The position numbers and the translations under genes are program-made. The notes beneath the pieces are model-generated. The model did not search any database, was not told where the DNA came from, and saw nothing but the letters and a program-made list of their open reading frames with translations. Shown here piece after piece: positions 1-64,000 of a stretch of 64,000 bases of DNA. The stretch's first letter is position 1; the number at the start of each line of letters is the position of its first letter. The DNA lies in assembly GCF_032393985.1 (NCBI RefSeq), contig NZ_CP135918.1, forward strand, positions 4,775,724-4,839,723, given 5' to 3'. Source of the DNA: Fischerella sp. JS2. GTDB lineage: Bacteria > Cyanobacteriota > Cyanobacteriia > Cyanobacteriales > Nostocaceae.

Positions 1-1
1 G

Positions 2-682
2 GTAACTTATGAATGGGAGACACCACCCCCCCAAATAGACGAACTCAAACAGACTCTTTTGAAAATTCTCAACCGGGAAGGGCGATCGCTAATTGCTTTA
101 AATGCACTTATCCAAGCGCGAGATGCTGAAGAAGCGATCGCATTCAAAACCATCGATGTACGTCAACAAGAAGCAGAAGAATTAATTTGGCAATTTACCA
201 AATATAAAGCTGTCGCTGTCGGGTTAAATCCGATCGCTTTTTTAGATGTCTTAGGTGGAACTGTTGCCGACTTAGCCTTAATTCGTTCCTTAGCAAGGTT
301 GTATAGTTTACCTATGACTGGTTACGAAGCCGGGAGACTATTAAAAACTATTTTATTTAGTTCTGGTGGTTTGCTACTAGGGGAATTAGGTAGCAGTTTG
401 ATTTTAGGCTTAGGTAAAAGTACGGCAGCTATTGCCAGTGGTGATAATCCTAGTAATATAACAGCCTTTGCCGGAAGTGCGATCGCTCAAGCTGGGATCG
501 CAGGCTATGGAGCGTATGCAGTCGGTAAAGCTGCCCAAGTATATCTAGAGAAAGGCTGTACGTGGGGACAACTAGGTGCTAGCACTGTTATTACAGAAAT
601 TTTGGCTGAGGTAGAATCAAATACAATTTTGTATCGTTTGCGGCAGGAATTGGAACGAAACTTAGGTATGGCGGATGACTAA
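2..682 (+). CDS. C-terminal part of a DUF697-type GTPase-family membrane protein (partial, 5' end outside window)
   Basis: The reading frame is open from the left edge, so only the C-terminal part (about 226 residues) is visible. It has an amphipathic stretch followed by a hydrophobic, glycine-rich domain (from LNPIAFLDVLGGTVADLALI to about GIAGYGAYAVGKAAQVYLEKG) that matches the DUF697 membrane domain found behind a Era/YcjF-like GTPase domain in many cyanobacterial proteins. The GTPase motifs would lie upstream and cannot be seen. A TTG codon at 59 is an internal codon, not a credible start. The function is unknown; membrane-associated GTPase is inferred from family knowledge. Confidence 0.7.
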   Translation, partial: VTYEWETPPPQIDELKQTLLKILNREGRSLIALNALIQARDAEEAIAFKTIDVRQQEAEELIWQFTKYKAVAVGLNPIAFLDVLGGTVADLALIRSLARLYSLPMTGYEAGRLLKTILFSSGGLLLGELGSSLILGLGKSTAAIASGDNPSNITAFAGSAIAQAGIAGYGAYAVGKAAQVYLEKGCTWGQLGASTVITEILAEVESNTILYRLRQELERNLGMADD

Positions 683-694
683 AGTTTTTAAGCA

Positions 695-922
695 TCACAA
701 ACGCTTATATTCTCTTAAGAGTGAGTTCAAGTGTTTGTAGCGCTTGTATTGTCTTAACCACTCTCTACAAACTTCTTTAGCAATTTGTATCTCTTTTTCA
801 CTCAACAGCTCATCTGGTTTTCCAGATGCTAAAATTTGAGCGACTTGAGCAGCTCTTTGATAATCGACGCCATACTTAACTAGTTCAGTATGAAAAAACT
901 CTTCTTTCTCCTTAGAGTACAT
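695..922 (-). CDS. small conserved-looking hypothetical protein, 75 aa
   Basis: A 75-residue charged, helical protein beginning MYSKEKEEFFHTELVKYG and ending in a basic tail (QYKRYKHLNSLLREYKRL). It is convergent with the GTPase-like gene, 12 bp apart. No domain is recognised and there is no signal peptide or membrane segment. It has normal codon use and a plausible start (ATG), which is why it is kept, but it could be spurious. Confidence 0.45.
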   Translation of the reverse strand: MYSKEKEEFFHTELVKYGVDYQRAAQVAQILASGKPDELLSEKEIQIAKEVCREWLRQYKRYKHLNSLLREYKRL

Positions 923-1447
923 TTTTGAACAGAAAATAAAGTTTTAAGCTTTTTATATAATTTCTAAAATTTATGAATTAATCACTTCCTACTTTGGATA
1001 GATTCAGTAATTATTTCCAATTTTCTTTATAAAGTGAGTAATAATACACTCTACAATTACAATTTAATCTATTTTTACAAATAATTTAGAATTGCTAAAA
1101 CTAAACAGTAAGAGCGCCCATTACCCGTTACCAAAGACGGCGGGCGGCGATTGGGAACGCCACGCCAAGGAGCGCTTATAACTGCCGTCTTTCTGTGAAG
1201 TAAACATCCACAAAAGATTGCAAAGTTATTTAACTCCTTAGTAAGCGTTACTGATATTTTTTCTAGAATATATAGAGAATATTTAAGAGATTTAGTAACT
1301 CTTCAACTCAGCAATTAAAAGACTATTTGCCACCAGATTTTACAACTACAAAATATACAACGTTAACTGCATAAAAACTGAAACAATGCGAATTTAGCTC
1401 ATTTTCAACAATTAATGCACATTCTCTTTTCAGAGGAGGCATAAACG
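923..1447. other. 525-bp intergenic leader region upstream of the D1-like gene
   Basis: AT-rich region with no credible gene. It holds an imperfect foldback: AAAGACGGC at 1133-1141 pairs with GCCGTCTTT at 1184-1192, enclosing GC-rich text of a type seen scattered in cyanobacterial genomes. A strong ribosome binding site (GAGGAGGC, about 1433-1440) precedes the ATG at 1448. The promoter itself cannot be pointed to with confidence. Confidence 0.5.
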
Positions 1448-2518
1448 ATGACGACTATTGTTCAACGTCGAAAAGAATTTGATTTTTCTAATCTCTGGGA
1501 GCGATTTTGCGGATGGATTACCAGCACAAATAATCGGATTTACATCGGCTGGTTTGGCGTGCTGATAATTCCTACTTTACTAGCTGCTACTATCTGTTTC
1601 ATTCTCGCTTTCATTGCTGCTCCTGGCGTAGATATGGAAGGTATTAGAGAGCCAATTAAAGGTTCTTTGATGGATGGTAACAATTTAATTACAGCGACTG
1701 TTGTGCCAACTTCTGCTGCGATTGGCTTGCATTTTTATCCAATTTGGGAAGCTGCTTCCTTAGATGAATGGCTTTACAATGGCGGTCCCTATCAGTTGAT
1801 TGTGCTGCACTTTTTAATTGGTATTTGGTGCTACTTGGGAAGACTTTGGGAACTTAGCTATCGCCTTGGTATGCGTCCTTGGATTGCCATCGCCTTTTCT
1901 GCAAATGCCGCAGCCGCAACAGCAGTTTTGCTAGTTTACCCTATTGGTCAAGGTAGCTTTGCTGACGGTCTACCTTTGGGAATTGCAGGGACATTTCACT
2001 TTATGCTGGCCGTGCAAGCAAATCACAATATTCTGACGCATCCCTTCCACATGTTGGGGGTTGCTGGAGTCTTTGGCGGCGCACTTTTAAGTGCCTTGCA
2101 TGGTTCGTTAGTTACCTCAACGCTGATTCGCAATACCGACGAAAATGAATCGATCAATGCTGGGTATCGACTTGGTCAACAGCAAAGGACTTACAGCTAC
2201 TTAGCAGGTCACTATGGTTTCTTAGGTCGCCTGCTGATTCCACCTTTTGCTAGTCGAAATCCCCGTGCTTTTTATTTCCTGCTTGCTGCCTTGCCAACAA
2301 TAGGTATTTGGTTTGCTGCACTAGGTGTTTGTTCTGTAGCCTTCAACCTGAACGGATTTAATTTCAATCACTCTATCTTGGATAGTCGGGGTGCAATGAT
2401 TCCTACAGATGCTGATATTCTCAATCGAGCCAATTTAGGCTTACAAGCTATGCACGCTCCCAATACCCATAATTTTCCACTGATTTTGTCTAGCGGTACA
2501 CCAATTTCAGTAAGTTGA
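1448..2518 (+). CDS. psbA: divergent photosystem II D1 protein, rogue/sentinel type (sD1/rD1)
   Basis: A 356-residue D1 homologue along its full length, but strongly altered at function-defining sites. Using canonical D1 numbers (query is +3 to +5): TyrZ161, D170, H190, H198, H215, H332 and H337 are kept, while E189 is Asn, E333 is Ala, D342 is Ile, A344 is Ser, D61 is Glu, and residue 130 (Glu/Gln next to pheophytin) is Leu. The non-heme iron ligand H272 aligns with Tyr276. The C-terminal tail differs and lacks the usual processing sequence. Such D1 variants are known as rogue or sentinel D1; in Cyanothece the sentinel form makes PSII centres that cannot evolve oxygen. The other known non-canonical class is ChlF (chlorophyll f synthase); no far-red gene cluster is present here, so sD1 is preferred. 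A strong RBS sits 7 bp upstream. Confidence 0.85.
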
Positions 2519-2572
2519 AGAAATGAAGAAAGCAGAAGGCAAAAGGATTAATAAAAAGTTTGATATTGAAAT

Positions 2573-2608
2573 CCGCCCTTTGATTGGATTTTATAGGGGC
2601 GGTTTTTT
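2573..2608 (+). terminator. rho-independent terminator of the D1-like gene
   Basis: CCGCCC (2573-2578) pairs with GGGCGG (2597-2602), followed by a run of six T. It lies 55 bp after the stop codon. Confidence 0.8.
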
Positions 2609-2663
2609 CAATCAACCCAAGAATGTATTAAGTAATATAGCGCTTTGCATTTGAGTAGAATAC

Positions 2664-2726
2664 ACCTCACCCCTGCCCCTCTCCTTGGCAAGGAGAGGGA
2701 TGTCTGATAGGGTGGGGTGAGGTTTT
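2664..2726. repeat. dispersed hairpin repeat, copy 1 (CCTCACCCC...GGGGTGAGG)
   Basis: Begins ACCTCACCCCTGCCCCTCTC and ends GGTGGGGTGAGGTTTT, forming an imperfect foldback. A related copy is at 24912-24977. This kind of repeat is widely scattered between genes in filamentous cyanobacteria. The remainder of 2609-2938 shows nothing else beyond an AT-rich leader for the next gene. Confidence 0.75.
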
Positions 2727-2938
2727 GTACTTCATGCTTGTCGAAAATCGCTTTAATTTAATTGATTTGTTACTTATGAATCCAGCAAAAGTTTATTAAA
2801 TCTAATCAATTTTATAAATTTTTATATAACGAAAAATATTACAACTACACTTTTTTATTTTGTCTATCTACGCTATTAATAAAGGTTCAAGAAGTCATAA
2901 ACTTTGAGTCATATTGTACAGTACAAAAAGGGTAAATT

Positions 2939-3163
2939 ATGACATCACAAACTTTAGATATCTTTCAAGCACTCGATGAGGCTCGTATGATTTGTGACCA
3001 AGAAGGAACTAACTCAAATGAATGTATTTTAGCTTGGGAAATAGTGGAAAAATTAAGAGCAGAGCAATCTCGCCAACAGCAAATCACAAAACGTAAAACA
3101 GACCTAGAACGCTACTGTGAAATTCATCCAGAAGCTGTTGAGTGTCGGATTTACGACAATTAA
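2939..3163 (+). CDS. cp12: Calvin-cycle regulator CP12
   Basis: A 74-residue protein with the full CP12 layout: an N-terminal cysteine pair (C19, C29) around the core motif AWEIVEKL, a charged helix, and a C-terminal pair (C60, C69) ending in YCEIHPEAVECRIYDN. CP12 is an intrinsically disordered redox switch; when oxidised its C-terminal loop binds GAPDH and bridges it to phosphoribulokinase, turning both off in the dark. Both disulfides should be able to form, so this is the classical full-function type. It stands alone, with its last 4 bases overlapping the end of the convergent tlyA gene. Confidence 0.92.
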   Translation: MTSQTLDIFQALDEARMICDQEGTNSNECILAWEIVEKLRAEQSRQQQITKRKTDLERYCEIHPEAVECRIYDN

Positions 3164-4071
3164 CTTTCTCTAAAATCAACAACAGCAGATTTTGTAACTT
3201 GCTCAATAGCTTCTAAATTTGGCGGTGCTATCTCACTATCCATTCCTAACCACAAAAGATACTCAATATTTCCTGCTGGCCCAGTCACAGGCGACCAAGT
3301 TAGACCTTTGTAATGCCATCCTAGCTCAACAGCTGCTTGTAACACCTGAGCGATCGCATCAGCATGATCTTTGGGATCACGTACCACCCCTTTTTTCCCA
3401 ACACGACTCTTCCCCACTTCAAATTGAGGTTTCACTAACAAAACCGCTTCACGCTGAGGTTGAGTTAATTGCCACAACGCAGGCAGAATTTTCGTTAACG
3501 AAATAAACGAAACATCCACCACCACCAAATCAGCATAATCCCCCTCCGTTTCTACTAGGGGGGATACATCATACAACTCATCAGGCGTTAGATAGCGTAA
3601 ATTCGTGCGTTCTTTCAAAATAACTCGTGGGTCATTACGTAACTTCCAGTCAACTTGTCCGTAACCGACATCAACACCATAAACTAACTTTGCCCCAGCT
3701 TGCAGGAGACAATCAGTAAAACCCCCTGTAGAAATGCCACCATCTAAACAAACACGACCTTCTACAGTGATAGCAAACTCTTGCAGCGCTTTGGCAAGTT
3801 TTTCACCCCCACGAGAAACAAAACGCGATCGCTCCTTAACCTTAACCTCAGCAGCAACCTCAACCTCTGTCCCCGGCTTATCAACAAGCTTACCATCAAC
3901 AGTCACTTCTCCCGCTTGAATTAACCGTTGTGCCTGTTGCCTAGAAGAACATAAATCAAGTTCTACCAATAAAACATCCAATCTCTTCTTTGCCAATCTT
4001 CCCTTGGTGTCCTTCACGCCTTTATGGTTCGTATAAAAAACTAACCTCCCAGGCCTGAACTTTGCTAACAC
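3160..4071 (-). CDS. tlyA: TlyA-family rRNA 2'-O-methyltransferase (S4 + FtsJ domains)
   Basis: A 303-residue protein with an S4 RNA-binding domain (about residues 27-90, KKRLDVLLVELDLCSSRQQA) and an FtsJ/RrmJ methyltransferase domain with the SAM loop LDGGISTGGFTDCLLQAGA and the VVVDVSFISL strand. TlyA enzymes methylate ribose of 16S/23S rRNA and were first described as hemolysins. Family members usually start just before KKRLDVLL, so the true start may be the TTG at 3996 rather than the ATG-type codon at 4071; no clear RBS decides it. It is convergent with cp12. Confidence 0.85.
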   Translation of the reverse strand: MLAKFRPGRLVFYTNHKGVKDTKGRLAKKRLDVLLVELDLCSSRQQAQRLIQAGEVTVDGKLVDKPGTEVEVAAEVKVKERSRFVSRGGEKLAKALQEFAITVEGRVCLDGGISTGGFTDCLLQAGAKLVYGVDVGYGQVDWKLRNDPRVILKERTNLRYLTPDELYDVSPLVETEGDYADLVVVDVSFISLTKILPALWQLTQPQREAVLLVKPQFEVGKSRVGKKGVVRDPKDHADAIAQVLQAAVELGWHYKGLTWSPVTGPAGNIEYLLWLGMDSEIAPPNLEAIEQVTKSAVVDFRES

Positions 4072-4170
4072 AACATCTTAATTAGAGTGCGCTGACAAAG
4101 CTCCAACCTGAGGAGGCTGACTCTATCTTATACCAATCGAGCAGGCAAAAAGCCTGCTTGTATAGAAGGA

Positions 4171-4680
4171 CTAAATATCCTTCTCACTCAACTCGCTGGT
4201 CATGTAGTCAAACGGCTCATCTACAAAGCTAGCACCACTAACACCAGCTTCTGCCAATTGCTGCTTGACAATATCCTTCATAATTTGGATACCACGAACT
4301 GTAGGGCCAATGGGAACACCCAAAGAATTATAAGTTTCCCGTAAACCTTGCAGCACACGCTCATCCAGTACATCCATACTGCCAGCAACAATCGCATAAG
4401 TAGCATAGCGCAGGTAGTAATCCATATCCCGCAGACAAGCCGCATACCGCCGGGTAGTGTAGGCATTACCGCCGGGACGAATCAACTCTGGCTGTTCATC
4501 AAATAATTGCGAACCAGCCTGCTTGACAATTGCTGCCGCATTTGCATTAATAGCTCCTGCGGCTTGTACTCGTGCTGTCCCACTTTCAAAATAGGACTTG
4601 AGACTGTCGATCGCATTCCGGTCAAAATACCGCCCAGCAACGTCATAATTCTTAATTAAACTTGTGACTGCATCCCGCAT
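4171..4680 (-). CDS. apcF: allophycocyanin beta-18 subunit ApcF
   Basis: A 169-residue phycobiliprotein starting MRDAVTSLIKNYDVAGRYFD. It has the chromophore cysteine C82 in RRYAACLRDMDYYLRYATYA, the RPGGN asparagine, and the ApcF-specific end (FDYMTSELSEKDI), which separates it from ApcB. ApcF replaces one beta subunit in the terminal-emitter trimer of the phycobilisome core, next to ApcE. The start is placed at 4680 because GGGAG and AAAGGA lie just upstream and the length then equals the family's; an upstream in-frame TTG at 4695 would overlap this site. Monocistronic, divergent from glnA. Confidence 0.93.
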   Translation of the reverse strand: MRDAVTSLIKNYDVAGRYFDRNAIDSLKSYFESGTARVQAAGAINANAAAIVKQAGSQLFDEQPELIRPGGNAYTTRRYAACLRDMDYYLRYATYAIVAGSMDVLDERVLQGLRETYNSLGVPIGPTVRGIQIMKDIVKQQLAEAGVSGASFVDEPFDYMTSELSEKDI

Positions 4681-5183
4681 TCCTTTATCTCCCAATCATT
4701 GCTATTTATGGTTTGATATTTATTTGACTGCTTTTGCAAGCGGCTAATTTTTGTGCCAATGAAATTAACAGTTATCAGTTATGAGTTATCAGTTATCAGT
4801 TTTATCACTTGATAACGTCCCTCCACCAATATGGAAGGCGTTGTATGACGGGTAACAACCCCGCACCATATACCTGATAACTGTTCACTGTTCACTGTTC
4901 ACTGATTAAAAGAAGCTCAAGCACAAAAACAATGTATGCGCTACTTAAAGGATTCTATGCCAAAGTTGGCCTCGTGAGATGAACTGTCAAGTTTTGTAGA
5001 GTTTGTTCAGCAAAAGTGAACATAACCTATAAACATGATATTCTGTAACAAAAAATACAAAATATCTCAAATTTATATCCTTAGGATATTTCAGGTGTCT
5101 TTAATGATTTGGGTTCATCAAGCAAGGTCAGCGTGCATTAACATTGTGGTTTACTGTACTAAATTGGCGGAGAAGGAGTAACC
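4681..5183. other. divergent apcF / glnA intergenic region with short tandem repeats
   Basis: Contains a GTTATCAGTTATGAGTTATCAG-type heptad repeat (about 4771-4801) and a later CTGTTCACTGTTCACTG run (about 4880-4905), both typical short tandem repeats of filamentous cyanobacteria. The glnA control region fills 5045-5183. Confidence 0.7.
5045..5087 (+). promoter_or_regulatory. NtcA-activated glnA promoter
   Basis: GTA at 5045-5047, eight bases, TAC at 5056-5058 is a perfect NtcA core (GTA-N8-TAC). A TAGGAT hexamer at 5082-5087 fits the TAN3T -10 box, 23 bases after the core, within the 20-24 typical of class II NtcA promoters. Established knowledge: glnA is NtcA-activated in Anabaena. RBS GGAGAAGGAG precedes the ATG. 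Confidence 0.8.
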
Positions 5184-6599
5184 ATGACAACCCCACAAGA
5201 CGTCCTGAAGATGATTCGGGACAACAACATTCAGATGATCGATCTGAAATTCATCGATATGCCAGGGATATGGCAGCACCTGACAGTCTTTCACAATCAA
5301 ATCGATGAAAGTAGCTTCACAGACGGCGTACCCTTCGATGGTTCCAGTATCCGGGGTTGGAAAGCTATTAACGAATCAGACATGGCAATGGTTCTCGATC
5401 CAAACACTGCCTGGATCGACCCATTCATGAAAGAACCGACTCTTAGTATCATTTGTAGTATCAAAGAACCCCGTACGGGCGAATGGTACAGTCGTTGTCC
5501 TCGTGTGATTGCTCAAAAAGCAGTAGATTATCTGGTTTCCTCCGGTCTTGGTGACACAGCCTTCTTTGGTCCTGAAGCTGAATTTTTCATCTTTGATGAT
5601 GTCCGTTTTGACCAAAACTCTCATGAAGGCTACTACTACGTAGACTCAGTTGAAGGGCGTTGGAATTCCGGTAAACAAGAAGGTCCCAACTTGGGTTACA
5701 AACCCCGCTACAAAGAGGGTTATTTCCCAGTGCCCCCCACCGATACTTTCCAAGATATTCGTACAGAAATGCTGCTGACAATGGCAAAATGCGGCGTGCC
5801 TATTGAAAAGCAGCACCACGAAGTAGCTACTGGTGGTCAGTGCGAACTTGGTTTTCGCTTTGGTAAGTTAATTGAAGCTGCCGACTGGCTGATGACTTAC
5901 AAATACGTCATCAAGAACGTAGCCAGGAAATATGGTAAAACTGTCACCTTCATGCCTAAGCCTGTCTTCCAAGACAATGGTTCTGGGATGCATACCCACC
6001 AATCAATTTGGAAAGACGGTCAACCCCTGTTCGCAGGCGATAAATACGCTGGTTTGAGTGAAACAGCATTGCATTACATCGGTGGCATTCTCAAGCACGC
6101 ACCAGCACTGTTGGCAATTACCAACCCGACCACTAACTCTTACAAGCGCCTAGTACCTGGTTATGAAGCACCTGTGAACTTGGCTTACTCTCAAGGGAAT
6201 CGTTCTGCTTCTATTCGTATTCCTCTGTCTGGTACTAACCCCAAAGCCAAGCGCTTAGAGTTCCGTTGTCCTGATGCGACTTCTAACCCCTACTTGGCAT
6301 TTGCTGCCATGCTTTGTGCTGGTTTAGATGGTATCAAGAACAAAATTGATCCTGGCTCACCTCTGGATAAAAACATTTATGAACTTTCTCCAGAAGAACT
6401 GGCGAAAGTTCCCTCCACTCCTGGTTCTTTAGAATTAGCATTGGAAGCACTAGAGAAAGATCATGCTTTCTTGACCGAACCTGGTGTATTCACCGAAGAC
6501 TTCGTTGAAACTTGGATTTCTTACAAGCTAGACAATGAAGTTAACCCAATGCGTTTACGTCCTCATCCTTACGAATTTGCTCTTTACTACGATTGTTAA
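5184..6599 (+). CDS. glnA: glutamine synthetase type I
   Basis: A 471-residue GlnA. Seen: the N-terminal beta-grasp domain with DGSSIRGW, and the catalytic domain with [23 protein letters not shown]-type metal and glutamate-binding motifs, the ammonia/ATP segment [10 protein letters not shown], the conserved [17 protein letters not shown] loop and NRSASIRIP. It makes glutamine from glutamate, ammonia and ATP, as a dodecamer, and is the entry point of ammonium assimilation. In cyanobacteria it is not adenylylated but is inhibited by small proteins (IF7/IF17); the gene for one of these, gifA, is just downstream on the other strand, as in Anabaena. It is followed by a clear terminator. Confidence 0.97.
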
Positions 6600-6941
6600 T
6601 TTGAAAGGGTTAGTAGTTAGTAGTTAGTAGTTAGTGAGTATCGGTTGCTCGCCTGCTGTTAGCTACTTATCTAATGATTTTCTATTTAACCAAACTTAGC
6701 TATTTGAGAGCATTAATTTAGCCACCTTTATTTGGTGGCTTTTTTAATAGCTATTTGCTGGTTTTTGTTCATTGGTCTTTACCAACCCTTCGTTTTCCTT
6801 GGTCGTACCCTACAGGAATCTAGGGGGTGAGTGTAGGCATCTACATGAGGGAAACGCCCTATAAATGCGTGCTGACTCACCACTAACTACTAACTACTAA
6901 TGTACAGACACGATGTTCCTCACGTCTCTACCAACAATTAT
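6600..6941. other. glnA-gifA convergent intergenic region with repeats
   Basis: Holds a TTAGTAGTTAGTAGTTAG run (6607-6634), the glnA terminator, and at 6884-6932 an ACTAACTACTAACTACTAAT run joined to the palindromic repeat TGTACAGACACGATGTTCCT. No gene is seen. Confidence 0.7.
6721..6746 (+). terminator. rho-independent terminator downstream of glnA
   Basis: GCCACC (6721-6726) pairs with GGTGGC (6734-6739), followed by seven T residues. Confidence 0.85.
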
Positions 6942-7142
6942 TTAACTCATCGCAGCATTACTGCGGTCATAGGTCATGCGAGCATTGGGGTCTATTTTCC
7001 CTTGAGTCGGGTTCCAGTAGTGAGACACTTCTCCAGGAAGACCCAATTCTTCCCCTGCACGTTCTAGCATCGATTGCTGCCGATTTTTGATCAGCTGATA
7101 ATGACGCATCATTAAAGCACGAGCTTTGTCTTGGGTAGACAT
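6942..7142 (-). CDS. gifA: glutamine synthetase inactivating factor IF7
   Basis: A 66-residue protein beginning MSTQDKARALMMRHYQLIKN and ending MTYDRSNAAMS. The ARALMMRHxxxIKNRQQSML core is the signature of cyanobacterial IF7. IF7 binds glutamine synthetase directly when ammonium is plentiful and blocks it; arginine-rich basic residues drive the contact. It is convergent with its target glnA. An NtcA box overlaps the promoter, as expected for a gene repressed by NtcA under nitrogen shortage. The start ATG at 7142 has a good RBS (GGGAGGA). Confidence 0.92.
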   Translation of the reverse strand: MSTQDKARALMMRHYQLIKNRQQSMLERAGEELGLPGEVSHYWNPTQGKIDPNARMTYDRSNAAMS

Positions 7143-7483
7143 ACCAGAGTCCTCCCTGTTGTTTTATTTGATTGATTTGTTTTTCTTTGTTAATAACATA
7201 ACATAAAATTCTGTATACTAAGTTACGGAATGATACACTTTAACAAAAATTAATATTTAGATGACTAGTTAGGGCAAGAGAAAAAATCTTTATTACTGTT
7301 GCTTTATTTTCGTTTCCCTTCATTAAGTGCGGCTGGAGTCGTGACGTGAATCTTTGCCTACCCTACTGAGTATTGGTTAATGAGAAAAATTCTAGTGAAT
7401 AGATCATTCTCAAGATTAATGAATTCATAGTTACAATTATTTAAGTTACATAAATAAAAATAAATAAAAGCCTAGCCATTCAC
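7143..7483. other. gifA / methyltransferase divergent intergenic region
   Basis: AT-rich, 341 bp. The gifA promoter with its NtcA box occupies the left half. In the right half nothing specific is recognised upstream of the methyltransferase. Confidence 0.6.
7213..7226 (-). promoter_or_regulatory. NtcA box at the gifA promoter
   Basis: GTATACTAAGTTAC is an exact GTA-N8-TAC palindrome 71 bases upstream of the gifA start. On the minus strand it reads GTAACTTAGTATAC and includes TAGTAT, which could be the -10 hexamer. This fits the known repression of gif genes by NtcA. Confidence 0.7.
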
Positions 7484-8539
7484 ATGTCCGACACATTAAC
7501 GAAGCTGACTTATCAAACTTTTCAGCAAGGCAAAAACTACTTTGGTTTGGCTCATAAAACATTGAGCGCACGCTTGTTAAATTTAATTTCTCCTGTTGAG
7601 CAGCAAGCCAAACCCATTCCTATTGAAGTTATACCCAAACTTCAACAAAGACTGGATAATCTACTGGAAATTGATTGGCAAGATGCAGAGCGGGGCATCT
7701 ATCCTACCAGCTTGCTGTTTGATAATCCTTGGCAAGACTTTTTCCAATACTACCCAGTAGTCTGCCTAGATATATTCCAAATGTGGGAGCGGGCTAAGCA
7801 GAAGAAGTATCAAGACTTTCCCCCAAATGTGGAAACTTCTGGTTATCCCAGTTACTATGTACAGAACTTCCATCACCAAACAGATGGCTACTTGAGTGAC
7901 TTGTCAGCCAATCTCTACGATTTACAGGTAGAAATTCTGTTCGGCGGTACAGCCGATCCAATGCGACGGCGAATTCTTGCACCCCTCAAAGAAGAGCTAA
8001 GATTTTTTGCTGATACAGTATCCCAGCAAGTACGTATTTTAGATGTAGCTTGTGGAACGGGTCGAACTTTGAAGATGATTCGTGCAGCTTTACCGCAAGC
8101 ATCCCTATCTGGTACGGATTTGTCACCAGCTTATTTGCGAAAGGCAAATGAATTGTTAAGCCAAATCCCAGGAGAATTGCCACAACTGTTGCAGGCAAAT
8201 GCTGAAGAGTTACCCTACCTGGATAATTATTTTCATGCAGTGACTTCTGTGTTTCTTTTCCATGAATTGCCGGCGGCAGTACGCCAGCGAGTCATTGAAC
8301 AATGCTACCGGGTAACAAAACCAGGAGGAGTATTTATAATTTGTGACTCTATTCAAATGAGCGATTCTCCAGAAATGGAACTTCTGATGGAGAACTTCCA
8401 CGAAATTTACCACGAACCCTACTATAAGCATTACATGACTGATGATTTGGTAGAGCGCTTAGAAAAAGCTGGTTTTGAGAATGTGGAAGTGCAAGTTCAT
8501 TTCATGAGCAAATATTTGATCGCTCACAAGCCAGTTTAA
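7484..8539 (+). CDS. SAM-dependent class I methyltransferase (Methyltransf_11/25 type)
   Basis: A 351-residue protein. The C-terminal half is a Rossmann methyltransferase: motif I ILDVACGTGRTLKMI (about 185-199), an acidic GTDLS after the second strand, and a UbiE-like motif RVTKPGGVFIICDS. The N-terminal 150 residues have no recognised domain; they include FFQYYPVVCLDIFQMWERAK. The substrate is unknown; lipid, quinone or small molecule are all possible. No operon partner is evident. Upstream RBS is weak. Confidence 0.75.
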   Translation: MSDTLTKLTYQTFQQGKNYFGLAHKTLSARLLNLISPVEQQAKPIPIEVIPKLQQRLDNLLEIDWQDAERGIYPTSLLFDNPWQDFFQYYPVVCLDIFQMWERAKQKKYQDFPPNVETSGYPSYYVQNFHHQTDGYLSDLSANLYDLQVEILFGGTADPMRRRILAPLKEELRFFADTVSQQVRILDVACGTGRTLKMIRAALPQASLSGTDLSPAYLRKANELLSQIPGELPQLLQANAEELPYLDNYFHAVTSVFLFHELPAAVRQRVIEQCYRVTKPGGVFIICDSIQMSDSPEMELLMENFHEIYHEPYYKHYMTDDLVERLEKAGFENVEVQVHFMSKYLIAHKPV

Positions 8540-8693
8540 CCAAGTCCCTTGGGACGGGTGTAAGGATGTGAGGATGTGAGGGTGTAAGGGTGTAAGGGGA
8601 AGAAATAGCTGCTTTCTCTTCCCTACACCCCTATATCCTTATCAAACAAAGCAAAAGTTAAAAGTTAAAAGGCAAAAGAAAATTACTTTCTTT
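8540..8693. repeat. short tandem repeats downstream of the methyltransferase gene
   Basis: A GTGTAAGGATGTGAGGATGTG series (about 8557-8600) and AGTTAAAAGTTAAAAGGC (8656-8673). The region ends at the TTAC target of the insertion sequence. Confidence 0.6.
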
Positions 8694-8714
8694 TTACGAA
8701 TCGTGATGCGTAAA

Positions 8715-8736
8715 GCCGCCTTTTTCTAAAGGGCGG
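8715..8736. repeat. left-end hairpin of the IS608-like element
   Basis: GCCGCC-TTT, loop, AAAGGGCGG imperfect foldback with AAAG directly 5' of it. It is the expected TnpA binding structure. Confidence 0.75.
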
Positions 8737-8761
8737 ATATAAGCGAACATGATGAATTTAT

Positions 8762-9163
8762 TCATCCGTGAAGGGGGTCATTAATATACTCTAAAACCTT
8801 CTGAGTACTAATCTTTCCAGTCGTGTCAAACATATAAGAATGTGTCCATAAGCTAGGTAATCTCAATAATTCTGGAAATTCTTTTCTTAGTAGTCTTGAT
8901 GACCTTCCTTTAAAAGCTTTAACTATTTGAGATATTGAGTGGTGCGGATCATATTCAACTAGTAGATGTATATGATCCGGCGCAACTTCTAATGCTTTGA
9001 TAATCCACTTCTTGTCATTAGCAACAGACTGGAATACTTCAATGCATCGAAGTTTTAAGTTTTCGTTATTAGCGAATACACGAGCGCGTCTGCATGGTAT
9101 CCAGATTAAATGGACAGTAGCTAATCCAACAGCATGATTGTAATGATTATAAACAGTTTTCAT
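8762..9163 (-). CDS. tnpA: TnpA, Y1 HUH single-strand transposase (IS200/IS605)
   Basis: A 133-residue protein with the HUH pair H64-I-H66 in APDHIHLLVE, the upstream VHLIWIPCRRARVF strand, and the catalytic tyrosine Y126 in STQKVLEYINDP. TnpA cuts single-stranded DNA at the two ends, attaching to the 5' phosphate through the tyrosine, and moves the element as a circle. Nothing essential is missing, so it may be active. It is divergent from tnpB, with 46 bp between starts. Confidence 0.92.
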   Translation of the reverse strand: MKTVYNHYNHAVGLATVHLIWIPCRRARVFANNENLKLRCIEVFQSVANDKKWIIKALEVAPDHIHLLVEYDPHHSISQIVKAFKGRSSRLLRKEFPELLRLPSLWTHSYMFDTTGKISTQKVLEYINDPLHG

Positions 9164-9209
9164 GTAGATGAGTATTGATTATCTACACCACTGATGATAT
9201 CATAATCAC

Positions 9210-10334
9210 ATGAAAACCCTGAAGTTTAAACTGTATCAGCACAAAAGAAATAGATTCCTCAAGCGCATGATTAACGCGAGTGGGATAATCTACAATCATT
9301 GTATTGCCCTACACAAACGCTACTATCGAATGTGGGGCAAACACTTAAGCTGTGCAAAACTTCAATCTCATATTGCCAAACTGCGGAAATGTAATCCATT
9401 TTGGCAAACAGTAGGTTCTCAATCAGTACAAGATATTTGTCAACGCATTGAGAAAGCCTACCAATTATTTTTTAAACACAACAAAAAAGGAGTTAGACCG
9501 CCAGGATTTAAAAAAGTTAAGAAATACAAATCATTCACTCTTAAACAATCTGGATACAAGTTTTTAGGTGGAAATCGAGTCAAGATTGGGAACAAAGTTT
9601 ATCAATTTTGGAAGTCGAGAGAGATAGAGGGAACAGTCAAAACCTTAACCATAAAACGCACTCCTTTAGGCGAGCTATTTATGATTATAGTTGTTGATGA
9701 TTGTTCTAATTCAAAAATCAAGTTTGCGACTGGTAGAATAGCGGGATTTGATTTTGGATTAAAAACATTCCTCACTTGCTCGGACGGAACAAAAATTGAG
9801 TCTCCCCAATTTTTAAAACAATCATTAAATGCCATTAGGAAAGCTAGCCGACAGCATTCTAAAAAACTCAAAGGTTCATCAAACAGAGAGCGATTTAGAA
9901 AAAATCTAGTTCGCAAATATGAGGATATTTCTCATCGTAGACGTGATTGGTTTTGGAAACTCGCTCATAAATTAACAGATAATTTTGATGTGCTTTGTTT
10001 TGAAACCTTAAATCTTAAAGGAATGCAACGTCTTTGGGGTAGGAAAATATCAGACTTGGCGAGGCGTGAATTTCTGCAAATTCTAGAATGGATTGCTAAG
10101 AAGAAGCATAAACAAGTAGTGTTTGTAGATCAATGGTATCCATCCACAAAAACTTGTTCTAGCTGTGGACACATTTTAGAAAAATTGGATTTGTCGATTA
10201 GACGCTGGCGTTGTCCTTCATGTCAATCTGAAAATGATAGAGATGAAAACGCCAGTCTTAATATTAAAAGAGTCGGGAGTTCGACTCTAGGCGTAGGAGA
10301 TGTTAGACAGTCTCAGACTGCAATCTCTGTTTGA
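9210..10334 (+). CDS. tnpB: TnpB, RNA-guided RuvC-like nuclease
   Basis: A 374-residue TnpB with all three RuvC acidic residues: D181 in AGFDFGLK, E265 in CFETLNLKG, D345 in ENDRDENAS, and a zinc ribbon C316-C319 / C335-C338. The N-terminal HTH/OrfB region (RMINASGIIYNHC) is present. TnpB proteins are ancestors of Cas12 and cut DNA guided by an omega-RNA transcribed from the 3' end of their own gene and the right end. No frame break is seen. Confidence 0.93.
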   Translation: MKTLKFKLYQHKRNRFLKRMINASGIIYNHCIALHKRYYRMWGKHLSCAKLQSHIAKLRKCNPFWQTVGSQSVQDICQRIEKAYQLFFKHNKKGVRPPGFKKVKKYKSFTLKQSGYKFLGGNRVKIGNKVYQFWKSREIEGTVKTLTIKRTPLGELFMIIVVDDCSNSKIKFATGRIAGFDFGLKTFLTCSDGTKIESPQFLKQSLNAIRKASRQHSKKLKGSSNRERFRKNLVRKYEDISHRRRDWFWKLAHKLTDNFDVLCFETLNLKGMQRLWGRKISDLARREFLQILEWIAKKKHKQVVFVDQWYPSTKTCSSCGHILEKLDLSIRRWRCPSCQSENDRDENASLNIKRVGSSTLGVGDVRQSQTAISV

Positions 10335-10374
10335 TGCCTGAATCCCCCGTTTTCAAAACGGGGGAGTGGCTCAA
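10230..10374 (+). ncRNA. predicted omega-RNA scaffold of TnpB (approximate limits)
   Basis: By analogy with characterised TnpB loci, the guide RNA scaffold covers the tnpB 3' end and the right end, here ending with the hairpin 10344-10364 and AGTGGCTCAA. The guide would be the flanking DNA starting at 10375 (ATTATTGCTAG). The 5' limit is a guess. Confidence 0.5.
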
Positions 10375-10590
10375 ATTATTGCTAGTTCGTCTGAATATCT
10401 TATACGACGAGTTCCTTTCAACTGGAAGCAAATAAGAAACGTATACCTCACCACGATTGCAATTTTTAGCGCGATAATTGGAGGAATATGGTTGATATAC
10501 CAATTTTCTGGTTCAAAATCTAACCAACCACAATCTTCTCAATCAAGTACTTATATCCGCCTAGAGTCGCGAACTACAAACATAAAGTAG
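10366..10590 (+). CDS. possible small membrane protein, start provided by or cut by the insertion sequence
   Basis: A 74-codon frame whose GTG start lies inside the right end of the insertion sequence. Downstream of the boundary it encodes RRVPFNWKQIRNVYLTTIAI and a single predicted membrane segment (AIFSAIIGGIWLIYQF), then a serine- and glutamine-rich tail. It may be the remnant of a longer gene interrupted at 10374, or noncoding. No family is recognised. Confidence 0.3.
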   Translation: MAQIIASSSEYLIRRVPFNWKQIRNVYLTTIAIFSAIIGGIWLIYQFSGSKSNQPQSSQSSTYIRLESRTTNIK

Positions 10591-10650
10591 GTTTGTTCCC
10601 TTTATTTTTTTTATATTTGTTAAGTTTTATGATAATAACGAACCACGTAA

Positions 10651-10677
10651 GACACGAAGGACACGAAGGACACGAAG
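10651..10677. repeat. GACACGAAG x 3 tandem repeat
   Basis: Three exact 9-bp units just before the DUF2085 gene, a typical short tandem repeat of filamentous cyanobacteria. Confidence 0.8.
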
Positions 10678-10686
10678 GAAACAGAG

Positions 10687-11196
10687 ATGCAAGGAGTTGT
10701 TTTTGGTAGAAGCTTAAGGATTAATTGGGTAAGTTTTGTTGCTGATTTTCTGTTGTTGGGGATGGTGGTCGGGCCGTTGGCTGCTCCTTTTCTAGCTGCA
10801 TCTGGGTTGTTTATTTTACCTGGAATTGCGGAAATTATCTATTTTATGGGTCGTCATGTATGCCCACAACCAGAGATGGGGATGATGCTGGCATCACCGT
10901 TTCTCATGGCTGTATGTATGCGTTGTTACGGTACAGTAACGGGTTTATTGTTGACTCGGTTGTTACTTGGGGTGAGTGATGGTAAGAGTTTTTACTGGCT
11001 GCATCAATACGGCTGGAATGGTGCAGCGATCGCTAGTGTGTTGATGATGGCTTATCCATTGGAGTTAGCTGCTGAGGTGTTGGGGTGGTGGAGTTTCAAT
11101 AATTATGTTGTAACTTTGTTTGGATTGGTTACAGGTTTGGCATGGGGTTTGTTTACAATGCCGCTATTACATCGGCCAAAAAATTTTGGATTTTAG
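10687..11196 (+). CDS. DUF2085 membrane protein
   Basis: A 169-residue integral membrane protein with four or five hydrophobic segments (about 18-50, 70-92, 105-122, 135-160). It carries the DUF2085 signature: a cysteine in RHVCPQPE (C59) and the CMRCYG motif (C77, C80), likely a metal or redox site. The biochemical role of DUF2085 is not known. It stands alone; the ATG at 10687 is the only good start. Confidence 0.75.
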   Translation: MQGVVFGRSLRINWVSFVADFLLLGMVVGPLAAPFLAASGLFILPGIAEIIYFMGRHVCPQPEMGMMLASPFLMAVCMRCYGTVTGLLLTRLLLGVSDGKSFYWLHQYGWNGAAIASVLMMAYPLELAAEVLGWWSFNNYVVTLFGLVTGLAWGLFTMPLLHRPKNFGF

Positions 11197-11380
11197 ATTT
11201 TGGAACCACTGCGTTGCGGAGGTTCCCTCTGTTGTAGCACGTGGCGTGATTTTGGATTGACCCACACAGCAATCCGCTTTCTTGGGAATTTTGGATTTTG
11301 GAATACAAATTGATTCCCAAGATTTACTGGCTTTCTTGTATCCTAAGAGAAATGATTGGTCAAAACTGTTAACTGATAAA

Positions 11381-11410
11381 TGTACAGACGCGAGGAACAT
11401 CGCGTCTGTA
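11381..11410. repeat. palindromic repeat TGTACAGACGCGAGGAACAT..., family A (inverted copy)
   Basis: GTACAGACGCGA and TCGCGTCTGTA form a near-perfect foldback around GGAACA. Further copies are at 6901-6932, 15319-15351 and 43098-43127. Confidence 0.8.
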
Positions 11411-11429
11411 GCTAACTGTTAACTGTTGA

Positions 11430-12545
11430 TCACCTTTCCAAACTGCGAGGATCAAGGGCATCTCTGAGTCCGTCACCCAGCAAGTTGAACGCCAAAACTG
11501 TCAAGATAATGACCAACGCTGGCGGCCAGATCAACCAAGGTTGTAGCACTAAGATGGAAGCATTAGTTGCCAAGGAAAGCATATTTCCCCATGAAGGATC
11601 TGGTTGCTGAATTCCCAGTCCAATCAGACTTAATACGGCTTCTGCGCCAATAAAACTGGGAACTGCCAGAGTGGCAGAGATAATAATATAAGTTGCAGTT
11701 TGGGGTAAAACATGGCGAGTGATGATATAAAATGGCTTAGCACCCATCGCTCGTGCTGCTTGCACAAATTCGCGCTCTTTGATGGATAAGACTTGACCAC
11801 GAATCACTCGCGCTAAACCAGCCCAACTAATAAACGACGTAATACATACAATTAACAAAAATCGCTGCGTACTGCTTAACCCTGGTGGTAATACTGCACC
11901 CAAGGTGACTAATAAATATATGCTAGGAAACGTCATTAGTACTTCAGCTAAACGCATGATCGCAGCATCAATCCAGCCACCGAAATAACCAGAAATACCG
12001 CCAACGATCATCCCTAGAGGAAAAGTCAGGGCTACTCCCACAATTCCAATAAATAAACTGATGCGACCTCCATGTAATAAGCGACTAAATTGATCGCGCC
12101 CTTGATCGTCAGTACCCAGGAGGTTGATTTTAGCTTCGCCAGTAGTACCAAATAAATGCCAATTTAAAGGAATTCCGGGAAAAATAGTCACTTCATTCCA
12201 GTTGGGAGGTAAGGGCAAACTCAAGTGTAAAAGGTGGTATTCTGAACCTTGCACAAATAACCGCAAAGGCGAGGGTTTACTTTTATCTACAATCAGTTCG
12301 CGCTCGCCCGTTTCTAAATTTGTGTCTCCTTGAGTTGTAGGATAAACATGAGGTCCAATAAACTTCCCTGAAGTCGAAAACCAGTAAATTCTTGTTGGTG
12401 GCAATAGGGAACCACCCGGTTGCGGAATATAAGGGTCATAGGGGGCAACAAAATCAGCAGCAATTACTGCTATATAAAAGACTAAGAGCAAAATTGCCCC
12501 AAATCGCGCCAAAGGATTTTTCTTTAATCTTTGCCACCAGTTCAT
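11430..12545 (-). CDS. ABC transporter permease, OppC/DppC type
   Basis: A 371-residue inner-membrane permease. It has the N-terminal membrane segment and the OppC leader (NPLARFGAILLLVFYIAVI), a large periplasmic insertion (about 45-135), then five further membrane segments with the EAA loop EFVQAARAMGAKPFYIITRHVLP that docks the ATPase, and the OppC-type ending GDGLRDALDPR. The family moves peptides, nickel or opines. Its partner genes (OppB, ATPases, binding protein) are not adjacent, as is common in cyanobacteria, so the substrate is unknown. Confidence 0.88.
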   Translation of the reverse strand: MNWWQRLKKNPLARFGAILLLVFYIAVIAADFVAPYDPYIPQPGGSLLPPTRIYWFSTSGKFIGPHVYPTTQGDTNLETGERELIVDKSKPSPLRLFVQGSEYHLLHLSLPLPPNWNEVTIFPGIPLNWHLFGTTGEAKINLLGTDDQGRDQFSRLLHGGRISLFIGIVGVALTFPLGMIVGGISGYFGGWIDAAIMRLAEVLMTFPSIYLLVTLGAVLPPGLSSTQRFLLIVCITSFISWAGLARVIRGQVLSIKEREFVQAARAMGAKPFYIITRHVLPQTATYIIISATLAVPSFIGAEAVLSLIGLGIQQPDPSWGNMLSLATNASILVLQPWLIWPPALVIILTVLAFNLLGDGLRDALDPRSLER

Positions 12546-12551
12546 AGTTAG

Positions 12552-12600
12552 TTATTTGTCCTTTGTCATTTGTCCTTTGTCCTTTGTCATTTGTCGATTG
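12552..12600. repeat. TTTGTCCTTTGTCAT-type heptamer tandem repeat
   Basis: Seven or so units of (T)TTGTCC/TTTGTCAT in the gap between the permease gene and the HD-domain gene, typical cyanobacterial STRR sequence. Confidence 0.75.
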
Positions 12601-12615
12601 ACCAATGACTAATAT

Positions 12616-13491
12616 CTAAGCACGTAGTTGTTCAACAAAATATAACTTTTCATCTTGAGGAACTTCATGTTCCACTACAAAAACATTGGAGTGGAGATTG
12701 GCAATAATTTGTTTGCCTTGCTGTGTCAGAGTTAGGTAACGTAGTGCTTCTTGAATATATGGGTAAACTCCATGCCAGTAGAACTTGGCGTAGTTCTTGC
12801 GTAAGTCAGCAGGTGTTTGATACCCTAAAACTTTATTCATCCCTGTTTCTTCAAATTCGTAAAACAAAGAAGTAATTTTTTTCAAGTAGCGGGGGTCACT
12901 TAATTGTCCGATTAAATCAGCTGCACGAACCAAACCTGCAAAGCTACTTGTGCATTGATGATCCTCAGCAGCAGGTACGGGAAAGCGAGTCAATTCAATA
13001 TTGGTCTTAATAACTTCCGAATCTATCAATTTGTGACCGCCAAAGCGTTCATCAATAAAAAGTTTGGCTCTATCCACATGATAAGGTGTCAAGCTAGCGT
13101 CAGAGGCTCCAGGGGGAAGAGAAATCATTCTGTTATCTTTACCTGTAGCATATAAGCCTTCTTCCTCACGATCTTCTCGGCACACTCCTTTAACATAGCC
13201 AATATCATGACATAGTAAGGAAATAATAAAGTGCAACCAGTCTTCACTGGAAACACCCCCTTCCCGAATGTGTTTGCCGCGTAAAATTTCTTGTCCTACC
13301 AACGTAACGAGAATCGAATGTTCTACATTGTGATAGAGGGCGTCGCTGTTGGCAATGTTTTCTAAAGCCATGTTCCCCGCCCAAGCAATTATGTCTTGAT
13401 AATCAGTTTTTAAGCAGCCGTAGGTACGACGGTAGCCTTCTCGAATTTGCCTTACAAAAGCATCTATTAATATTTCTGTAGCATTGAACAT
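12616..13491 (-). CDS. HD-domain metal-dependent phosphohydrolase-like protein
   Basis: A 291-residue protein with the HD superfamily metal residues: an early His in ALYHNVEHS (about 53-57), the HD dyad in LLCHDIGY (about 94), and a later Asp in LVRAADLIGQL. It matches a cyanobacterial family of HD metalloproteins of unknown substrate (nucleotide phosphohydrolases are typical of the superfamily). The C-terminal part is helical. No operon partner. The start ATG at 13491 fits the family, with the helix MFNATEILIDAFVRQIREGY. Confidence 0.8.
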   Translation of the reverse strand: MFNATEILIDAFVRQIREGYRRTYGCLKTDYQDIIAWAGNMALENIANSDALYHNVEHSILVTLVGQEILRGKHIREGGVSSEDWLHFIISLLCHDIGYVKGVCREDREEEGLYATGKDNRMISLPPGASDASLTPYHVDRAKLFIDERFGGHKLIDSEVIKTNIELTRFPVPAAEDHQCTSSFAGLVRAADLIGQLSDPRYLKKITSLFYEFEETGMNKVLGYQTPADLRKNYAKFYWHGVYPYIQEALRYLTLTQQGKQIIANLHSNVFVVEHEVPQDEKLYFVEQLRA

Positions 13492-13756
13492 ACTAGTTAC
13501 TCAGTCGGACAATTAAATTATTTATGCATTATTGGCTTTAAATAAAATTCAGCACAACGCTTATGTCTCCTTGTAGTTATTATCACTGCTTAATCTGAGA
13601 TGATGGCAAGCTTTTCTAGTTGTGTATCGTCAGATTCTGGGTATGCTACCACCAGAAATAAAAAAAATAGGTCATAGTAAATATACATTAACTTACTTAA
13701 AACTTTTTTAAGCACAACTGCTGAGTGAGAATCAGGCAGGAAGTGGAGGCAAGACA

Positions 13757-15217
13757 GTGGGCGAGGAGAGTTATTCGGAACTGGGAACACAACAGTCAGT
13801 GGTTATTGCAGATGGCGACTGGGAAGGAAAAAAACTAAACAGGCGCAGTCCTTGGCTGCTACCTTTGTTACTTGGTACTGGTTTGGGAGTAGCGATCGCT
13901 TTTTTGGGGATGGGTGTTGTAAGTAACCGTCAGACTCCTAGCAAAAATGCTGGTGCAGCAAAATCTACACAGCAAGTTGCCCCAACCATGACAGTTACCA
14001 CAGTCTCAGCAGCAGCTAACACTATAGCCCGTACCCTTAAGATTACTGGCACAGTGGCAGCACGAGATTTAATACCAGTTTTACCACAGACAAACGGTCT
14101 ACAAATCAAGCAGGTACTAGTTAATGAAGGAGATACAGTCAAAGTCGGTCAATTACTAGCAGTTTTGGATGATTCCCTACTGCAAGCCCAAATTAGCCAA
14201 GCAAAGGCAGATATAGAATCTAGACAAGCAGATGTGGCTTCTAATCAGGCAAATCTGGAAGCGAAAAAGGCAGATGTTGCTTCCTTGCAAGCAGTTGTGC
14301 AACAAAAACGAGCAGATTTAGCCCAAGCCAAGGCGAAGTTAGAAGAAGCACAAAGAAATTATCAACGCTATCAAAAACTTGCCAGCAATGGTGCGATCAG
14401 CAAACAAGAACTGGAAACACGGGAAACTACCTTGAAAACTGCCAAAGAAGCAGTCAGGGTAGCCGAAGAAAATGTTCGCAGTGCCGAAGCAGATGTCAGC
14501 AGTGCCCAAGCAAATATTAACAGTGCCCAAGCAGGCATTAACAGCGCCCAAGCCAACGTTAAAAGTAATGCTGCCAAACTCCAGCAGTTGAAAACTCAAC
14601 TCGCACAAACTTTGGTGCGTGCGCCTGTATCAGGAACAATTGCCGAGAAACTGGCTAGAGTCGGGGATGTCACTGGTATACCACCCCAAACTCAAGTTGG
14701 AAATGTGGTGGGTGGGACACAAAAATTGTTTTCTATTATTCGGGAAGGCAAGTTGGAACTCCAAGCCCAAGTTCCCAGCGTACAACTACCAGAGGTAAAA
14801 GTTGGTGCAGCAGTAGAAGTTACCTCGGATGCCGATAAACGCATACGTTTACAAGGACAAGTACGAGAAATTGAACCGATAGTTAACGACCAACGCCGGG
14901 AAGCAACGGTAAAAATTGACCTACCACCGACAAACTTATTAAAACCAGGAATGTTTGCCCGGGCAGCAGTCACAACTAATACAACCACAGGTGTGGTAGT
15001 ACCACAAAAAGCAGTCCTACCCCAACCAGATGGCAGTGCGATCGCATTCACCTTATCGGGTGTAGACACGGTTCGCGCTCAAAAAGTAGAACTAGGAGAA
15101 ATCCTCAACGGTGGCAAAGTGGAAATTAAAACTGGTTTGCAAACAGGCGATCGCGTCGTAGTTGACGGTGCTGGATATCTCAAAGATGGTGACAAAGTCA
15201 GAGTGGTTGGTGGTTAG
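13757..15217 (+). CDS. RND efflux periplasmic adaptor (HlyD/MFP family)
   Basis: A 486-residue membrane-fusion protein. It has an N-terminal anchor (LLPLLLGTGLGVAIAFLGMGVV), a biotinyl-lipoyl half (QIKQVLVNEGDTVKVGQLLAVLDD), a long coiled coil (about 140-285) with repeats such as SAQANINSAQAGINSAQANV, the second lipoyl half (VRAPVSGTIAEKLARVGD) and beta-barrel domains. It links an inner-membrane RND pump to an outer-membrane channel. The pump gene follows 161 bp downstream on the same strand, so they probably form one unit. The GTG at 13757 follows an acceptable GGAGG-rich stretch. Confidence 0.9.
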   Translation: MGEESYSELGTQQSVVIADGDWEGKKLNRRSPWLLPLLLGTGLGVAIAFLGMGVVSNRQTPSKNAGAAKSTQQVAPTMTVTTVSAAANTIARTLKITGTVAARDLIPVLPQTNGLQIKQVLVNEGDTVKVGQLLAVLDDSLLQAQISQAKADIESRQADVASNQANLEAKKADVASLQAVVQQKRADLAQAKAKLEEAQRNYQRYQKLASNGAISKQELETRETTLKTAKEAVRVAEENVRSAEADVSSAQANINSAQAGINSAQANVKSNAAKLQQLKTQLAQTLVRAPVSGTIAEKLARVGDVTGIPPQTQVGNVVGGTQKLFSIIREGKLELQAQVPSVQLPEVKVGAAVEVTSDADKRIRLQGQVREIEPIVNDQRREATVKIDLPPTNLLKPGMFARAAVTTNTTTGVVVPQKAVLPQPDGSAIAFTLSGVDTVRAQKVELGEILNGGKVEIKTGLQTGDRVVVDGAGYLKDGDKVRVVGG

Positions 15218-15378
15218 CGGTTAGTGGTTAGTAGCAATAGGGAATGGGTAATGGGAAAAATATTAACCACCAACCCAACCACCAATCAACTACTACCCAC
15301 TAACTACTACCTACTAATGTACAGACGCGATGTTCCTCACGTCTCTACCCACTAACTACTAACTATCAACAATAATCT
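15218..15378. repeat. repeat-rich spacer inside the efflux pair with palindrome family A copy
   Basis: Contains GGTTAGTGGTTAGTAG-type and CCACTAACTACTACCTACTA-type runs and the palindrome TGTACAGACGCGATGTTCCTCACGT at 15319-15351 (split here by its own arms). Confidence 0.7.
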
Positions 15379-18300
15379 ATGTCCTTCAATATTTCTGCTT
15401 GGTCAATTAAAAAACCTGTCCCCACAATAGTTTTATTTTTAATTTTGACTCTGGTTGGTTGGTTCTCATTTAATTCGTTGGGAATTGATATCAACCCCAA
15501 TATTGATGTACCCACAGTGCGGGTTACAGTTACCCAACCAGGGGCGGGGCCTGCGGAACTAGAGTTCCAACTCACCAAAAAAATTGAGGATGCGATCGCC
15601 AGTTTAGGCAACATTGACGAACTGCGATCCACTGTCACCGATGGTAATTCCACAACCACAATTACCTTTGTCTTGGGTACAAATACAGACCGCGCTACGA
15701 ATGATGTTCGCAATGCCGTATCGCAAATTCGGCAAAATTTACCCCAAGACATCAACGACCCCATCGTTGAACGTGTAGATTTTTCTGGTGGGCCGATTAT
15801 GTCCTACGCGGTGAAATCTGACCGACGTTCCGTAGAAGAACTCAGTTACTTAGTTGACCAAACTATCAGCCGCGCTTTGTTAGCTGTCAGAGGAGTAGCC
15901 CAAGTTAAGCGTGTGGGCGGAGTTGATCGCGAAGTCCGAGTTAATCTCGACCCAGACCGTTTACAATCTTTGGGAATTACCGCTACTCAAGTCAACGATC
16001 AAATTCGCGCCCTGAATATCAACCTACCAGGTGGGCGCGCCGAAGTTGGTGGTAGCGAACAAAGTATCCGTACCTTGGGTAGTGCTAAGAGTGTGGATGT
16101 CTTGAAAACCTATGAAATTCTCCTACCTGGTGGTGGTTCTGTTCTCTTATCTAGTTTGGGAACGGTAGAAGATAGCTATGCCGAAGTTCGACAAACCGCA
16201 CGTTTAGATAACAAACCCGTAGTAGCGTTCCAGGTGTTGCGTAGTACCGGCAGCGTCATGGTGACTGTAGAGGAAGGAGTCAAAGCAGCCATCAAAGAAC
16301 TAGAGAAAACACTGCCCTCTGACGTCAAGCTGGAATTAATTTTTACCAGAGCTGATTTTGTCCGGGAATCTTATCAAAGCACGATAGAGGAATTAATTCA
16401 AGCCTCTGTACTTGCAGTTATAGTCATACTTTTATTTTTACGTGATTGGCGGGCAACTTTAATTACAGCAGTAGCTTTACCCTTGTCTATGATTCCTACC
16501 TTTGCTGTGCAGTATGCCTTGGGTTATACCCTCAATAGCATGACCTTGCTGGCATTAGCATTAGCAGTGGGTAACTTAGTGGATGATGCCGTCGTGGAAA
16601 TTGAAAATATGGAACGGCATATGGCAATGGGTAAATCAGCTTGGGAAGCTGCTTTTGATTCATCCGATGAAGTAGGTTTAGCAGTAATCGCTAGTTCCGC
16701 CACAATTATTGCTGTATTTCTACCCGTCGCCTTCATGGGTGGGATTCCAGGGCAGTTTTTCCAACCCTTTGGCGTTACCGTTGCCGTTTCCACCATTTTC
16801 TCTACCTTGGTAGCGCGGATGGTGACACCAATGATGGGGGCGTATCTTCTCAAGGATAAGGAAGGAAACAAAAAAGCTACTCAGAATGAGGGAACTAAGA
16901 GAGTTATAAAATTCTGGAATTTCAAATTCACACTCCCAACTCTGAAATCAACAAGACAAGATAACTTCTCCTCTTTTACCCCTCACACTCCCCCCACTCC
17001 TCACACTCCCCACACTCCCCCCCGCTTCCACCCCTACAAATCCCTTCTGCAATGGTCGTTACGTCATAAATTGACGACTTTGGGTATTGCCTTAGCTTTC
17101 TTCATTGCTAGTGTGATGCTAGTTCCCTTTATTCCCAAGGGATTAGTGGATGGTGGTGACATCGGTATTTCCACCCTAAATGTAGAATTACCTCCCGGTT
17201 CTACCTTAACTGATACCAATAAGGTTGTCAGCCAACTGACCAATATCATCAACAAAGATCCACTAGTAGAATCAGTGTTTGCCTCAGAACAGGTGAACTC
17301 GGCAACCCTTTCTGTTAAGCTCAAGTCTAAAGAAGCAGGACGAAAGATTTCTCAATTAGAGTTTGAACAACAGATACGTCCCCAGTTTCAACAAGTGCCA
17401 GGAGCTAAAATCAGTTTTGAAAGTGCAGGGGCGGTTGGTGGTCGTAAAGATTTAACTATACTGCTACAAAGTGAAAATCCCGAAGCACTCAATCAAGCTG
17501 CTGATGCAGTAGAAAAGCAAATGCGGACTGTTCCTGGATTGGTGGAGGTATCTTCATCTGCAAGTTTGGTGAAACCAGAAATTGTTGTCATTCCCGATCC
17601 GCAACGCGCCGCAGATTTGGGTGTGACTGTACAAGCAATTGCCCGTACTGCTTCTCTGGGAACAATTGGAGATAATGATGCCAACTTAGCTAAGTTTAAT
17701 TTGAGCGATCGCCAAATTCCGATTCGCGTCCAAATTGACCCCAAAGCGCGAGAAGACATCAACACGATCAAAAATCTCCAAGTTCCGACTCAAAACGGTA
17801 GTTTGGTTCCTCTGATGTCGGTAGCAGATATCAGCTTTGCTAGTGGTCCTGCTACTATCAACCGCTATGATCGTTCCCGCCAAGTTTCGCTAGAAGCTAA
17901 CTTGCAAGGTATTTCCTTGGGAGATGGGCTGCAAGCTGTGACTGCACTACCCGCTTTAAAAAACTTGCCGCCGGGAGTCAAACTGCAAAACTCTGGTGAT
18001 GCCAAAATCATGGCAGAAATTTTTGGTCGCTTTGGTGGCGCATTAGCATTGGCATTAATATTTATCTATGCAATTCTGGTGCTGCTGTATAACAACTTCT
18101 TACATCCTCTCACCATTATGGCAGCATTGCCCTTCTGTTTAGGAGGTACACTCATAGGCTTGCTGATTGCCCAAAAAGCCTTGGGATTATATGCCCTGAT
18201 TGGTATTGTGTTGCTGTTGGGGATTGTGACCAAAAACTCAATTCTCTTGGTAGATTACACCATTATCAACCTACAAGAAGGGAAAACTCAACGTCAGGCA

Positions 18301-18642
18301 TTGATCGAAGCTGGTGTGTCGCGTCTGCGCCCAATTATGATGACTTCTCTGGCTACTATTGCTGGTACTCTTCCCCTGGCTTTGGGTGTGGGTGCGGGTG
18401 CAGAATATCGTCAACCGATGGGGATTGCGATTTTAGGAGGCTTCACAACATCTACTCTGTTGACACTTCTTGTTGTTCCGGTGCTGTTCAGCTACATTGA
18501 TAATTTCCAAACCTGGATTATCAATACAGTCAAGTATGGCTTTGGGAAAAAACCTCCGCGTTCAGTAGTGGTTGAGGATGAAGTGGTAATTCTGCCATCT
18601 TCGAGCGAAGATCCACCACATCAGTACTCCATCAAAAAATAG
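15379..18642 (+). CDS. RND-family efflux pump inner-membrane permease
   Basis: A 1087-residue AcrB/HAE-type pump: membrane segment 1 near PVPTIVLFLILTLVGWF, two large periplasmic loops, twelve membrane segments, the motif A-like GDDAV/GNLVDDAVVEIENMER region with the intramembrane Asp pair, and a duplicated C-half (GIVTKNSILLVDY). It is driven by protons and exports hydrophobic compounds, with the adaptor gene upstream. Between the two halves (residues about 494-555) there is a poorly conserved insertion ending in HTPPTPHTPHTPPRFHP, encoded by a CT-rich tandem repeat that stays in frame. The same 20-mer occurs inside lysC. Confidence 0.92.
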   Translation: MSFNISAWSIKKPVPTIVLFLILTLVGWFSFNSLGIDINPNIDVPTVRVTVTQPGAGPAELEFQLTKKIEDAIASLGNIDELRSTVTDGNSTTTITFVLGTNTDRATNDVRNAVSQIRQNLPQDINDPIVERVDFSGGPIMSYAVKSDRRSVEELSYLVDQTISRALLAVRGVAQVKRVGGVDREVRVNLDPDRLQSLGITATQVNDQIRALNINLPGGRAEVGGSEQSIRTLGSAKSVDVLKTYEILLPGGGSVLLSSLGTVEDSYAEVRQTARLDNKPVVAFQVLRSTGSVMVTVEEGVKAAIKELEKTLPSDVKLELIFTRADFVRESYQSTIEELIQASVLAVIVILLFLRDWRATLITAVALPLSMIPTFAVQYALGYTLNSMTLLALALAVGNLVDDAVVEIENMERHMAMGKSAWEAAFDSSDEVGLAVIASSATIIAVFLPVAFMGGIPGQFFQPFGVTVAVSTIFSTLVARMVTPMMGAYLLKDKEGNKKATQNEGTKRVIKFWNFKFTLPTLKSTRQDNFSSFTPHTPPTPHTPHTPPRFHPYKSLLQWSLRHKLTTLGIALAFFIASVMLVPFIPKGLVDGGDIGISTLNVELPPGSTLTDTNKVVSQLTNIINKDPLVESVFASEQVNSATLSVKLKSKEAGRKISQLEFEQQIRPQFQQVPGAKISFESAGAVGGRKDLTILLQSENPEALNQAADAVEKQMRTVPGLVEVSSSASLVKPEIVVIPDPQRAADLGVTVQAIARTASLGTIGDNDANLAKFNLSDRQIPIRVQIDPKAREDINTIKNLQVPTQNGSLVPLMSVADISFASGPATINRYDRSRQVSLEANLQGISLGDGLQAVTALPALKNLPPGVKLQNSGDAKIMAEIFGRFGGALALALIFIYAILVLLYNNFLHPLTIMAALPFCLGGTLIGLLIAQKALGLYALIGIVLLLGIVTKNSILLVDYTIINLQEGKTQRQALIEAGVSRLRPIMMTSLATIAGTLPLALGVGAGAEYRQPMGIAILGGFTTSTLLTLLVVPVLFSYIDNFQTWIINTVKYGFGKKPPRSVVVEDEVVILPSSSEDPPHQYSIKK
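16980..17024 (+). repeat. in-frame CT-rich repeat within the RND pump gene
   Basis: Units of CCTCACACTCCCC. The 20-mer CCTCACACTCCCCCCACTCC at 16981-17000 is identical to 41885-41904 inside lysC. It translates as Pro-His-Thr-Pro repeats in the cytoplasmic central loop. Confidence 0.85.
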
Positions 18643-18654
18643 TAGTGAGGGTTT

Positions 18655-18712
18655 GTAGTAAGCACTTTAGTGCTTAAAAATTCAGGACTAAAGTTCTGAC
18701 TACGAACTTTGT
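18655..18712. repeat. dispersed hairpin repeat (AGCACTTTAGTGCT / AGGACTAAAGTTCT)
   Basis: Two linked small palindromes, AGCACTTTAGTGCT and AGGACTAAAGTTCT, flanked by GTAGT/ACTAC arms. This is a common intergenic repeat type in cyanobacteria. It may also serve as the end structure of the RND transcript. Confidence 0.6.
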
Positions 18713-18783
18713 GATCCATCAATTCAAATTTGAAAAACTAGTTGTATAATGGCATTTAGCTTGATTTATGCTAAATGCTAGGC

Positions 18784-18855
18784 GCGGGTGTAATTCAGTG
18801 GTAGAATGTCACCTTCCCAAGGTGAACGTCGTGGGTTCGAGTCCCATCACCCGCT
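18784..18855 (+). tRNA. tRNA-Gly (anticodon CCC)
   Basis: Acceptor stem GCGGGTG (18784-18790) pairs with CACCCGC (18848-18854), discriminator T, no encoded CCA. Anticodon stem TCACC/GGTGA with loop TTCCCAA gives CCC. T-arm GTGGG-TTCGAGT-CCCAT is regular. Confidence 0.93.
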
Positions 18856-19201
18856 TTTGTTATTAAACCGCTAAGACACCAAGAATGCTAAGGGTTCGTA
18901 ACCTTGTTACTTCACTTCGAGCAAAATTAAATCAATAAAGTTAGCATCAAACCATCGTCAACGGAAATTTGCAGATTATTTACTCTTAGAAGGGGATTTT
19001 TCTATAACGGTGGTGGCAGTGAAGTGGAAACATAAAATAAATGCAGTGCTATTAATACAACACTTACAGGAATTTTTAAGATTCAAAAAATGTTGTATTT
19101 ATATTTGATTTTTCGTGTAACTATTTTTTTACTAAATTAACTAATTTTTGTCTACTTTGAGTCATAATAACCAAAACAGTTGCTATTATATCAATCCTAT
19201 C
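18856..19201. other. leader region of the phosphorothioation island
   Basis: AT-rich, 346 bp, starting with a degraded AACCGCTAAGACACCAAGAATG repeat next to the tRNA. No promoter can be pinned down. The tRNA could mark an island edge, but no attachment-site duplication was spotted. Confidence 0.5.
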
Positions 19202-20113
19202 ATGATTCAAACTACTCTGAACTTCAAACATCTTGAAAATCCAGTCATTCCAATATTTGCCAACCATGAAACTTTTCACCCTCGTTTTGGTTGGCTGAAA
19301 AAAGGATTTGATGCAGCTAAGAGAAATCCAGGTATTTTTTTACAAGATGATGCTCCTGTACGTTTAGGTGTTGGTAAAAATATGGTACGCGCTATTCGTT
19401 ATTGGTGTAGTGCATTCAAGATACTTGATAAAAATAATTCACCAACAATGTTTGGGGAAAAACTTTTAGGAAACAATGGATGGGACTGTTATTTAGAAGA
19501 TCCGGCATCATTATGGTTGTTACATTGGAATTTGTTAAAACCTACTTGTGAAGCGGCTGCTTGGTATTATATTTTTAATGTTTTTCGTGATTTAGATTTT
19601 ACCAAAGAAGATATTTTCGCAGGTCTGAAAGATTATATAAATAATTTCAACAAAACTATTGCTGACTCTTCTTTCATTAAAGATGTAAATTGTATTTTAA
19701 GAATGTATGCAGCACAAGATTTTCTTAGAGACAATACCCCCATTGAAGATTCTATTGATTGTCCTTTTAACGAACTTGGTTTGATTCGTCATTTTGGGAA
19801 AAATTATCAATTTAAAATTGGTACTAAGGCGAATTTACCAGCAGAAATTATAGTAGCTACTTGTTTAGAATACGCTAGTCGAGTCTGTCAGGGAAGAAAC
19901 ACAATTAATATTCCTAGTCTACTTTATGATGAAGGTAGTCCGGGGATGGTGTTTAAATTGACAGAAAATATTTTATGTGCAGCTATTGAGACGGTTGCTA
20001 GAAAATTTGATGCAATAGTTCTTTCTGATACTGCTGGCTTAATTCAGTTATCTTTACCTGATGAACCAGAGATTTTAGCTGACGAAATTTTAGAGCAATA
20101 TTATAATTCTTGA
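19202..20113 (+). CDS. sspB: DUF4007 protein, SspB-like DNA phosphorothioation component
   Basis: A 303-residue protein matching DUF4007 over its length: FANHETFHPRFGWLKKGFDA at the start, then VRLGVGKNMVRAIRYWCSAF, a central helical region and a C-terminal winged-helix-like part. DUF4007 proteins accompany DNA phosphorothioation genes; in the SspABCD system the DUF4007 member SspB is the DNA nickase. I chose ATG 19202 because the family begins close to this point; a TTG at 19148 would add 18 unlikely residues. No strong RBS is visible for either. The next gene begins 4 bp after its stop, a tight operon. Confidence 0.72.
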   Translation: MIQTTLNFKHLENPVIPIFANHETFHPRFGWLKKGFDAAKRNPGIFLQDDAPVRLGVGKNMVRAIRYWCSAFKILDKNNSPTMFGEKLLGNNGWDCYLEDPASLWLLHWNLLKPTCEAAAWYYIFNVFRDLDFTKEDIFAGLKDYINNFNKTIADSSFIKDVNCILRMYAAQDFLRDNTPIEDSIDCPFNELGLIRHFGKNYQFKIGTKANLPAEIIVATCLEYASRVCQGRNTINIPSLLYDEGSPGMVFKLTENILCAAIETVARKFDAIVLSDTAGLIQLSLPDEPEILADEILEQYYNS

Positions 20114-20117
20114 GCAA

Positions 20118-22349
20118 ATGAGTAAGATTATGACTAATCAAAAGCTATCCCATTATTTTAGTCTTCAGCGTCGCTATTCTCGTTCCATTAATTTAGAAAG
20201 AGATTTAGATAGTGTGGAAGCTTTAGAGGGTTATGTGCTGACTAAAAGAGCAATTGATTCTCTAGGACGTATTCTAACTAATTTTAATTCTGATGAAGGA
20301 AATAGAGCTTGGACATTAACTAGTGTTTATGGTACAGGGAAATCTGCTTTTGCTCATTATTTAATTTCTCTGGCTGCTAATTCACAAAATAGAATGCACA
20401 TTAAAGCTTTACCGATCGCTGAAGAGAAATTAGGTAGAGATAGTGAGATTTATCAATTAATTCAAGAGAAAATTAACCCAAAAGGATTAATTAGGGCTGT
20501 GGCTACGGGACAAAGAGAACCAATTAGCCATACCATTATTAGAGCTTTGTTAACAGGTGTTGATAATTTTTGGACTGCTAACCAAAGGAACAAAATTAAT
20601 GTTATCCGTCAGTTAGTAGATTTAGAAGCAGAAATTAATGATGGTGGAAAAGTTGATAGTAAAGAAATTCCTAATTTAGTATTAGAAGTTGCAAAGGAAT
20701 CTAAAAGTGGAATTTTCCTAGTTATTGATGAATTGGGTAAAAATTTAGAGTATGCTGCTCATGCTCAAGGTACTGAAGATTTATATGTTTTACAACAGTT
20801 AGCTGAATTACCAAAAAATAGTAAAACTCCTATTTATATTTTAGGTATTTTACATCAGGCATTTGCAGAATATAGTCAACGATTAGCAACTGTTCAACGC
20901 CATGAATGGGCAAAGATTCAGGGACGATTTGAGGATATTCCGTTTACAGAATCCTCTGGACAAATGATGGGTTTGATTGGACAAGCAATTGACTCTTCAG
21001 CAGCAGAAAATATAAGTTGTGCTATTAATAGTTACTCCCAGGAGTGGTGGCAATATTTAGAATCTACAATTGTAGACGAAGAAGTAACTGAGCAAGTGAT
21101 TAAAGAAGTTTACCCATTACATCCTTTATCTGCTTTAGTTTTACCTACTCTTTGTCAACGTTATGCTCAAAATGACCGTTCTTTATTTACATTTTTAACT
21201 AGTAGTGAACCTTTATCTTTTCGTAATTTCTTAGAAGAAGTCACGGTGAAAAATGATATTTTGCCAAGTCTGAAATTAGAGCGAGTTTATGACTATTTTA
21301 TTGAAGCCGCAGGAATGGGTTTAGCTTCTCGTCCTAATTTGCAAAGATGGGTAGAAATTCAAGATTTAATTAATGATGCTAAACGCTTAGAAGAAGATAG
21401 TCTCAAGGTACTAAAAACAATCGGAATTTTGAACTTAATTACGGTTACGGGTTCAATGAGGGCGACCATAACTTTAGTTTCGTTAGCTATGTGCGATCGC
21501 CCTTCAGCAGAACAGATTAATTATTGGCAACAAATTATTGATAAATTACTCAAGCAGAATTTAATTACTCATCGTCGTCAATTAGATGAATTGCGGATTT
21601 GGCAAGGTTCTGATTTTAATGTTGATGGTGAGTTAAGTACATATATAGAACAAGAGCGATCGCCTTTAGTTAAGCTATTATCTGTGCATCGTCCTCTGAA
21701 ACCTTTAGTCGCCCAACGTCACAGCTATCAAACTGGAACTTTACGTTATTTTGAACGCCATTATTTAGATAATTCCCAGGATTTAAGTCAGTTAAGTTGC
21801 AGTAGTGTAGATGCAGATGGTTTTGTCGGATATTGGGTAGATGATGAAGTTCCGAGTTCTGTTCCTGACACAACTAGTGATGGTAAACCATTGGTGATTT
21901 TGAGTGCGGCTAATTTAGATATTTTGCGAATTCGTACTCTGGAATTTGTGGCTTTAAATAATATCAAAAAAACCGCTAAAGAGTTACAAACTGATGGAGT
22001 AGCGAGAAAAGAGGTAAATTATCGCGCTAAAGAAGCTGAACAATTTTTAGATGAAACCCTCAATCAATCCTTTAGTATTGAGGAAAATCAGCAATGTTGG
22101 ATTCAAGGACAAATCGCAACACTCAACAATATTACTGATTTTAATAGTAAGCTTTCTGATATTTGCGATCGCGTTTATCATCGTAGTGCAATTTTGTGGA
22201 ATGAATTAATTAACCGTCGAGATTTAACCTCTCAAGGGGCGAAAGCAAGACGCGAATTAATTCAAGCAATGTTGGAACACCAATATGAAGAGAGATTGGG
22301 TTTAGAAGGTTATGGTCCGCGGAAGTTAGTATGTATTATTCCCTGTTAG
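20118..22349 (+). CDS. sspC: large P-loop ATPase, SspC/BrxC-like, N-terminal part
   Basis: A 743-residue product with a Walker A-like VYGTGKSAF (about 70-78; K75) and Walker B IFLVIDELGKNLE (D204, E205). Layout resembles the large ATPases of BREX (BrxC/PglY) and of SspC. Its last recognisable stretch EERLGLEGYGPRK is followed by an out-of-frame tail (LVCIIPC) and stop, while the next reading frame continues the expected family sequence (MYYSLLEETGIHR). The two therefore look like halves of one protein of about 1,170 residues. Alternatives: a split two-subunit version, with GGAAG five bases before the second ATG as its RBS, or a sequencing error. Confidence 0.72.
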   Translation: MSKIMTNQKLSHYFSLQRRYSRSINLERDLDSVEALEGYVLTKRAIDSLGRILTNFNSDEGNRAWTLTSVYGTGKSAFAHYLISLAANSQNRMHIKALPIAEEKLGRDSEIYQLIQEKINPKGLIRAVATGQREPISHTIIRALLTGVDNFWTANQRNKINVIRQLVDLEAEINDGGKVDSKEIPNLVLEVAKESKSGIFLVIDELGKNLEYAAHAQGTEDLYVLQQLAELPKNSKTPIYILGILHQAFAEYSQRLATVQRHEWAKIQGRFEDIPFTESSGQMMGLIGQAIDSSAAENISCAINSYSQEWWQYLESTIVDEEVTEQVIKEVYPLHPLSALVLPTLCQRYAQNDRSLFTFLTSSEPLSFRNFLEEVTVKNDILPSLKLERVYDYFIEAAGMGLASRPNLQRWVEIQDLINDAKRLEEDSLKVLKTIGILNLITVTGSMRATITLVSLAMCDRPSAEQINYWQQIIDKLLKQNLITHRRQLDELRIWQGSDFNVDGELSTYIEQERSPLVKLLSVHRPLKPLVAQRHSYQTGTLRYFERHYLDNSQDLSQLSCSSVDADGFVGYWVDDEVPSSVPDTTSDGKPLVILSAANLDILRIRTLEFVALNNIKKTAKELQTDGVARKEVNYRAKEAEQFLDETLNQSFSIEENQQCWIQGQIATLNNITDFNSKLSDICDRVYHRSAILWNELINRRDLTSQGAKARRELIQAMLEHQYEERLGLEGYGPRKLVCIIPC

Positions 22350-23638
22350 AAGAAACAGGGATTCATCGCCAGGAAGATGAAAATTGGGACTTTTATCCAC
22401 CATCTGAAAATTCGGGTTTGAATTCTCTGTGGGAAGCGGTGGAGAATTTTTGTTTAGCCGCCACAGAAAAAAGCCAAAGTTTTGATTTACTCTATCAATA
22501 TTTAGTAGCACCTCCCTATGGTGTGAAACAAGGTGCAGTTCCTGTAATTTTAGCGGCGGTATTGTTGTATCACGCTGATGATTTGGGGCTTTATCAAGAT
22601 GGAACATTTATTCCTGTATTGGGAACAGAACATTTTGAATTATTAGTAAAATATCCTGAACGATTTGCAGTTAAATATTTTGCAGTCGTCGGCTTAAGGG
22701 CGGAAGTATTCAAAGAATTAGAAGTTATTTTACGCAATCCGCAGATCAAAAAATTGGGGAAAGTGCGTAACGCTACTTTATTAACAGTGGTGACTCCGCT
22801 TTATCAATTTGTGAAAAAACTGCCGAAATATACTCAACAAACCCGACGGCTTGCAGATGAACCCAGAGCGATTTTAAAGGCGTTACAAACTACAGTTGAA
22901 CCGGATGAATTGTTGTTTAAAGCTTTACCAGCAGCTTGTAATTTACCTGCAATTGGGACTGAAACTGGGGATGATGGTGTGACGGCGAGAACTTTACGAA
23001 CTAAGTTAGTTCACGCCTTAAGAGACATTCATACAGCTTATGATCATTTATTAAGTGATTGCCAAAAACTGATTTATGAAGCCTTTGGTGTGAGAAGTCA
23101 AGAAACAAAACTGCGGGAAGATTTGCGAGTCAGGGCGAATTATTTAGCGGGAAAATGTATTGAACCTTTACTCAAACGCTTTATTCGTGCTGCATCGGAT
23201 GAAACCAAGAGTGATTCTCAGTGGTTGGAAGCTTTAGTGATGATTGTCGCAGATAAACCTGCTGAGTCGTGGACAGATGATGATGCAGTTGCATTTGAAA
23301 TGAAGTTAGCGGATTTGGTGCGACGGTTTAAGAATTTGGAAGCTTTGCAAAAGGAAGTCGCCGCCAAAGGGGAAGGTTTTGAAGCCCGACGAATTACCAT
23401 CACTCGTCCCGATGGTAATGATATCAATCGAATGGTATGGGTAGATCATAAAAGAGAGTCGCAAGTTGAGAAGATTGTTGACGAAATTTTAGCGAATTTA
23501 CCTGACGATCAGCAGTTAAGACAGGCGATTTTGGCAAAGTTAAGTGAAAGGATTTTAAGTTCTGATTTGCCAGAGACAGTTACGAAGATTGGGGACAAGG
23601 GAAATGATGAAAATATCAAGGGGAAAAAATTAGGTTAG
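22331..23638 (+). CDS. C-terminal part of the same SspC/BrxC-like ATPase, in a different frame
   Basis: A 435-residue frame overlapping the N-terminal part by 19 bases. It opens MYYSLLEETGIHRQEDENWD, which follows naturally on the previous frame's GYGPRK. The middle is helical (LPKYTQQTRRLADEPRAILK, LRTKLVHALRDIHTAYDHLL) and it ends with a charged tail. No separate catalytic motif is seen. It is read as the downstream half of a frameshifted gene, or as a separately translated subunit. Confidence 0.65.
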   Translation: MYYSLLEETGIHRQEDENWDFYPPSENSGLNSLWEAVENFCLAATEKSQSFDLLYQYLVAPPYGVKQGAVPVILAAVLLYHADDLGLYQDGTFIPVLGTEHFELLVKYPERFAVKYFAVVGLRAEVFKELEVILRNPQIKKLGKVRNATLLTVVTPLYQFVKKLPKYTQQTRRLADEPRAILKALQTTVEPDELLFKALPAACNLPAIGTETGDDGVTARTLRTKLVHALRDIHTAYDHLLSDCQKLIYEAFGVRSQETKLREDLRVRANYLAGKCIEPLLKRFIRAASDETKSDSQWLEALVMIVADKPAESWTDDDAVAFEMKLADLVRRFKNLEALQKEVAAKGEGFEARRITITRPDGNDINRMVWVDHKRESQVEKIVDEILANLPDDQQLRQAILAKLSERILSSDLPETVTKIGDKGNDENIKGKKLG

Positions 23639-23672
23639 AAGAAGCATTATTGTGTGGAAAGAGAACAAAATA

Positions 23673-23705
23673 AGATCCCCGACTTCTTAAAGAAGTCGGG
23701 GATCT
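23673..23705. repeat. palindromic repeat family B (AGATCCCCGACTT...AAGTCGGGGATCT), copy 1
   Basis: Near-perfect foldback AGATCCCCGACTTCTT/AAGAAGTCGGGGATCT. Other copies: 25241-25274, 39945-39977, 40231-40263. This copy could also terminate the ATPase transcript. Confidence 0.85.
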
Positions 23706-23729
23706 GAGCCTCTCAAATCTACTGATGAT

Positions 23730-24701
23730 TTATCCTTGTTGTTGATTTAACCAAGTTTCCAAATCAGCAACATTAGAAAAATCTAGTAATGCTTCCCCTA
23801 AATTCTCTAATTGTTCGATCGATAATTCTTGAATTTGCTCAATTAATGATTGATTAATTTCCCCAATACGGCGATTGAGTAGACGTATAACTAGACGTTG
23901 TTCTCCTTATTTATTTCCTTCCCATACAGCTTGTTCTCTATCTCGTTGATAAAGTGGTTCTAATCGCATAATTAACTCCCGATCGTCTGTTTCTAATTCT
24001 TGATTGACTCCTAAGTTTTCGCGCAAGTTGTAAACTAATTCGAGGGTTGCTTTCTGGTATGGATGATTTAATGGTAACGCTTGCAATTCGATAATTGCTT
24101 GTGACTGCACGCTTCCCCTACCCAAAAGCCTTAACCATAAAGTTTCTGGTGTTTGCGGTAGTTAGTGGATGGCGACAATTGCTGTCCGCAGTGCTTTAGG
24201 AAGAAAATGTACTCCGGATAACCAATCTGCTTTTTGCATAGTTCCAAAACTAGATAATCTAGTTTCGGATACCGTTGGAGTCAGAATCCACAACTTAGGA
24301 ATTTCTGAGTCCTGAAGTTTGGTTTTATTGGCTTTGGCTTCTCGTCGTAAGAAAGCTTTAACTTCTAATAATTTGAGAATACAGTCGCAGATTTCATCAC
24401 CAGAAGCTGGATTACGGAATGGTGAGCCAGCGACGGGAACGCAGGGGGTTTCCCCCATGAGCGACTGGCGAACCCGTAAGGGTTCTATTATTGCAGGATT
24501 TTCGGCAAATCTTCCTAGCAAACCCAGGATTTGTAAGTCAGAGTTTTGCTGTTTGTTAGATGTGAATAGAACATCTATTTCTTTAATTTCTCCTGAGACT
24601 TTTTCTGAGGCTTTGACTTCGCCGTAATTTTTTAGTAATTCTTCCAGATAGTCTTTGGCGAATTTATCATGGATAAAGCGCGTCACGTCGCTTTGCTCCA
24701 A
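23730..24701 (-). pseudogene. decayed DUF4351-tailed gene with two in-frame stop codons
   Basis: One continuous minus-strand frame interrupted by TAA at 24162-24164 and TAA at 23907-23909. Before the first stop it reads DKFAKDYLEELLKNYGEVKA ... KLWILTPTVSETRLSSFG; after it LPQTPETLWLRLLGRGSVQS; after the second GEQRLVIRLLNRRIGEINQS and the DUF4351-type ending IEQLENLGEALLDFSNVAD. The first stop fits CAA to TAA. Near 24420-24485 a foreign repeat has inserted in frame (RQSLMGETPCVPVAGSP). The family is common in cyanobacteria, function unproven (nuclease or transposase-like has been suggested for related groups). It splits the ssp genes. Confidence 0.8.
24420..24485. repeat. short dispersed repeat inserted within the decayed gene
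   Basis: GC-rich stretch with a foldback around GGGGGTTTCCCCC, disrupting the otherwise family-like protein NPAIIEP...FRNPASGDEI. It stays in frame. Confidence 0.6.
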
Positions 24702-24911
24702 ATTTAAAATTTTACCCTGAGCGTAGTCTAAGGGTCAAAATTCAAAATTAATCATCCTCTGAAATCCTGAGTTAGTGCGATCGCTTACGGAAGCACCTGA
24801 CTTTTTACGGGATCTGGAAAACCTCTCTCTAATTCTCTCTCCTGCGAGGCTACGGTGTACACAGAAGTCAGAAAAACTTGATTTAAATTGACTTGAAAAG
24901 CTTAGAATCAC

Positions 24912-24977
24912 AACCTCACCCCCAGCCCCTCTCCGAACTCGCAAAGAGGGGTGTTCGATAGGGCGGGGTGAGGTTTT
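24912..24977. repeat. dispersed hairpin repeat, copy 2 (CCTCACCCC...GGGGTGAGG)
   Basis: AACCTCACCCCCAGCCCCTC to GGGCGGGGTGAGGTTTT, related to the copy at 2664-2726. Confidence 0.75.
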
Positions 24978-25060
24978 TCATTATAAGTGATTAATCGAAA
25001 TCAAGATAAAATCTCATAAAATTCCGAAAATGGTAGATTTTAGTTAATTAAACGCTTTAA

Positions 25061-25160
25061 ATCAAGTTTTTTAAATTGTAATTCAACTTTTTGAGCCGTA
25101 AATCAAGTTTCTGAGTTGTAAACTAAGTTTCTGAGTCGGAAATCAAGTTTTTGAGTCGTA
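25061..25160. repeat. tandem array of five 20-bp units
   Basis: Exactly five units of 20 bp, consensus AATCAAGTTTCTGAGTCGTA with a few substitutions each, and no spacers. It lies in a 770-bp noncoding stretch (24720-25488) about 330 bp before the PP-loop ATPase gene. The remainder of that stretch holds two dispersed repeats and AT-rich promoter sequence. Not a CRISPR: no spacers. Confidence 0.85.
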
Positions 25161-25240
25161 AACCTGTTATTGTCCGAAAATTTGGCAACGCGATCGCAAA
25201 CAAATGAGATAGCGATACCTACAATAAGTTTGAGAGAAGC

Positions 25241-25274
25241 AGACCCCCGACTTTGTGAAAGTTGTCGGGGATCT
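25241..25274. repeat. palindromic repeat family B, copy 2
   Basis: AGACCCCCGACTTTGTGAAA then GTTGTCGGGGATCT; a slightly degraded copy of the 23673 palindrome. The two copies enclose the decayed gene and the 20-bp array. Confidence 0.8.
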
Positions 25275-25488
25275 TGTTTACGAATAATTTAGGAATGACT
25301 ATGTAAGTTTTAAGTAAGGTATAAAAGCGTAATTGCCCAGTTTATATAAGTTTATATAAATATAATGCTATCAGTAATTTTACGAAGTGCTTTTAACATT
25401 TGTATAAAAATGCTACACATTACTTTTTAAAATTTGCTAAGATACTAGCATTCTTAATATATTTGCCAAAAAGCACTAAGAAACAAGC

Positions 25489-26289
25489 ATGGCAGAGAGC
25501 AAAGTTAGACACATATTAGGACTTTCTGGGGGAAAGGATAGCACAGCTTTAGCGGTATTACTACATAAGGAAATTCCAGAGATGGAATATTTTTTTTGTG
25601 ATACCCATAAAGAATTACCGGAAACTTACGAATATCTTGACCGCATTAAAGCCCGTTTGGGGATTAAAATTCATTATCTCAGTGACAAACGAGGCTTTGA
25701 CCATTGGTTAGCGATTCATGATGGTTTATTACCTTCACCCCAAATGCGTTGGTGTACGGTGAAGATGAAAATTAAGCCTTTAGAGGATTTTGTGGGGGAT
25801 GATGAGGCTGTTAGTTACATTGGCATTCGTGCTGATGAAAATCGTGATGGTTATATTTCCACTAAACCTAATATTAAACCTGTGTTTCCGTTTAAGGAAA
25901 GGGGTTTAGTTAAGGCTGATATTATTCGGCTATTAGAAGATAGTGGAATTGGACTCCCTGACTATTATCGCTGGCGCAGTCGTTCTGGGTGTTTTTTCTG
26001 TTTCTTCCAACGCAAGTATGAATGGGTAATGTTAGCGCAGGAACATCCTGATTTATTTCAAAAGGCTGTTGAGTATGAATCAAATCATGCTGATGGTAGA
26101 ACCTATACTTGGACTGATGGGGAAAGTTTATTGCAGCTTCTAGAACGCAAGGATGAAATTATTGCTCCACATGAGAAGTTAATGGTTAAAGAGAAAAAGA
26201 CGGCTTTTAATCTTCATTTGGTTGAAGCATTAGAAGAAAGTTTAAATCAAGAAAAAGAAGATTTACCTTGTTTAGTTTGTCATTTATGA
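25489..26289 (+). CDS. sspD: PP-loop ATP pyrophosphatase / PAPS-reductase-like protein (SspD/DndC-like)
   Basis: A 266-residue protein with the PP-loop SGGKDST (13-19), the family strand YFFCDTHKELPETYEYL, and cysteines C89, C168, C171, plus a C-terminal C261-x2-C264 that could hold an iron-sulfur cluster. SspD and DndC activate the DNA backbone by adenylation so that sulfur from a cysteine desulfurase replaces a non-bridging oxygen. In known loci sspB, sspC and sspD are contiguous; here 1.85 kb of decayed DNA lies between sspC and this gene. The alternative is a PAPS reductase of sulfate assimilation, but the neighbours argue for DNA modification. Confidence 0.75.
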   Translation: MAESKVRHILGLSGGKDSTALAVLLHKEIPEMEYFFCDTHKELPETYEYLDRIKARLGIKIHYLSDKRGFDHWLAIHDGLLPSPQMRWCTVKMKIKPLEDFVGDDEAVSYIGIRADENRDGYISTKPNIKPVFPFKERGLVKADIIRLLEDSGIGLPDYYRWRSRSGCFFCFFQRKYEWVMLAQEHPDLFQKAVEYESNHADGRTYTWTDGESLLQLLERKDEIIAPHEKLMVKEKKTAFNLHLVEALEESLNQEKEDLPCLVCHL

Positions 26290-26376
26290 TTCTCACCAAT
26301 ATTAAATATTCTATTTTGATTATCAAGAGTTAGTGCGATCGCGCCCAACTCCTGTATCTTTTATTTTCTAAACTTG

Positions 26377-26598
26377 CTATCTAATCAATACACTCACTAC
26401 GTCGCCTGATTCACCTAAATTACCTGCTTTTACAGGTTTAGACCAAGAGCCTATTTCTGCATAACCTATGGTATGTAAAACGCAGATAGTCTTCCTCACT
26501 AAATTAGGACTACCAACTAATATATGTTTTATCTTTTCTCTACTTACCTGGACTTGATTGCTGCTGTCATCTTCTAATATCACAAATTCTTCTGCCAT
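26377..26598 (-). CDS. small hypothetical protein, 73 aa
   Basis: MAEEFVILEDDSSNQVQVSR followed by a helix and a C-terminal beta part (AGNLGESGDVVSVLIR). It has an ordered, non-repetitive composition and an ATG preceded by AGGTGA. No domain is recognised. It sits opposite-strand between the PP-loop gene and the HNH gene. Confidence 0.5.
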   Translation of the reverse strand: MAEEFVILEDDSSNQVQVSREKIKHILVGSPNLVRKTICVLHTIGYAEIGSWSKPVKAGNLGESGDVVSVLIR

Positions 26599-26702
26599 AA
26601 TTCACCTATTTAATATTGCAAAGTGGAATTAATACCTAAACCGTATGAGCATACAATTACTCAAAAACTTGGTTATACGCCAAACACTTATATAAGATTA
26701 CA

Positions 26703-26878
26703 AGTTCCAGTATTGAGAATTAAAACTAAAAACAGATTTAAGATCATGAACTTCAGAAGCCCAAGCAGTCAATCGAGATGAGATTCTATATCTAACTTCT
26801 GTATCATAAACTTCACCATATTTTTTTGAAAGTTCTTGAATTTTTTGATGAAGTTGCTCACGTACTTTTGGTAAAGAT
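26703..26878 (-). pseudogene. gene remnant, about 58 codons without a start
   Basis: A minus-strand frame reading VREQLHQKIQELSKKYGEVY and RISSRLTAWASEVHDLKS to a TAA. Its composition is protein-like, but a stop (TGA) lies just upstream and there is no start codon between. Likely the tail of a lost gene whose 5' part was replaced by the HNH gene. Confidence 0.4.
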
Positions 26879-26884
26879 CAAATT

Positions 26885-28015
26885 ATGAGTCAGGATTTAC
26901 CAAAGTCAAATAAAGTTAATGTTACAATATTATCTCAAATATTTAATAATATAACTAACTCTTATAAATATCTTTACTTTTTATCAATACTAGATATTAT
27001 AAAAAGAAGAAATTTTGATACTTTATCTCCTATCAGCTTTCGAGAAATCATTGTTGAGATGTTAGCTAATGCTTGGTATCCTCACAATTATTTTAAGCTG
27101 TCTTTTGGAAAACAAGACCAAATTGCCAATAAATTAGATATTCTTGAACTAGAAATTACAGAACCAATTTTAAAGTTTAGAGATACAGACAAAAAGCTTT
27201 TGCGTACAGCTATTAATAACCAAAATCTCGATGATATAGTTATTTCCATTAATCGCTATGTTTCTTATCGCTTAATTCGTCCTTTCTTTTCTCAAGAAAC
27301 GAGAGGCTTAAAAGATTACGATGTTAATTCTACTATTATTAATTTAGCTAACAATCAATTTGATACTAAAAAGTCTTTATATTGCTTTAATGCTGAAGAC
27401 CAGAAAAATTGTAACGCTATTATTTTACATCCCGATTGGATTCATTATTTAGAGGAAAATTACACAATAGTTAGGGGGTGGGCTTCTTGGGAATGGTTGA
27501 ATTATATGCAGCAGAGAAATCCCAGTACCCCTAATGTAGTTAATAAATTATTTATGCCACAAGAGAGAGATTCTCTAAGTAATCAAACTAAATATTGGAA
27601 GATTATTTTAGAACATCGAGATATTGAATGTATTTATTCTAAAATCAAATTAAATAAGAATGAAATTTCCTTAGATCATTATTTGCCTTGGTCTTTTGTG
27701 GCTCACGATCAATTATGGAATTTAATTCCGACTACAAAATCTGTTAATTCTTCTAAGTCTAATAATTTACCATCAGAAAAATATTTTGATGATTTTGTAA
27801 CATTACAGCATTTAGGCTTAACTATTTATAAGCAAAATGTTTCTCAAACAAAATGGTTGAATGATACTGAATCTTTTGTGGCAGAGTTGAAAGTTGAGCA
27901 ACCAGATGACTTATTAAATTTAGAAATTCTTATGAATGTTTATACAAAAACTATACAACCTTTGATTTCTTTAGCAACTCTCCAAGGTTTTAGCCCTGAA
28001 TGGATTTACACCTAA
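26885..28015 (+). CDS. HNH endonuclease in the phosphorothioation island
   Basis: A 376-residue protein. The C-terminal third carries an HNH fold: C249 in ECIYSKIKL, D264-H265 in SLDHYLPWS, N279 in LWNLIPTT and N288 in SVNSSKSNN. The N-terminal 240 residues have no known domain; they are helical, AT-rich in codon use, and contain aromatic patches (WYPHNYF, GWASWEWLNYMQ). In characterised Ssp systems the restriction partner SspE has an HNH-like DUF1524 domain with a DUF262 part; this protein has no DUF262. It could be a different sulfur-sensing or sulfur-blocked nuclease. Function is inferred from position and the HNH residues. Confidence 0.7.
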   Translation: MSQDLPKSNKVNVTILSQIFNNITNSYKYLYFLSILDIIKRRNFDTLSPISFREIIVEMLANAWYPHNYFKLSFGKQDQIANKLDILELEITEPILKFRDTDKKLLRTAINNQNLDDIVISINRYVSYRLIRPFFSQETRGLKDYDVNSTIINLANNQFDTKKSLYCFNAEDQKNCNAIILHPDWIHYLEENYTIVRGWASWEWLNYMQQRNPSTPNVVNKLFMPQERDSLSNQTKYWKIILEHRDIECIYSKIKLNKNEISLDHYLPWSFVAHDQLWNLIPTTKSVNSSKSNNLPSEKYFDDFVTLQHLGLTIYKQNVSQTKWLNDTESFVAELKVEQPDDLLNLEILMNVYTKTIQPLISLATLQGFSPEWIYT

Positions 28016-28047
28016 AATTCTTAATCTTGAATTTTGAATTTTGAATT

Positions 28048-28581
28048 TCTATTAGTATATAGTGAAGAACTATGCGAACAAGTTGTTACAGAATTTCAAA
28101 AAGCATGGGATAGTTTAGGTGATCGCACCCTCTCCACCTATCGCTTCTGGGGTAGCCATGAGTTAGATAACGCAAACAAGTTATCAAAGAAACTTTAAAA
28201 GAAGAGGGAGTGACCGAAGCCCAAGCAGAATTATTAGCAGCAACTACAGTAGATGATGGCTTAAAATATACCTTTGCACAAGCTCCTATTGATACCCCTG
28301 AATTCTTCACTGTTCAATCCAGAGGCGGAGCAATTATTGTTACATTGAATACCAATCACCCAGCTTATCAAAACTTAGTAGAAATCTTAGAAGAGGATGT
28401 AGATAAAGCCGATATAGATACCTTACGTTCACGTCTAGTTAATTCTTTAGATGGGTTAAAACTACTACTCATGGCATGGGCAAGATATGAAGATGAACTA
28501 GATGGTAAACGCAAAGAAAATGCTATAGATACTCGCATTGATTGGGGGAGAGTTGCCAGAAGATTTTTAGAGAATGAGTAG
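28048..28581 (+). pseudogene. frameshifted C-terminal fragment of a larger ATPase-like gene
   Basis: The first frame reads SEELCEQVVTEFQKAWDSLG ... FWGSHELDNA and stops at 28196-28198; the next frame picks up KQVIKETLKEEGVTEAQAEL and runs to RVARRFLENE at 28581. The junction near 28170-28175 is a one- or two-base frame change. The N-terminal domain is absent. The tail resembles C-terminal parts of histidine-kinase-type ATP-binding proteins in defence loci, but this is weak. From 28210 a GTG could restart translation of 123 residues. Confidence 0.55.
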
Positions 28582-28596
28582 CGAAGCGATAAAATA

Positions 28597-28731
28597 ATGC
28601 CTAATGAATCACAAGATGATCCATTTTTTGTAGAACTCTGTCAAGAATACACATCCTCGGAAATTGCTGAAATTGAACAATATTTAACCGACTGGGATAA
28701 AGCTAGTTATGTCAGCGTCGCCCATACATAA
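28597..28731 (+). CDS. 44-residue small ORF, possible remnant
   Basis: MPNESQDDPFFVELCQEYTS then SEIAEIEQYLTDWDKASYVS. Acidic, helix-like, ATG start, overlapping the next ORF by 23 bases. No family is recognised. Overlapping starts with the next frame suggest either a small operon or the broken pieces of one gene. Confidence 0.35.
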   Translation: MPNESQDDPFFVELCQEYTSSEIAEIEQYLTDWDKASYVSVAHT

Positions 28732-28945
28732 TATTTTAGATCATGCTGCTAGAAAAGAAATTGAGCTGTTAAAATTACTCCGCAAAGTACATAATTTTAA
28801 CAAAAAAGCAGCATTGAGAGTACCAAAAACAGGTTATCGTCAAGATGGTTCAGCCGTTTATCGTAAAGGCAATGAATATTTAATTGTTCGTCCAGATAAA
28901 TTTGGCATTGAAAAAATCGTCACCTATGGAGTTAACGATGACTAA
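28709..28945 (+). CDS. small hypothetical protein, 78 aa
   Basis: MSASPIHNILDHAARKEIEL, a basic middle (HNFNKKAALRVPKTGYRQDG) and GNEYLIVRPDKFGIEKIVTY. Compact alpha/beta composition suggests a real small protein. It overlaps the following frame by 8 bases. No domain name can be given. Confidence 0.4.
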   Translation: MSASPIHNILDHAARKEIELLKLLRKVHNFNKKAALRVPKTGYRQDGSAVYRKGNEYLIVRPDKFGIEKIVTYGVNDD

Positions 28946-29270
28946 TACCACGCTAACTAATCAAAATCCTGAACTAACTAAAAATTATATCATTCAACTA
29001 TTAGAGCAATTAACGATTGATTATCAAAATACTAAATCAGAACGACAAGCGATCGCTCATCAATCTTCTACATCTGAAGACGAATTTACGTTATTAGAAT
29101 AAATTGAACTATTAACTACACATATTCGGGGTTACGCTAGTCAAATCGAAGCCAGAGGTTATATAGAAAACCCAGATGAAGCAATCAAAGATTTACAACA
29201 CAAGCGAGTGTTTGATATTCCTAAGATTTCTCAATTTTTTTTAATAATTCTCATCAATACGAGAAGATAA
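28938..29270 (+). pseudogene. small gene broken by an in-frame TAA
   Basis: MTNTTLTNQNPELTKNYIIQ to DEFTLLE, then TAA at 29100-29102, then the same frame continues protein-like as IELLTTHIRGYASQIEARGY and NPDEAIKDLQHKRVFDIPK up to TAA at 29268. No homologue is recognised. Confidence 0.5.
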
Positions 29271-29352
29271 AATGTTACTTAAGAATGTTAGACTACTTAA
29301 GATTACTAATTTTAGAATATTTAAACTTTCAGTAAATCTTAAATTGTAGTGT

Positions 29353-29375
29353 CGAAGATTTTTAGAGAATGAATG
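29353..29375 (+). repeat. duplicate of the tail of the 28048-28581 gene
   Basis: GAAGATTTTTAGAGAATGA occurs here and at 28560-28578. In frame both encode RRFLENE then stop (or its equivalent), so the end of the fragmentary gene is present twice, 0.8 kb apart. Confidence 0.6.
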
Positions 29376-29482
29376 ATGAATAAATCTCACGTAGAGACGC
29401 ATAAATTTGAGAGAGTTTATATGATACTTCTCCGTGTTCCTCCGCGCTCACTTTGCGTCCCTCTGCGTTAAAAAATAAAAAA

Positions 29483-30640
29483 ATGACTACACAACAAAAG
29501 ATAATTTACCTCGATTACCACTCAACTACTCCCGTTGATCCGAGAGTAGCAGAAAAAGTCATGTACTACATGACTACTGCTTTTGGTAATGCCAGTAGTG
29601 TAGATCATAGTTACGGAGACAAAGCAACACAAGCAGTTAAACAAGCCCGTCAACAAATAGCCCAATTAATCAATGCTTCCCCAAAAGAAATTATCTTTAC
29701 ATCTGGTGCAACAGAAAGTATTAACTTAGCAATTCAAGGACATATTACTCAACAAAATACTCCCTCCAAAATCATTGTTTCCCCAGTTGAACACAAAGCC
29801 ATCCTAGATACCTGTCAAGCATTAGCTAAAAAAGGACTTGTAGAAATTATTTGGTTAAAAGTCAATAAACAAGCGCAGATTGATTTAGAATATTTAGAAA
29901 AAGTCTGCTCTAGTGGTGCTTCCTTACTTTGTGTCATGGCTGCTAGCAACGAAGTAGGGACAATTTACCCAATGCAAAAAATTGGCGCGATCGCTTCACA
30001 CTACTATATCCCTTTCTTATGTGATGCTTCCCAAGCAGTCGGTAAAATTCCCATCAACTTTCAAGACTGGGGTATTACCTATCTGGCTATTTCAGGACAT
30101 AAACTTTATGCACCCAAAGGAGTTGGTGCATTAGTAGTAAGACAAGGTTATCATCTTCAACCGATGATTTATGGTGGTGGACATCAACAGGGACTCAGAT
30201 CCGGTACACTCAATGTCCCTGGAATTGTTGGCTTGGGGGAAGCTTGTCAATTGAGACAATTGGAAATGTCAGCAGATGAAAGTGCGATCGCAATTTTGCG
30301 AGATCAACTGCAAAACTTGCTGCAAGCTCAAATTCCTGATTTAGTAGTGAATGGAGACTTAAATCACCGTTTATCAGGTAACTTACATATTTCTATCCCT
30401 GATATTCCCAATAGTGCCATAATTGCAAGAGTTCGTCATCAATTAGCTATTTCTGGTGGTGCTGCTTGTTCATCAGGTGTTGTTGCACCATCTCACGTTT
30501 TACAAGCGATGAATCTTTCGGAAAATATCATTGAAGGAGCTTTAAGAATTGGGATTGGCAAATTTACAAACACAGAAGAAATAGAAAAAGCATCCTCTGT
30601 GATCATCAGTGCAGTAAATAAAATTCATCAACTTTTCTAA
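29483..30640 (+). CDS. cysteine desulfurase (IscS/NifS fold; SspA/DndA-like role)
   Basis: A 385-residue PLP enzyme: substrate-end motif YLDYHSTTPVDPR, PLP contacts SGATESINLA, HKAILD and CDASQAVGK, the Schiff-base lysine K207 in ISGHKLYAPKG, and the sulfur-carrying cysteine C329 in ISGGAACSSG. It takes sulfur from cysteine as a persulfide. Lying at the end of the phosphorothioation island, it is the natural sulfur donor for the PP-loop enzyme; a housekeeping Fe-S or tRNA role is possible. ATG 29483 is chosen; the in-frame TTG at 29453 lies within a dispersed CTCCGTGTTCCTCCGCGCTC repeat. Confidence 0.88.
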   Translation: MTTQQKIIYLDYHSTTPVDPRVAEKVMYYMTTAFGNASSVDHSYGDKATQAVKQARQQIAQLINASPKEIIFTSGATESINLAIQGHITQQNTPSKIIVSPVEHKAILDTCQALAKKGLVEIIWLKVNKQAQIDLEYLEKVCSSGASLLCVMAASNEVGTIYPMQKIGAIASHYYIPFLCDASQAVGKIPINFQDWGITYLAISGHKLYAPKGVGALVVRQGYHLQPMIYGGGHQQGLRSGTLNVPGIVGLGEACQLRQLEMSADESAIAILRDQLQNLLQAQIPDLVVNGDLNHRLSGNLHISIPDIPNSAIIARVRHQLAISGGAACSSGVVAPSHVLQAMNLSENIIEGALRIGIGKFTNTEEIEKASSVIISAVNKIHQLF

Positions 30641-30795
30641 GACATAGAAAAAACAGGATGTGACTGCAATAGAGTAAAATTATAAGTGCGATCGCAGGCG
30701 TGGGACTCATGTTTTAAGGAAGAATCCAGTTTTGGAAGAAATCTCTGGCGATGTTCGTAATCGCAGCTACAAAAATATTAAGTATATTTATCAAT

Positions 30796-31761
30796 TTATT
30801 CTGGTTGATTTGCCTGTAACCAATTCAATAAATCTGCAATTGTAGTAAAATCTAACAAAGCTTCGCCAAGCGCTTCTAATTGAATTAAAGAAAGAGATTG
30901 GATGCGGTCTCGAACTTCTGGTGATAATTCCCCCACCCTTTTTTGTAGTAATCACAGAATAATTGTTTGTTCGCCTTCTTGTCTACCTTCTTGTTTCCCG
31001 CGTTCGTAGCCTATGCGCTCGCCTGTCGTAATATAAGTCATACTACGCTCCTGCTCAAATTGTTTCAATTCTTCCCAAAACTGATTTTCTAATGCTTTTG
31101 GTAATATCATAACCCAATCAATAAATCGATACAGGTTACGAATATCCTGTTCTTGTAAGCCTGAATCATAAAGTCTACGAATCAAGCCAAATTTCCATAT
31201 TTTGCGTTGTTCGGGTTGTTTTTGTGTCTGTTGCGTTTTCAAATGTGCCATTACTACAGTTGCAAACGGGTTATTGCTATTTTCTAGCTCCTCCCAGCGA
31301 TTTTCATAATCTAAAAGCTTAATACTTCCAAATTCAAAAATTAAGCGAGTATCGGGATAATTATAACTGTAATTGTTTGGTCGTCATTCACGATTTGCAT
31401 CACAGAGAATTGCGAGGCTAATGGCTGGTTGGTTAAAGCGATCAAAGATGCGAAAGTTGTAAGTAAACATCCGCTTGGTGAAATTATCTTCTTTTTTGGC
31501 TTGAATTTCAACATGTACTAATAACCAAAGTTCTTCTCCTTGAGTGCGCCAAACTTTAACTAATTTATCAGCATATCGTTTACCTTGTTCGGCTTCACGG
31601 GCAATTTGTTGAAATTCTTTATCTAGAAATTCATAGTGACTTTCCCAATTAATTAATACAGCTGTTTGAGGGAAAAAGAACTGCATTGCTTGAGGAAAGT
31701 AAGCTTCTAATATTTCTTTCTAAGGACTATCAAAATCAACACGTTTATTAATATCGGTCAT
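30796..31761 (-). pseudogene. decayed Rpn/DUF4351-type nuclease-like gene with three in-frame stops
   Basis: One unbroken frame with an ATG at 31761 (MTDINKRVDFDSP) and stops at 31720-31722 (TAG, where relatives have W of SPWKE), 31384-31386 (TGA, likely W) and 30952-30954 (TGA, likely R from CGA). Between them: FPQTAVLINWESHYEFLDKE, GSIKLLDYENRWEEL and the C-terminal RVGELSPEVRDRIQ ... LEALGEALLDFTTIADLLNW. The 54053-54948 pseudogene belongs to the same family and supports the W assignments. The family is abundant in cyanobacteria and related to PD-(D/E)XK, Rpn-like transposases. Confidence 0.85.
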
Positions 31762-31777
31762 GATTTTTTTTAATTGC

Positions 31778-33946
31778 TTAACACTTCAAATCCCCAAATT
31801 TGGGACTCCACCACCCTTTCTGAGTATTGAAATAAGCGACATCTTTATGTTTTTGATCATTGCGGGATTTAGAATTTGAACACCGCAGCATAGTCTTATT
31901 TTGTCCGTCTTTTGTGTAAGTGTATTCTTCCAAAGGTTTTTTGCACACTGGACAAGGATATTGTGTTATCTTAGCCGGAGGTTTTTGAGGTTTTGCATCT
32001 TCAGCAGTTTTTGAACGAGGTGCTTCCCAAGTTTTGCTGTATTCGTTCCAAAACAAAACAATATTCTCACACCCACTGACACATTTAAGAAAGTATTTCT
32101 TTTTGACTTTATTACTAGGAATTTTGGCCAGATTATTTTTGCACTCAGGACAACGAGTTCTGGAAGTTTCAAATTTGCGCGCAGTTATACCAGACGCTTT
32201 AGTACTATTTTCTGAAGAATTAACAGGTACAGTTTTGGCTTTCGCTAACGCTGGTGCAAAGTAATTTTGGTTCCAATTTGTCAGATAATGCTGCCAAGAT
32301 TGTTTTCCAGAAGCGATCGCATCTAGTGCATCTTCCATTTTGGCAGTAAATTCTGTTTCTAATAAATCTGGTAATGCTTTTTGTAAAAAATCATCAACTT
32401 CCAAACCCAAAGATGTCGGCTGGAGATTTTCTTTGGTGAGTTGGACGTAACCCCGTTTCTTTAAGGTTGCGATCGTGGGAGAATAGGTACTGGGACGACC
32501 AATGCCTTTGCGCTCCATCAGTTGGACTAATTTTGGTTCGCTGTAACGTGGTGGTGGTTGGGTCTGTTTCTTCTCGTGTCCTGCATTCTCCAAAGTCAAC
32601 ATCTGTCCCTGTTGCAAGTTGGGCAGAATTGTATCTTTGCTGAGGTTTGACCAGTAACGAGCATAACCGAGAAACTCTACTACCTGTCCTCTAGCTTGCC
32701 ATAAAAGTTCACCCGACTGAGTCACGACAAGGGTTTTACGGAGGACGGCGGGACGACATTGAGAGGCGATCGCTCGTTTCCAAATCAGGACATACAAGTT
32801 AAATTCATCGGTAGCAAGTTCTACTCGTAATTGAGCAGAAGGACGAAATACATCGGTGGGGCGAATTGCTTCGTGGGCTTCCTGTGCTGTTTTATTACTT
32901 CTATGTCTAGCAGTTTGCTGTGGTACATTCTCCGGATCATTTTGCTCTAACCATTGACGCGCACTCTTGCAGAACTCTGGACTCAGCATGACTGAATCCG
33001 TCCGCATGTAAGTAATTAAACCAGCTTCATATAACTTTTGGGCTACAAGCATTGTCTTCTCAGGGGCAAATCGCAACCTAGAACCAGCAGCCTGCTGAAG
33101 AGTAGAAGTAATAAAAGCTGGAGGTGGTTGGCGGTTAACGATTTTTCCCTCATATTGGATAACTTGATGAGGATGGCGTTTTGCTTCTTCAACTAAGCGT
33201 GTGGCTTCGGCTTCCGAAAGCACACGGGTAGACTCGGTGACTTCTGTAGTATTTACCGCCGTATCATCATGAACTTCAGTTTCCTGCTTTGCTTCTTCCT
33301 TGGGAGCATTGACATTTCCTTTATAGAAAGCACGGAAACCTTCAGCGTAGTCTACCCAAACACTCCAATAATCTTGGGGAACAAAACAGACTATTTCCCG
33401 TTCACGCTGGCAAATCAAGTGTAAAGTAGCACTCTGGACTCTACCAACACTTTTTGCTCCATTATTCAACGCCCAAACTAAAGGACTCCCCTTATAACCT
33501 ACCAGCTTATCTAAGCAATCTCGGCACAATCCTGCTCCGATCAAGTTAGAATCAAGTTTTCTGGGATGAGCGATCGCAGCCCGCACCGCAGACTCTGTAA
33601 TCTCCGTATAGACAACTCGTTTTGGTTCCTTTAATCCCAAAGCTTCCTTGAGATGCCAAGCGATGGTTTCTCCTTCTCTATCGGGATCTGTAGCTAAGAC
33701 TACTTCTTTAGCTTGTTTAGCGGCAGCTTTTAGCGATTGAATCGTTTCTTTTGCCTGTTGATCGCGGGGAATATATCGACACTGGACAGTGTCACCATCC
33801 ATAGAAAAGCCCAAGGAATCCTCGCCTTCATTGCTAAGTTCGCGGATATGACCGCAACTAGCACGCACAATCCACTCCGTTCCCAGGATTTGACTGAGCT
33901 TTTTGACTTTACCGGGGGATTCAACTACTAGAAGGCGTTTAGGCAT
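31778..33946 (-). CDS. topA: type IA DNA topoisomerase I
   Basis: A 722-residue enzyme with the TOPRIM domain (VVESPGKVKKL; LATDPDREGETIAWHL, residues 84-100), the gate and hinge domains (GRVQSATLHL), the catalytic tyrosine Y313 in LITYMRTDS, and two C-terminal zinc-ribbon-like cysteine clusters (CPECKNNL; CPVCKKPL). It relaxes negative supercoils. The RGRVQS region is VGYKGSPLVWALNNGAK, a variant rather than the usual VGYKLSPLLW, so this may be a second, non-housekeeping topA. It lies right after the decayed gene and at the end of the accessory island. Confidence 0.9.
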   Translation of the reverse strand: MPKRLLVVESPGKVKKLSQILGTEWIVRASCGHIRELSNEGEDSLGFSMDGDTVQCRYIPRDQQAKETIQSLKAAAKQAKEVVLATDPDREGETIAWHLKEALGLKEPKRVVYTEITESAVRAAIAHPRKLDSNLIGAGLCRDCLDKLVGYKGSPLVWALNNGAKSVGRVQSATLHLICQREREIVCFVPQDYWSVWVDYAEGFRAFYKGNVNAPKEEAKQETEVHDDTAVNTTEVTESTRVLSEAEATRLVEEAKRHPHQVIQYEGKIVNRQPPPAFITSTLQQAAGSRLRFAPEKTMLVAQKLYEAGLITYMRTDSVMLSPEFCKSARQWLEQNDPENVPQQTARHRSNKTAQEAHEAIRPTDVFRPSAQLRVELATDEFNLYVLIWKRAIASQCRPAVLRKTLVVTQSGELLWQARGQVVEFLGYARYWSNLSKDTILPNLQQGQMLTLENAGHEKKQTQPPPRYSEPKLVQLMERKGIGRPSTYSPTIATLKKRGYVQLTKENLQPTSLGLEVDDFLQKALPDLLETEFTAKMEDALDAIASGKQSWQHYLTNWNQNYFAPALAKAKTVPVNSSENSTKASGITARKFETSRTRCPECKNNLAKIPSNKVKKKYFLKCVSGCENIVLFWNEYSKTWEAPRSKTAEDAKPQKPPAKITQYPCPVCKKPLEEYTYTKDGQNKTMLRCSNSKSRNDQKHKDVAYFNTQKGWWSPKFGDLKC

Positions 33947-34225
33947 AGCACCTGACCTCTGGATGCGACCTCACAGTAAGTTCTTAGTTTTTTATAGTAC
34001 ACTTGTTTGGCGTTTTGTTATTTGTGCTTCAATTAGAAAGTTTCAAAGTCTCACTAGTTATTTTGAATAAACGAACACCGATGCACACCGATGCACACAG
34101 ATAGGTTATCGGTGTGTATCTGTGTTTATCTGTGTACCCTGCCTTAAGCCCTTCGGGTACTCTACCTTGAAGCCTATGAGCGCGTCTACGATATTTTCAA
34201 CCTAATTTTTTCGTAGGTTTAACCT
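33947..34225. repeat. spacer with dispersed ACACCGATGCACACCGATGC repeats
   Basis: 34074-34132 has CGAACACCGATGCACACCGA... and its imperfect reverse GGTGTGTATCTGTGTTTATC; relatives are near 37036-37066 and 50264-50332. 34170-34189 (AAGCCTATGAGCGCGTCTAC) is the exact reverse complement of 43014-43033. Confidence 0.7.
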
Positions 34226-35581
34226 TTACAGTGTTTGAAAGCCTTTTGCTGCTTTCTTTTGTCCCTTGCTTTTAGGTTTAGATTTATGGACTTCTCCTAA
34301 AGCTTCTTGGAATAGATTATGTAGATGTACAGGTACACTAGCTATTTCTGGTAATTCTGGTTCTAGAGGTTTATCATATTCTTGCAAAAGTGCATCTAAG
34401 TCATTTTTCAAGTTAAAGTCTGGACGCTGTAAGACTGTTTGCAATATTTTTTCTAATGAATTTGGATACTCTGCTGCTAGACGATACCAGATAAAAGCAT
34501 TGATATTTTTGCTTTCTAAATAGTGGCGAATTAGCTTTTCGGCTCCTTCTATACTCTGCCAATCTTCTGCTACTAATATAGTTTTGATTTTTGTGTATGT
34601 TGGTAAAAACATCTGTCCCCAACGGGGATGAGAAAGGGCTGTTACTGCTTCTGCTTTTTTGAGTTCAGCAGGCAACTCTACTTTTGATGCTACCATTTTG
34701 GCTGTGGTAGTTTTGCTGTTTAACAATTGTGATACTACCTTAGAGTCAGCACCCAAATCTGCTGCTGCGGTTTCAATTTCCTCTTCATCAACTCCTGCTT
34801 CTTGGGCAATTTCTGCAAGGGATTTTGAGGAATCAATTCCTGCTGCTGCTAAGCTTTTTTCTGTATTTATTTCCTGGAGTTCAGCTATTTTTTTGTTGAG
34901 TTGATATCCTGGCATTGTGACTTCATCACTACCAAAAAACTCAACAAACTGTTCATGATACCTTACTACCGACTGCCAAGCTTCTTCCAATAAATCGGGT
35001 GCATCACTGTAAAGATGATTTTTGTAATTATCTTTAAAATTACCAATCGCCACCGCTAATTTTGGTTTACCTAATTTCCCCATTTGTGTATACGGGCCAG
35101 AAAATGTCCAGTCAGATTCTGTTACAGGAGAAATGCGAGTCAGGAGAATTTCTCCTTCTTTTAACCGCGACATTTCCTGTTGTATTTTAGTATTGTTGAA
35201 TTTAACAATGTAGTTTTTGGCTGTCAGCCAGTTCATCAACTCAAAGCCATCATCCAATACTTTAACGATCGCAAATAAACCCATAAAACTACGATGCCAA
35301 CTATTGAGCAATTGGCGATCGCTTTCGGACAGTTCCGGATGAGTTTGGATAAACAGATCCAGTGGTGAGTTATCTCCGACTTTGCCTTCTATGGCAAAAC
35401 TGTCTATTGATAACTCTTGTTGGATCAGATCACCTGAACCACGACGCAACTGCGTTGCTGCATAAGTTTCCAGCGCTTGTGCTAGTTCATCATCTGCATC
35501 CAAAATAAAATCAATTAACGCTTGCTTGAGTTGGTGCGATCGCTCGAATAGTGCATCCACAGTTTCATCTCTCGGTTTCAA
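34226..35581 (-). CDS. conserved hypothetical protein, 451 aa
   Basis: A 451-residue soluble, acidic protein beginning MKPRDETVDALFERSHQLKQ, with an all-helical N-terminal half, a middle rich in acidic helices (LAEIAQEAGVDEEEIETAAA, which resembles a small HTH) and a C-terminal region with LIRHYLESKNINAFIWYRLA and a basic KSKPKSKGQKKAAKGF tail. No enzyme motif is recognised. Codon use is like that of its neighbours. Its length and composition make it a real gene, function unknown. Confidence 0.65.
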   Translation of the reverse strand: MKPRDETVDALFERSHQLKQALIDFILDADDELAQALETYAATQLRRGSGDLIQQELSIDSFAIEGKVGDNSPLDLFIQTHPELSESDRQLLNSWHRSFMGLFAIVKVLDDGFELMNWLTAKNYIVKFNNTKIQQEMSRLKEGEILLTRISPVTESDWTFSGPYTQMGKLGKPKLAVAIGNFKDNYKNHLYSDAPDLLEEAWQSVVRYHEQFVEFFGSDEVTMPGYQLNKKIAELQEINTEKSLAAAGIDSSKSLAEIAQEAGVDEEEIETAAADLGADSKVVSQLLNSKTTTAKMVASKVELPAELKKAEAVTALSHPRWGQMFLPTYTKIKTILVAEDWQSIEGAEKLIRHYLESKNINAFIWYRLAAEYPNSLEKILQTVLQRPDFNLKNDLDALLQEYDKPLEPELPEIASVPVHLHNLFQEALGEVHKSKPKSKGQKKAAKGFQTL

Positions 35582-36090
35582 CTTTTGTAGATTATAGGTT
35601 GCCCAAAGCTGGATGGATCTAACTATTGGCTTAATTTCTCAAATTGCGATCGCACATCAATTTTGCCTAACTTCCGGGAAATACTTAGTGCCTTTGTATC
35701 TTGATGGTGAAAATCACCAACCACTAAGACTCTAAGACACAAAGAATTTTCATACCATGATCTCTAGAAAAACTATGCCGGGAGCAACTACAGGCTTCCC
35801 AGACATTAAATTCACATTTTCTGCGCTAATTACCTAAAATTTACAATAATATTGCGTTTTTTAGTTGAAAATTCACATTATATTACGTATAATTGCCTAC
35901 CTATTGGGTTATTAAATATCTTTACGGAATCAGAGTATACATAAACAAGCATTAATTTTTACTTAAAACTTAAAAACCGTCAAAGAATTTTGAGAGTTTG
36001 CGAAATTGAACTATCACACATAGTAGTATTTTTTATTACTCAAAAATTCCGAAAAATTAACTAAGTTTCCAAGACCAAAAAGAGGAAAAT
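35582..36090. other. 509-bp AT-rich spacer
   Basis: Includes a dispersed CCACTAAGACTCTAAGACAC fragment (35719-35740). Upstream of the PEP-CTERM gene there is an AT-rich leader and AAGAGGAAA as RBS. No gene is seen. Confidence 0.6.
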
Positions 36091-36993
36091 ATGAAGCAAT
36101 ATCTGGGATTTGCTAAGCAATGTTTACTGGTAATTACTCCAATGATAGCTAGTTCTATCTTAGCAACCCCACCTAGCCAAGCTGCTACTCTAGCTTTTGC
36201 TCAGGAAGAATTAAGTTTTACCAGCTTTAGTGAAAGTTTTGGAATCATTGATAGACAAAATCAGGCTAACACCAATGCTTCTACTGTCAGTGAAGATGCA
36301 ACAGTATTAACTCTCAATCAACAAGCACAAACAGATTTTACTTTGACTCCGCCACAAGCATATACTAAAGTGGGTTTGAGTCTCGCTAGTGGTCAAGGTA
36401 CAAGTTATTTAGGAACAGCAGATACTCTGGGAAAAATTGTTGGTAATTTTGACATTGATGCTGGAGAGTTGTTTGCTTTTGATTTCAGAGCTTCTTTAAA
36501 TTTAAGAACATCAATAGATGATCCCCTAGCAGAAAATGCCAGAGCAATTGGAGATATTTCATTCTTGTTATTTGATACGAGTGATATTGACCCAGTAAAT
36601 ATCTCAGATTTGATCGCTGCTGTCATATCTGGCAATCAAAGCATTGGCATAGATCCTTTAGACTACTTTTCACTCACTGGCAATGTCAATACTACTGGAA
36701 ATGATGATTTTCTATCCTATCAAAACAGCCAAAATATTAGCTTTTTGAATGAATTTCAAGAATCTGATTTTGTGGGAAATGAAGAACTAGCTAGAGCTGT
36801 TATTAATGGCTCTTACAAACGCTCTTTTGAGAATAAAACAAATCTGACTTTAGTAGCAGTAAGAAGAAGCAAAGTAAAAGTAGCAGCACCAGAACCTTCA
36901 ACTTATCTAGGTTCAGCTTTATCTTTTATGTTAGCTGCCATTGCTCTGAAAGCAAAACGTAGGGGAAATAAGCCAGTAAATATTATTAAATAA
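36091..36993 (+). CDS. PEP-CTERM sorted exported protein
   Basis: A 300-residue protein with a signal peptide (QCLLVITPMIASSILATPPS, cleavage after QA), a beta-rich secreted domain of about 230 residues rich in Asn, Ser and Asp, and a C-terminal PEP-CTERM signal: APEPSTYLGSALSFMLAAIA followed by basic KAKRR. The tail is expected to be recognised by an exosortase. The core resembles a PEP-CTERM family typical of Nostoc and relatives. It is expected in the outer layers or exopolysaccharide. No exosortase is in the window. Confidence 0.78.
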   Translation: MKQYLGFAKQCLLVITPMIASSILATPPSQAATLAFAQEELSFTSFSESFGIIDRQNQANTNASTVSEDATVLTLNQQAQTDFTLTPPQAYTKVGLSLASGQGTSYLGTADTLGKIVGNFDIDAGELFAFDFRASLNLRTSIDDPLAENARAIGDISFLLFDTSDIDPVNISDLIAAVISGNQSIGIDPLDYFSLTGNVNTTGNDDFLSYQNSQNISFLNEFQESDFVGNEELARAVINGSYKRSFENKTNLTLVAVRRSKVKVAAPEPSTYLGSALSFMLAAIALKAKRRGNKPVNIIK

Positions 36994-37188
36994 AAAATAT
37001 ATAGCGCTTCTCGTTTGGATAAATTACAACTTTATCGGTGTGCATCTGTGTACATCTGTGTTCGTTTTTCCCTATAATCTCAAGGGCGCACTTAACATCT
37101 CGCCCTCAAATAAATTTGGGGCTAATAGCTTAAGTCGACTAAAGTCGGCTTATCCTTGGATTAAGTCATCTTTAGTTGTAACAAAACG

Positions 37189-38361
37189 ATGAAAACCTAC
37201 GATTGGATCGTGATTGGTGCGGGTTTTACAGGTGCTGCACTTGCCTATGAACTTGTAAGAACAGGCTTTTCAGTACTTTTGTTAGAACAAGATGCAACTT
37301 TACGCAATGCCACTAATTATAGTTATGGTGGCTTAGCTTTTTGGTCTGGTACAACTCCCCTCACGCGTCAGTTGTGCGATGAGGGAATAGCACGTTATCG
37401 CATTCTGGCGCAAGAGTTAAACACTGATATTGAATTTCGAGAGTTAGATTTATTATTGACAATCGCTACCGATACCGATCCAGAAGTAGCTGCGGCGTCT
37501 TATGCTCATTTTGCGATTCCTCCCAAGTTACTTAGTGTTGATCAAGCATGGGAGATGGAACCATTATTAAACAAAGAAGCGATCGCAGGCGCTTTAACTG
37601 TCAAACACGGTCATATTAACCCAGAAAAAACAGCACAAGCTTACATTCAAGCATTTTTGCGCCTTGGGGGTGAAATGGAAATTACCCAAGTACAGCAGTT
37701 GATCTCAAACCATGCTTCGCCAACTATCAAAACAACTACAAAAACTTATCACAGCACTAACGTTGTCGTCTGTGCTGGCGGATTTTCTCGACAATTGCTA
37801 AAAGTATCCGGTATTCCTATACGGTTGTATTTCACCCATGCGGAGATGATCCAAACTCCACCTGTAGAAGTGCAATTGCGTACCTTAGTAATGCCAGCTA
37901 ATCTGCAACGCTTTCAATTAGAAGCAGAGTCTAGCAGAGTTGATGAACTATGGAATCAACCCGGAAATCAACCAGCAACGCCAATTTTAGATGCGGGTGC
38001 AATTCAGTTTCAAGATGGTAGTATACGCTTGGGTCAAATTAGCCGTGTTCTCACTGATCCAAATGCTGAGATAGATAGAAAAGTAAGTGAAAGCTGGCTA
38101 AGGCGAAGTATAGGAGAAATATTGCCAGCATTGTCTAATTTACCAGGAACTTGGCATCATTGTTTAGTGGCATTTAGTAGCGTTCGTCTTCCCATAATCG
38201 GTGCTATTCCCGAATTTAATGGAATCTACATATTCTCTGGATTTAGCAACCCCTTAGTAATTGTCCCACCTTTAGCTCAACGCTTTGCCAATTATTTAAC
38301 AGGCAAAGAAGACGAAATTATTTGCCAATTATCTCCTGTTCGCTTGCAATCTCCGATTTAG
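37189..38361 (+). CDS. FAD-dependent oxidoreductase (DAO family)
   Basis: A 390-residue protein with the Rossmann dinucleotide motif VIGAGFTGAALAYEL (9-23), ending the first beta-alpha-beta with an acidic LLLEQD, and the DAO-type second FAD motif near the C-terminus (GAIPEFNGIYIFSGFSNP). Family members oxidise amines and amino acids such as glycine, sarcosine or D-amino acids; the substrate here is unknown. The last 44 bases overlap the convergent membrane-protein gene. Confidence 0.82.
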   Translation: MKTYDWIVIGAGFTGAALAYELVRTGFSVLLLEQDATLRNATNYSYGGLAFWSGTTPLTRQLCDEGIARYRILAQELNTDIEFRELDLLLTIATDTDPEVAAASYAHFAIPPKLLSVDQAWEMEPLLNKEAIAGALTVKHGHINPEKTAQAYIQAFLRLGGEMEITQVQQLISNHASPTIKTTTKTYHSTNVVVCAGGFSRQLLKVSGIPIRLYFTHAEMIQTPPVEVQLRTLVMPANLQRFQLEAESSRVDELWNQPGNQPATPILDAGAIQFQDGSIRLGQISRVLTDPNAEIDRKVSESWLRRSIGEILPALSNLPGTWHHCLVAFSSVRLPIIGAIPEFNGIYIFSGFSNPLVIVPPLAQRFANYLTGKEDEIICQLSPVRLQSPI

Positions 38362-38785
38362 CTATAAGTTCTGTAGCTTCTTGTAAAAGTTCCTGTTGTT
38401 CCTTATGAATTTCAGCTAGCCTTTGGTAAATTTCTTCTAATCTTTGTTGCTTTTGAACGTGCATCAGTTGCGAATTTGCTGGTGGTAAAACAGGTAAACT
38501 ATGGTCATATTTCTGAGAATTAGTTAGCTTTTTGATTACAATACTACCAACTTGAGTAAATGATAAAAAACTAAACTTAATCACAGCCAACATTAACTTC
38601 AAAGGAACTTGTAATATTGATCTACTAACTACTTCAACCAAGCGACCAATTGCTTGAATAATACTGCTAACTATAGCTAGAACAAACAATAGAATGATGC
38701 AACTGATAATTGGGTGATTAGCTGCCCAACTAATAATTTGTGCTAGTTGAAAAATAGAACGGTTCTGATTCAGCCAATCATTCAT
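38318..38785 (-). CDS. membrane-anchored coiled-coil protein, unknown
   Basis: A 155-residue protein with one or two hydrophobic segments (HPIISCIILLFVLAIVSSII, about 18-40), an amphipathic middle and a C-terminal coiled coil rich in Gln and Glu (KQQRLEEIYQRLAEIHKEQQ). Start is ATG at 38785. The overlap with the FAD gene is convergent. No family is recognised. Confidence 0.55.
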   Translation of the reverse strand: MNDWLNQNRSIFQLAQIISWAANHPIISCIILLFVLAIVSSIIQAIGRLVEVVSRSILQVPLKLMLAVIKFSFLSFTQVGSIVIKKLTNSQKYDHSLPVLPPANSQLMHVQKQQRLEEIYQRLAEIHKEQQELLQEATELIAKSEIASEQEIIGK

Positions 38786-39006
38786 AGTTGGTTGTTGGTT
38801 ATTAGTTGTTAGTTGTTAGTAGGGGCGGGTTTTGGTAGATATTTATAAGTGGCTAAACAGAATTAATTACACACATTGTTTCCCTATTAAGAGTTCCCTA
38901 CCTTTTTATACTAGTACTAATCCAAATTCCAATTAAGATCTCACATGCGATCGCCACAACTCATTGGTAGAGTGGTAAATAGAAGCTTGATACTGGATGG
39001 GTAAAA

Positions 39007-39330
39007 ATGATGACGCTAGAAGAATTCAAGCAATTGATAGAAAAACAGCAAAAATGTCCCGATTCCTTGCCAAAAGCCCTGCAAGCTTTGTGGCTTGACT
39101 ATAAAGGTAACTGGGATAGAGCGCATGAAATCGTTCAAAATGCCAATGATCTTGATAGTGCTTGGGTTCATGCGTATTTGCACAGAAAAGAAGGTGATTT
39201 GAGCAATGCCCGTTATTGGTATAGACGTAGTAGTAAGCCAGAATTTCATGCTGGACTTGAGCAAGAATGGGAACAAATTGCTTCTGATTTGCTGATGAAG
39301 GTGAAACAATTATGGATGCCGATGAATTAA
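39007..39330 (+). CDS. conserved hypothetical protein, TPR-like helical, 107 aa
   Basis: MMTLEEFKQLIEKQQKCPDS ... GNWDRAHEIVQNANDLDSAW ... YLHRKEGDLSNARYWYRRSS looks like two TPR-type helix pairs and is a small protein found broadly in bacteria. No function is assigned. The following gene starts 19 bases before its stop, so the two are probably translated together. Confidence 0.7.
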   Translation: MMTLEEFKQLIEKQQKCPDSLPKALQALWLDYKGNWDRAHEIVQNANDLDSAWVHAYLHRKEGDLSNARYWYRRSSKPEFHAGLEQEWEQIASDLLMKVKQLWMPMN

Positions 39331-39680
39331 TACGGCGTTACGCCGCCGGAGAAAGAGATTTTACTGCTGTCAATTTAGCTGGAGCTAAGTTGATAGGAGC
39401 AGACTTAGTTGGCATCAATTTGTACGCAGCAGACCTGAGTGGTGCTAACCTGGCAAAAGCTAAACTATGGGGTTCTAATTTAGGTGGAGCAAACCTAGCC
39501 AAAGCAAATTTAACCAGAGCTAACCTTAGTGGTGCAAAGTTGATAGAAGCAAATCTACGTGGAGCTAAACTACAACATACCAAACTATTTGGAGCAAATT
39601 TAACAGGGGCTTGTTACGACGATAGCACCAAATTTTCTTATGGCTTTAACCCTGAAAGTAGAAATATGCGAAAGATGTAA
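39312..39680 (+). CDS. pentapeptide-repeat protein
   Basis: A 122-residue protein with about 17 consecutive A(D/N)LxG/xAxL repeats (for example AADLSGANLAKAKLWGSNLG) from about residue 22 to 100, which fold into a right-handed square beta-helix. It has no signal peptide, so it is cytosolic. Pentapeptide proteins are very numerous in cyanobacteria; some mimic DNA and guard gyrase, most are unexplained. Start ATG at 39312 overlaps the upstream gene. Confidence 0.88.
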   Translation: MDADELIRRYAAGERDFTAVNLAGAKLIGADLVGINLYAADLSGANLAKAKLWGSNLGGANLAKANLTRANLSGAKLIEANLRGAKLQHTKLFGANLTGACYDDSTKFSYGFNPESRNMRKM

Positions 39681-39944
39681 TCTTTGTAATCAGTTTCAAG
39701 TAATATTTGGAGATGCAATAGTATAGGATGCATAAGGTAATTTTATCTTCACTCGCTCATTGATATTTGTTAAAACTAATTGCATTGAAGCTTTAGTTTT
39801 TTCCTAATAAATCCCTTAGATATACTCAGCAACTGTCGCCAACATATCTATACTGCTAGGAGCTAACTCCAGCAAAACTTCTAATAGCACCTCAGTAATA
39901 ATTGGCTCCTAGTAGTTCACCAAATTGATTTTGATAGGTTGACC

Positions 39945-39977
39945 AGATCCCCGACTTTTTGAAAAAGTTGGGGATCT
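39945..39977. repeat. palindromic repeat family B, copy 3
   Basis: AGATCCCCGACTTTTTGAAA then AAGTTGGGGATCT, near-perfect foldback, 286 bp from copy 4. Confidence 0.85.
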
Positions 39978-40230
39978 GACGCCTCGCGAAGAGTCAAAAC
40001 TTATGTGTCGAGTAATAGTGGACTCGCATAGATTTGCTATGAACAGGATAAATTATGAATTCTAGTAAAAGCTTTTGTTGGTATTTTCCTAGCTAAAAGT
40101 AGCTAGGAAAGTTCATCAAATCTTAATTAAGGTTTCTATCCCTGTTTAGGTATCAGTCTTGAAATAAATTTAATTAGTGACAAGATATACTATAGCAATT
40201 CTATTTGATCTGTAAACAATCACATCACCC

Positions 40231-40263
40231 AGATCCCCGACTTATTAGAAAAGTCGGGGATCT
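40231..40263. repeat. palindromic repeat family B, copy 4
   Basis: AGATCCCCGACTTATTAGAA then AAGTCGGGGATCT, near-perfect foldback. Confidence 0.85.
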
Positions 40264-40612
40264 TGTTTTTCACAAATGATTTAGAATTGCTATAAATAAT
40301 ACACTTAATGCACGCTTGTATATTAACAACAGTGGCAAGGATTAAAGATACGATTAGTGTATATCTAATAGACTTCAAAAGCAGGTGCTTGAATACAGTT
40401 TTATTTATTTGAGTCATAATCCATTGTAGAACACAAGCTAGCGTGTTTCTCCAGCAACCACAACCAAGTATTATCAAAGAAGTTTAAATTTCACATTTTT
40501 TGTGTCAGCTAATTCTGATAAGTTGTTAAATTAATATACTTGCAGAGCCTTCCCAACTTACTCATGCAGTGCGGGTGTTGATAAAGCAAGCACAATTCCT
40601 TTAGTAAAAGTT

Positions 40613-42424
40613 ATGTCGCTCATAGTTCAGAAATTCGGTGGTACATCTGTCGGTTCCGTTGAACGCATTGTCTCTGTTGCACAACGCGTTTCTAAAACTG
40701 CAAAAGCAGGAAATTCCATAGTGGTGGTGGTTTCTGCGATGGGCAAAACCACCGATGGACTTGTGAAATTAGCTGCGGAAATCTCTAAAAATCCTTGCCG
40801 TCGGGAAATGGATATGTTGCTTTCTACAGGTGAGCAGGTATCGATTGCTCTAGTGAGTATGGCGTTGCAAGAGTTAGGACAACTAGCAATTTCTCTGACT
40901 GGCGCTCAAGTAGGAATTGTCACCGAAGCTGAACACACCCGCGCTCGGATTTTACATATTCAAACAGAACGGCTCACTAAGCATCTTCAAGAAGGCAAAG
41001 TTGTTGTTGTTGCTGGTTTTCAAGGCATTAGCAGAACCGATGCATTAGAAATTACTACCTTAGGGCGAGGTGGCTCAGATACTTCTGCTGTGGCGATCGC
41101 AGCTGCTTTAAAGGCAGATTTTTGTGAAATTTATACCGATGTACCAGGGATTCTCACTACCGATCCTCGTCTAGTTCCTGAGGCGCAGTTGATGAGTGAA
41201 ATCACCTGCGATGAGATGCTAGAACTCGCTAGTTTAGGGGCAAAAGTCTTGCATCCTCGGGCTGTGGAAATTGCCCGTAACTACGGAGTGCCTCTGGTTG
41301 TACGTTCTAGCTGGACAGATGATCCCGGTACTTGGGTAACTTCACCTCCAGTCAAAGAGCGATCGCTAATCAATTTAGAGATTGCACGTCCAGTAGATAG
41401 TGTTGAATCTGATACTAATCAAGCCAAAGTAGCATTATTACGTGTCCCAGATAAACCAGGTGTCGCAGCGCGGCTGTTTGGAGAAATTGCTCGTCAGGAT
41501 GTAGATGTAGATTTAATTATTCAATCAATCCATGAAGGTAATAGTAATGACATTGCTTTTACCGTAATTACACCAGTTCTACCGAAAGCCGAAGCCGTAG
41601 CTGCTGCCATTGCTCCTGTTCTCCGCAGTCACAAGAGTAGCCCAAATGAAGAAGCTGAGGTGATGGTGCAGCAAAATATTGCGAAAGTCAGTATTGCTGG
41701 TGCAGGGATGATCGGGCGTCCCGGAGTCGCCGCCAAAATGTTCGCCACCCTAGCAGCAGCAGGTGTGAATATCCAAATGATTTCTACCAGTGAGATTAAA
41801 GTCAGCTGCGTCATTGCTGCCCAAGAATGTGATCGCACCGTCGCCGCCCTTAAAGAAGCGTTCGATTTAGACACTCCCCCCACCCCTCACACTCCCCCCA
41901 CTCCCCTCACTCCTCACACTTGCGTACGCGGTGTCGCCCTCGATATGAACCAAGCACGTCTAGCTATTCGCCAAGTTCAAGATCGTCCGGGAACTGCGGC
42001 AAAACTGTTTGGACTTTTGGCAGACAACAATATCAGTGTGGACATGATCATTCAGTCCCAACGCTGTCATGTAGTTAATGGTGTGCCGATGCGCGATATT
42101 GCTTTTACAGTGGCGCAGATGGATGCAGAAGCAGCACAGAAAATGTTGCAAGCCAAAGCAGTAGAATATGGTTGGGGTGAAGTAGCCCTAGATCAGGCGA
42201 TCGCCAAAGTCAGTATCGTTGGTGCTGGCATGGTAGGACAACCAGGCATTGCTGCGAAAATGTTTGAAGCCCTAGCGCAGCATCATATAAACATTCAAAT
42301 GATAGCTACTTCAGAAATCAAAATTAGTTGTGTAGTCACCCAAGAAGAAGGTGTGAAGGCACTACAAGTTATTCATGCAGCATTTGGACTAGCAGGTAGT
42401 GAGAAGTTTATTGTGCCTGCGTAG
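40613..42424 (+). CDS. lysC: aspartate kinase with four ACT domains
   Basis: A 603-residue aspartokinase. The kinase domain begins VQKFGGTSVGSVERI and has the nucleotide motif TTLGRGGSDTSAVA (about 150). Four ACT domains follow in two pairs (near 265-420 and 445-600), the cyanobacterial layout; they bind lysine and threonine for feedback control. Between the pairs (about residues 420-437) sits a Thr-Pro-His insertion encoded by a CT-rich repeat (see 41871-41921). The enzyme phosphorylates aspartate at the start of lysine, threonine and methionine synthesis. Confidence 0.95.
   Translation: MSLIVQKFGGTSVGSVERIVSVAQRVSKTAKAGNSIVVVVSAMGKTTDGLVKLAAEISKNPCRREMDMLLSTGEQVSIALVSMALQELGQLAISLTGAQVGIVTEAEHTRARILHIQTERLTKHLQEGKVVVVAGFQGISRTDALEITTLGRGGSDTSAVAIAAALKADFCEIYTDVPGILTTDPRLVPEAQLMSEITCDEMLELASLGAKVLHPRAVEIARNYGVPLVVRSSWTDDPGTWVTSPPVKERSLINLEIARPVDSVESDTNQAKVALLRVPDKPGVAARLFGEIARQDVDVDLIIQSIHEGNSNDIAFTVITPVLPKAEAVAAAIAPVLRSHKSSPNEEAEVMVQQNIAKVSIAGAGMIGRPGVAAKMFATLAAAGVNIQMISTSEIKVSCVIAAQECDRTVAALKEAFDLDTPPTPHTPPTPLTPHTCVRGVALDMNQARLAIRQVQDRPGTAAKLFGLLADNNISVDMIIQSQRCHVVNGVPMRDIAFTVAQMDAEAAQKMLQAKAVEYGWGEVALDQAIAKVSIVGAGMVGQPGIAAKMFEALAQHHINIQMIATSEIKISCVVTQEEGVKALQVIHAAFGLAGSEKFIVPA
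41871..41921 (+). repeat. in-frame CT-rich repeat within lysC
   Basis: ACTCCCCCCACCCCTCAC-type units giving TPPTPHTPPTPLTPHT. It shares CCTCACACTCCCCCCACTCC (41885-41904) exactly with the RND pump gene. Confidence 0.85.
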
Positions 42425-42606
42425 AGGAATTGGGAGGTGGGGAGGTGGGGGAAGTGTGTAGACGCGTAGCGGCTTAAGGTAAGGGTGGAGTGTGAGGAGT
42501 ATAGATGTTCTCCCTTGTCCCCCACCTCCCCCGTATCCTAAATCAGTGACCAGTTTAATTTGATAACTGATAACTGATTATTTGTCCCCTATCCCCGATT
42601 CTCCAT
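42425..42606. repeat. spacer with GTGTGTAGACGCG...GGCTTAAGGT repeat
   Basis: 42453-42493 reads GTGTGTAGACGCG, TAGCGGCTTAAGGTAAGGGT and GGAGT and is repeated at 43011-43050 with a slightly longer middle. G-rich runs here are reverse complements of the CT-rich repeats inside lysC. Confidence 0.65.
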
Positions 42607-42966
42607 ATGCAGATTACCCAGTGTGTTCATACAGCAATTCTTGTAACTGACTTAGAACGCTCCCAACATTTTTATGGCACTGTGTTGGGATTGCCCAAAG
42701 TAGAACGTCCGATGAAATTCCCTGGCGCTTGGTATCAAGTCGGCGAGTATCAAATTCACCTGATCGTAGGGCCTAGCGTTAAGGACGAATCCAAAAATGA
42801 AAAATGGGGACGCAATCCCCACGTTGCTTTTTTAGTTTCCGACTTAGATGCCGCTAAACAGCAGCTATTAAATTATAACTGCCTAATACAACCCAGTGCT
42901 TCTGGTCGCCCTGCTGTTTTCACCCAAGATCCGGATGGAAATGTGATTGAGTTAAGTCAGGGGTGA
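42607..42966 (+). CDS. VOC-family (glyoxalase/bleomycin-resistance fold) protein
   Basis: A 119-residue single-domain VOC protein: first beta-alpha-beta unit TAILVTDLERSQHFYGTVLG, then the second module PHVAFLVSDLDAAKQQLL and the C-terminal FTQDPDGNVIELSQ. Metal-binding residues of the fold are plausibly H8 and E116. The reaction is unknown; many such small cyanobacterial proteins are unassigned. It stands between two repeat-rich spacers. Confidence 0.85.
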   Translation: MQITQCVHTAILVTDLERSQHFYGTVLGLPKVERPMKFPGAWYQVGEYQIHLIVGPSVKDESKNEKWGRNPHVAFLVSDLDAAKQQLLNYNCLIQPSASGRPAVFTQDPDGNVIELSQG

Positions 42967-43097
42967 TGGGGAACTCGGGATCGCTGGTGGGGATTAGGGG
43001 CAGTGGGGAGTGTGTAGACGCGCTCATAGGCTTAAGGTAAGGGTGGAGTAAATAACCACTAACCACTAACCACTAACTACTAACTACTAACTACTAA

Positions 43098-43167
43098 TGT
43101 ACAGACGCGATGTTCCTCGCGTCTGTACCCACTAACAACCAACAACCAACAACCAACAACCAACAAA
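43098..43167. repeat. palindrome family A copy plus AACAACC tandem run
   Basis: TGTACAGACGCGATGTTCCT then CGCGTCTGTAC forms a near-perfect foldback (43098-43127), followed by about five AACAACC units (43135-43167). An ACTAACTACTAACTACTA run lies directly upstream. Confidence 0.8.
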
Positions 43168-43184
43168 CATCTAACTTCTGTCTG

Positions 43185-44483
43185 ATGAAAATTCTTGCTT
43201 ACACCTACAACGATCCTTTACTAGAAACTGCTGCCGATCCTCAGACTTGGGGATGGGAAATAGATAGAGTGTACCAAGATTTAGGACAGCGCACGGAGTT
43301 ACAACAATTACTAATTGACTGTCAAAACGATCCGCCTGATTATATCATTGTCCGCCGTCTAGATGAATTGGGGGATAACGTTGAGGAAGTGAGCGATCGC
43401 CTTTGCCAAATCGAAGCAATGGGGATAACGCTGGTTGCAGTGGAGCAAGGTTACAATTCTGCTGAGAACTCTCCTAATCTTCATGCTCAATTGTTACAAT
43501 TGCTACATGAGATTCAACGACAGCAACACAGTCGCCGTATCCGTCAAGGACACGCTCGTAATCGTTTAGATGCTACTCCCCCTCCTGGAAAAGCACCTTA
43601 TGGATATCGTCGAGGTAAAGATAAGTACATTATTGACCGTAGTACTTCTCCTGTAGTTAAAGATTTTTTTGAACAGTTTCTGCTTTATGGTTCCCTGCGA
43701 GGAGCAGTGCGTTACCTCGCGAAAAAATACGGCAAGAAAATTTCTGTCACCACAGGGCGTCGTTGGTTGACTAATCCAGTTTATCGTGGTAGTACTGCTT
43801 ATCAAAATGGGGAAATTCTTGCCAATACCCATCCCCCTATCCTTTCTCAGGAAGAAGCAGCGCAAGTTGACAGGCTTTTACGCCGTAATAGTCGTTTACC
43901 ATCACGGACTGCAAGTGCGCCGCGTTCTCTAGCGGGGTTGGTTGTTTGTGGCGAATGTCAATCACATATGGGTGTTGCTCGCGTTACTATTCGCAACCAA
44001 GACAAAGAGTATCTTTATTTACGTCCAATTAGCTGTATAAAACAGCCCAAGTGTCGGGCTATTCCTTATCAAGAAGTATTAGAGCAGACTATTCAAGCTA
44101 TTTGTCGCGATTTACCCGTGGCGGTGGACAAAATGAATTCTCCTCAATTGGATGCAGTTAAGCATAGCTTAGGGGATGCGATCGCTCGTCAGCAAGAAAT
44201 ACTCACACAATTACCAGCTTTAGTCGAAACTGGAGTACTAGATGCACAAACAGCCAAATTAAGGGCATACAAACTCCGCACAGAAATATCTACACTGCAA
44301 GCAAAGTTAGCGGCTTTACCACCAGTAAACTTGCGTTCTGTTGCAGTTGCAGTTTCTATCCCTCAATTTTGGTTGGATTTATCAGAACCAGAACGACGAT
44401 TTTATTTTCGCGAATTCATTCGTCAAGTAGAAATTATTCGTCAACAGCAAAAGTGGGACTTACAAGTAATTTTTATTTTTTGA
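43185..44483 (+). CDS. large serine-recombinase homologue lacking catalytic residues
   Basis: A 432-residue protein with the recombinase DNA-binding domain (GKAPYGYRRGKDKYIIDRST) and a zinc ribbon (VVCGECQSHMGVARV with later C residues) plus a C-terminal helical part, as in large serine recombinases such as XisF. However the N-terminal resolvase-like domain starts MKILAYTYNDPLLETAAD, with no Ser in the nucleophile position, and the usual LDRLGR motif is LDELGDN (60-65), so both the nucleophile and the key arginines are missing. It may bind DNA without recombining. Start ATG 43185; the longer frame upstream is repeat DNA. Confidence 0.78.
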   Translation: MKILAYTYNDPLLETAADPQTWGWEIDRVYQDLGQRTELQQLLIDCQNDPPDYIIVRRLDELGDNVEEVSDRLCQIEAMGITLVAVEQGYNSAENSPNLHAQLLQLLHEIQRQQHSRRIRQGHARNRLDATPPPGKAPYGYRRGKDKYIIDRSTSPVVKDFFEQFLLYGSLRGAVRYLAKKYGKKISVTTGRRWLTNPVYRGSTAYQNGEILANTHPPILSQEEAAQVDRLLRRNSRLPSRTASAPRSLAGLVVCGECQSHMGVARVTIRNQDKEYLYLRPISCIKQPKCRAIPYQEVLEQTIQAICRDLPVAVDKMNSPQLDAVKHSLGDAIARQQEILTQLPALVETGVLDAQTAKLRAYKLRTEISTLQAKLAALPPVNLRSVAVAVSIPQFWLDLSEPERRFYFREFIRQVEIIRQQQKWDLQVIFIF

Positions 44484-44751
44484 TATATCATGTCCGCTTG
44501 AACAGTTATACTGTCGCATAGGCTGGTGATGGGTAATTGGTAATTAAGATACTGATGATTTTCCCATGCCTAATGCCCAACAACGAAGCATAATATCGTC
44601 AGCAATTAGCCGAACTTGATATTACCTGTTACCAGCCAAATACTTAATATTTCTTCAAATTTCTCTGTGTGTAGCTAAATTTCAATTTCTTATCAGAGAA
44701 TTTATAAAATATTATACATAATTAAACTTGATGATTGTATAATAACTAGCA

Positions 44752-44776
44752 AAGGGGCTTTAAGCCCCTTGTTTTT
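44752..44776 (+). terminator. rho-independent terminator
   Basis: AAGGGGCTT (44752-44760) pairs with AAGCCCCTT (44762-44770), followed by GTTTTTC. It lies 270 bp after the recombinase-like gene; nothing is recognised in the intervening 44484-44751. Confidence 0.75.
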
Positions 44777-44915
44777 CACCCGCAAGCTAGTTATCAGGGT
44801 AGCCAAGTAATTACCAGGGTATCTACCTTTTTTATAGGCATCTACCGTTAATCTTAAATTTTACTAAGTTGCAGTAGCTGACCGATTAATTGTGTCAGTA
44901 CTGCTATGCTAACAC

Positions 44916-44970
44916 TTGTCATTTTTTCATGTCAATGATTCATGTAAAAATGACAAAAAATCATGTCAAA
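44916..44970. promoter_or_regulatory. operator-like array of TTGTCAT/ATGACAA sites
   Basis: TTGTCATTTTT (44916-44926) and AAAAATGACAA (44946-44956) form an exact 11-bp inverted repeat. Direct repeats TCATGTCAA occur at 44927-44935 and 44961-44969, with CATGTA between. About 60-115 bp upstream of the RHH-type gene, so likely its operator. Confidence 0.6.
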
Positions 44971-45029
44971 CAATTTAGATATCATGAGAGAGAATAGAAG
45001 ACAAATGTGATATCTATACAGTTCACAAA

Positions 45030-45482
45030 ATGACCGACAGAAGGCGTTGTGAGGATTACAAACAAGTCAGCGGTTATGTACCGGTAGAGTTGGCGCGGGA
45101 ATTCAAAAGCATCTGCGCTCGTGAGGGTGTGTCTCAAAGCGACGCGTTAGAAGAGATGATCCGTGAGTGGCTGGGAAAAAAAACAGCTTCCAACTCCTCC
45201 CAACTAGAACAGGCAAATCGCCTGATCACAATTGCTGATGTAGTTCGAGCCAACATGACAAAACTTAAGCGCTGTGGAGTCAAAAACCTACAAGCGCTTG
45301 CCAAAGGAGAAGTTCTGCCTACACCAGGGGACTTCGCCATTATTATGTCTAGTTTGGCTATCCCTGAGGAAGAACAAAAAATGATTTGGCAAAAAACTTT
45401 TAGTTCCCTAAACAATGATTTTGGTGGTGTGAATGAGTGCGAGCGTTCTGAAAGTCCTAAACCAACCGGGCTGGAACTATAA
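45030..45482 (+). CDS. ribbon-helix-helix-type regulator, 150 aa
   Basis: The N-terminal 50 residues look like a CopG/Arc ribbon-helix-helix: a short beta strand (KQVSGYVPVELAREFKSICA) then two helices ending in EEMIREWLGKK. The C-terminal half is helical with an HTH-like VKNLQALAKGEVLPTPGDFA. It probably represses its own operon by binding the repeated TGTCA sites upstream. The next gene overlaps it by 50 bases in another frame. Alternative: an antitoxin-like protein. Confidence 0.6.
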   Translation: MTDRRRCEDYKQVSGYVPVELAREFKSICAREGVSQSDALEEMIREWLGKKTASNSSQLEQANRLITIADVVRANMTKLKRCGVKNLQALAKGEVLPTPGDFAIIMSSLAIPEEEQKMIWQKTFSSLNNDFGGVNECERSESPKPTGLEL

Positions 45483-46113
45483 ATTGTCCTATGATGGGGT
45501 TTCTATCCTTGCCCCAACCAAGAAAGATGCAACCCACCTTGCTCAAAGCTACGGATATGCTTTAAGTGAAACCGCAGCAAAAATCAACGGTAAGGTGCGA
45601 ATTGGGTGGAGACACTGCAAGCGACCCATTGAATTTTATGGGTGGATGGCATCCCAGAAACCCCCAACACCCGCCGAAACTGCCGAGCGCATGTTACCTG
45701 TGGGAGGCGAAGTTTTTTGCAGTCAGCTGCTATTACCAGTAGGGTTGTTGAAACGTATGGTTGCTGCTGCTGAAAGTGAACGTCCGATTAGCATTATCAG
45801 ACAAGATAACAATAAACAAATAATTGTTAATCAACTAATGTCTGACATGCTACAAACTCCCCCGGAGGTTGCCACTCAAAGGGTGATGAATAGGTTCTGG
45901 TTAGCAGAAGATTTGGCAGAACTGGAACGACGACTAACTCAGCAAAGCAGATTCACTATGACTTACCGGGGTGGGTTAAACGAACAAACTTGGGCAATCC
46001 TCACAACCCAATTTGAGAGTTTTGAGGTTGATGGCATCTGGTACAGACAGGCAACTACCTTAGCAACTCCTGAACTGATACCGATTCCGCCAGAGGCTTT
46101 TGCTCCGATTTAA
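45433..46113 (+). CDS. hypothetical protein with possible PAS-like segment, 226 aa
   Basis: Starts inside the previous gene (ATG 45433). Region about 120-200 (NDNKQIIVNQLMSDML-like segment ISIIRQDNNKQIIVNQLMSD, WLAEDLAELERRLTQQSRFT, IWYRQATTLATPELIPIPPE) looks like a PAS sensor fold; N-terminal half is unrecognised. Overlap and spacing imply coupled expression with the RHH-type protein, so it could be a toxin partner or a sensor. Function unknown. Confidence 0.5.
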   Translation: MSASVLKVLNQPGWNYKLSYDGVSILAPTKKDATHLAQSYGYALSETAAKINGKVRIGWRHCKRPIEFYGWMASQKPPTPAETAERMLPVGGEVFCSQLLLPVGLLKRMVAAAESERPISIIRQDNNKQIIVNQLMSDMLQTPPEVATQRVMNRFWLAEDLAELERRLTQQSRFTMTYRGGLNEQTWAILTTQFESFEVDGIWYRQATTLATPELIPIPPEAFAPI

Positions 46114-46237
46114 GTAGATAATTTGACTTAACTTCAAGACATGAAAAATCATCAGGTGCATAACTCAGTTATCAGTTATCAGTTATCAAATTCTATTACT
46201 GACTGTTAACTGTTAACTGATTCCTAACTAATAACAA

Positions 46238-48544
46238 TTAACTAACTTTATTCAAAACCGAGATTTCCCGGATACGCCATCCATCAGGTTTGCGAACCAA
46301 GTTATATCTAACTCGCACCGTTTCTTTAGAGGACTTCTGCTGGTTTAGTAAACCGTTTTCATAAAAACTAGTTGCTTCAGTTACGGAAGCTTGCACCGCA
46401 GCATGTTCCTGATCTGTGGGATCAATTTCTAAAGATTCTACCTTAACGCTATGTTCATACTTGCGATAACGGTTATCAGCTTTGTCTTGTTGAGCAACGA
46501 GTTGCCATTGAGTCAGGGCTGAGCCGATCAAAATATTCTCCAAACTATCAATTTCATGATTTGGTCCTAAGGCAGCAGATTTAGTTGCTAACCAGGTCTG
46601 AATCACCTCTTCTGCTGTCACTTCTGTGAGTTTCCCTGTAGGAAACTGGGGTTTACTGTTGCGCTCAGGAATAGTTAATGGTGGTTCATTGATTTGGATT
46701 GATAATTGTTGACCTTGTAAAGTTGGTGCTGGTCTCAATGCGTTATGTACGAATTTTATAGTTGTTGAAATCGCCAGCCATAAAACTAATAGACTTGCCA
46801 AAGTAGTCACCACCACCCAAAGTAACCGCATTTTGGCATTGCCCCCCCGAGAAGCAGAACGCCTCCGGCGTGAAGCAGCAGGTGGACGCTGTTCTCTATA
46901 GTGTCCTCTGGAATGAGGAGATTGGTTGGGTTTACGTCTTCTTGGGGTTTGTGGATGAGAGTGTACATCATCTCTAGCAGAACCATTCATGTAATAGTTA
47001 TTACTTCTGCTTGCACGTTCCACACCAGAAACGGGAATAACGGGCATGTCTACTCTTGTATCCTCGGTAGTTGAATGGGTTGGTGATGTTGGAGAGGATG
47101 AAGATGACTGGAGTGGAGATTTTGCTGAATAAGTTCTACTATTGGGAAATTGTCCGTAAACTATATTAGGGTCGCTGCCGTAACTTTGAGGATTTATTTG
47201 GGTTGGAGCATGGGAAGGTTGGTTAGTTGTTGACCCTTCATAATTAGTTTCTGCCTGCGTAGGTAGCTGTTCTAGATAAGTTTGTACCCGCCGATCAGCA
47301 AAATAATCTTTCAGGGAAGCTTGCTGCTTGAGTAAATCTCGGAAGTTAGGAAAAACATCGTTTTGCAGCCAATGTTCACCGTATAAGCACAAGCCTGGAA
47401 GCAGATCAGGAGAGTTTTGAGAATGTTCCCGAATAAAAGCTAGGGCTTCGTATTCCTGACTCAGTTCTAAGACCCGGGTAGCTTCTTCTGTTTGACCCAA
47501 CATCAAAGCACATAAAGACTGTTCTAAATGCACATCTTGGCGCTTGCCTAGACGGATCAGCATCTGTTTTGCTTGCTGAATCAAAGCTGGTTGACGTTGG
47601 GTGAATCCGCGTGCTATCAATGCATAAACAGCCAAGTATATGGCTACGCCAGAAGGACGCCTACTTTCCGCTTCAAATAATTGATGTTGTTCTGCTACTG
47701 TCAGGTGGTTACGCAGTTGCTGAATAAAGCGTAGAAAGTCATCAATGTTGAGACCAGAGTAGTCATTCCCTGTACCATCAATACCGCCGCGATCGTCTAA
47801 GATATCTTGTAGTAATTGCAACCCTTGCTTGCGTTCGGCAGTTTTTTCTAGGGGTAAGGCAAGTAACTCTAAAATTCTGTACGGTCGCAGTCTGTAAAGG
47901 TCTGCCTGAATTTCAGCTTGCACATTTGGGAATAGACCAAAATGTGCTAATAACTGATCGCCTGTTTCTAGGGAAGCAGCTGCATTTTCGTAATGACCCT
48001 GTTGCCATTCTTCTCGACCTAGTTCTAGGCAAGCAAGAGCAACTGTAAGAACAACATCTGCTCTTTGGGGATCTATATCACTAAATTCACTAGTTTCTGG
48101 AGTTTTGCCTACTTGGACGCCAGTACTGTTATTGTTAGTCAGGTATGGATGACCTAGCTTTAGTACCAGTTCGTATTCTCCTAACTCTTGCAGAATCAGC
48201 AAAGCACCTGCTAATTCCTCTGGATTAATTTCAATACTGAGACCTTGAGACTCAATCGAGTCATGGTCAACAGCACGGTTTTCCACTGCTACGGTAGGAT
48301 TGTTTTCCCTCTCGGAACCATAGGCATGGGCAAGATAAATTTGATCGTAGGCTCTGCGTTCTTTGGGATCTGATAAAACCACGTAAGCTTCTTCAATAAG
48401 TTGTTTGCGAGAGTTAATCGCTACCTGGGAATACTCGCGTCGTGGCAATTGCTGCCGGCGATCGCTATACGCCTGCCGCAATTGTTCCTCACTTGCTGCC
48501 AAAGGCAGTCCTAAAATTCGGTAGTAATCTAGCGGGATTCGCAC
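46238..48544 (-). CDS. ftn2: cell-division protein Ftn2/ZipN (ARC6 homologue)
   Basis: A 768-residue protein with an N-terminal J-like domain (LDYYRILGLPLAASEEQLRQ, 1-70), a helical TPR-like region (about 75-430), a low-complexity Ser/Thr/Pro linker, a single membrane span (MRLLWVVVTTLASLLVLWLA, about 573-596) and a C-terminal IMS/DUF4101 domain (TEVTAEEVIQTWLATKSAAL). This is the architecture of cyanobacterial Ftn2/ZipN and plant ARC6, which anchor and stabilise the FtsZ ring on the cell membrane. The start ATG at 48544 gives the full J-like domain. Confidence 0.93.
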   Translation of the reverse strand: MRIPLDYYRILGLPLAASEEQLRQAYSDRRQQLPRREYSQVAINSRKQLIEEAYVVLSDPKERRAYDQIYLAHAYGSERENNPTVAVENRAVDHDSIESQGLSIEINPEELAGALLILQELGEYELVLKLGHPYLTNNNSTGVQVGKTPETSEFSDIDPQRADVVLTVALACLELGREEWQQGHYENAAASLETGDQLLAHFGLFPNVQAEIQADLYRLRPYRILELLALPLEKTAERKQGLQLLQDILDDRGGIDGTGNDYSGLNIDDFLRFIQQLRNHLTVAEQHQLFEAESRRPSGVAIYLAVYALIARGFTQRQPALIQQAKQMLIRLGKRQDVHLEQSLCALMLGQTEEATRVLELSQEYEALAFIREHSQNSPDLLPGLCLYGEHWLQNDVFPNFRDLLKQQASLKDYFADRRVQTYLEQLPTQAETNYEGSTTNQPSHAPTQINPQSYGSDPNIVYGQFPNSRTYSAKSPLQSSSSSPTSPTHSTTEDTRVDMPVIPVSGVERASRSNNYYMNGSARDDVHSHPQTPRRRKPNQSPHSRGHYREQRPPAASRRRRSASRGGNAKMRLLWVVVTTLASLLVLWLAISTTIKFVHNALRPAPTLQGQQLSIQINEPPLTIPERNSKPQFPTGKLTEVTAEEVIQTWLATKSAALGPNHEIDSLENILIGSALTQWQLVAQQDKADNRYRKYEHSVKVESLEIDPTDQEHAAVQASVTEATSFYENGLLNQQKSSKETVRVRYNLVRKPDGWRIREISVLNKVS

Positions 48545-49119
48545 AGCCTACTTCCCCTGCAGCGCGATCGACATAATTCTAAGAGAGCATTCCAAGAGTG
48601 TAAAACCGTGCCATAATAATAACTCGTTGTTTTCACACAACAAGTGTGTTTTGCAACAAGTTTTATTCTGCTCCTCCAATTTATTTGAGAGTAGCGCCAA
48701 TCATATTCTGTTGGCAGATATTTACTATTTTTTTCTGGCTGGAATGTATGAGTTAAACATTCCTGCGACTGCTTGTGAGGAAAGTTTCCAAACATGCCAT
48801 CAAGCAGACCCCGTTTCATAGGTTTGCTGCTGCTGGCGAGCGAACCGAAGTATAACATAGTTGTATATTTATGGCAATTATCTAGGGAAGTAAAAATATA
48901 AAATATTCAATTTTTTAATTTGTTAATGACTATGCAGAAAGCAAGCTATCCTGGTTGATAGTCTTGGGTCTAGGGTTGTTATCTTAACTCCTCCAGGAAA
49001 AAACATAAAACAGTAATAGTAAAGGACTGTTTAATTTTTAACTCGTTTTTCGAGTCTAAATTATCCAATTCTTTTAAAAATGGTAACTTTAAGTGTTACT
49101 ACAGGGATACTAAAAAATA
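48545..49119. other. 575-bp divergent region between ftn2 and pdhA
   Basis: Mostly AT-rich promoter-like DNA for two divergent genes. A short minus-strand frame (48529-48858) is low-complexity in cysteine and does not look like a protein. No specific regulator site is recognised. Confidence 0.6.
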
Positions 49120-50154
49120 ATGGTTCAAGAACGTACTTTACCCAAATTTGACGTTGCTAGCGCCCAAATTGATAGAGAAGAAGGACTGCGATTGTATCAA
49201 GATATGGTACTCGGACGCACCTTTGAAGACAAATGTGCCGAAATGTATTACAGGGGCAAAATGTTTGGTTTTGTCCACTTGTACAATGGTCAGGAGGCAG
49301 TCTCCACAGGTGTCATCCAAGGAGCAATGCGACCAGGAGAAGATTTTGTTTGCAGTACCTACCGCGACCACGTTCATGCTTTGAGTGCGGGAGTACCAGC
49401 AAAAGAAGTAATGGCAGAGTTATTTGGCAAAGCCACAGGTTGCAGTAAAGGACGTGGCGGTTCCATGCATATGTTCTCTGCGGAACATCATTTGTTGGGT
49501 GGTTATGCTTTCGTCGCAGAAGGTATTCCTGTAGCAGCTGGGGCAGCTTTTCAAAGTAAATACCGCCGAGAAGTGCTAGGTGATGCCAGTGCTGATCAAG
49601 TTACAGCTTGCTTTTTTGGTGATGGTGCTTGTAACAACGGTCAGTTTTTTGAGACCTTAAATATGGCTGCGCTGTGGAAATTACCAATCCTTTTCGTCGT
49701 TGAAAATAACAAATGGGCTATTGGTATGGCTCATGAACGGGCAACTTCCGACCCCGAAATTTATAAAAAAGCCAGCGTCTTCAACATGGTGGGTGTGGAA
49801 GTAGATGGTATGGATATTATGGCAGTGCGTGCGGTGGCCCAGGAAGCCGTAGCCCGCGCCCGTGCAGGTGAAGGCCCGACATTGATTGAAGCACTTACTT
49901 ACCGCTTCCGGGGTCACTCTTTAGCAGATCCAGATGAGTTACGTAGCAAGGATGAGAAAGAATTTTGGTTTGCCCGTGATCCAATTAAGAAATTTGCTGC
50001 TTATCTTACAGAAAGAAACCTGGCAACAGAGGAAGAATTAAAAGAGATTGACCGCAAAATCCAGCAAGAAATAGAAGAGGCAGTGAAGTTCGCTGAAAGT
50101 AGCCCGGAACCAGACCCAAGCGAACTGTATCGCTACGTATTTGCGGAAGACTAA
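49120..50154 (+). CDS. pdhA: pyruvate dehydrogenase E1 component alpha subunit
   Basis: A 344-residue thiamine-diphosphate enzyme subunit. The cofactor motif is [20 protein letters not shown] (about 165-184) followed by [20 protein letters not shown], and the C-terminal phosphorylation-loop region [13 protein letters not shown]. It forms an alpha2beta2 E1 that decarboxylates pyruvate in the pyruvate dehydrogenase complex. The beta gene is elsewhere, as is usual in cyanobacteria. No strong RBS is visible. Confidence 0.95.
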
Positions 50155-50424
50155 TAGAAATAATGAATTATGAATTATGAATGCTGAAAAATTTCATAAT
50201 TTCATAATTTATTATTTATGTCTTAATGTGAATTAAAACTATGGCAAAAATCCTGTTTTTAAGGCGAACATAGATGAATACCGTGTAAGGCGAAAATCTC
50301 TCTGTGTTCTATGAGTGTGTATCGGTGTTCGTTAATTAAAATCAAACTGGACAATTGCCAAAAAACCTTATGTTGCTTTTTCAATTCACCTTAGACGTTA
50401 CTTATAATTCATTATTCCAAAGCA

Positions 50425-51294
50425 GTGTCTTCTATCTCTATTCAACAAAAACAATATAAAACCTACATTCTCACGCATGAAATTGCCAACTCTCAGCTAG
50501 AAGTTGTTCCAGAACGTGGCGGTATTATTACTCGTTGGCGAACTCAAGGGCAGGAAATTCTTTACCTAGATACAGAACGCTTTGCTAACCCAGAGTTGAG
50601 TGTTAGGGGTGGTATCCCGATTTTGTTCCCCATCTGCGGCAATGTACCCGACAATAGTTACACTTACAACGGTAAGCAGTACACCTTAAAACAACATGGT
50701 TTTGCTCGTGATTTACCTTGGCAAGTAACTGATCAAGTTACTCAAGATGCAGTGAGTTTGAGTCTTACTCTTAATAGCAATGAACAAACACGAGCAGTTT
50801 ATCCTTTTGATTTTCAGCTAATTTTTAATTATAAAATCCAAGGCAATACCTTAGGAATCCAGCAGCAGTATACAAATCTTTCCTTGGAAGTAATGCCCTT
50901 TTCTTTTGGGTTTCATCCTTACTTTTTTACCCAGGATAAAACCCAATTGCAGTTTGAGATTCCTGCTCAAGAATACCAAGACCAAAGAAGTCAGGAAATT
51001 CACTCTTTTGCAGGTAAATTTGATTTCAATCAAGATGAAATCGATGTGGCATTTAAACAGCTAGCTAGTCAATCAGCCAGTGTAATTGACAATAGCCGGA
51101 AATTAAAACTCACGCTGGAATACGACAATATCTTTTCTACCCTTGTGTTTTGGACTCTCAAGGGCAAAGATTTTTACTGTCTAGAACCTTGGAGTGCGCC
51201 CCGTAACGCCATCAATACTAGTGAACATCTGACAGTGTTGCAACCAGGAGACACTTGTACAGCAAATGTGAGAATTTCGGCAAAATTTTTCTAA
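50425..51294 (+). CDS. aldose 1-epimerase (galactose mutarotase-like) protein
   Basis: A 289-residue beta-sandwich protein: RGGIITRWRTQGQEILYLDT at the start, SVRGGIPILFPICGNVPDN, and the typical HGFARDLPWQV (catalytic His) and FGFHPYF motifs. The family interconverts sugar anomers, and this subgroup (YeaD-like, glucose-6-phosphate 1-epimerase-like) may act on sugar phosphates. The GTG start at 50425 is chosen; an RBS is not obvious. Repeat DNA similar to 34074-34132 lies at 50264-50332 upstream. Confidence 0.85.
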   Translation: MSSISIQQKQYKTYILTHEIANSQLEVVPERGGIITRWRTQGQEILYLDTERFANPELSVRGGIPILFPICGNVPDNSYTYNGKQYTLKQHGFARDLPWQVTDQVTQDAVSLSLTLNSNEQTRAVYPFDFQLIFNYKIQGNTLGIQQQYTNLSLEVMPFSFGFHPYFFTQDKTQLQFEIPAQEYQDQRSQEIHSFAGKFDFNQDEIDVAFKQLASQSASVIDNSRKLKLTLEYDNIFSTLVFWTLKGKDFYCLEPWSAPRNAINTSEHLTVLQPGDTCTANVRISAKFF

Positions 51295-51355
51295 ACCCCT
51301 TTACAAATCCCCAGCTATATGTGATATAGTGGTGAAGTTGCAAATCGCGGACAGC

Positions 51356-51427
51356 GGGTCGCTAACTCAAAGGTAGAGTACTCGGCTTTTAACCGATTAG
51401 TTCTGGGTTCGAATCCCAGGCGACCCA
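51356..51427 (+). tRNA. tRNA-Lys (anticodon TTT)
   Basis: Acceptor GGGTCGC (51356-51362) pairs with GCGACCC (51420-51426), discriminator A, no encoded CCA. Anticodon stem TCGG/CCGA with loop CTTTTAA gives TTT. D-arm ACTC-AAAGGTA-GAGT; T-arm CTGGG-TTCGAAT-CCCAG. The outermost anticodon pair (C/T) is mismatched. Confidence 0.9.
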
Positions 51428-51627
51428 TATAAAAAAGGTAGATAATAAATATAGGCAACTATTAGGTAGGTTTATGTTGAGCCATAGGGCAAAGTTTTTC
51501 TACAGAAATCACCCATCACTAGTTATAATTTCCTATAGGCTCACAATATTTTCTTAAGATTGGCGTAATATTTATTTACGCTAAATTCCAAACCGACTAG
51601 CTGACAACACAATTAGGAGGACTATCT
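51428..51627. other. leader region of the class II aldolase gene
   Basis: 200 bp, AT-rich promoter-like sequence with a strong RBS AGGAGG (51613-51618) before ATG 51628. Confidence 0.6.
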
Positions 51628-52707
51628 ATGGCGCTCGTGCCAATGCGGCTGCTGTTGGATCACGCGGCTGAAAACAATTACGGTATTCCAGCTTTTAACG
51701 TGAACAACATGGAGCAGATTCAAGCGATTATGCAAGCTGCCCATGAAACAGATAGCCCCGTGATTTTGCAAGCTTCTCGTGGCGCTCGTAAATACGCTGG
51801 TGAAAACTTCCTGCGTCATTTGATTTTGGCAGCAGTGGAAACTTATCCCCATCTTCCCATTGCTATGCACCAAGATCATGGTAACGAGCCTGCCACTTGC
51901 TACTCAGCAATTAAGAACGGCTTTACCAGCGTGATGATGGATGGTTCCCTGGAAGCTGATGCTAAAACCCCTGCTAGCTATGAGTACAACGTCAAAGTTA
52001 CCCGCCAAGTGGTGGAAGTAGCTCATGCACTGGGTGTCAGCGTTGAAGGCGAACTCGGTTGCTTGGGTTCTCTGGAAACTGGTATGGGCGAAGCAGAAGA
52101 TGGTCATGGTTTCGAGGGTAAACTTGATCATTCCCAACTGTTGACTGATCCTGACCAAGCTGTTGATTTTGTTGAGCAAACCCAAGTGGACGCTTTGGCT
52201 GTTGCGATTGGTACTAGCCACGGTGCTTACAAGTTCACCCGCAAGCCAACTGGTGAAATTTTGGCAATCAGCCGTATTGAAGAAATTCACCGCCGTTTGC
52301 CTAACACTCACTTAGTAATGCACGGTTCCTCCTCCGTACCTGAAGATTTGATTGCTTTGATTAACCAGTACGGTGGTGCTATTCCTGAAACCTACGGTGT
52401 ACCTGTAGAAGAAATTCAAAAAGGCATCAAGAGCGGTGTACGCAAGGTAAATATCGACACCGACAACCGTTTGGCAATTACTGCTGCTGTGCGGGAAGCT
52501 TTGGCAAAAGATGCCAAAGAATTTGACCCCCGTCACTTCCTCAAGCCTTCTATTAAGTACATGCAAAAAGTCTGTGCTGAACGCTACCAACAATTTGAAA
52601 CTGCTGGTAATGCTAGTAAGATCAAGCAGGTTTCTTTGGAAGAGTTTGCTGCTAAGTATGCTAAAGGCGAACTCAATGCTGCTATCAAGAAAACTGTTGC
52701 TCTGTAA
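51628..52707 (+). CDS. fbaA: class II fructose-1,6-bisphosphate aldolase
   Basis: A 359-residue zinc aldolase: [19 protein letters not shown], the zinc histidines in MHQDHGNE, the [12 protein letters not shown] loop with the proton-shuttle residues, VEGELGCLG, and the late zinc/phosphate [11 protein letters not shown] and [10 protein letters not shown]-like segment [17 protein letters not shown]. It cleaves fructose-1,6- and sedoheptulose-1,7-bisphosphate in glycolysis and the Calvin cycle. Monocistronic, with its own terminator. Confidence 0.96.
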
Positions 52708-52781
52708 TCTAGACAAACTAAATAAATAGGGACACAGCAGTAAGGTGTCCCTAAACTGAGGATTCTCATCGTAGTAGACTG

Positions 52782-52813
52782 AACCGGGTAGCAATTATGT
52801 TCCCCGGTTTTTT
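52782..52813 (+). terminator. rho-independent terminator downstream of the aldolase gene
   Basis: AACCGGG (52782-52788) pairs with CCCGGTT (52803-52809), followed by a T run. Confidence 0.8.
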
Positions 52814-52911
52814 AATTTGATGATAAGTAGAAGGCAGATGGCAGAGGGGTAGTTCTTGTGAGGTTTTTCATTCATTTTGGTGTATATAATTCATGATGGC
52901 TACTTATTAAC

Positions 52912-53580
52912 TTATTGTGATGTTGGACTAGAAGTAGGATTTACTTGAAAATTGGGAGGCAAAATTACCTTATCGACTACGTGAACAACACCATTGCTAG
53001 CCAATATATCGGCTTGAGTAACTTTCGCACCATTAACTGATATTGTTCTAGCAGTACTATTAACATCGATTGTGACAGGAGTACCCTCGACTGTTTTTAC
53101 GTCTCCAGATGTCAATTGACTTGAGGTGACTTGTCCAGGAATGACGTGGTAGGTGAGAAGTTGCACTAGTTGTTGTTTGTTTTCTGGTTTGAGGAGATTT
53201 TCTAAAGTACCTTGTGGTAAAGCGTTGAAAGCAGCATCAGTAGGTGCAAAGACTGTATAGGGTCCTTGTGCTGTTAGTTGTTCTTCTAAACCTGCTGCTT
53301 TTGTTGCTTGGGTCAAAATTTTAAATGAACCTTGGCTGGCTGCTGCTTGGGCAAGTTCTGCAAAGTTTTTGTTTGCAGTTGTACCAGTAGGAGTTTGTGT
53401 TGCGGGTGCAGTAGTTGTGGGAGTTACTTCAGCTACGGATGAAGAATTTTCTGTAGGTGTTTGTGCTGAAGGGGTGGTATTTTCTACACTAGGTTGACCA
53501 CAGGCAGACAAGGCAAATAGGCTACCCGTACCAACAATACTGAACAAAGCTTTTTGTAAAATGCCTTTGTTTGCTTTCAT
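52912..53580 (-). CDS. fasciclin-domain lipoprotein
   Basis: A 222-residue exported lipoprotein: lipobox LFALSAC with the acylated C27, a low-complexity Thr/Ser/Pro linker (about 30-75), then one fasciclin (FAS1) domain with ILTQATKAAGLEEQLTAQGP, YTVFAPTDAAFNALPQGTLE and YHVIPGQVTSSQLTSGDVKT. FAS1 domains mediate adhesion and cell-surface interactions. It faces a repeat-rich spacer. Confidence 0.92.
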   Translation of the reverse strand: MKANKGILQKALFSIVGTGSLFALSACGQPSVENTTPSAQTPTENSSSVAEVTPTTTAPATQTPTGTTANKNFAELAQAAASQGSFKILTQATKAAGLEEQLTAQGPYTVFAPTDAAFNALPQGTLENLLKPENKQQLVQLLTYHVIPGQVTSSQLTSGDVKTVEGTPVTIDVNSTARTISVNGAKVTQADILASNGVVHVVDKVILPPNFQVNPTSSPTSQ

Positions 53581-54052
53581 AGCTTTTTTGCAAAATCAAG
53601 CTATATAGATTAAATATTACAAAATTTAATATTTTTAACTAAACAATCCCTCAATCCAACGAGGTAGTTTTCACAATATAGATTAGTTTGCTGCGATCGC
53701 ACAAATAAACTCAAGCAATTCAACAGATGTAGATGAATAGGCGCTTCACTGAACTGTATTGAGAAGTAGGATGCAGGATGCGATCGCCTTAAGCCATCTG
53801 GTTAGATTCGCAACGCTTTTAGTTGTGTAGCCAAGGATAGTGGGAAAAATAAACGCACATAAATCAGCTAGCCTCTAATCATCAAATGACTCAACAAGAG
53901 AACTCACAAAGCTTTCTATCTCACTCTCATTCCCCCTTCTCGCTTGCGAGGAGGGGGCTAATGCGATGCACTGGAGATGAGTGTGTACTAAGAGAGAGTA
54001 GCTTGTTTTGTCAGAATATTGCTGCTTTTTACAGTAGGGTATCAGTAGTAAT
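53581..54052. other. 472-bp spacer between fasciclin gene and decayed gene
   Basis: AT-rich, with a GC-rich foldback CCCCCTTCTCGC/GCGAGGAGGGGG (53932-53957, one mismatch). No gene is seen. Confidence 0.6.
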
Positions 54053-54948
54053 TTATTGATAAATTCGCCGGAGTTCTTCTAGAGTATTCGCGGTTTTGAT
54101 ACTGGTGAGAATCGCTCTTAATACATCTACGTCCTGTATCTGAGAGATTTCTGGTAATATTGTTAGCCTCTCATCACCAAATTTTAGCTCCAAACCCATT
54201 TCAATGCCTTCCAATAACCCTTCCCTTATACCTTTTTGAATCCCTTTTCTTTCTACACTAGTTACATACGGCATTTTCTTTTCCTCCTCATATTGAGTCA
54301 CTTCTCGCCAAAAGCTGTTCTCTAATTCTTCAGGTAATCTCATCACCCAGTCGATAAACTGAAACAGGTTGATAATATCTTCGCGGTAATAGCCTTTTTC
54401 ATAGAGTCGTTTTGTCAAATAAAGCTTCCACCGCTTACGTCCTTCGTCATCTTGGCGTGTTTCCTTTGCTTTCAAATGAGCCATAACCACTGTAGCGAAG
54501 CGGTTAGAACTTTCTTCTAATTCTGTCCATAGTTGGCTATAGTCAAGCAATTTGTCTATAGGAAACTTAAATTTGACTTCGCAGCCCCATAACTCATTGC
54601 TATACTGGTTTGGTTTCCATGTCGGGCGATCGTCACCTAAGATAGCTAAACTAGCTACAGACCGATTGTAACGGTCAAACAGGCGGTAGTGGTAGACGTA
54701 CATCCGTTGGGCAAAGTTAGTTTCTTCATGACTTTGGACTTCTAGATGGACTAATACCCACCTTTGTTCACCAACCTTTGCCCCAATTCTGCATCTCGAA
54801 CAACTTGCTGTAACTCTTTGTCCAGAAAAGTATAGCCTCGCTCCCAGTTTATCCCCTCGGCTGCGATAGGGAAGAAAAATTCGATGCATTCTCGAAAGTA
54901 GGTTTCAATTGCTTCTTTCCACGGGCTGTCATACTCATCGTTAGGCAT
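54053..54948 (-). pseudogene. Rpn/DUF4351-related nuclease-like gene with a frameshift
   Basis: The N-terminal frame (MPNDEYDSPWKEAIETYFRE ... FLDKELQQVVRDAELGQRLV) stops at 54751, while a second frame continues with AKVGEQRWVLVHLEVQSHEE to the C-terminal ILTSIKTANTLEELRRIYQ. Compared with the 30796-31761 gene (EQGKRYADKLVKVWRTQGEE), several codons are missing at the junction near 54770, so a deletion not divisible by three is likely. The family is unproven as a nuclease/transposase. This is a third decayed relative in the window. Confidence 0.75.
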
Positions 54949-55034
54949 TGGCAGGATTTACATCAGATTTGCGAGTGGTAAAAGTTTGATTATGCCAGGT
55001 TTTGAGGAGTTAAAGAGTGCGATCGCCTATCTAT

Positions 55035-55190
55035 TCAGCACAATGCTTTGTTAAAATTACTCAAATATTCTTGAGTGATGACGTTTACAATTCGAGCAGA
55101 TCCATGAGGCATAATCAGCCAATGATGTAATCCTGGAAATAGTTCAGGATGTTCTAAATAAGGGTTCATTCCTGGAAATGGAGAAGGCAT
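55035..55190 (-). pseudogene. N-terminal remnant of a DUF4058 gene, 51 codons
   Basis: MPSPFPGMNPYLEHPELFPG then LHHWLI matches the start of DUF4058 proteins, which are normally over 200 residues. After LHHWLI the text changes (MPHGSARIVNVITQEYLSNF) and stops, so the gene seems to be internally deleted. Function of DUF4058 is unknown. Confidence 0.6.
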
Positions 55191-55294
55191 AAAAGTATCT
55201 CCCTGAAACACTCTCTTGTTACTTCTTGTGCGTTTCTATAGTTATTTTCTCTGTCTTACCCCCTCTCATGTAGGACAACAGTAGAAGGTGTAAT

Positions 55295-55867
55295 TCAAGA
55301 ACAACTAGTCAGCGCAGCACCACATTGATCTTCACTTGCCAACCAACCCTTGATACCTTGATATTCTACCTGCGCCCATTCTCCCTGACAGCCTAATAAT
55401 TTCACACTCGTGCTGGGGGGAATTTGTCCCACTTTTTGACTTTGCTGATCAGCATTGGTGTAAAGATTCACGCCGTTAGTTCCATAGCCCCGCGATGATA
55501 TACCTAACATTGGCAAATATACCCAGCCAGTTCCTTGAAAATCACCAGTAACATCAGTAACTTGCACCCATTCTCCGGAGGCTGCGGTAATTTTTACTGT
55601 CTCATTAGTAGCTATTTGTCCCAAAATCTTGTGAGTGGGACTTGCACCACTCCGCACATTTAAACCTTGTGGATCTTTGGTAATGATGTAGGCAGAAATA
55701 TCACACTTTTGTTGTTTGGGTGATTGGGCTAACACATGATGATTAGCTATACCAGTATTAACAAGTACGCTAATACTACTAAATGCTAAGGCGATCGCTA
55801 ACTTGGCTGCTTGATTGTTCACTTGCTTTCTCCGATTTTTGGACACCAGCAATATTGCTGATGTCAT
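55295..55867 (-). CDS. exported protein with two SH3b domains
   Basis: A 190-residue protein with an N-terminal signal peptide (LAIALAFSSISVLVNTGIAN) and two bacterial SH3 modules (KDPQGLNVRSGASPTHKILG and YGTNGVNLYTNADQQSQKVG, each followed by VKLLG/WVQV-type strands and a GW motif). Such proteins bind peptidoglycan in the periplasm. The gene follows ubiD closely (the ubiD stop is 4 bp upstream), so they are likely co-transcribed, though a functional link is not obvious. Confidence 0.82.
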   Translation of the reverse strand: MTSAILLVSKNRRKQVNNQAAKLAIALAFSSISVLVNTGIANHHVLAQSPKQQKCDISAYIITKDPQGLNVRSGASPTHKILGQIATNETVKITAASGEWVQVTDVTGDFQGTGWVYLPMLGISSRGYGTNGVNLYTNADQQSQKVGQIPPSTSVKLLGCQGEWAQVEYQGIKGWLASEDQCGAALTSCS

Positions 55868-55871
55868 CTTT

Positions 55872-57380
55872 TTACTTCAAATCGTAACCAAATAAATTCG
55901 GATTAACCTCTCCCAGTTGCAAATCTGCTAAACCATATTCCGCCCAGCGCTTTTCCACCATCGCCGCTATTTCTGGATCTGATTCTAAGGGCGCACCCCA
56001 TTCGTGTTCGGTTTCTGGTGGTATCTTTGTGGTAGCATCAATTCCCATGCGTCCACCTAAACCTATCTTTTCACTGGCAAAATCTAAGCTGTCAAAGGGT
56101 GTATTCGGCAGAATAAATACATCTCGTGTGGGATCTACTTTTGAACTAATCGCCCACACAACTTGACGCGGATCTCTGATATTAATGTCTTTATCCACCA
56201 CAATCACAAATTTGGTGTAAGTAAACTGTGGTAGCGCACTCCAAAACGCCAATGCTGCCCGTCGCGCTTGCCCAGGGTAGGCTTTATCTATAGATATAAT
56301 GGCTGCTTTGTAACTCAAAGCTTCCATTGGCAAGAAGAAATCGACTATTTCCGAAACTTGTTGCCGCAGTATAGGAGTATAAATCCGATTGAGAGCGATC
56401 GCCATCATTGCTTCTTCTTTGGGTGGACGACCGCTAAATGTGGTTAAATAAATTGGGTCTTTACGATGTGTCATACACTGGAAGCGAATCAAAGGTGAAT
56501 CCTCTACACCACCGTAATAACCCATATGATCGCCAAAAGGCCCGTCTGGTAAAACTTCCCCTGGTGTAATCGTCCCTTCTAAAACAATTTCAGAATCGGC
56601 GGGGACTTCCAAATCTACGGTTTTACACTTTGCTAACTGCACACCAGAACCACCGTAAAGTCCAGCAAATAACCATTCAGATAAATCTACCGGAATCGGT
56701 GTCGCTGCTGCCATGATAATTAGAGGATCAACGCCGAGTGCGATCGCAATTTCTAATTTCTTCCCACGTTCGGCTGCTTTACGTAAATGTCTCGCCCCAC
56801 CCCGCACCGATAACCAATGCACGGTCATTGTATTATGAGATTGTAGTTGTAAGCGATACACGCCAATATTGGGTGTACCCGTCTCGCAATCCTTGGTAAT
56901 TACCAATCCCAGCGTTATAATCTTACCAGCATCACCTGGATAAGGACGTATCAAAGGTAACTTATTCAAATCCAAATCTCCCCCTTGCACCACCACTTGC
57001 TGACAAGCGGGGAAAAAATCTCTTCCTGGTTTCGCCTTGAGTACATCAAACAGCACTTTACCAAAATCGATCACTTGGGAAATCTTTTTGGGCGGCTTAG
57101 GTTGTTGAAGCATCGCCAACTTTTTCCCTAATTCTTCCAACTCCTGTGGATGCTGCATATTCATTGCCCAGCATATCCTTTCCACCGTCCCCATCAGATT
57201 AATCGCTACTGGCACAGATGAACCTTTGACGTTTTCAAACAATAACGCCGGACCGCCCTTTTGCAACATGCGGTTGGAAATTTCCGCAATTTCTAAATCT
57301 GGATCTACTGGCGCTTGAATTCGCTGTAGTTGTCCTTTTTGTTCCAGTAGTTTGATAAATTCCTTCAAATCTCTTGCCAT
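55872..57380 (-). CDS. ubiD: UbiD-family prenyl-FMN-dependent decarboxylase
   Basis: A 502-residue UbiD protein starting MARDLKEFIKLLEQKGQLQR, with KGGPALLFENVKG, the prFMN-binding INLMGTVERICWAM, RGGARHLRKA, and the EMSGRPPKEE-like TFSGRPPKEEAMMA catalytic loop. In bacteria UbiD removes the carboxyl group of 3-octaprenyl-4-hydroxybenzoate in ubiquinone synthesis; in cyanobacteria, which make plastoquinone, it is thought to serve that pathway or aromatic-acid turnover. The partner ubiX is not nearby. Confidence 0.93.
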   Translation of the reverse strand: MARDLKEFIKLLEQKGQLQRIQAPVDPDLEIAEISNRMLQKGGPALLFENVKGSSVPVAINLMGTVERICWAMNMQHPQELEELGKKLAMLQQPKPPKKISQVIDFGKVLFDVLKAKPGRDFFPACQQVVVQGGDLDLNKLPLIRPYPGDAGKIITLGLVITKDCETGTPNIGVYRLQLQSHNTMTVHWLSVRGGARHLRKAAERGKKLEIAIALGVDPLIIMAAATPIPVDLSEWLFAGLYGGSGVQLAKCKTVDLEVPADSEIVLEGTITPGEVLPDGPFGDHMGYYGGVEDSPLIRFQCMTHRKDPIYLTTFSGRPPKEEAMMAIALNRIYTPILRQQVSEIVDFFLPMEALSYKAAIISIDKAYPGQARRAALAFWSALPQFTYTKFVIVVDKDINIRDPRQVVWAISSKVDPTRDVFILPNTPFDSLDFASEKIGLGGRMGIDATTKIPPETEHEWGAPLESDPEIAAMVEKRWAEYGLADLQLGEVNPNLFGYDLK

Positions 57381-57711
57381 TGGTTAGAAAAAGTTTAAGA
57401 ACTATGAAGCGCTTTTTATATTATCTGTTATTTCTCTTGCCTGTCTTGAAAATAGGGTATAGGGGTGTAGTAGGAAGAGTCAAATTTTCATGCCCTCGTT
57501 GTAGGCTTAATTAGACCTCTTGCAAAAGGTACTTTTGCAAGAGGTAGGGAACAGGCAATTCTTCACAGGCAAAACTGCCAAATCTTTCCTGTTAAGACTT
57601 CCCCGTTTCCTGTTCCCGACTTCTGCAAGAAGTCTGTTGCTTGTGGGGTTCTAGCTTCTCAGCCTGCTATAAAATGAAGATATTACAGTCAATGGCTTGG
57701 AGGCATAACTA
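57381..57711. other. 331-bp spacer with two palindromes
   Basis: CCTCTTGCAAAAG (57516-57528) and CTTTTGCAAGAGG (57532-57544) form a perfect 13-bp stem with a 3-base loop. A shorter one, GACTTCTGCAAGAAGTC, lies at about 57628-57644. Both are dispersed-repeat-like. RBS GGAGG (57699-57703) precedes the next gene. Confidence 0.65.
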
Positions 57712-58059
57712 ATGTCCAGGATTACTCCAGTGGCCTTAGCGACGACTTTCGCATTAGTAACAATTATTTGCTACCCTTCTAAAACGTTGTCACAAACTAT
57801 AAAGGGTGGGCGTAACACAGCGCCTCCGACGGGTTGTTTGTCTGGATATCCTGATGGTAAGTATCGTGGTTCTCAAGCAGTCACTCGTTATGAGTTTGCT
57901 GCTGGCATGAATGCTTGTTTAAATCAGGTGGAGGAAGTTATTCCCAATCAAGCAAATTTAGCGACGAAATCAGATTTTGATGTTTTAATTAAAAGACAAA
58001 TAGAGTTAAATCGACAAGTTAGAGAGTTAAATCAGCGTGTTGATAATATTAAAAAATAA
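57712..58059 (+). CDS. small exported protein with one SLH-like domain
   Basis: A 115-residue protein with a signal peptide (ALATTFALVTIICYPSKTLS) and an S-layer-homology-type motif GYPDGKYRGSQAVTRYEFAA, then a C-terminal coiled-coil segment (RQIELNRQVRELNQRVDNIK). It is much shorter than SLH porins of cyanobacteria, which carry a long beta-barrel; it looks like their N-terminal region alone. Either a genuine small periplasmic protein or the front part of a porin gene that lost its barrel. Confidence 0.65.
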   Translation: MSRITPVALATTFALVTIICYPSKTLSQTIKGGRNTAPPTGCLSGYPDGKYRGSQAVTRYEFAAGMNACLNQVEEVIPNQANLATKSDFDVLIKRQIELNRQVRELNQRVDNIKK

Positions 58060-58146
58060 TGTTTTATCGAACACACATGTAGATGTCCCTCAAGGAGACT
58101 TCCCCAGGGAGGTCAGTAAATTTTATCAGTTGAGAGAAAATAAGAA

Positions 58147-58545
58147 TTAAGAGTTAATTGGAGCGAATTCTTCAAGTTTTGTTTCTTCAAGTTCCGGATC
58201 AACTACCATTAAATGTTCTTCTAAAATTGCCAAATTACGGATGTTAGATTTATAGAAAGCATCAAATAAATCACCTACTAAAGGCACACTGCCAACAACT
58301 GCTTCCAAACCGACATTGAAAATCATTTTGGCTAGGTCTTGGCGTGGAATACTAAAGCGGGTAGCTAAATATATAATATAGGCTGAAAAAGCTGTACTAA
58401 TTAAATCACCAGCACCTGGAACTAAACCAATAATGGGGTCTAGTCCAATGCGAAAGCCGATCAAAGGAATACGTATAGATGTATCCATCAATTGGCTAAG
58501 TTTACGAATGCGGTTGAGAGTAGTAAGGCGTTTAGCAGCGTCCAT
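58147..58545 (-). CDS. DUF4112 membrane protein
   Basis: A 132-residue protein matching DUF4112: IPLIGFRIGLDPIIGLVPGA, GDLISTAFSAYIIYLATRFS and NVGLEAVVGSVPLVGDLFDA, forming two hydrophobic segments around a helix. The family is widespread and uncharacterised. It lies downstream of the cupA terminator, in the place where cupS is found in some NDH-1MS operons, but it is not CupS. Confidence 0.75.
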   Translation of the reverse strand: MDAAKRLTTLNRIRKLSQLMDTSIRIPLIGFRIGLDPIIGLVPGAGDLISTAFSAYIIYLATRFSIPRQDLAKMIFNVGLEAVVGSVPLVGDLFDAFYKSNIRNLAILEEHLMVVDPELEETKLEEFAPINS

Positions 58546-58718
58546 AATTTACTAGATTTGATATTTACACTATTCCTACGTTGCACTACTTTCAATTAAT
58601 TCGTCTTGTACCGCAAGGAGGTTTTTTTCTGGAAATAAAATCTTCCCCCTGTTTATGGAGGGATTGAGGGGGTTTTTAGGATTAATGCAAAAGGTCTAAT
58701 GATATTTGGGAAAATTTT

Positions 58719-58767
58719 AAAGGGCAAGGGTAAGGGATTATTCTTTTCCCTTTAACCCTTGCCCTTT
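58719..58767 (-). terminator. strong hairpin downstream of the CO2-uptake operon
   Basis: AAAGGGCAAGGGT (58719-58731) pairs exactly with ACCCTTGCCCTTT (58755-58767). It ends the minus-strand cupA transcript; the T run on that strand is short, so it may act as a bidirectional or stabilising hairpin. Confidence 0.65.
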
Positions 58768-58780
58768 TTCCCTGAATCAG

Positions 58781-60103
58781 TTATCTATAATCCTGTCGCT
58801 GAATTTGCCGTAAACGGGCAGCATCACGCATACCATATTCAGGGCGACAAAAACGATTTAATTGTGCTTCAAAAAATTCGCGATTTGCTTGTAAATGTTT
58901 GGGATTTGGATCATCTAATGGATATAAAAGTGCAGTCCGTAAGGCTTGAATTACCGCAGAAGTAACGTTGTACATTGACCGTTGGAAAGTAATTCCCAAC
59001 TGAATCAACATATCGTCTTCACCACGACAGTGTTGTTTGTAATAATCCACAAGATATTGGGGCAAGAAATGCAACATATCTTGCATTAAAAGTGTTGGTG
59101 GAATGCCCGCAGTCCCCACAGGAAATACATCGGCATATAAAATACCGTAGTGGAAATCTTCTTGCTTATCAGGGATTTGTCTGGCTTGGGCATTGTAAGA
59201 TTTTGTACCTCGGAAGGGAGAAGTACGATAGAAAACAGCTTCTACATAAGGTAATGCTGCCTCATAAAGCCAGGTAAAGCCCTTAGATTTAGGGATAATT
59301 TCGTAACATTCTCCCCGAATATAAACATGATGGTAAATGGGACGACCTGCGATCGCAAAAATTCCATTGACCAAGAAATTCATAGCATCGGGGACACCTT
59401 TAAATCCGCCTTCATCATAGATGTCCGACATTTCAAAGAAAACCGGTGCCATGACTTCCCAGAACAACCCCAGGTTAGCGTAATAAGACATCTGGCGGCA
59501 CTGTTCCAAAAACATATCTGGAAACAGTTTATACAATCCCAGCATTACGGGGTTGCCTTGGAAGTAGGCCTTAATAGCGCGATCAGCATTAGCTTTGTAC
59601 TCTTCAGTGTCGAGATAAGCATCAAATTGATTCACTGGTGCATACATATGACGATGCCAAAGCATTGCCCGCATACACTCTTCGGCAAATTCCATATTTA
59701 TGCGGTCATGAAACCAATGATGAAGCAATTTTGGCATTTTAAAGGTTTCACCCTTTTCCATAAATGCCAAAAGTTCTGGATGGGCTGTTGCTTCACCACG
59801 CCAAATTCGCAAATCAGCATCGTCACCAGCATAATGATTATGCCGCTCTAAATACTCCTGAGAAATAAAGTATTTAAAGAAGGGAAACGGATCTAAAAAA
59901 ACCTGTTCGGCAATATAAAGTAAGTCACGCCAGTAGAAATCCATCGGCACTGCATAAGCCTTATAAATGCCGATAATTTGCATCAAATTTTCTGGCGTAT
60001 CCGGTAACATTGAACCGCCAGCTTCTAAACGGTGAATTATTTCTGCAAATTCATGAGTAGAAGGCGGTAATTTAGTTGTAGGTTTATCTAGTGCTTGTAC
60101 CAT
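58781..60103 (-). CDS. cupA: CO2 hydration protein CupA (ChpY)
   Basis: A 440-residue protein of the ChpX/ChpY family, beginning MVQALDKPTTKLPPSTHEFA and containing LLHHWFHDRINMEFAEECMR and NVTSAVIQALRTALLYPLDD. CupA sits on the NDH-1MS complex at the thylakoid membrane and, with the ndhD3/ndhF3 subunits, converts CO2 to bicarbonate using a zinc site, powered by electron transfer. The order ndhF3-ndhD3-cupA identifies it as the high-affinity, CO2-inducible CupA rather than CupB. It follows ndhD3 by 10 bp. No cupS is found downstream in this window. Confidence 0.92.
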   Translation of the reverse strand: MVQALDKPTTKLPPSTHEFAEIIHRLEAGGSMLPDTPENLMQIIGIYKAYAVPMDFYWRDLLYIAEQVFLDPFPFFKYFISQEYLERHNHYAGDDADLRIWRGEATAHPELLAFMEKGETFKMPKLLHHWFHDRINMEFAEECMRAMLWHRHMYAPVNQFDAYLDTEEYKANADRAIKAYFQGNPVMLGLYKLFPDMFLEQCRQMSYYANLGLFWEVMAPVFFEMSDIYDEGGFKGVPDAMNFLVNGIFAIAGRPIYHHVYIRGECYEIIPKSKGFTWLYEAALPYVEAVFYRTSPFRGTKSYNAQARQIPDKQEDFHYGILYADVFPVGTAGIPPTLLMQDMLHFLPQYLVDYYKQHCRGEDDMLIQLGITFQRSMYNVTSAVIQALRTALLYPLDDPNPKHLQANREFFEAQLNRFCRPEYGMRDAARLRQIQRQDYR

Positions 60104-60113
60104 TTTTAGTTCT

Positions 60114-61613
60114 TTATTTCAGGGCTACTTGCTGAGTCACTGGTTTTTCGATGGGAGGAATGGTTGCAACCATTGCTGTTGTTGTTGGTTCAGCCCAACG
60201 CACTAACCAAGTGGGTTGTACTCCTAAGAACAAAATTAAGGCTGCCAAAACTAGGGCTGGCATTTTTTCGTGCCACAGGACTCGTGGGTAATAGGCAAGG
60301 TTGTTGTCAAGTTTACCAAAACAGGTACGGTTGAGGAGAATGACAAAGTAAACTGCGGTTAAGCCAGTAGCTACTACACACAATAGAGTAGGGATGGGGA
60401 AGACAGAGAAACTACCTTGGAAAACGATAAATTCAGAGATAAATCCTGTCATTCCAGGAATACCCGCGCTAGCCATACCGCCTAAAACTAATAAGGCACT
60501 GGTTAGGGGTAAACCGCGTATAGGATTCATTAAGCCATTGAGGACATCCAACTCCCGGGTTCCCACCTTGGCTTCTACAACTCCGACTAGGTGGAAGAGA
60601 ATGGCTAGGATAATACCGTGGCTAACCATTTGGGCAACTGCACCAACAAGGGCAAGGGGAGTACTAGCAGCAGCAGCCAGGAGAATGTAACCCATGTGAC
60701 CGATGGAACTGTATGCCACCATGCGCTTGATGTCTTTTTGAGCGATCGCTGTTACTGCCCCATACATGGCACTGACTGCACCCCAAATTGCCAAACTTGG
60801 TGCGAGAGTACTCCAAGCATCGGGAAACAAAGCCATCCCAAAGCGCAAAATTCCGTAAGTTCCTAACTTCGCCAGTACACCACCAAGCAGAATGGCAATC
60901 GGGGCGGAAGCTTCAACGTAAGCATCTGGCAACCAAGTATGCAAGGGAACCAAGGGAATTTTAATCCCAAAGCCTAGTATGATTCCTACCAACAGAACAA
61001 TTTGCAATGTTGCTGATAGAGTCTGAGTAGAAAGGGCATCGTAATTAAAGCTAGAGGAACCTGTCACCCAGACAATACCCAAAAAGGTAGCCAGAATTAA
61101 TGCGCCGGAAACGGCAGTATAAATCAGGAACTTAATACCAGCATAAGCTCGTCTTTGACCACCCCAAATACTAATTAGCAGATAAAAGGGTATTAATTCT
61201 AGTTCGTAGAACAGGAAGAATAATAGTAAATTTTCTGCTAAAAACGCGCCTGCAACTCCACCACTTACTAACAACACCAGAGAGTAGAAAAGGCGAGGAC
61301 GTTCTATTTGCTGACTGCTGCTGTAAATAGCAATCCAGGTGAGCAAACTATTTAAAATCAGCAGTAAAATCGAAAGTCCATCTACCCCAAGCTGATAGCT
61401 TAAGCCAAGGGTTTCATTCCAGGGGAGATACTCTTTTAACTGCATCCCTGGATTGTTGATATCAAATTTGAGTAAGAGAAAAAGATTCCACAACAGTACT
61501 ATTCCAGAAGCAAACAATGCTCCTAAACGCACACGATTAGCAGAAATATTTCCTGGTAATAATGCGATGACAGCAGCCGCAAAAATCGGGAGCCAAATTA
61601 AAACGCTGAGCAT
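60114..61613 (-). CDS. ndhD3: NDH-1MS subunit NdhD3
   Basis: A 499-residue NDH-1 chain 4 homologue with about 14 membrane segments. Seen: the glutamate-rich front of the channel (FFLFYELELIPFYLLISIWG), the quinone/proton-channel residues in LVPLHTWLPDAYVEASAPIA, and the KRMVAYSSIGHMGYILL helix. NdhD3 replaces NdhD1 in the CO2-uptake form of NDH-1. Its genomic place directly before cupA, with an ndhF3 upstream, shows the D3 identity. Confidence 0.94.
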   Translation of the reverse strand: MLSVLIWLPIFAAAVIALLPGNISANRVRLGALFASGIVLLWNLFLLLKFDINNPGMQLKEYLPWNETLGLSYQLGVDGLSILLLILNSLLTWIAIYSSSQQIERPRLFYSLVLLVSGGVAGAFLAENLLLFFLFYELELIPFYLLISIWGGQRRAYAGIKFLIYTAVSGALILATFLGIVWVTGSSSFNYDALSTQTLSATLQIVLLVGIILGFGIKIPLVPLHTWLPDAYVEASAPIAILLGGVLAKLGTYGILRFGMALFPDAWSTLAPSLAIWGAVSAMYGAVTAIAQKDIKRMVAYSSIGHMGYILLAAAASTPLALVGAVAQMVSHGIILAILFHLVGVVEAKVGTRELDVLNGLMNPIRGLPLTSALLVLGGMASAGIPGMTGFISEFIVFQGSFSVFPIPTLLCVVATGLTAVYFVILLNRTCFGKLDNNLAYYPRVLWHEKMPALVLAALILFLGVQPTWLVRWAEPTTTAMVATIPPIEKPVTQQVALK

Positions 61614-61792
61614 AATTTGGAATGGTAAAATTGATGTTCTTAAAGTACGGACGAAGGAAAGAGAGACAAGAAGGACAAAGGAGAAAAATTAATTACTCAT
61701 CCCATACCGAGTGACAAATGACCATTGACAATTAACTATTGACCATCCTCACCAGTTAGCTTTATTTGTGTCGATATACTTAAGTAAATTTG

Positions 61793-62506
61793 CTAACTAA
61801 CAATCGTGATTTTACTAGTATCTAAGTCATAGTATCCACCAACAATTTTGAGTTTATTTTCTTGAATTAATTGAGAGAGAACAGTTGATTTTTTCAATTT
61901 CTCTATTTGTGCCCTGACGTTGGCTTTACAAGCATTTTCTAACTTGTCTCCGGGTTGATTTTTTGACTGTTCTATACCAGGTTGTATAGCAGCCACTAAA
62001 CTACCAATCTGACCTGGGACTTGAGCGCCTTTGATTGTGGCATCTACTGCACCACATCTTTCATGTCCCAGCACCATAATTACTTTTGAACCTAATATTA
62101 AGCTGCCAAATTCGAGACTGCCAATTTCTTCTGGTGTGGCAACATTACCAGCAACGCGGCATACGAATAAATCGCCAAATCCTTGGTCAAAAATAATCTC
62201 TGAAGGAACACGCGAATCTGCACAACTGAGAATAGAAGCAAAAGGTTTTTGACCTTTGGCAACTTCTGTTAGACGTGTATAACTTTGATGGGGATTTTTC
62301 CGTTTTCTGTTGACAAAACGTTCATTACCTTCTAGAAGTTGTTGCAATGCTTGGTCGGGAGATATATTATTTTCGGCAATTACTTTTGGTGGAGAAACTA
62401 ATTGAGAGCCAACACCGGCTGTTACCACTCCTGTACCTAATGCTCCTGCACCTAGCTTCAGTATATTTCTTCTGGAAAAAATTCTCTCCACTGAAATGCT
62501 CCTCAA
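61793..62506 (-). CDS. ecaB: Tat-exported beta-carbonic anhydrase (EcaB-like) inside the ndh operon
   Basis: A 237-residue protein with a twin-arginine signal (SRRNILKLGAGALGTGVV; RR at 12-13), so it is predicted to cross the membrane folded, into the thylakoid lumen or periplasm. The beta-CA zinc site is complete: C95-x-D97-x-R99 in SCADSRVP and H148-x2-C151 in GHERCGAV. It interconverts CO2 and bicarbonate. In Synechocystis the similar thylakoid enzyme EcaB acts with NDH-1 CO2-uptake complexes. Here its gene lies between ndhF3 and ndhD3 on the same strand. Confidence 0.88.
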   Translation of the reverse strand: MRSISVERIFSRRNILKLGAGALGTGVVTAGVGSQLVSPPKVIAENNISPDQALQQLLEGNERFVNRKRKNPHQSYTRLTEVAKGQKPFASILSCADSRVPSEIIFDQGFGDLFVCRVAGNVATPEEIGSLEFGSLILGSKVIMVLGHERCGAVDATIKGAQVPGQIGSLVAAIQPGIEQSKNQPGDKLENACKANVRAQIEKLKKSTVLSQLIQENKLKIVGGYYDLDTSKITIVS

Positions 62507-62549
62507 ATACCAGAGATAAAAAACTTATCGCCTTTGACTTGATGCACTG

Positions 62550-63998
62550 TTAGCGAGACAAGTACATCATGTCTAAGAACTGATTTCCCCAGTAGGGCCA
62601 AGTGACGAATATTCCTAAAACACCAACTCCTAACAGAACAGTGAAGGCATAAAATTGAGTTTGTCCAGAGGTACTATACTTAAGACTTTCGCCACCACCA
62701 ATGGAAGCTAAACCAACCAAGTTAACAATGCCATCAACTACGAAACGATCAACAATGTCGGCTAGTTTAGAAATGAGGTCAACACTCAAAACAATACTCA
62801 TCCGATAGAGTTTAGCAGTGTAAAAATCGTAGGCGATTAAATCTTGTAAACCTTTCCAAGGTAGGCGAATTGGTTTTGGCACATTGCCCAGATAAATTAC
62901 ACCACTGATGCTGCAACCAAAAATACTTGACCAAATTAACAGTAGTGCAACATCTTTATTTAATTCAGCCCAACTAGGTAGAAGTGATAAGCTTTGCAAA
63001 ATTAAGGGTAAATGAAGAGTAAAGCTCATCAAAATGATCATTGGTAACACCATTTGCCAGCCAACTTCAGGCGATCGCTCACTCATTTGCTTGGGTTTAC
63101 CACCAAAAATGAGACTGAATTCCCTGGTTAAGCTAAAAGCTGTCAAAGCATTGACTGCTATTACTACTCCAACTAGCCAAGGTTTGGTTGTCCATAGTCC
63201 ATCTGCTAATTTCAACAATGCCCAAAAGCTACCTAGAGGAGGGAAACCAATTAGTCCTAAAATACCAACAATATAAGCTAAGCCGGAAACTGGACGACGT
63301 GACCATAGTCCACCCAACAAAGTAACATTTTGGGTAATACTGTTCCAGACAACAGCACCTGCACTCATCACCAGTAATGCTGCGCTTAAAGCGTGGGTAA
63401 GTACCAACAACAGCGCCGCTTCGTCTTGCTGCGTACCTACAGCGATAAATACCAAACCTAAGTAGGCACTCACAGAGTAAGACAAACAGCGTTTAACATC
63501 AACTTGAGCGATCGCAATTAAGGAAGCACCTACCGCCGTGACTGCACCGATACCAACCATCGCGTTAGAAACTATAGGCGATAAGCTAAAAACAGGTTGT
63601 AATTTTACTAGCACCCAAGCACCACTCGCAACTACCACTGAATTACGCAAAATAGTACTGGGGATAGGCCCTTCCATTGCCTCATCCAACCACAGATGCA
63701 AAGGGAACTGGGCGCATTTACCCATTGGCCCTGCAATCAGCGCCAAACCAACCAGTGTGATTAGTGTTGGATTTACATTAGCACTAGCTGCCCACTCTGC
63801 TAGTTCTGTATAATTCCAAGTTCCTGATAGAGGCCATAGTCCCAGTACCCCCATCAACAGGAATAAGTCGCCTATCCGCTTAGTTAGGAACGCATCTCTC
63901 GCACCAGTGACTACTAAAGGTTGGATAAACCATAACCCAACCAGCAAGTAAGTTCCGAGAGTCAGGATTTCCAGAATTACATAGCTAAAGAATAGGTT
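62550..63998 (-). CDS. ndhF3: NDH-1MS subunit NdhF3 (partial, 5' end outside window)
   Basis: At least 482 residues of an NDH-1 chain 5 (NdhF) homologue, open to the right edge. Visible: LEILTLGTYLLVGLWFIQPL, the proton-channel helix QFPLHLWLDEAMEGPIPSTI, KRCLSYSVSAYLGLVFIA, and the long amphipathic C-terminal helix region. NdhF3 with NdhD3 and CupA builds the CO2-inducible uptake complex. The stop at 62550 is 43 bp from the ecaB start, so it is the first seen member of the operon. The promoter and any CcmR/NdhR sites lie outside. Confidence 0.92.
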   Translation of the reverse strand, partial: NLFFSYVILEILTLGTYLLVGLWFIQPLVVTGARDAFLTKRIGDLFLLMGVLGLWPLSGTWNYTELAEWAASANVNPTLITLVGLALIAGPMGKCAQFPLHLWLDEAMEGPIPSTILRNSVVVASGAWVLVKLQPVFSLSPIVSNAMVGIGAVTAVGASLIAIAQVDVKRCLSYSVSAYLGLVFIAVGTQQDEAALLLVLTHALSAALLVMSAGAVVWNSITQNVTLLGGLWSRRPVSGLAYIVGILGLIGFPPLGSFWALLKLADGLWTTKPWLVGVVIAVNALTAFSLTREFSLIFGGKPKQMSERSPEVGWQMVLPMIILMSFTLHLPLILQSLSLLPSWAELNKDVALLLIWSSIFGCSISGVIYLGNVPKPIRLPWKGLQDLIAYDFYTAKLYRMSIVLSVDLISKLADIVDRFVVDGIVNLVGLASIGGGESLKYSTSGQTQFYAFTVLLGVGVLGIFVTWPYWGNQFLDMMYLSR

Positions 63999-64000
63999 GT

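Follow-up and report, generated by a model that had tools for sequence, protein, structure and literature searches.

We interpret the locus between positions 19,202 and 30,640 of a 64,000-nucleotide stretch of Fischerella sp. JS2 DNA (the window) as a partly decayed SspABCD-type single-strand phosphorothioation (PT) island. Its nuclease would belong to an HNH family that is linked to PT loci and distinct from SspE and DndI, and by published description also from SspFGH; the family appears to be Ssp-linked, yet not strictly PT-dependent. We put the probability of this reading at about 0.55. The nuclease family is little noticed and, judged by its sequences, stays intact in many cyanobacteria after loss of the sulfur-adding genes; we found no account of it with Ssp in the open-access literature. 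Restriction genes are usually expected to be lost before modification genes. Persistence of the nuclease beyond its modification module would turn this order around.

Gene content and decay of the island

The window lies within a single-contig genome of 7.02 Mb, and the features of the island are listed in Table 1. An earlier note, made from the letters alone, had placed a DUF4007 gene, a P-loop ATPase, a PP-loop ATP pyrophosphatase, a cysteine desulfurase and an HNH gene on one strand and had taken them for an SspBCD-A-like island. Pfam and PADLOC recovered all five gene types at these places on the forward strand, and the HMM search named the families SspB, SspC, SspD, and SspA/DndA, each called at E ≤ 1e-100 with PADLOC models. 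The SspA and DndA models tie for the cysteine desulfurase, so the two are not told apart; its start is likely the ATG at 29483. In SspD, the PP-loop SGGKDS and the paired cysteines are invariant in nine aligned sequences. The SspB, SspD, SspA, and HNH reading frames are intact, with dN/dS values against relatives of 0.11 to 0.23 (Nei-Gojobori method, as throughout); for the HNH gene, the values against L063, L100, and L115 are 0.116, 0.113, and 0.196, respectively.

Table 1. Positions of the island's features in the window and of the LAGLIDADG_2 genes in four other loci.
Feature	Positions	Strand	Evidence
tRNA-Gly (CCC), left flank of the island	18784..18855	+	ARAGORN
sspB (DUF4007)	19202..20113	+	PADLOC SspB 1.6e-125; Pfam DUF4007 1.8e-101
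sspC, N-terminal part (P-loop ATPase)	20118..22349	+	PADLOC SspC model ~1-716 (to 735)
sspC, C-terminal part, other frame	22331..23638	+	PADLOC SspC model 719-1104
DUF4351 gene, broken	23730..24734	-	310-aa relative in L063 is intact
sspD (PP-loop ATP pyrophosphatase/PAPS reductase-like), intact	25489..26289	+	PADLOC SspD 1.5e-112; Pfam PAPS_reduct 3.7e-14
Site of the HTH part and operator in L063; non-aligning sequence here	26618..26881	+	L063 alignment ends at 26617, restarts at 26882
HNH nuclease, 376-aa HTH-less form, catalytic motif intact	26885..28015	+	Pfam HNH_4 4.8e-11
SF2 helicase scrap	28031..28198	+	profile 190-232 of 540
GHKL/HATPase_c_3 ATPase scrap	28171..28581	+	profile 480-616 of 616
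Small island gene, two frames here; 114 aa in L063	28582..28945	+	
Small island gene, three pieces here; 132 aa in L063	28884..29335	+	
sspA/dndA-type cysteine desulfurase, intact	29453..30640	+	PADLOC DndA 1.1e-142, SspA 9.2e-142
LAGLIDADG_2 gene	L112 8945-9901; L114 8954-9910; L126 8170-9147; L180 (pSYSM) 9432-10388		

The earlier note rightly took the ATPase for SspC-like, but at 20118-23638 it is not a single reading frame: the full length of the model is covered by two frames that break at about 22,330 rather than by one intact protein. In the relatives L063, L064, L065, L070, L071, L080, L083, L085, and L086, sspC is a single ORF of 1168-1182 aa (1171-1172 aa in L063, L065, and L070). 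The second ORF in the window begins at a Met that is found at the same place in the relatives compared. SspC in two pieces may still work, since the linker at the split is also split or enlarged in L148 and L168-L171, which carry both HNH and sspD. Splits near model positions 735-787 occur likewise in the sspD- and HNH-bearing G343, G500, G526, and G311, of which the first three are one family and perhaps one event, and the last has the coordinates of L148. A programmed frameshift was considered and set aside; the break coincides with this linker.

Neither the sspC split nor the remains at 28031-29335 (SF2 helicase, GHKL ATPase, and two small genes) featured in the earlier note. Judged by these two features and the broken DUF4351 gene, the window's SspABCD-type island is partly decayed. 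In some relatives, the helicase and the GHKL ATPase lie whole between sspD and sspA, and the window keeps scraps only. Several Nostocaceae islands have a DUF4351 gene on the opposite strand that separates sspC from sspD or from HNH, namely L063 (7272-8204; among these relatives, the one assigned by Pfam), L068, L071, L077, L083, L085, and L086.

The intact frames and their dN/dS values, the shared Met, the similar splits, and the full ssp and HNH sets known elsewhere speak for a live PT restriction-modification system, in which two polypeptides would together do the work of SspC and the HNH protein would be gated by PT as an effector, in the manner of SspE or DndI. Against this, several further genes of the island survive only as scraps, the HTH and operator are lost, and no DUF262-type, SRA, or sulfur-binding domain was found in the HNH protein. 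With the distribution of SspD described below, we consider this possibility unlikely, if worth serious weight. The proposal in the earlier note that the genes form one system finds support in full sets in other genomes, but for the window copy the split sspC and the reduced neighbours weaken the case for one working PT restriction-modification unit.

Islands with sspD and without an island HNH gene begin in the order sspB-sspC-sspD. After sspD, L068, L070, and L071 have a GIY-YIG-like protein and a 751-aa DGQHR/DndB-like protein, and L072 has a 446-aa DndB-like protein instead; then follow an SF2 helicase, an HATPase_c_3 protein, one or two small genes, and sspA, where the stretch reaches that far. 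In L073, L075, and L076, too, sspD is followed by a GIY-YIG-like protein and then by a long protein of the DGQHR/DndB-like kind, and the two are an uncharacterised candidate effector pair; L075 also carries a true SspE. We rejected the idea that the HNH gene and this pair are exclusive alternatives, as L170 has both.

Elsewhere in the window's genome, at 2.87 Mb (L179, 8757-17104), a second DUF4007-like gene is followed by genes of 181 aa, 1542 aa, and 725 aa, the last PglZ-like below the cut-off; from its sequence, this module looks BREX-like. Genes similar to this second DUF4007 gene (DUF4007b) come after ssp genes in L074, L132, L117, L150, and L172-L176.

The HNH family and its neighbours

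Pfam finds only HNH_4 in the HNH protein, to which the long form adds HTH domains; an N-terminal helical region is without known match. The HNH motif is Cas9-like and invariant in alignments of 22-26 members, and D264, H265, N279, N288, and K291 (window numbering) are invariant in 26 aligned sequences. PADLOC and NCBIfam give weak matches, Cas9 first, and plasmid copies carry the PGAP-type name 'HNH endonuclease domain-containing protein'. AlphaFold models of two HNH proteins have mean pLDDT values of 82 and 87. In Foldseek searches with two HNH models, the region before the HNH domain had no confident match (best E of any match 0.03-0.1), and the HTH-less protein had no confident match in the PDB. 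Among viral contigs, none of 27 candidates was close HNH kin, and a phage search returned one distant match with 23% identity.

In 34 of the 68 HNH loci, the protein begins with an XRE HTH some 85 aa long; this HTH resembles the restriction-modification controllers C.BclI and C.Esp1396I (Foldseek probability 1.00, TMt ~0.7, but E ~0.2). The palindrome TTATCA-N4-TGATAA lies at most 250 nt upstream of 17 of these 34 genes and of none of the 34 others, with 20 occurrences in a total of 1.09 Mb of HNH loci. Its strict form is absent in half of the HTH forms, which counts against our preferred reading. The window copy has lost the HTH, and in place of this segment stands DNA with no alignment to L063.

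The 68 HNH loci come from a scan of named genomes, and all have a profile match, partial in some; 67 are cyanobacterial by title and one is from the Bacteroidia. Some were retrieved twice (e.g., L173 is L150, and L177 is L128), and L119 and L120 belong to the same strain, on two of its contigs. In the retrieved DNA, 35 loci have SspB, SspC, or SspD fragments, 19 have an SspA-like gene only, and 14 have none of these. Cysteine desulfurases are common, so SspA alone points only weakly to a former ssp island, and both of the latter groups tell against the preferred reading. Full ssp sets with HNH are found in L063, L115, L175, and the Hymenobacter plasmid L185, so that PT-gated action may be the normal state, again contrary to our interpretation. 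The order in L175 is sspB-sspC-sspD-DUF4007b-XRE-HNH-sspA, and the HNH gene sits between ssp genes in L168 and L063 as well. The earlier note had called for a comparison with other cyanobacterial ssp loci; the gene set is indeed found again in other genomes, L175 being an example of a full one, and its arrangement in the window is therefore not due to chance. In L150 (11174-15379, the same as L173 37-4242), McrBC-like AAA_5 and PDDEXK_7 genes lie between HNH and sspA.

Plasmid pSYSM of Synechocystis PCC 6803 carries sspB, a 563-aa sspC, an HTH-HNH gene, sspA, and a gene for a PT-associated methyltransferase. The 23-kb stretch examined gave no SspD match, and an integrase is annotated about 5 kb upstream of HNH. 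Presence in this model strain makes the role of the nuclease testable. In pSYSM and three other loci (Table 1), sspC is shortened and is separated from the HTH-HNH gene by an opposite-strand LAGLIDADG_2 endonuclease gene; it looks as though the end of sspC had given way to a homing-type gene.

We also searched 295 genomes from the class of the Bacteroidia locus. The HNH profile matches in 22; in 13 of these the match spans 370 or more of the 457 positions, with stops in some, and 12 of the 13 loci were retrieved. L207 has sspA, sspB, and sspC with HNH, but its stretch shows no SspD; it is therefore not a full set, which counts against our reading. The HNH gene lies near dndC, dndD-like, and dptF genes in L208 and 3 bp after an SspD-like gene in L209. 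It adjoins a methyltransferase-HIT protein in L206, L209-L212, and L215 (two by NCBIfam, four by eye) and a HIT-like protein in L213, L216, and L217 (by eye); among these nine loci, an SspD-like gene is found in L209 only. L214 has no ssp, dnd, methyltransferase-HIT, or HIT-like neighbour. The methyltransferase-HIT protein has 245-291 aa, with an N-terminus like the PT-associated methyltransferase TIGR04096 and a HIT-like C-terminus (L206 and L210 tested, others by eye).

These Bacteroidota loci, mostly without ssp, and the selection on orphan HNH genes described below are what one would expect if HNH were an unrelated defence gene hitch-hiking in ssp islands, with no functional tie to them. 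We regard this as quite improbable, given that the gene is associated with PT genes in members of two phyla (ssp in L185 and L207, dndC with dndD-like and dptF in L208, SspD-like in L209) and is placed between ssp genes in L175, L168, and L063.

Nuclease genes in genomes without modification genes

We counted modification genes in two samples of genomes. The family sample holds 145 genomes, with a near-full HNH in 30, a near-full SspD in 12, and an SspC of at least 700 aa in 20. Intact SspD is found in 5 of the 30 near-full HNH genomes. Given an SspC of at least 700 aa, it is found in 3 of 12 genomes with an island HNH and in 8 of 8 without (Fisher p 0.0014; the genomes are related, so this and the following p values overstate independence). 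SspD of at least 200 aa is present in 10 of 49 named HNH genomes. That near-full SspD is missing in 25 of 30 and 39 of 49 HNH genomes, respectively, argues against the live restriction-modification system considered above.

The class sample comprises 388 genomes, and an SspC match of some kind is present in 75. Among 34 near-full HNH genomes (a few with internal stops), 12 have no SspC match, and 5 have both full SspC and intact SspD. In the samples searched, the nuclease is commoner without the full pair, and this distribution does not favour the use of a PT mark by the nuclease, as the earlier note had supposed. Among the 75 genomes with an SspC match, full SspC and intact SspD occur together in 5 of 18 with HNH nearby versus 32 of 53 without HNH (p 0.028), or in 5 of 17 versus 32 of 47 when matches below 250 aa are left out (p 0.009); these tests leave out four genomes with HNH elsewhere, and contig ends may account for some of the partial matches. 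Given full SspC, however, SspD is present in 5 of 7 with HNH and 32 of 35 without (p 0.19), a difference that is not significant class-wide and so weakens our reading.

A further search covered 39 chosen genomes: 30 in which no full SspC lies nearby, and nine that lack sspD but have a full or long SspC. Of the 39, 22 have no SspC match. On a quick HNH tree of 55 rows, the sspD state (12 rows with, 41 without) changes at least 10 times; rows with internal stops or partial HNH were excluded from the tree and from dN/dS. The combination sspB-sspC-HNH without sspD recurs in L103, L106, L108, L109, L114, L117, L133, and L146, with SspC shortened in L114 and L146, and no SspD match was found in the whole genome of any of the eight.

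The median dN/dS for SspB and SspC is 0.145 and 0.143, respectively, in eight sspD-less HNH loci (L077, L085, L086, L100, L103, L106, L108, and L109, two of which hold SspD scraps), close to the 0.162 and 0.114 in sspD-bearing loci without HNH. For HNH pairs from genomes with no SspC match, dN/dS is 0.072 for L143/L144 (dS 0.56), 0.194 for L122/L123 (dS 0.59), and 0.184 for L091/L092 (dS 0.44), low values that may record selection before recent ssp loss. The pair L099/L069 (0.218) is not clean, as the L069 genome has SspC and SspD elsewhere. Selection on the nuclease gene in genomes without sspD or an SspC match suggests that the HNH nuclease probably needs no PT marks to act and spares unmarked host DNA at its normal level.

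The rarity of full SspC and SspD in HNH-bearing ssp loci (5 of 18 versus 32 of 53) could also mean that HNH is a PT antagonist, type IV-like or insertional. By cutting PT DNA or by pushing out ssp genes, it would cause ssp to decay where HNH lands. In 11 of 28 HNH loci (printed or pattern-matched; the window is not among them), helicase sequence truncated at about aa 180 begins no more than 40 nt after the HNH stop. These loci share this junction, and further deletions vary among loci (by eye). Junctions with truncated SF2, HATPase, or SspA lie tens of bp from the HNH stop in several loci (by eye) and, like the LAGLIDADG genes between shortened sspC and HNH in four loci, would agree with antagonism. 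On the other side, sspB, sspC, sspD, and sspA are intact beside HNH in L063, L115, L175, and L185, and HNH remains under selection after ssp loss, with nothing left to antagonise. We think antagonism very unlikely.

In our preferred reading, SspA and SspD would supply and activate sulfur, SspB and SspC would select the site and open it, and invading DNA would be cut or nicked by the HNH protein. In the fused form, the C-protein-like HTH, acting on the palindrome ahead of its own gene, probably keeps the nuclease low. As a tentative extension, which we hold possible but would not favour, SspB, SspC, and HTH-HNH (often with SspA) may provide defence without sulfur addition, with the lone nuclease as the last protective remnant; the recurrent sspB-sspC-HNH loci without sspD and the similarity of SspB and SspC dN/dS in the eight sspD-less HNH loci measured above to that of sspD-bearing loci are offered in its support.

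Comparison with known systems

The restriction-modification controller (C) proteins, such as C.BclI and C.AhdI among the Foldseek matches, share the XRE fold with the HTH domain. C proteins have an upstream palindrome. Unlike in these proteins, the HTH is here fused to the nuclease itself. With Cas9 and IscB, the likeness is confined to the HNH part, which matches Cas9 models and chains; no RuvC domain was found by Pfam, and a functional relationship to Cas9 or IscB was set aside.

SspABCD-SspE (PMC9646914, PMC7188994) has in common with the window the SspA, SspB, SspC, and SspD families, SspB being described as a nickase needed for PT formation (PMC7188994), and an HNH-fold nuclease in the locus. 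SspE consists of DUF262 (DGQQR) and DUF1524 (PMC9646914, PMC7188994), whereas the window's family has HNH_4, an N-terminal helical region, and often an XRE HTH. Pfam, PADLOC, and NCBIfam gave no DUF262/GmrSD_N with DGQQR, no GmrSD_C, and no SspE match in the HNH protein, and comparison of the HNH and SspE profiles (hhalign) gave a probability of 1.4; SspE was ruled out as its identity, in agreement with the different HNH protein seen in the earlier note. The SspE model PDLC02789, the one model tried, had no match in the window's genome. IscS-DndBCDE-DndI (PMC11662687) likewise combines PT modification with an HNH nuclease, but DndI is DUF262 plus DUF1524 and the HNH protein is without DUF262. 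The wHTH/SBD-SRA-HNH (ScoMcrA) type (PMC10853773) resembles our loci in that an HNH nuclease encoded within a PT locus carries an additional domain for DNA binding. That type has SRA and SBD, whereas the HNH family has an XRE/Cro HTH, absent in many members, and no SRA or sulfur-binding domain by Pfam.

SspE is active only with PT (PMC9646914), DndI harms PT-less cells (PMC11662687), and SspFGH is toxic without PT (PMC8092258). A PT-less nuclease under selection would fit these precedents only if tightly held down; for the fused form, HTH and palindrome point to control of this kind. SspABCD-SspFGH (PMC8092258) shares SspBCD and a partner other than SspE with the loci studied here. A Walker A motif is described for SspF and an FtsK-like end for SspH; Pfam finds neither in the HNH protein, and this separation follows the published description. 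Of the seven island proteins run against PADLOC, none received the name SspF, SspG, or SspH. In contrast to the toxicity of SspFGH, the HNH family persists without PT genes. A survey of 2,678 sspBCD strains counted 196 with SspFGH, 199 with SspE, and a further 36 with the two together, leaving about 84% with neither (PMC8092258). The HNH family is a candidate restriction partner for sspBCD loci without SspE or SspFGH, in cyanobacteria and in some Bacteroidota.
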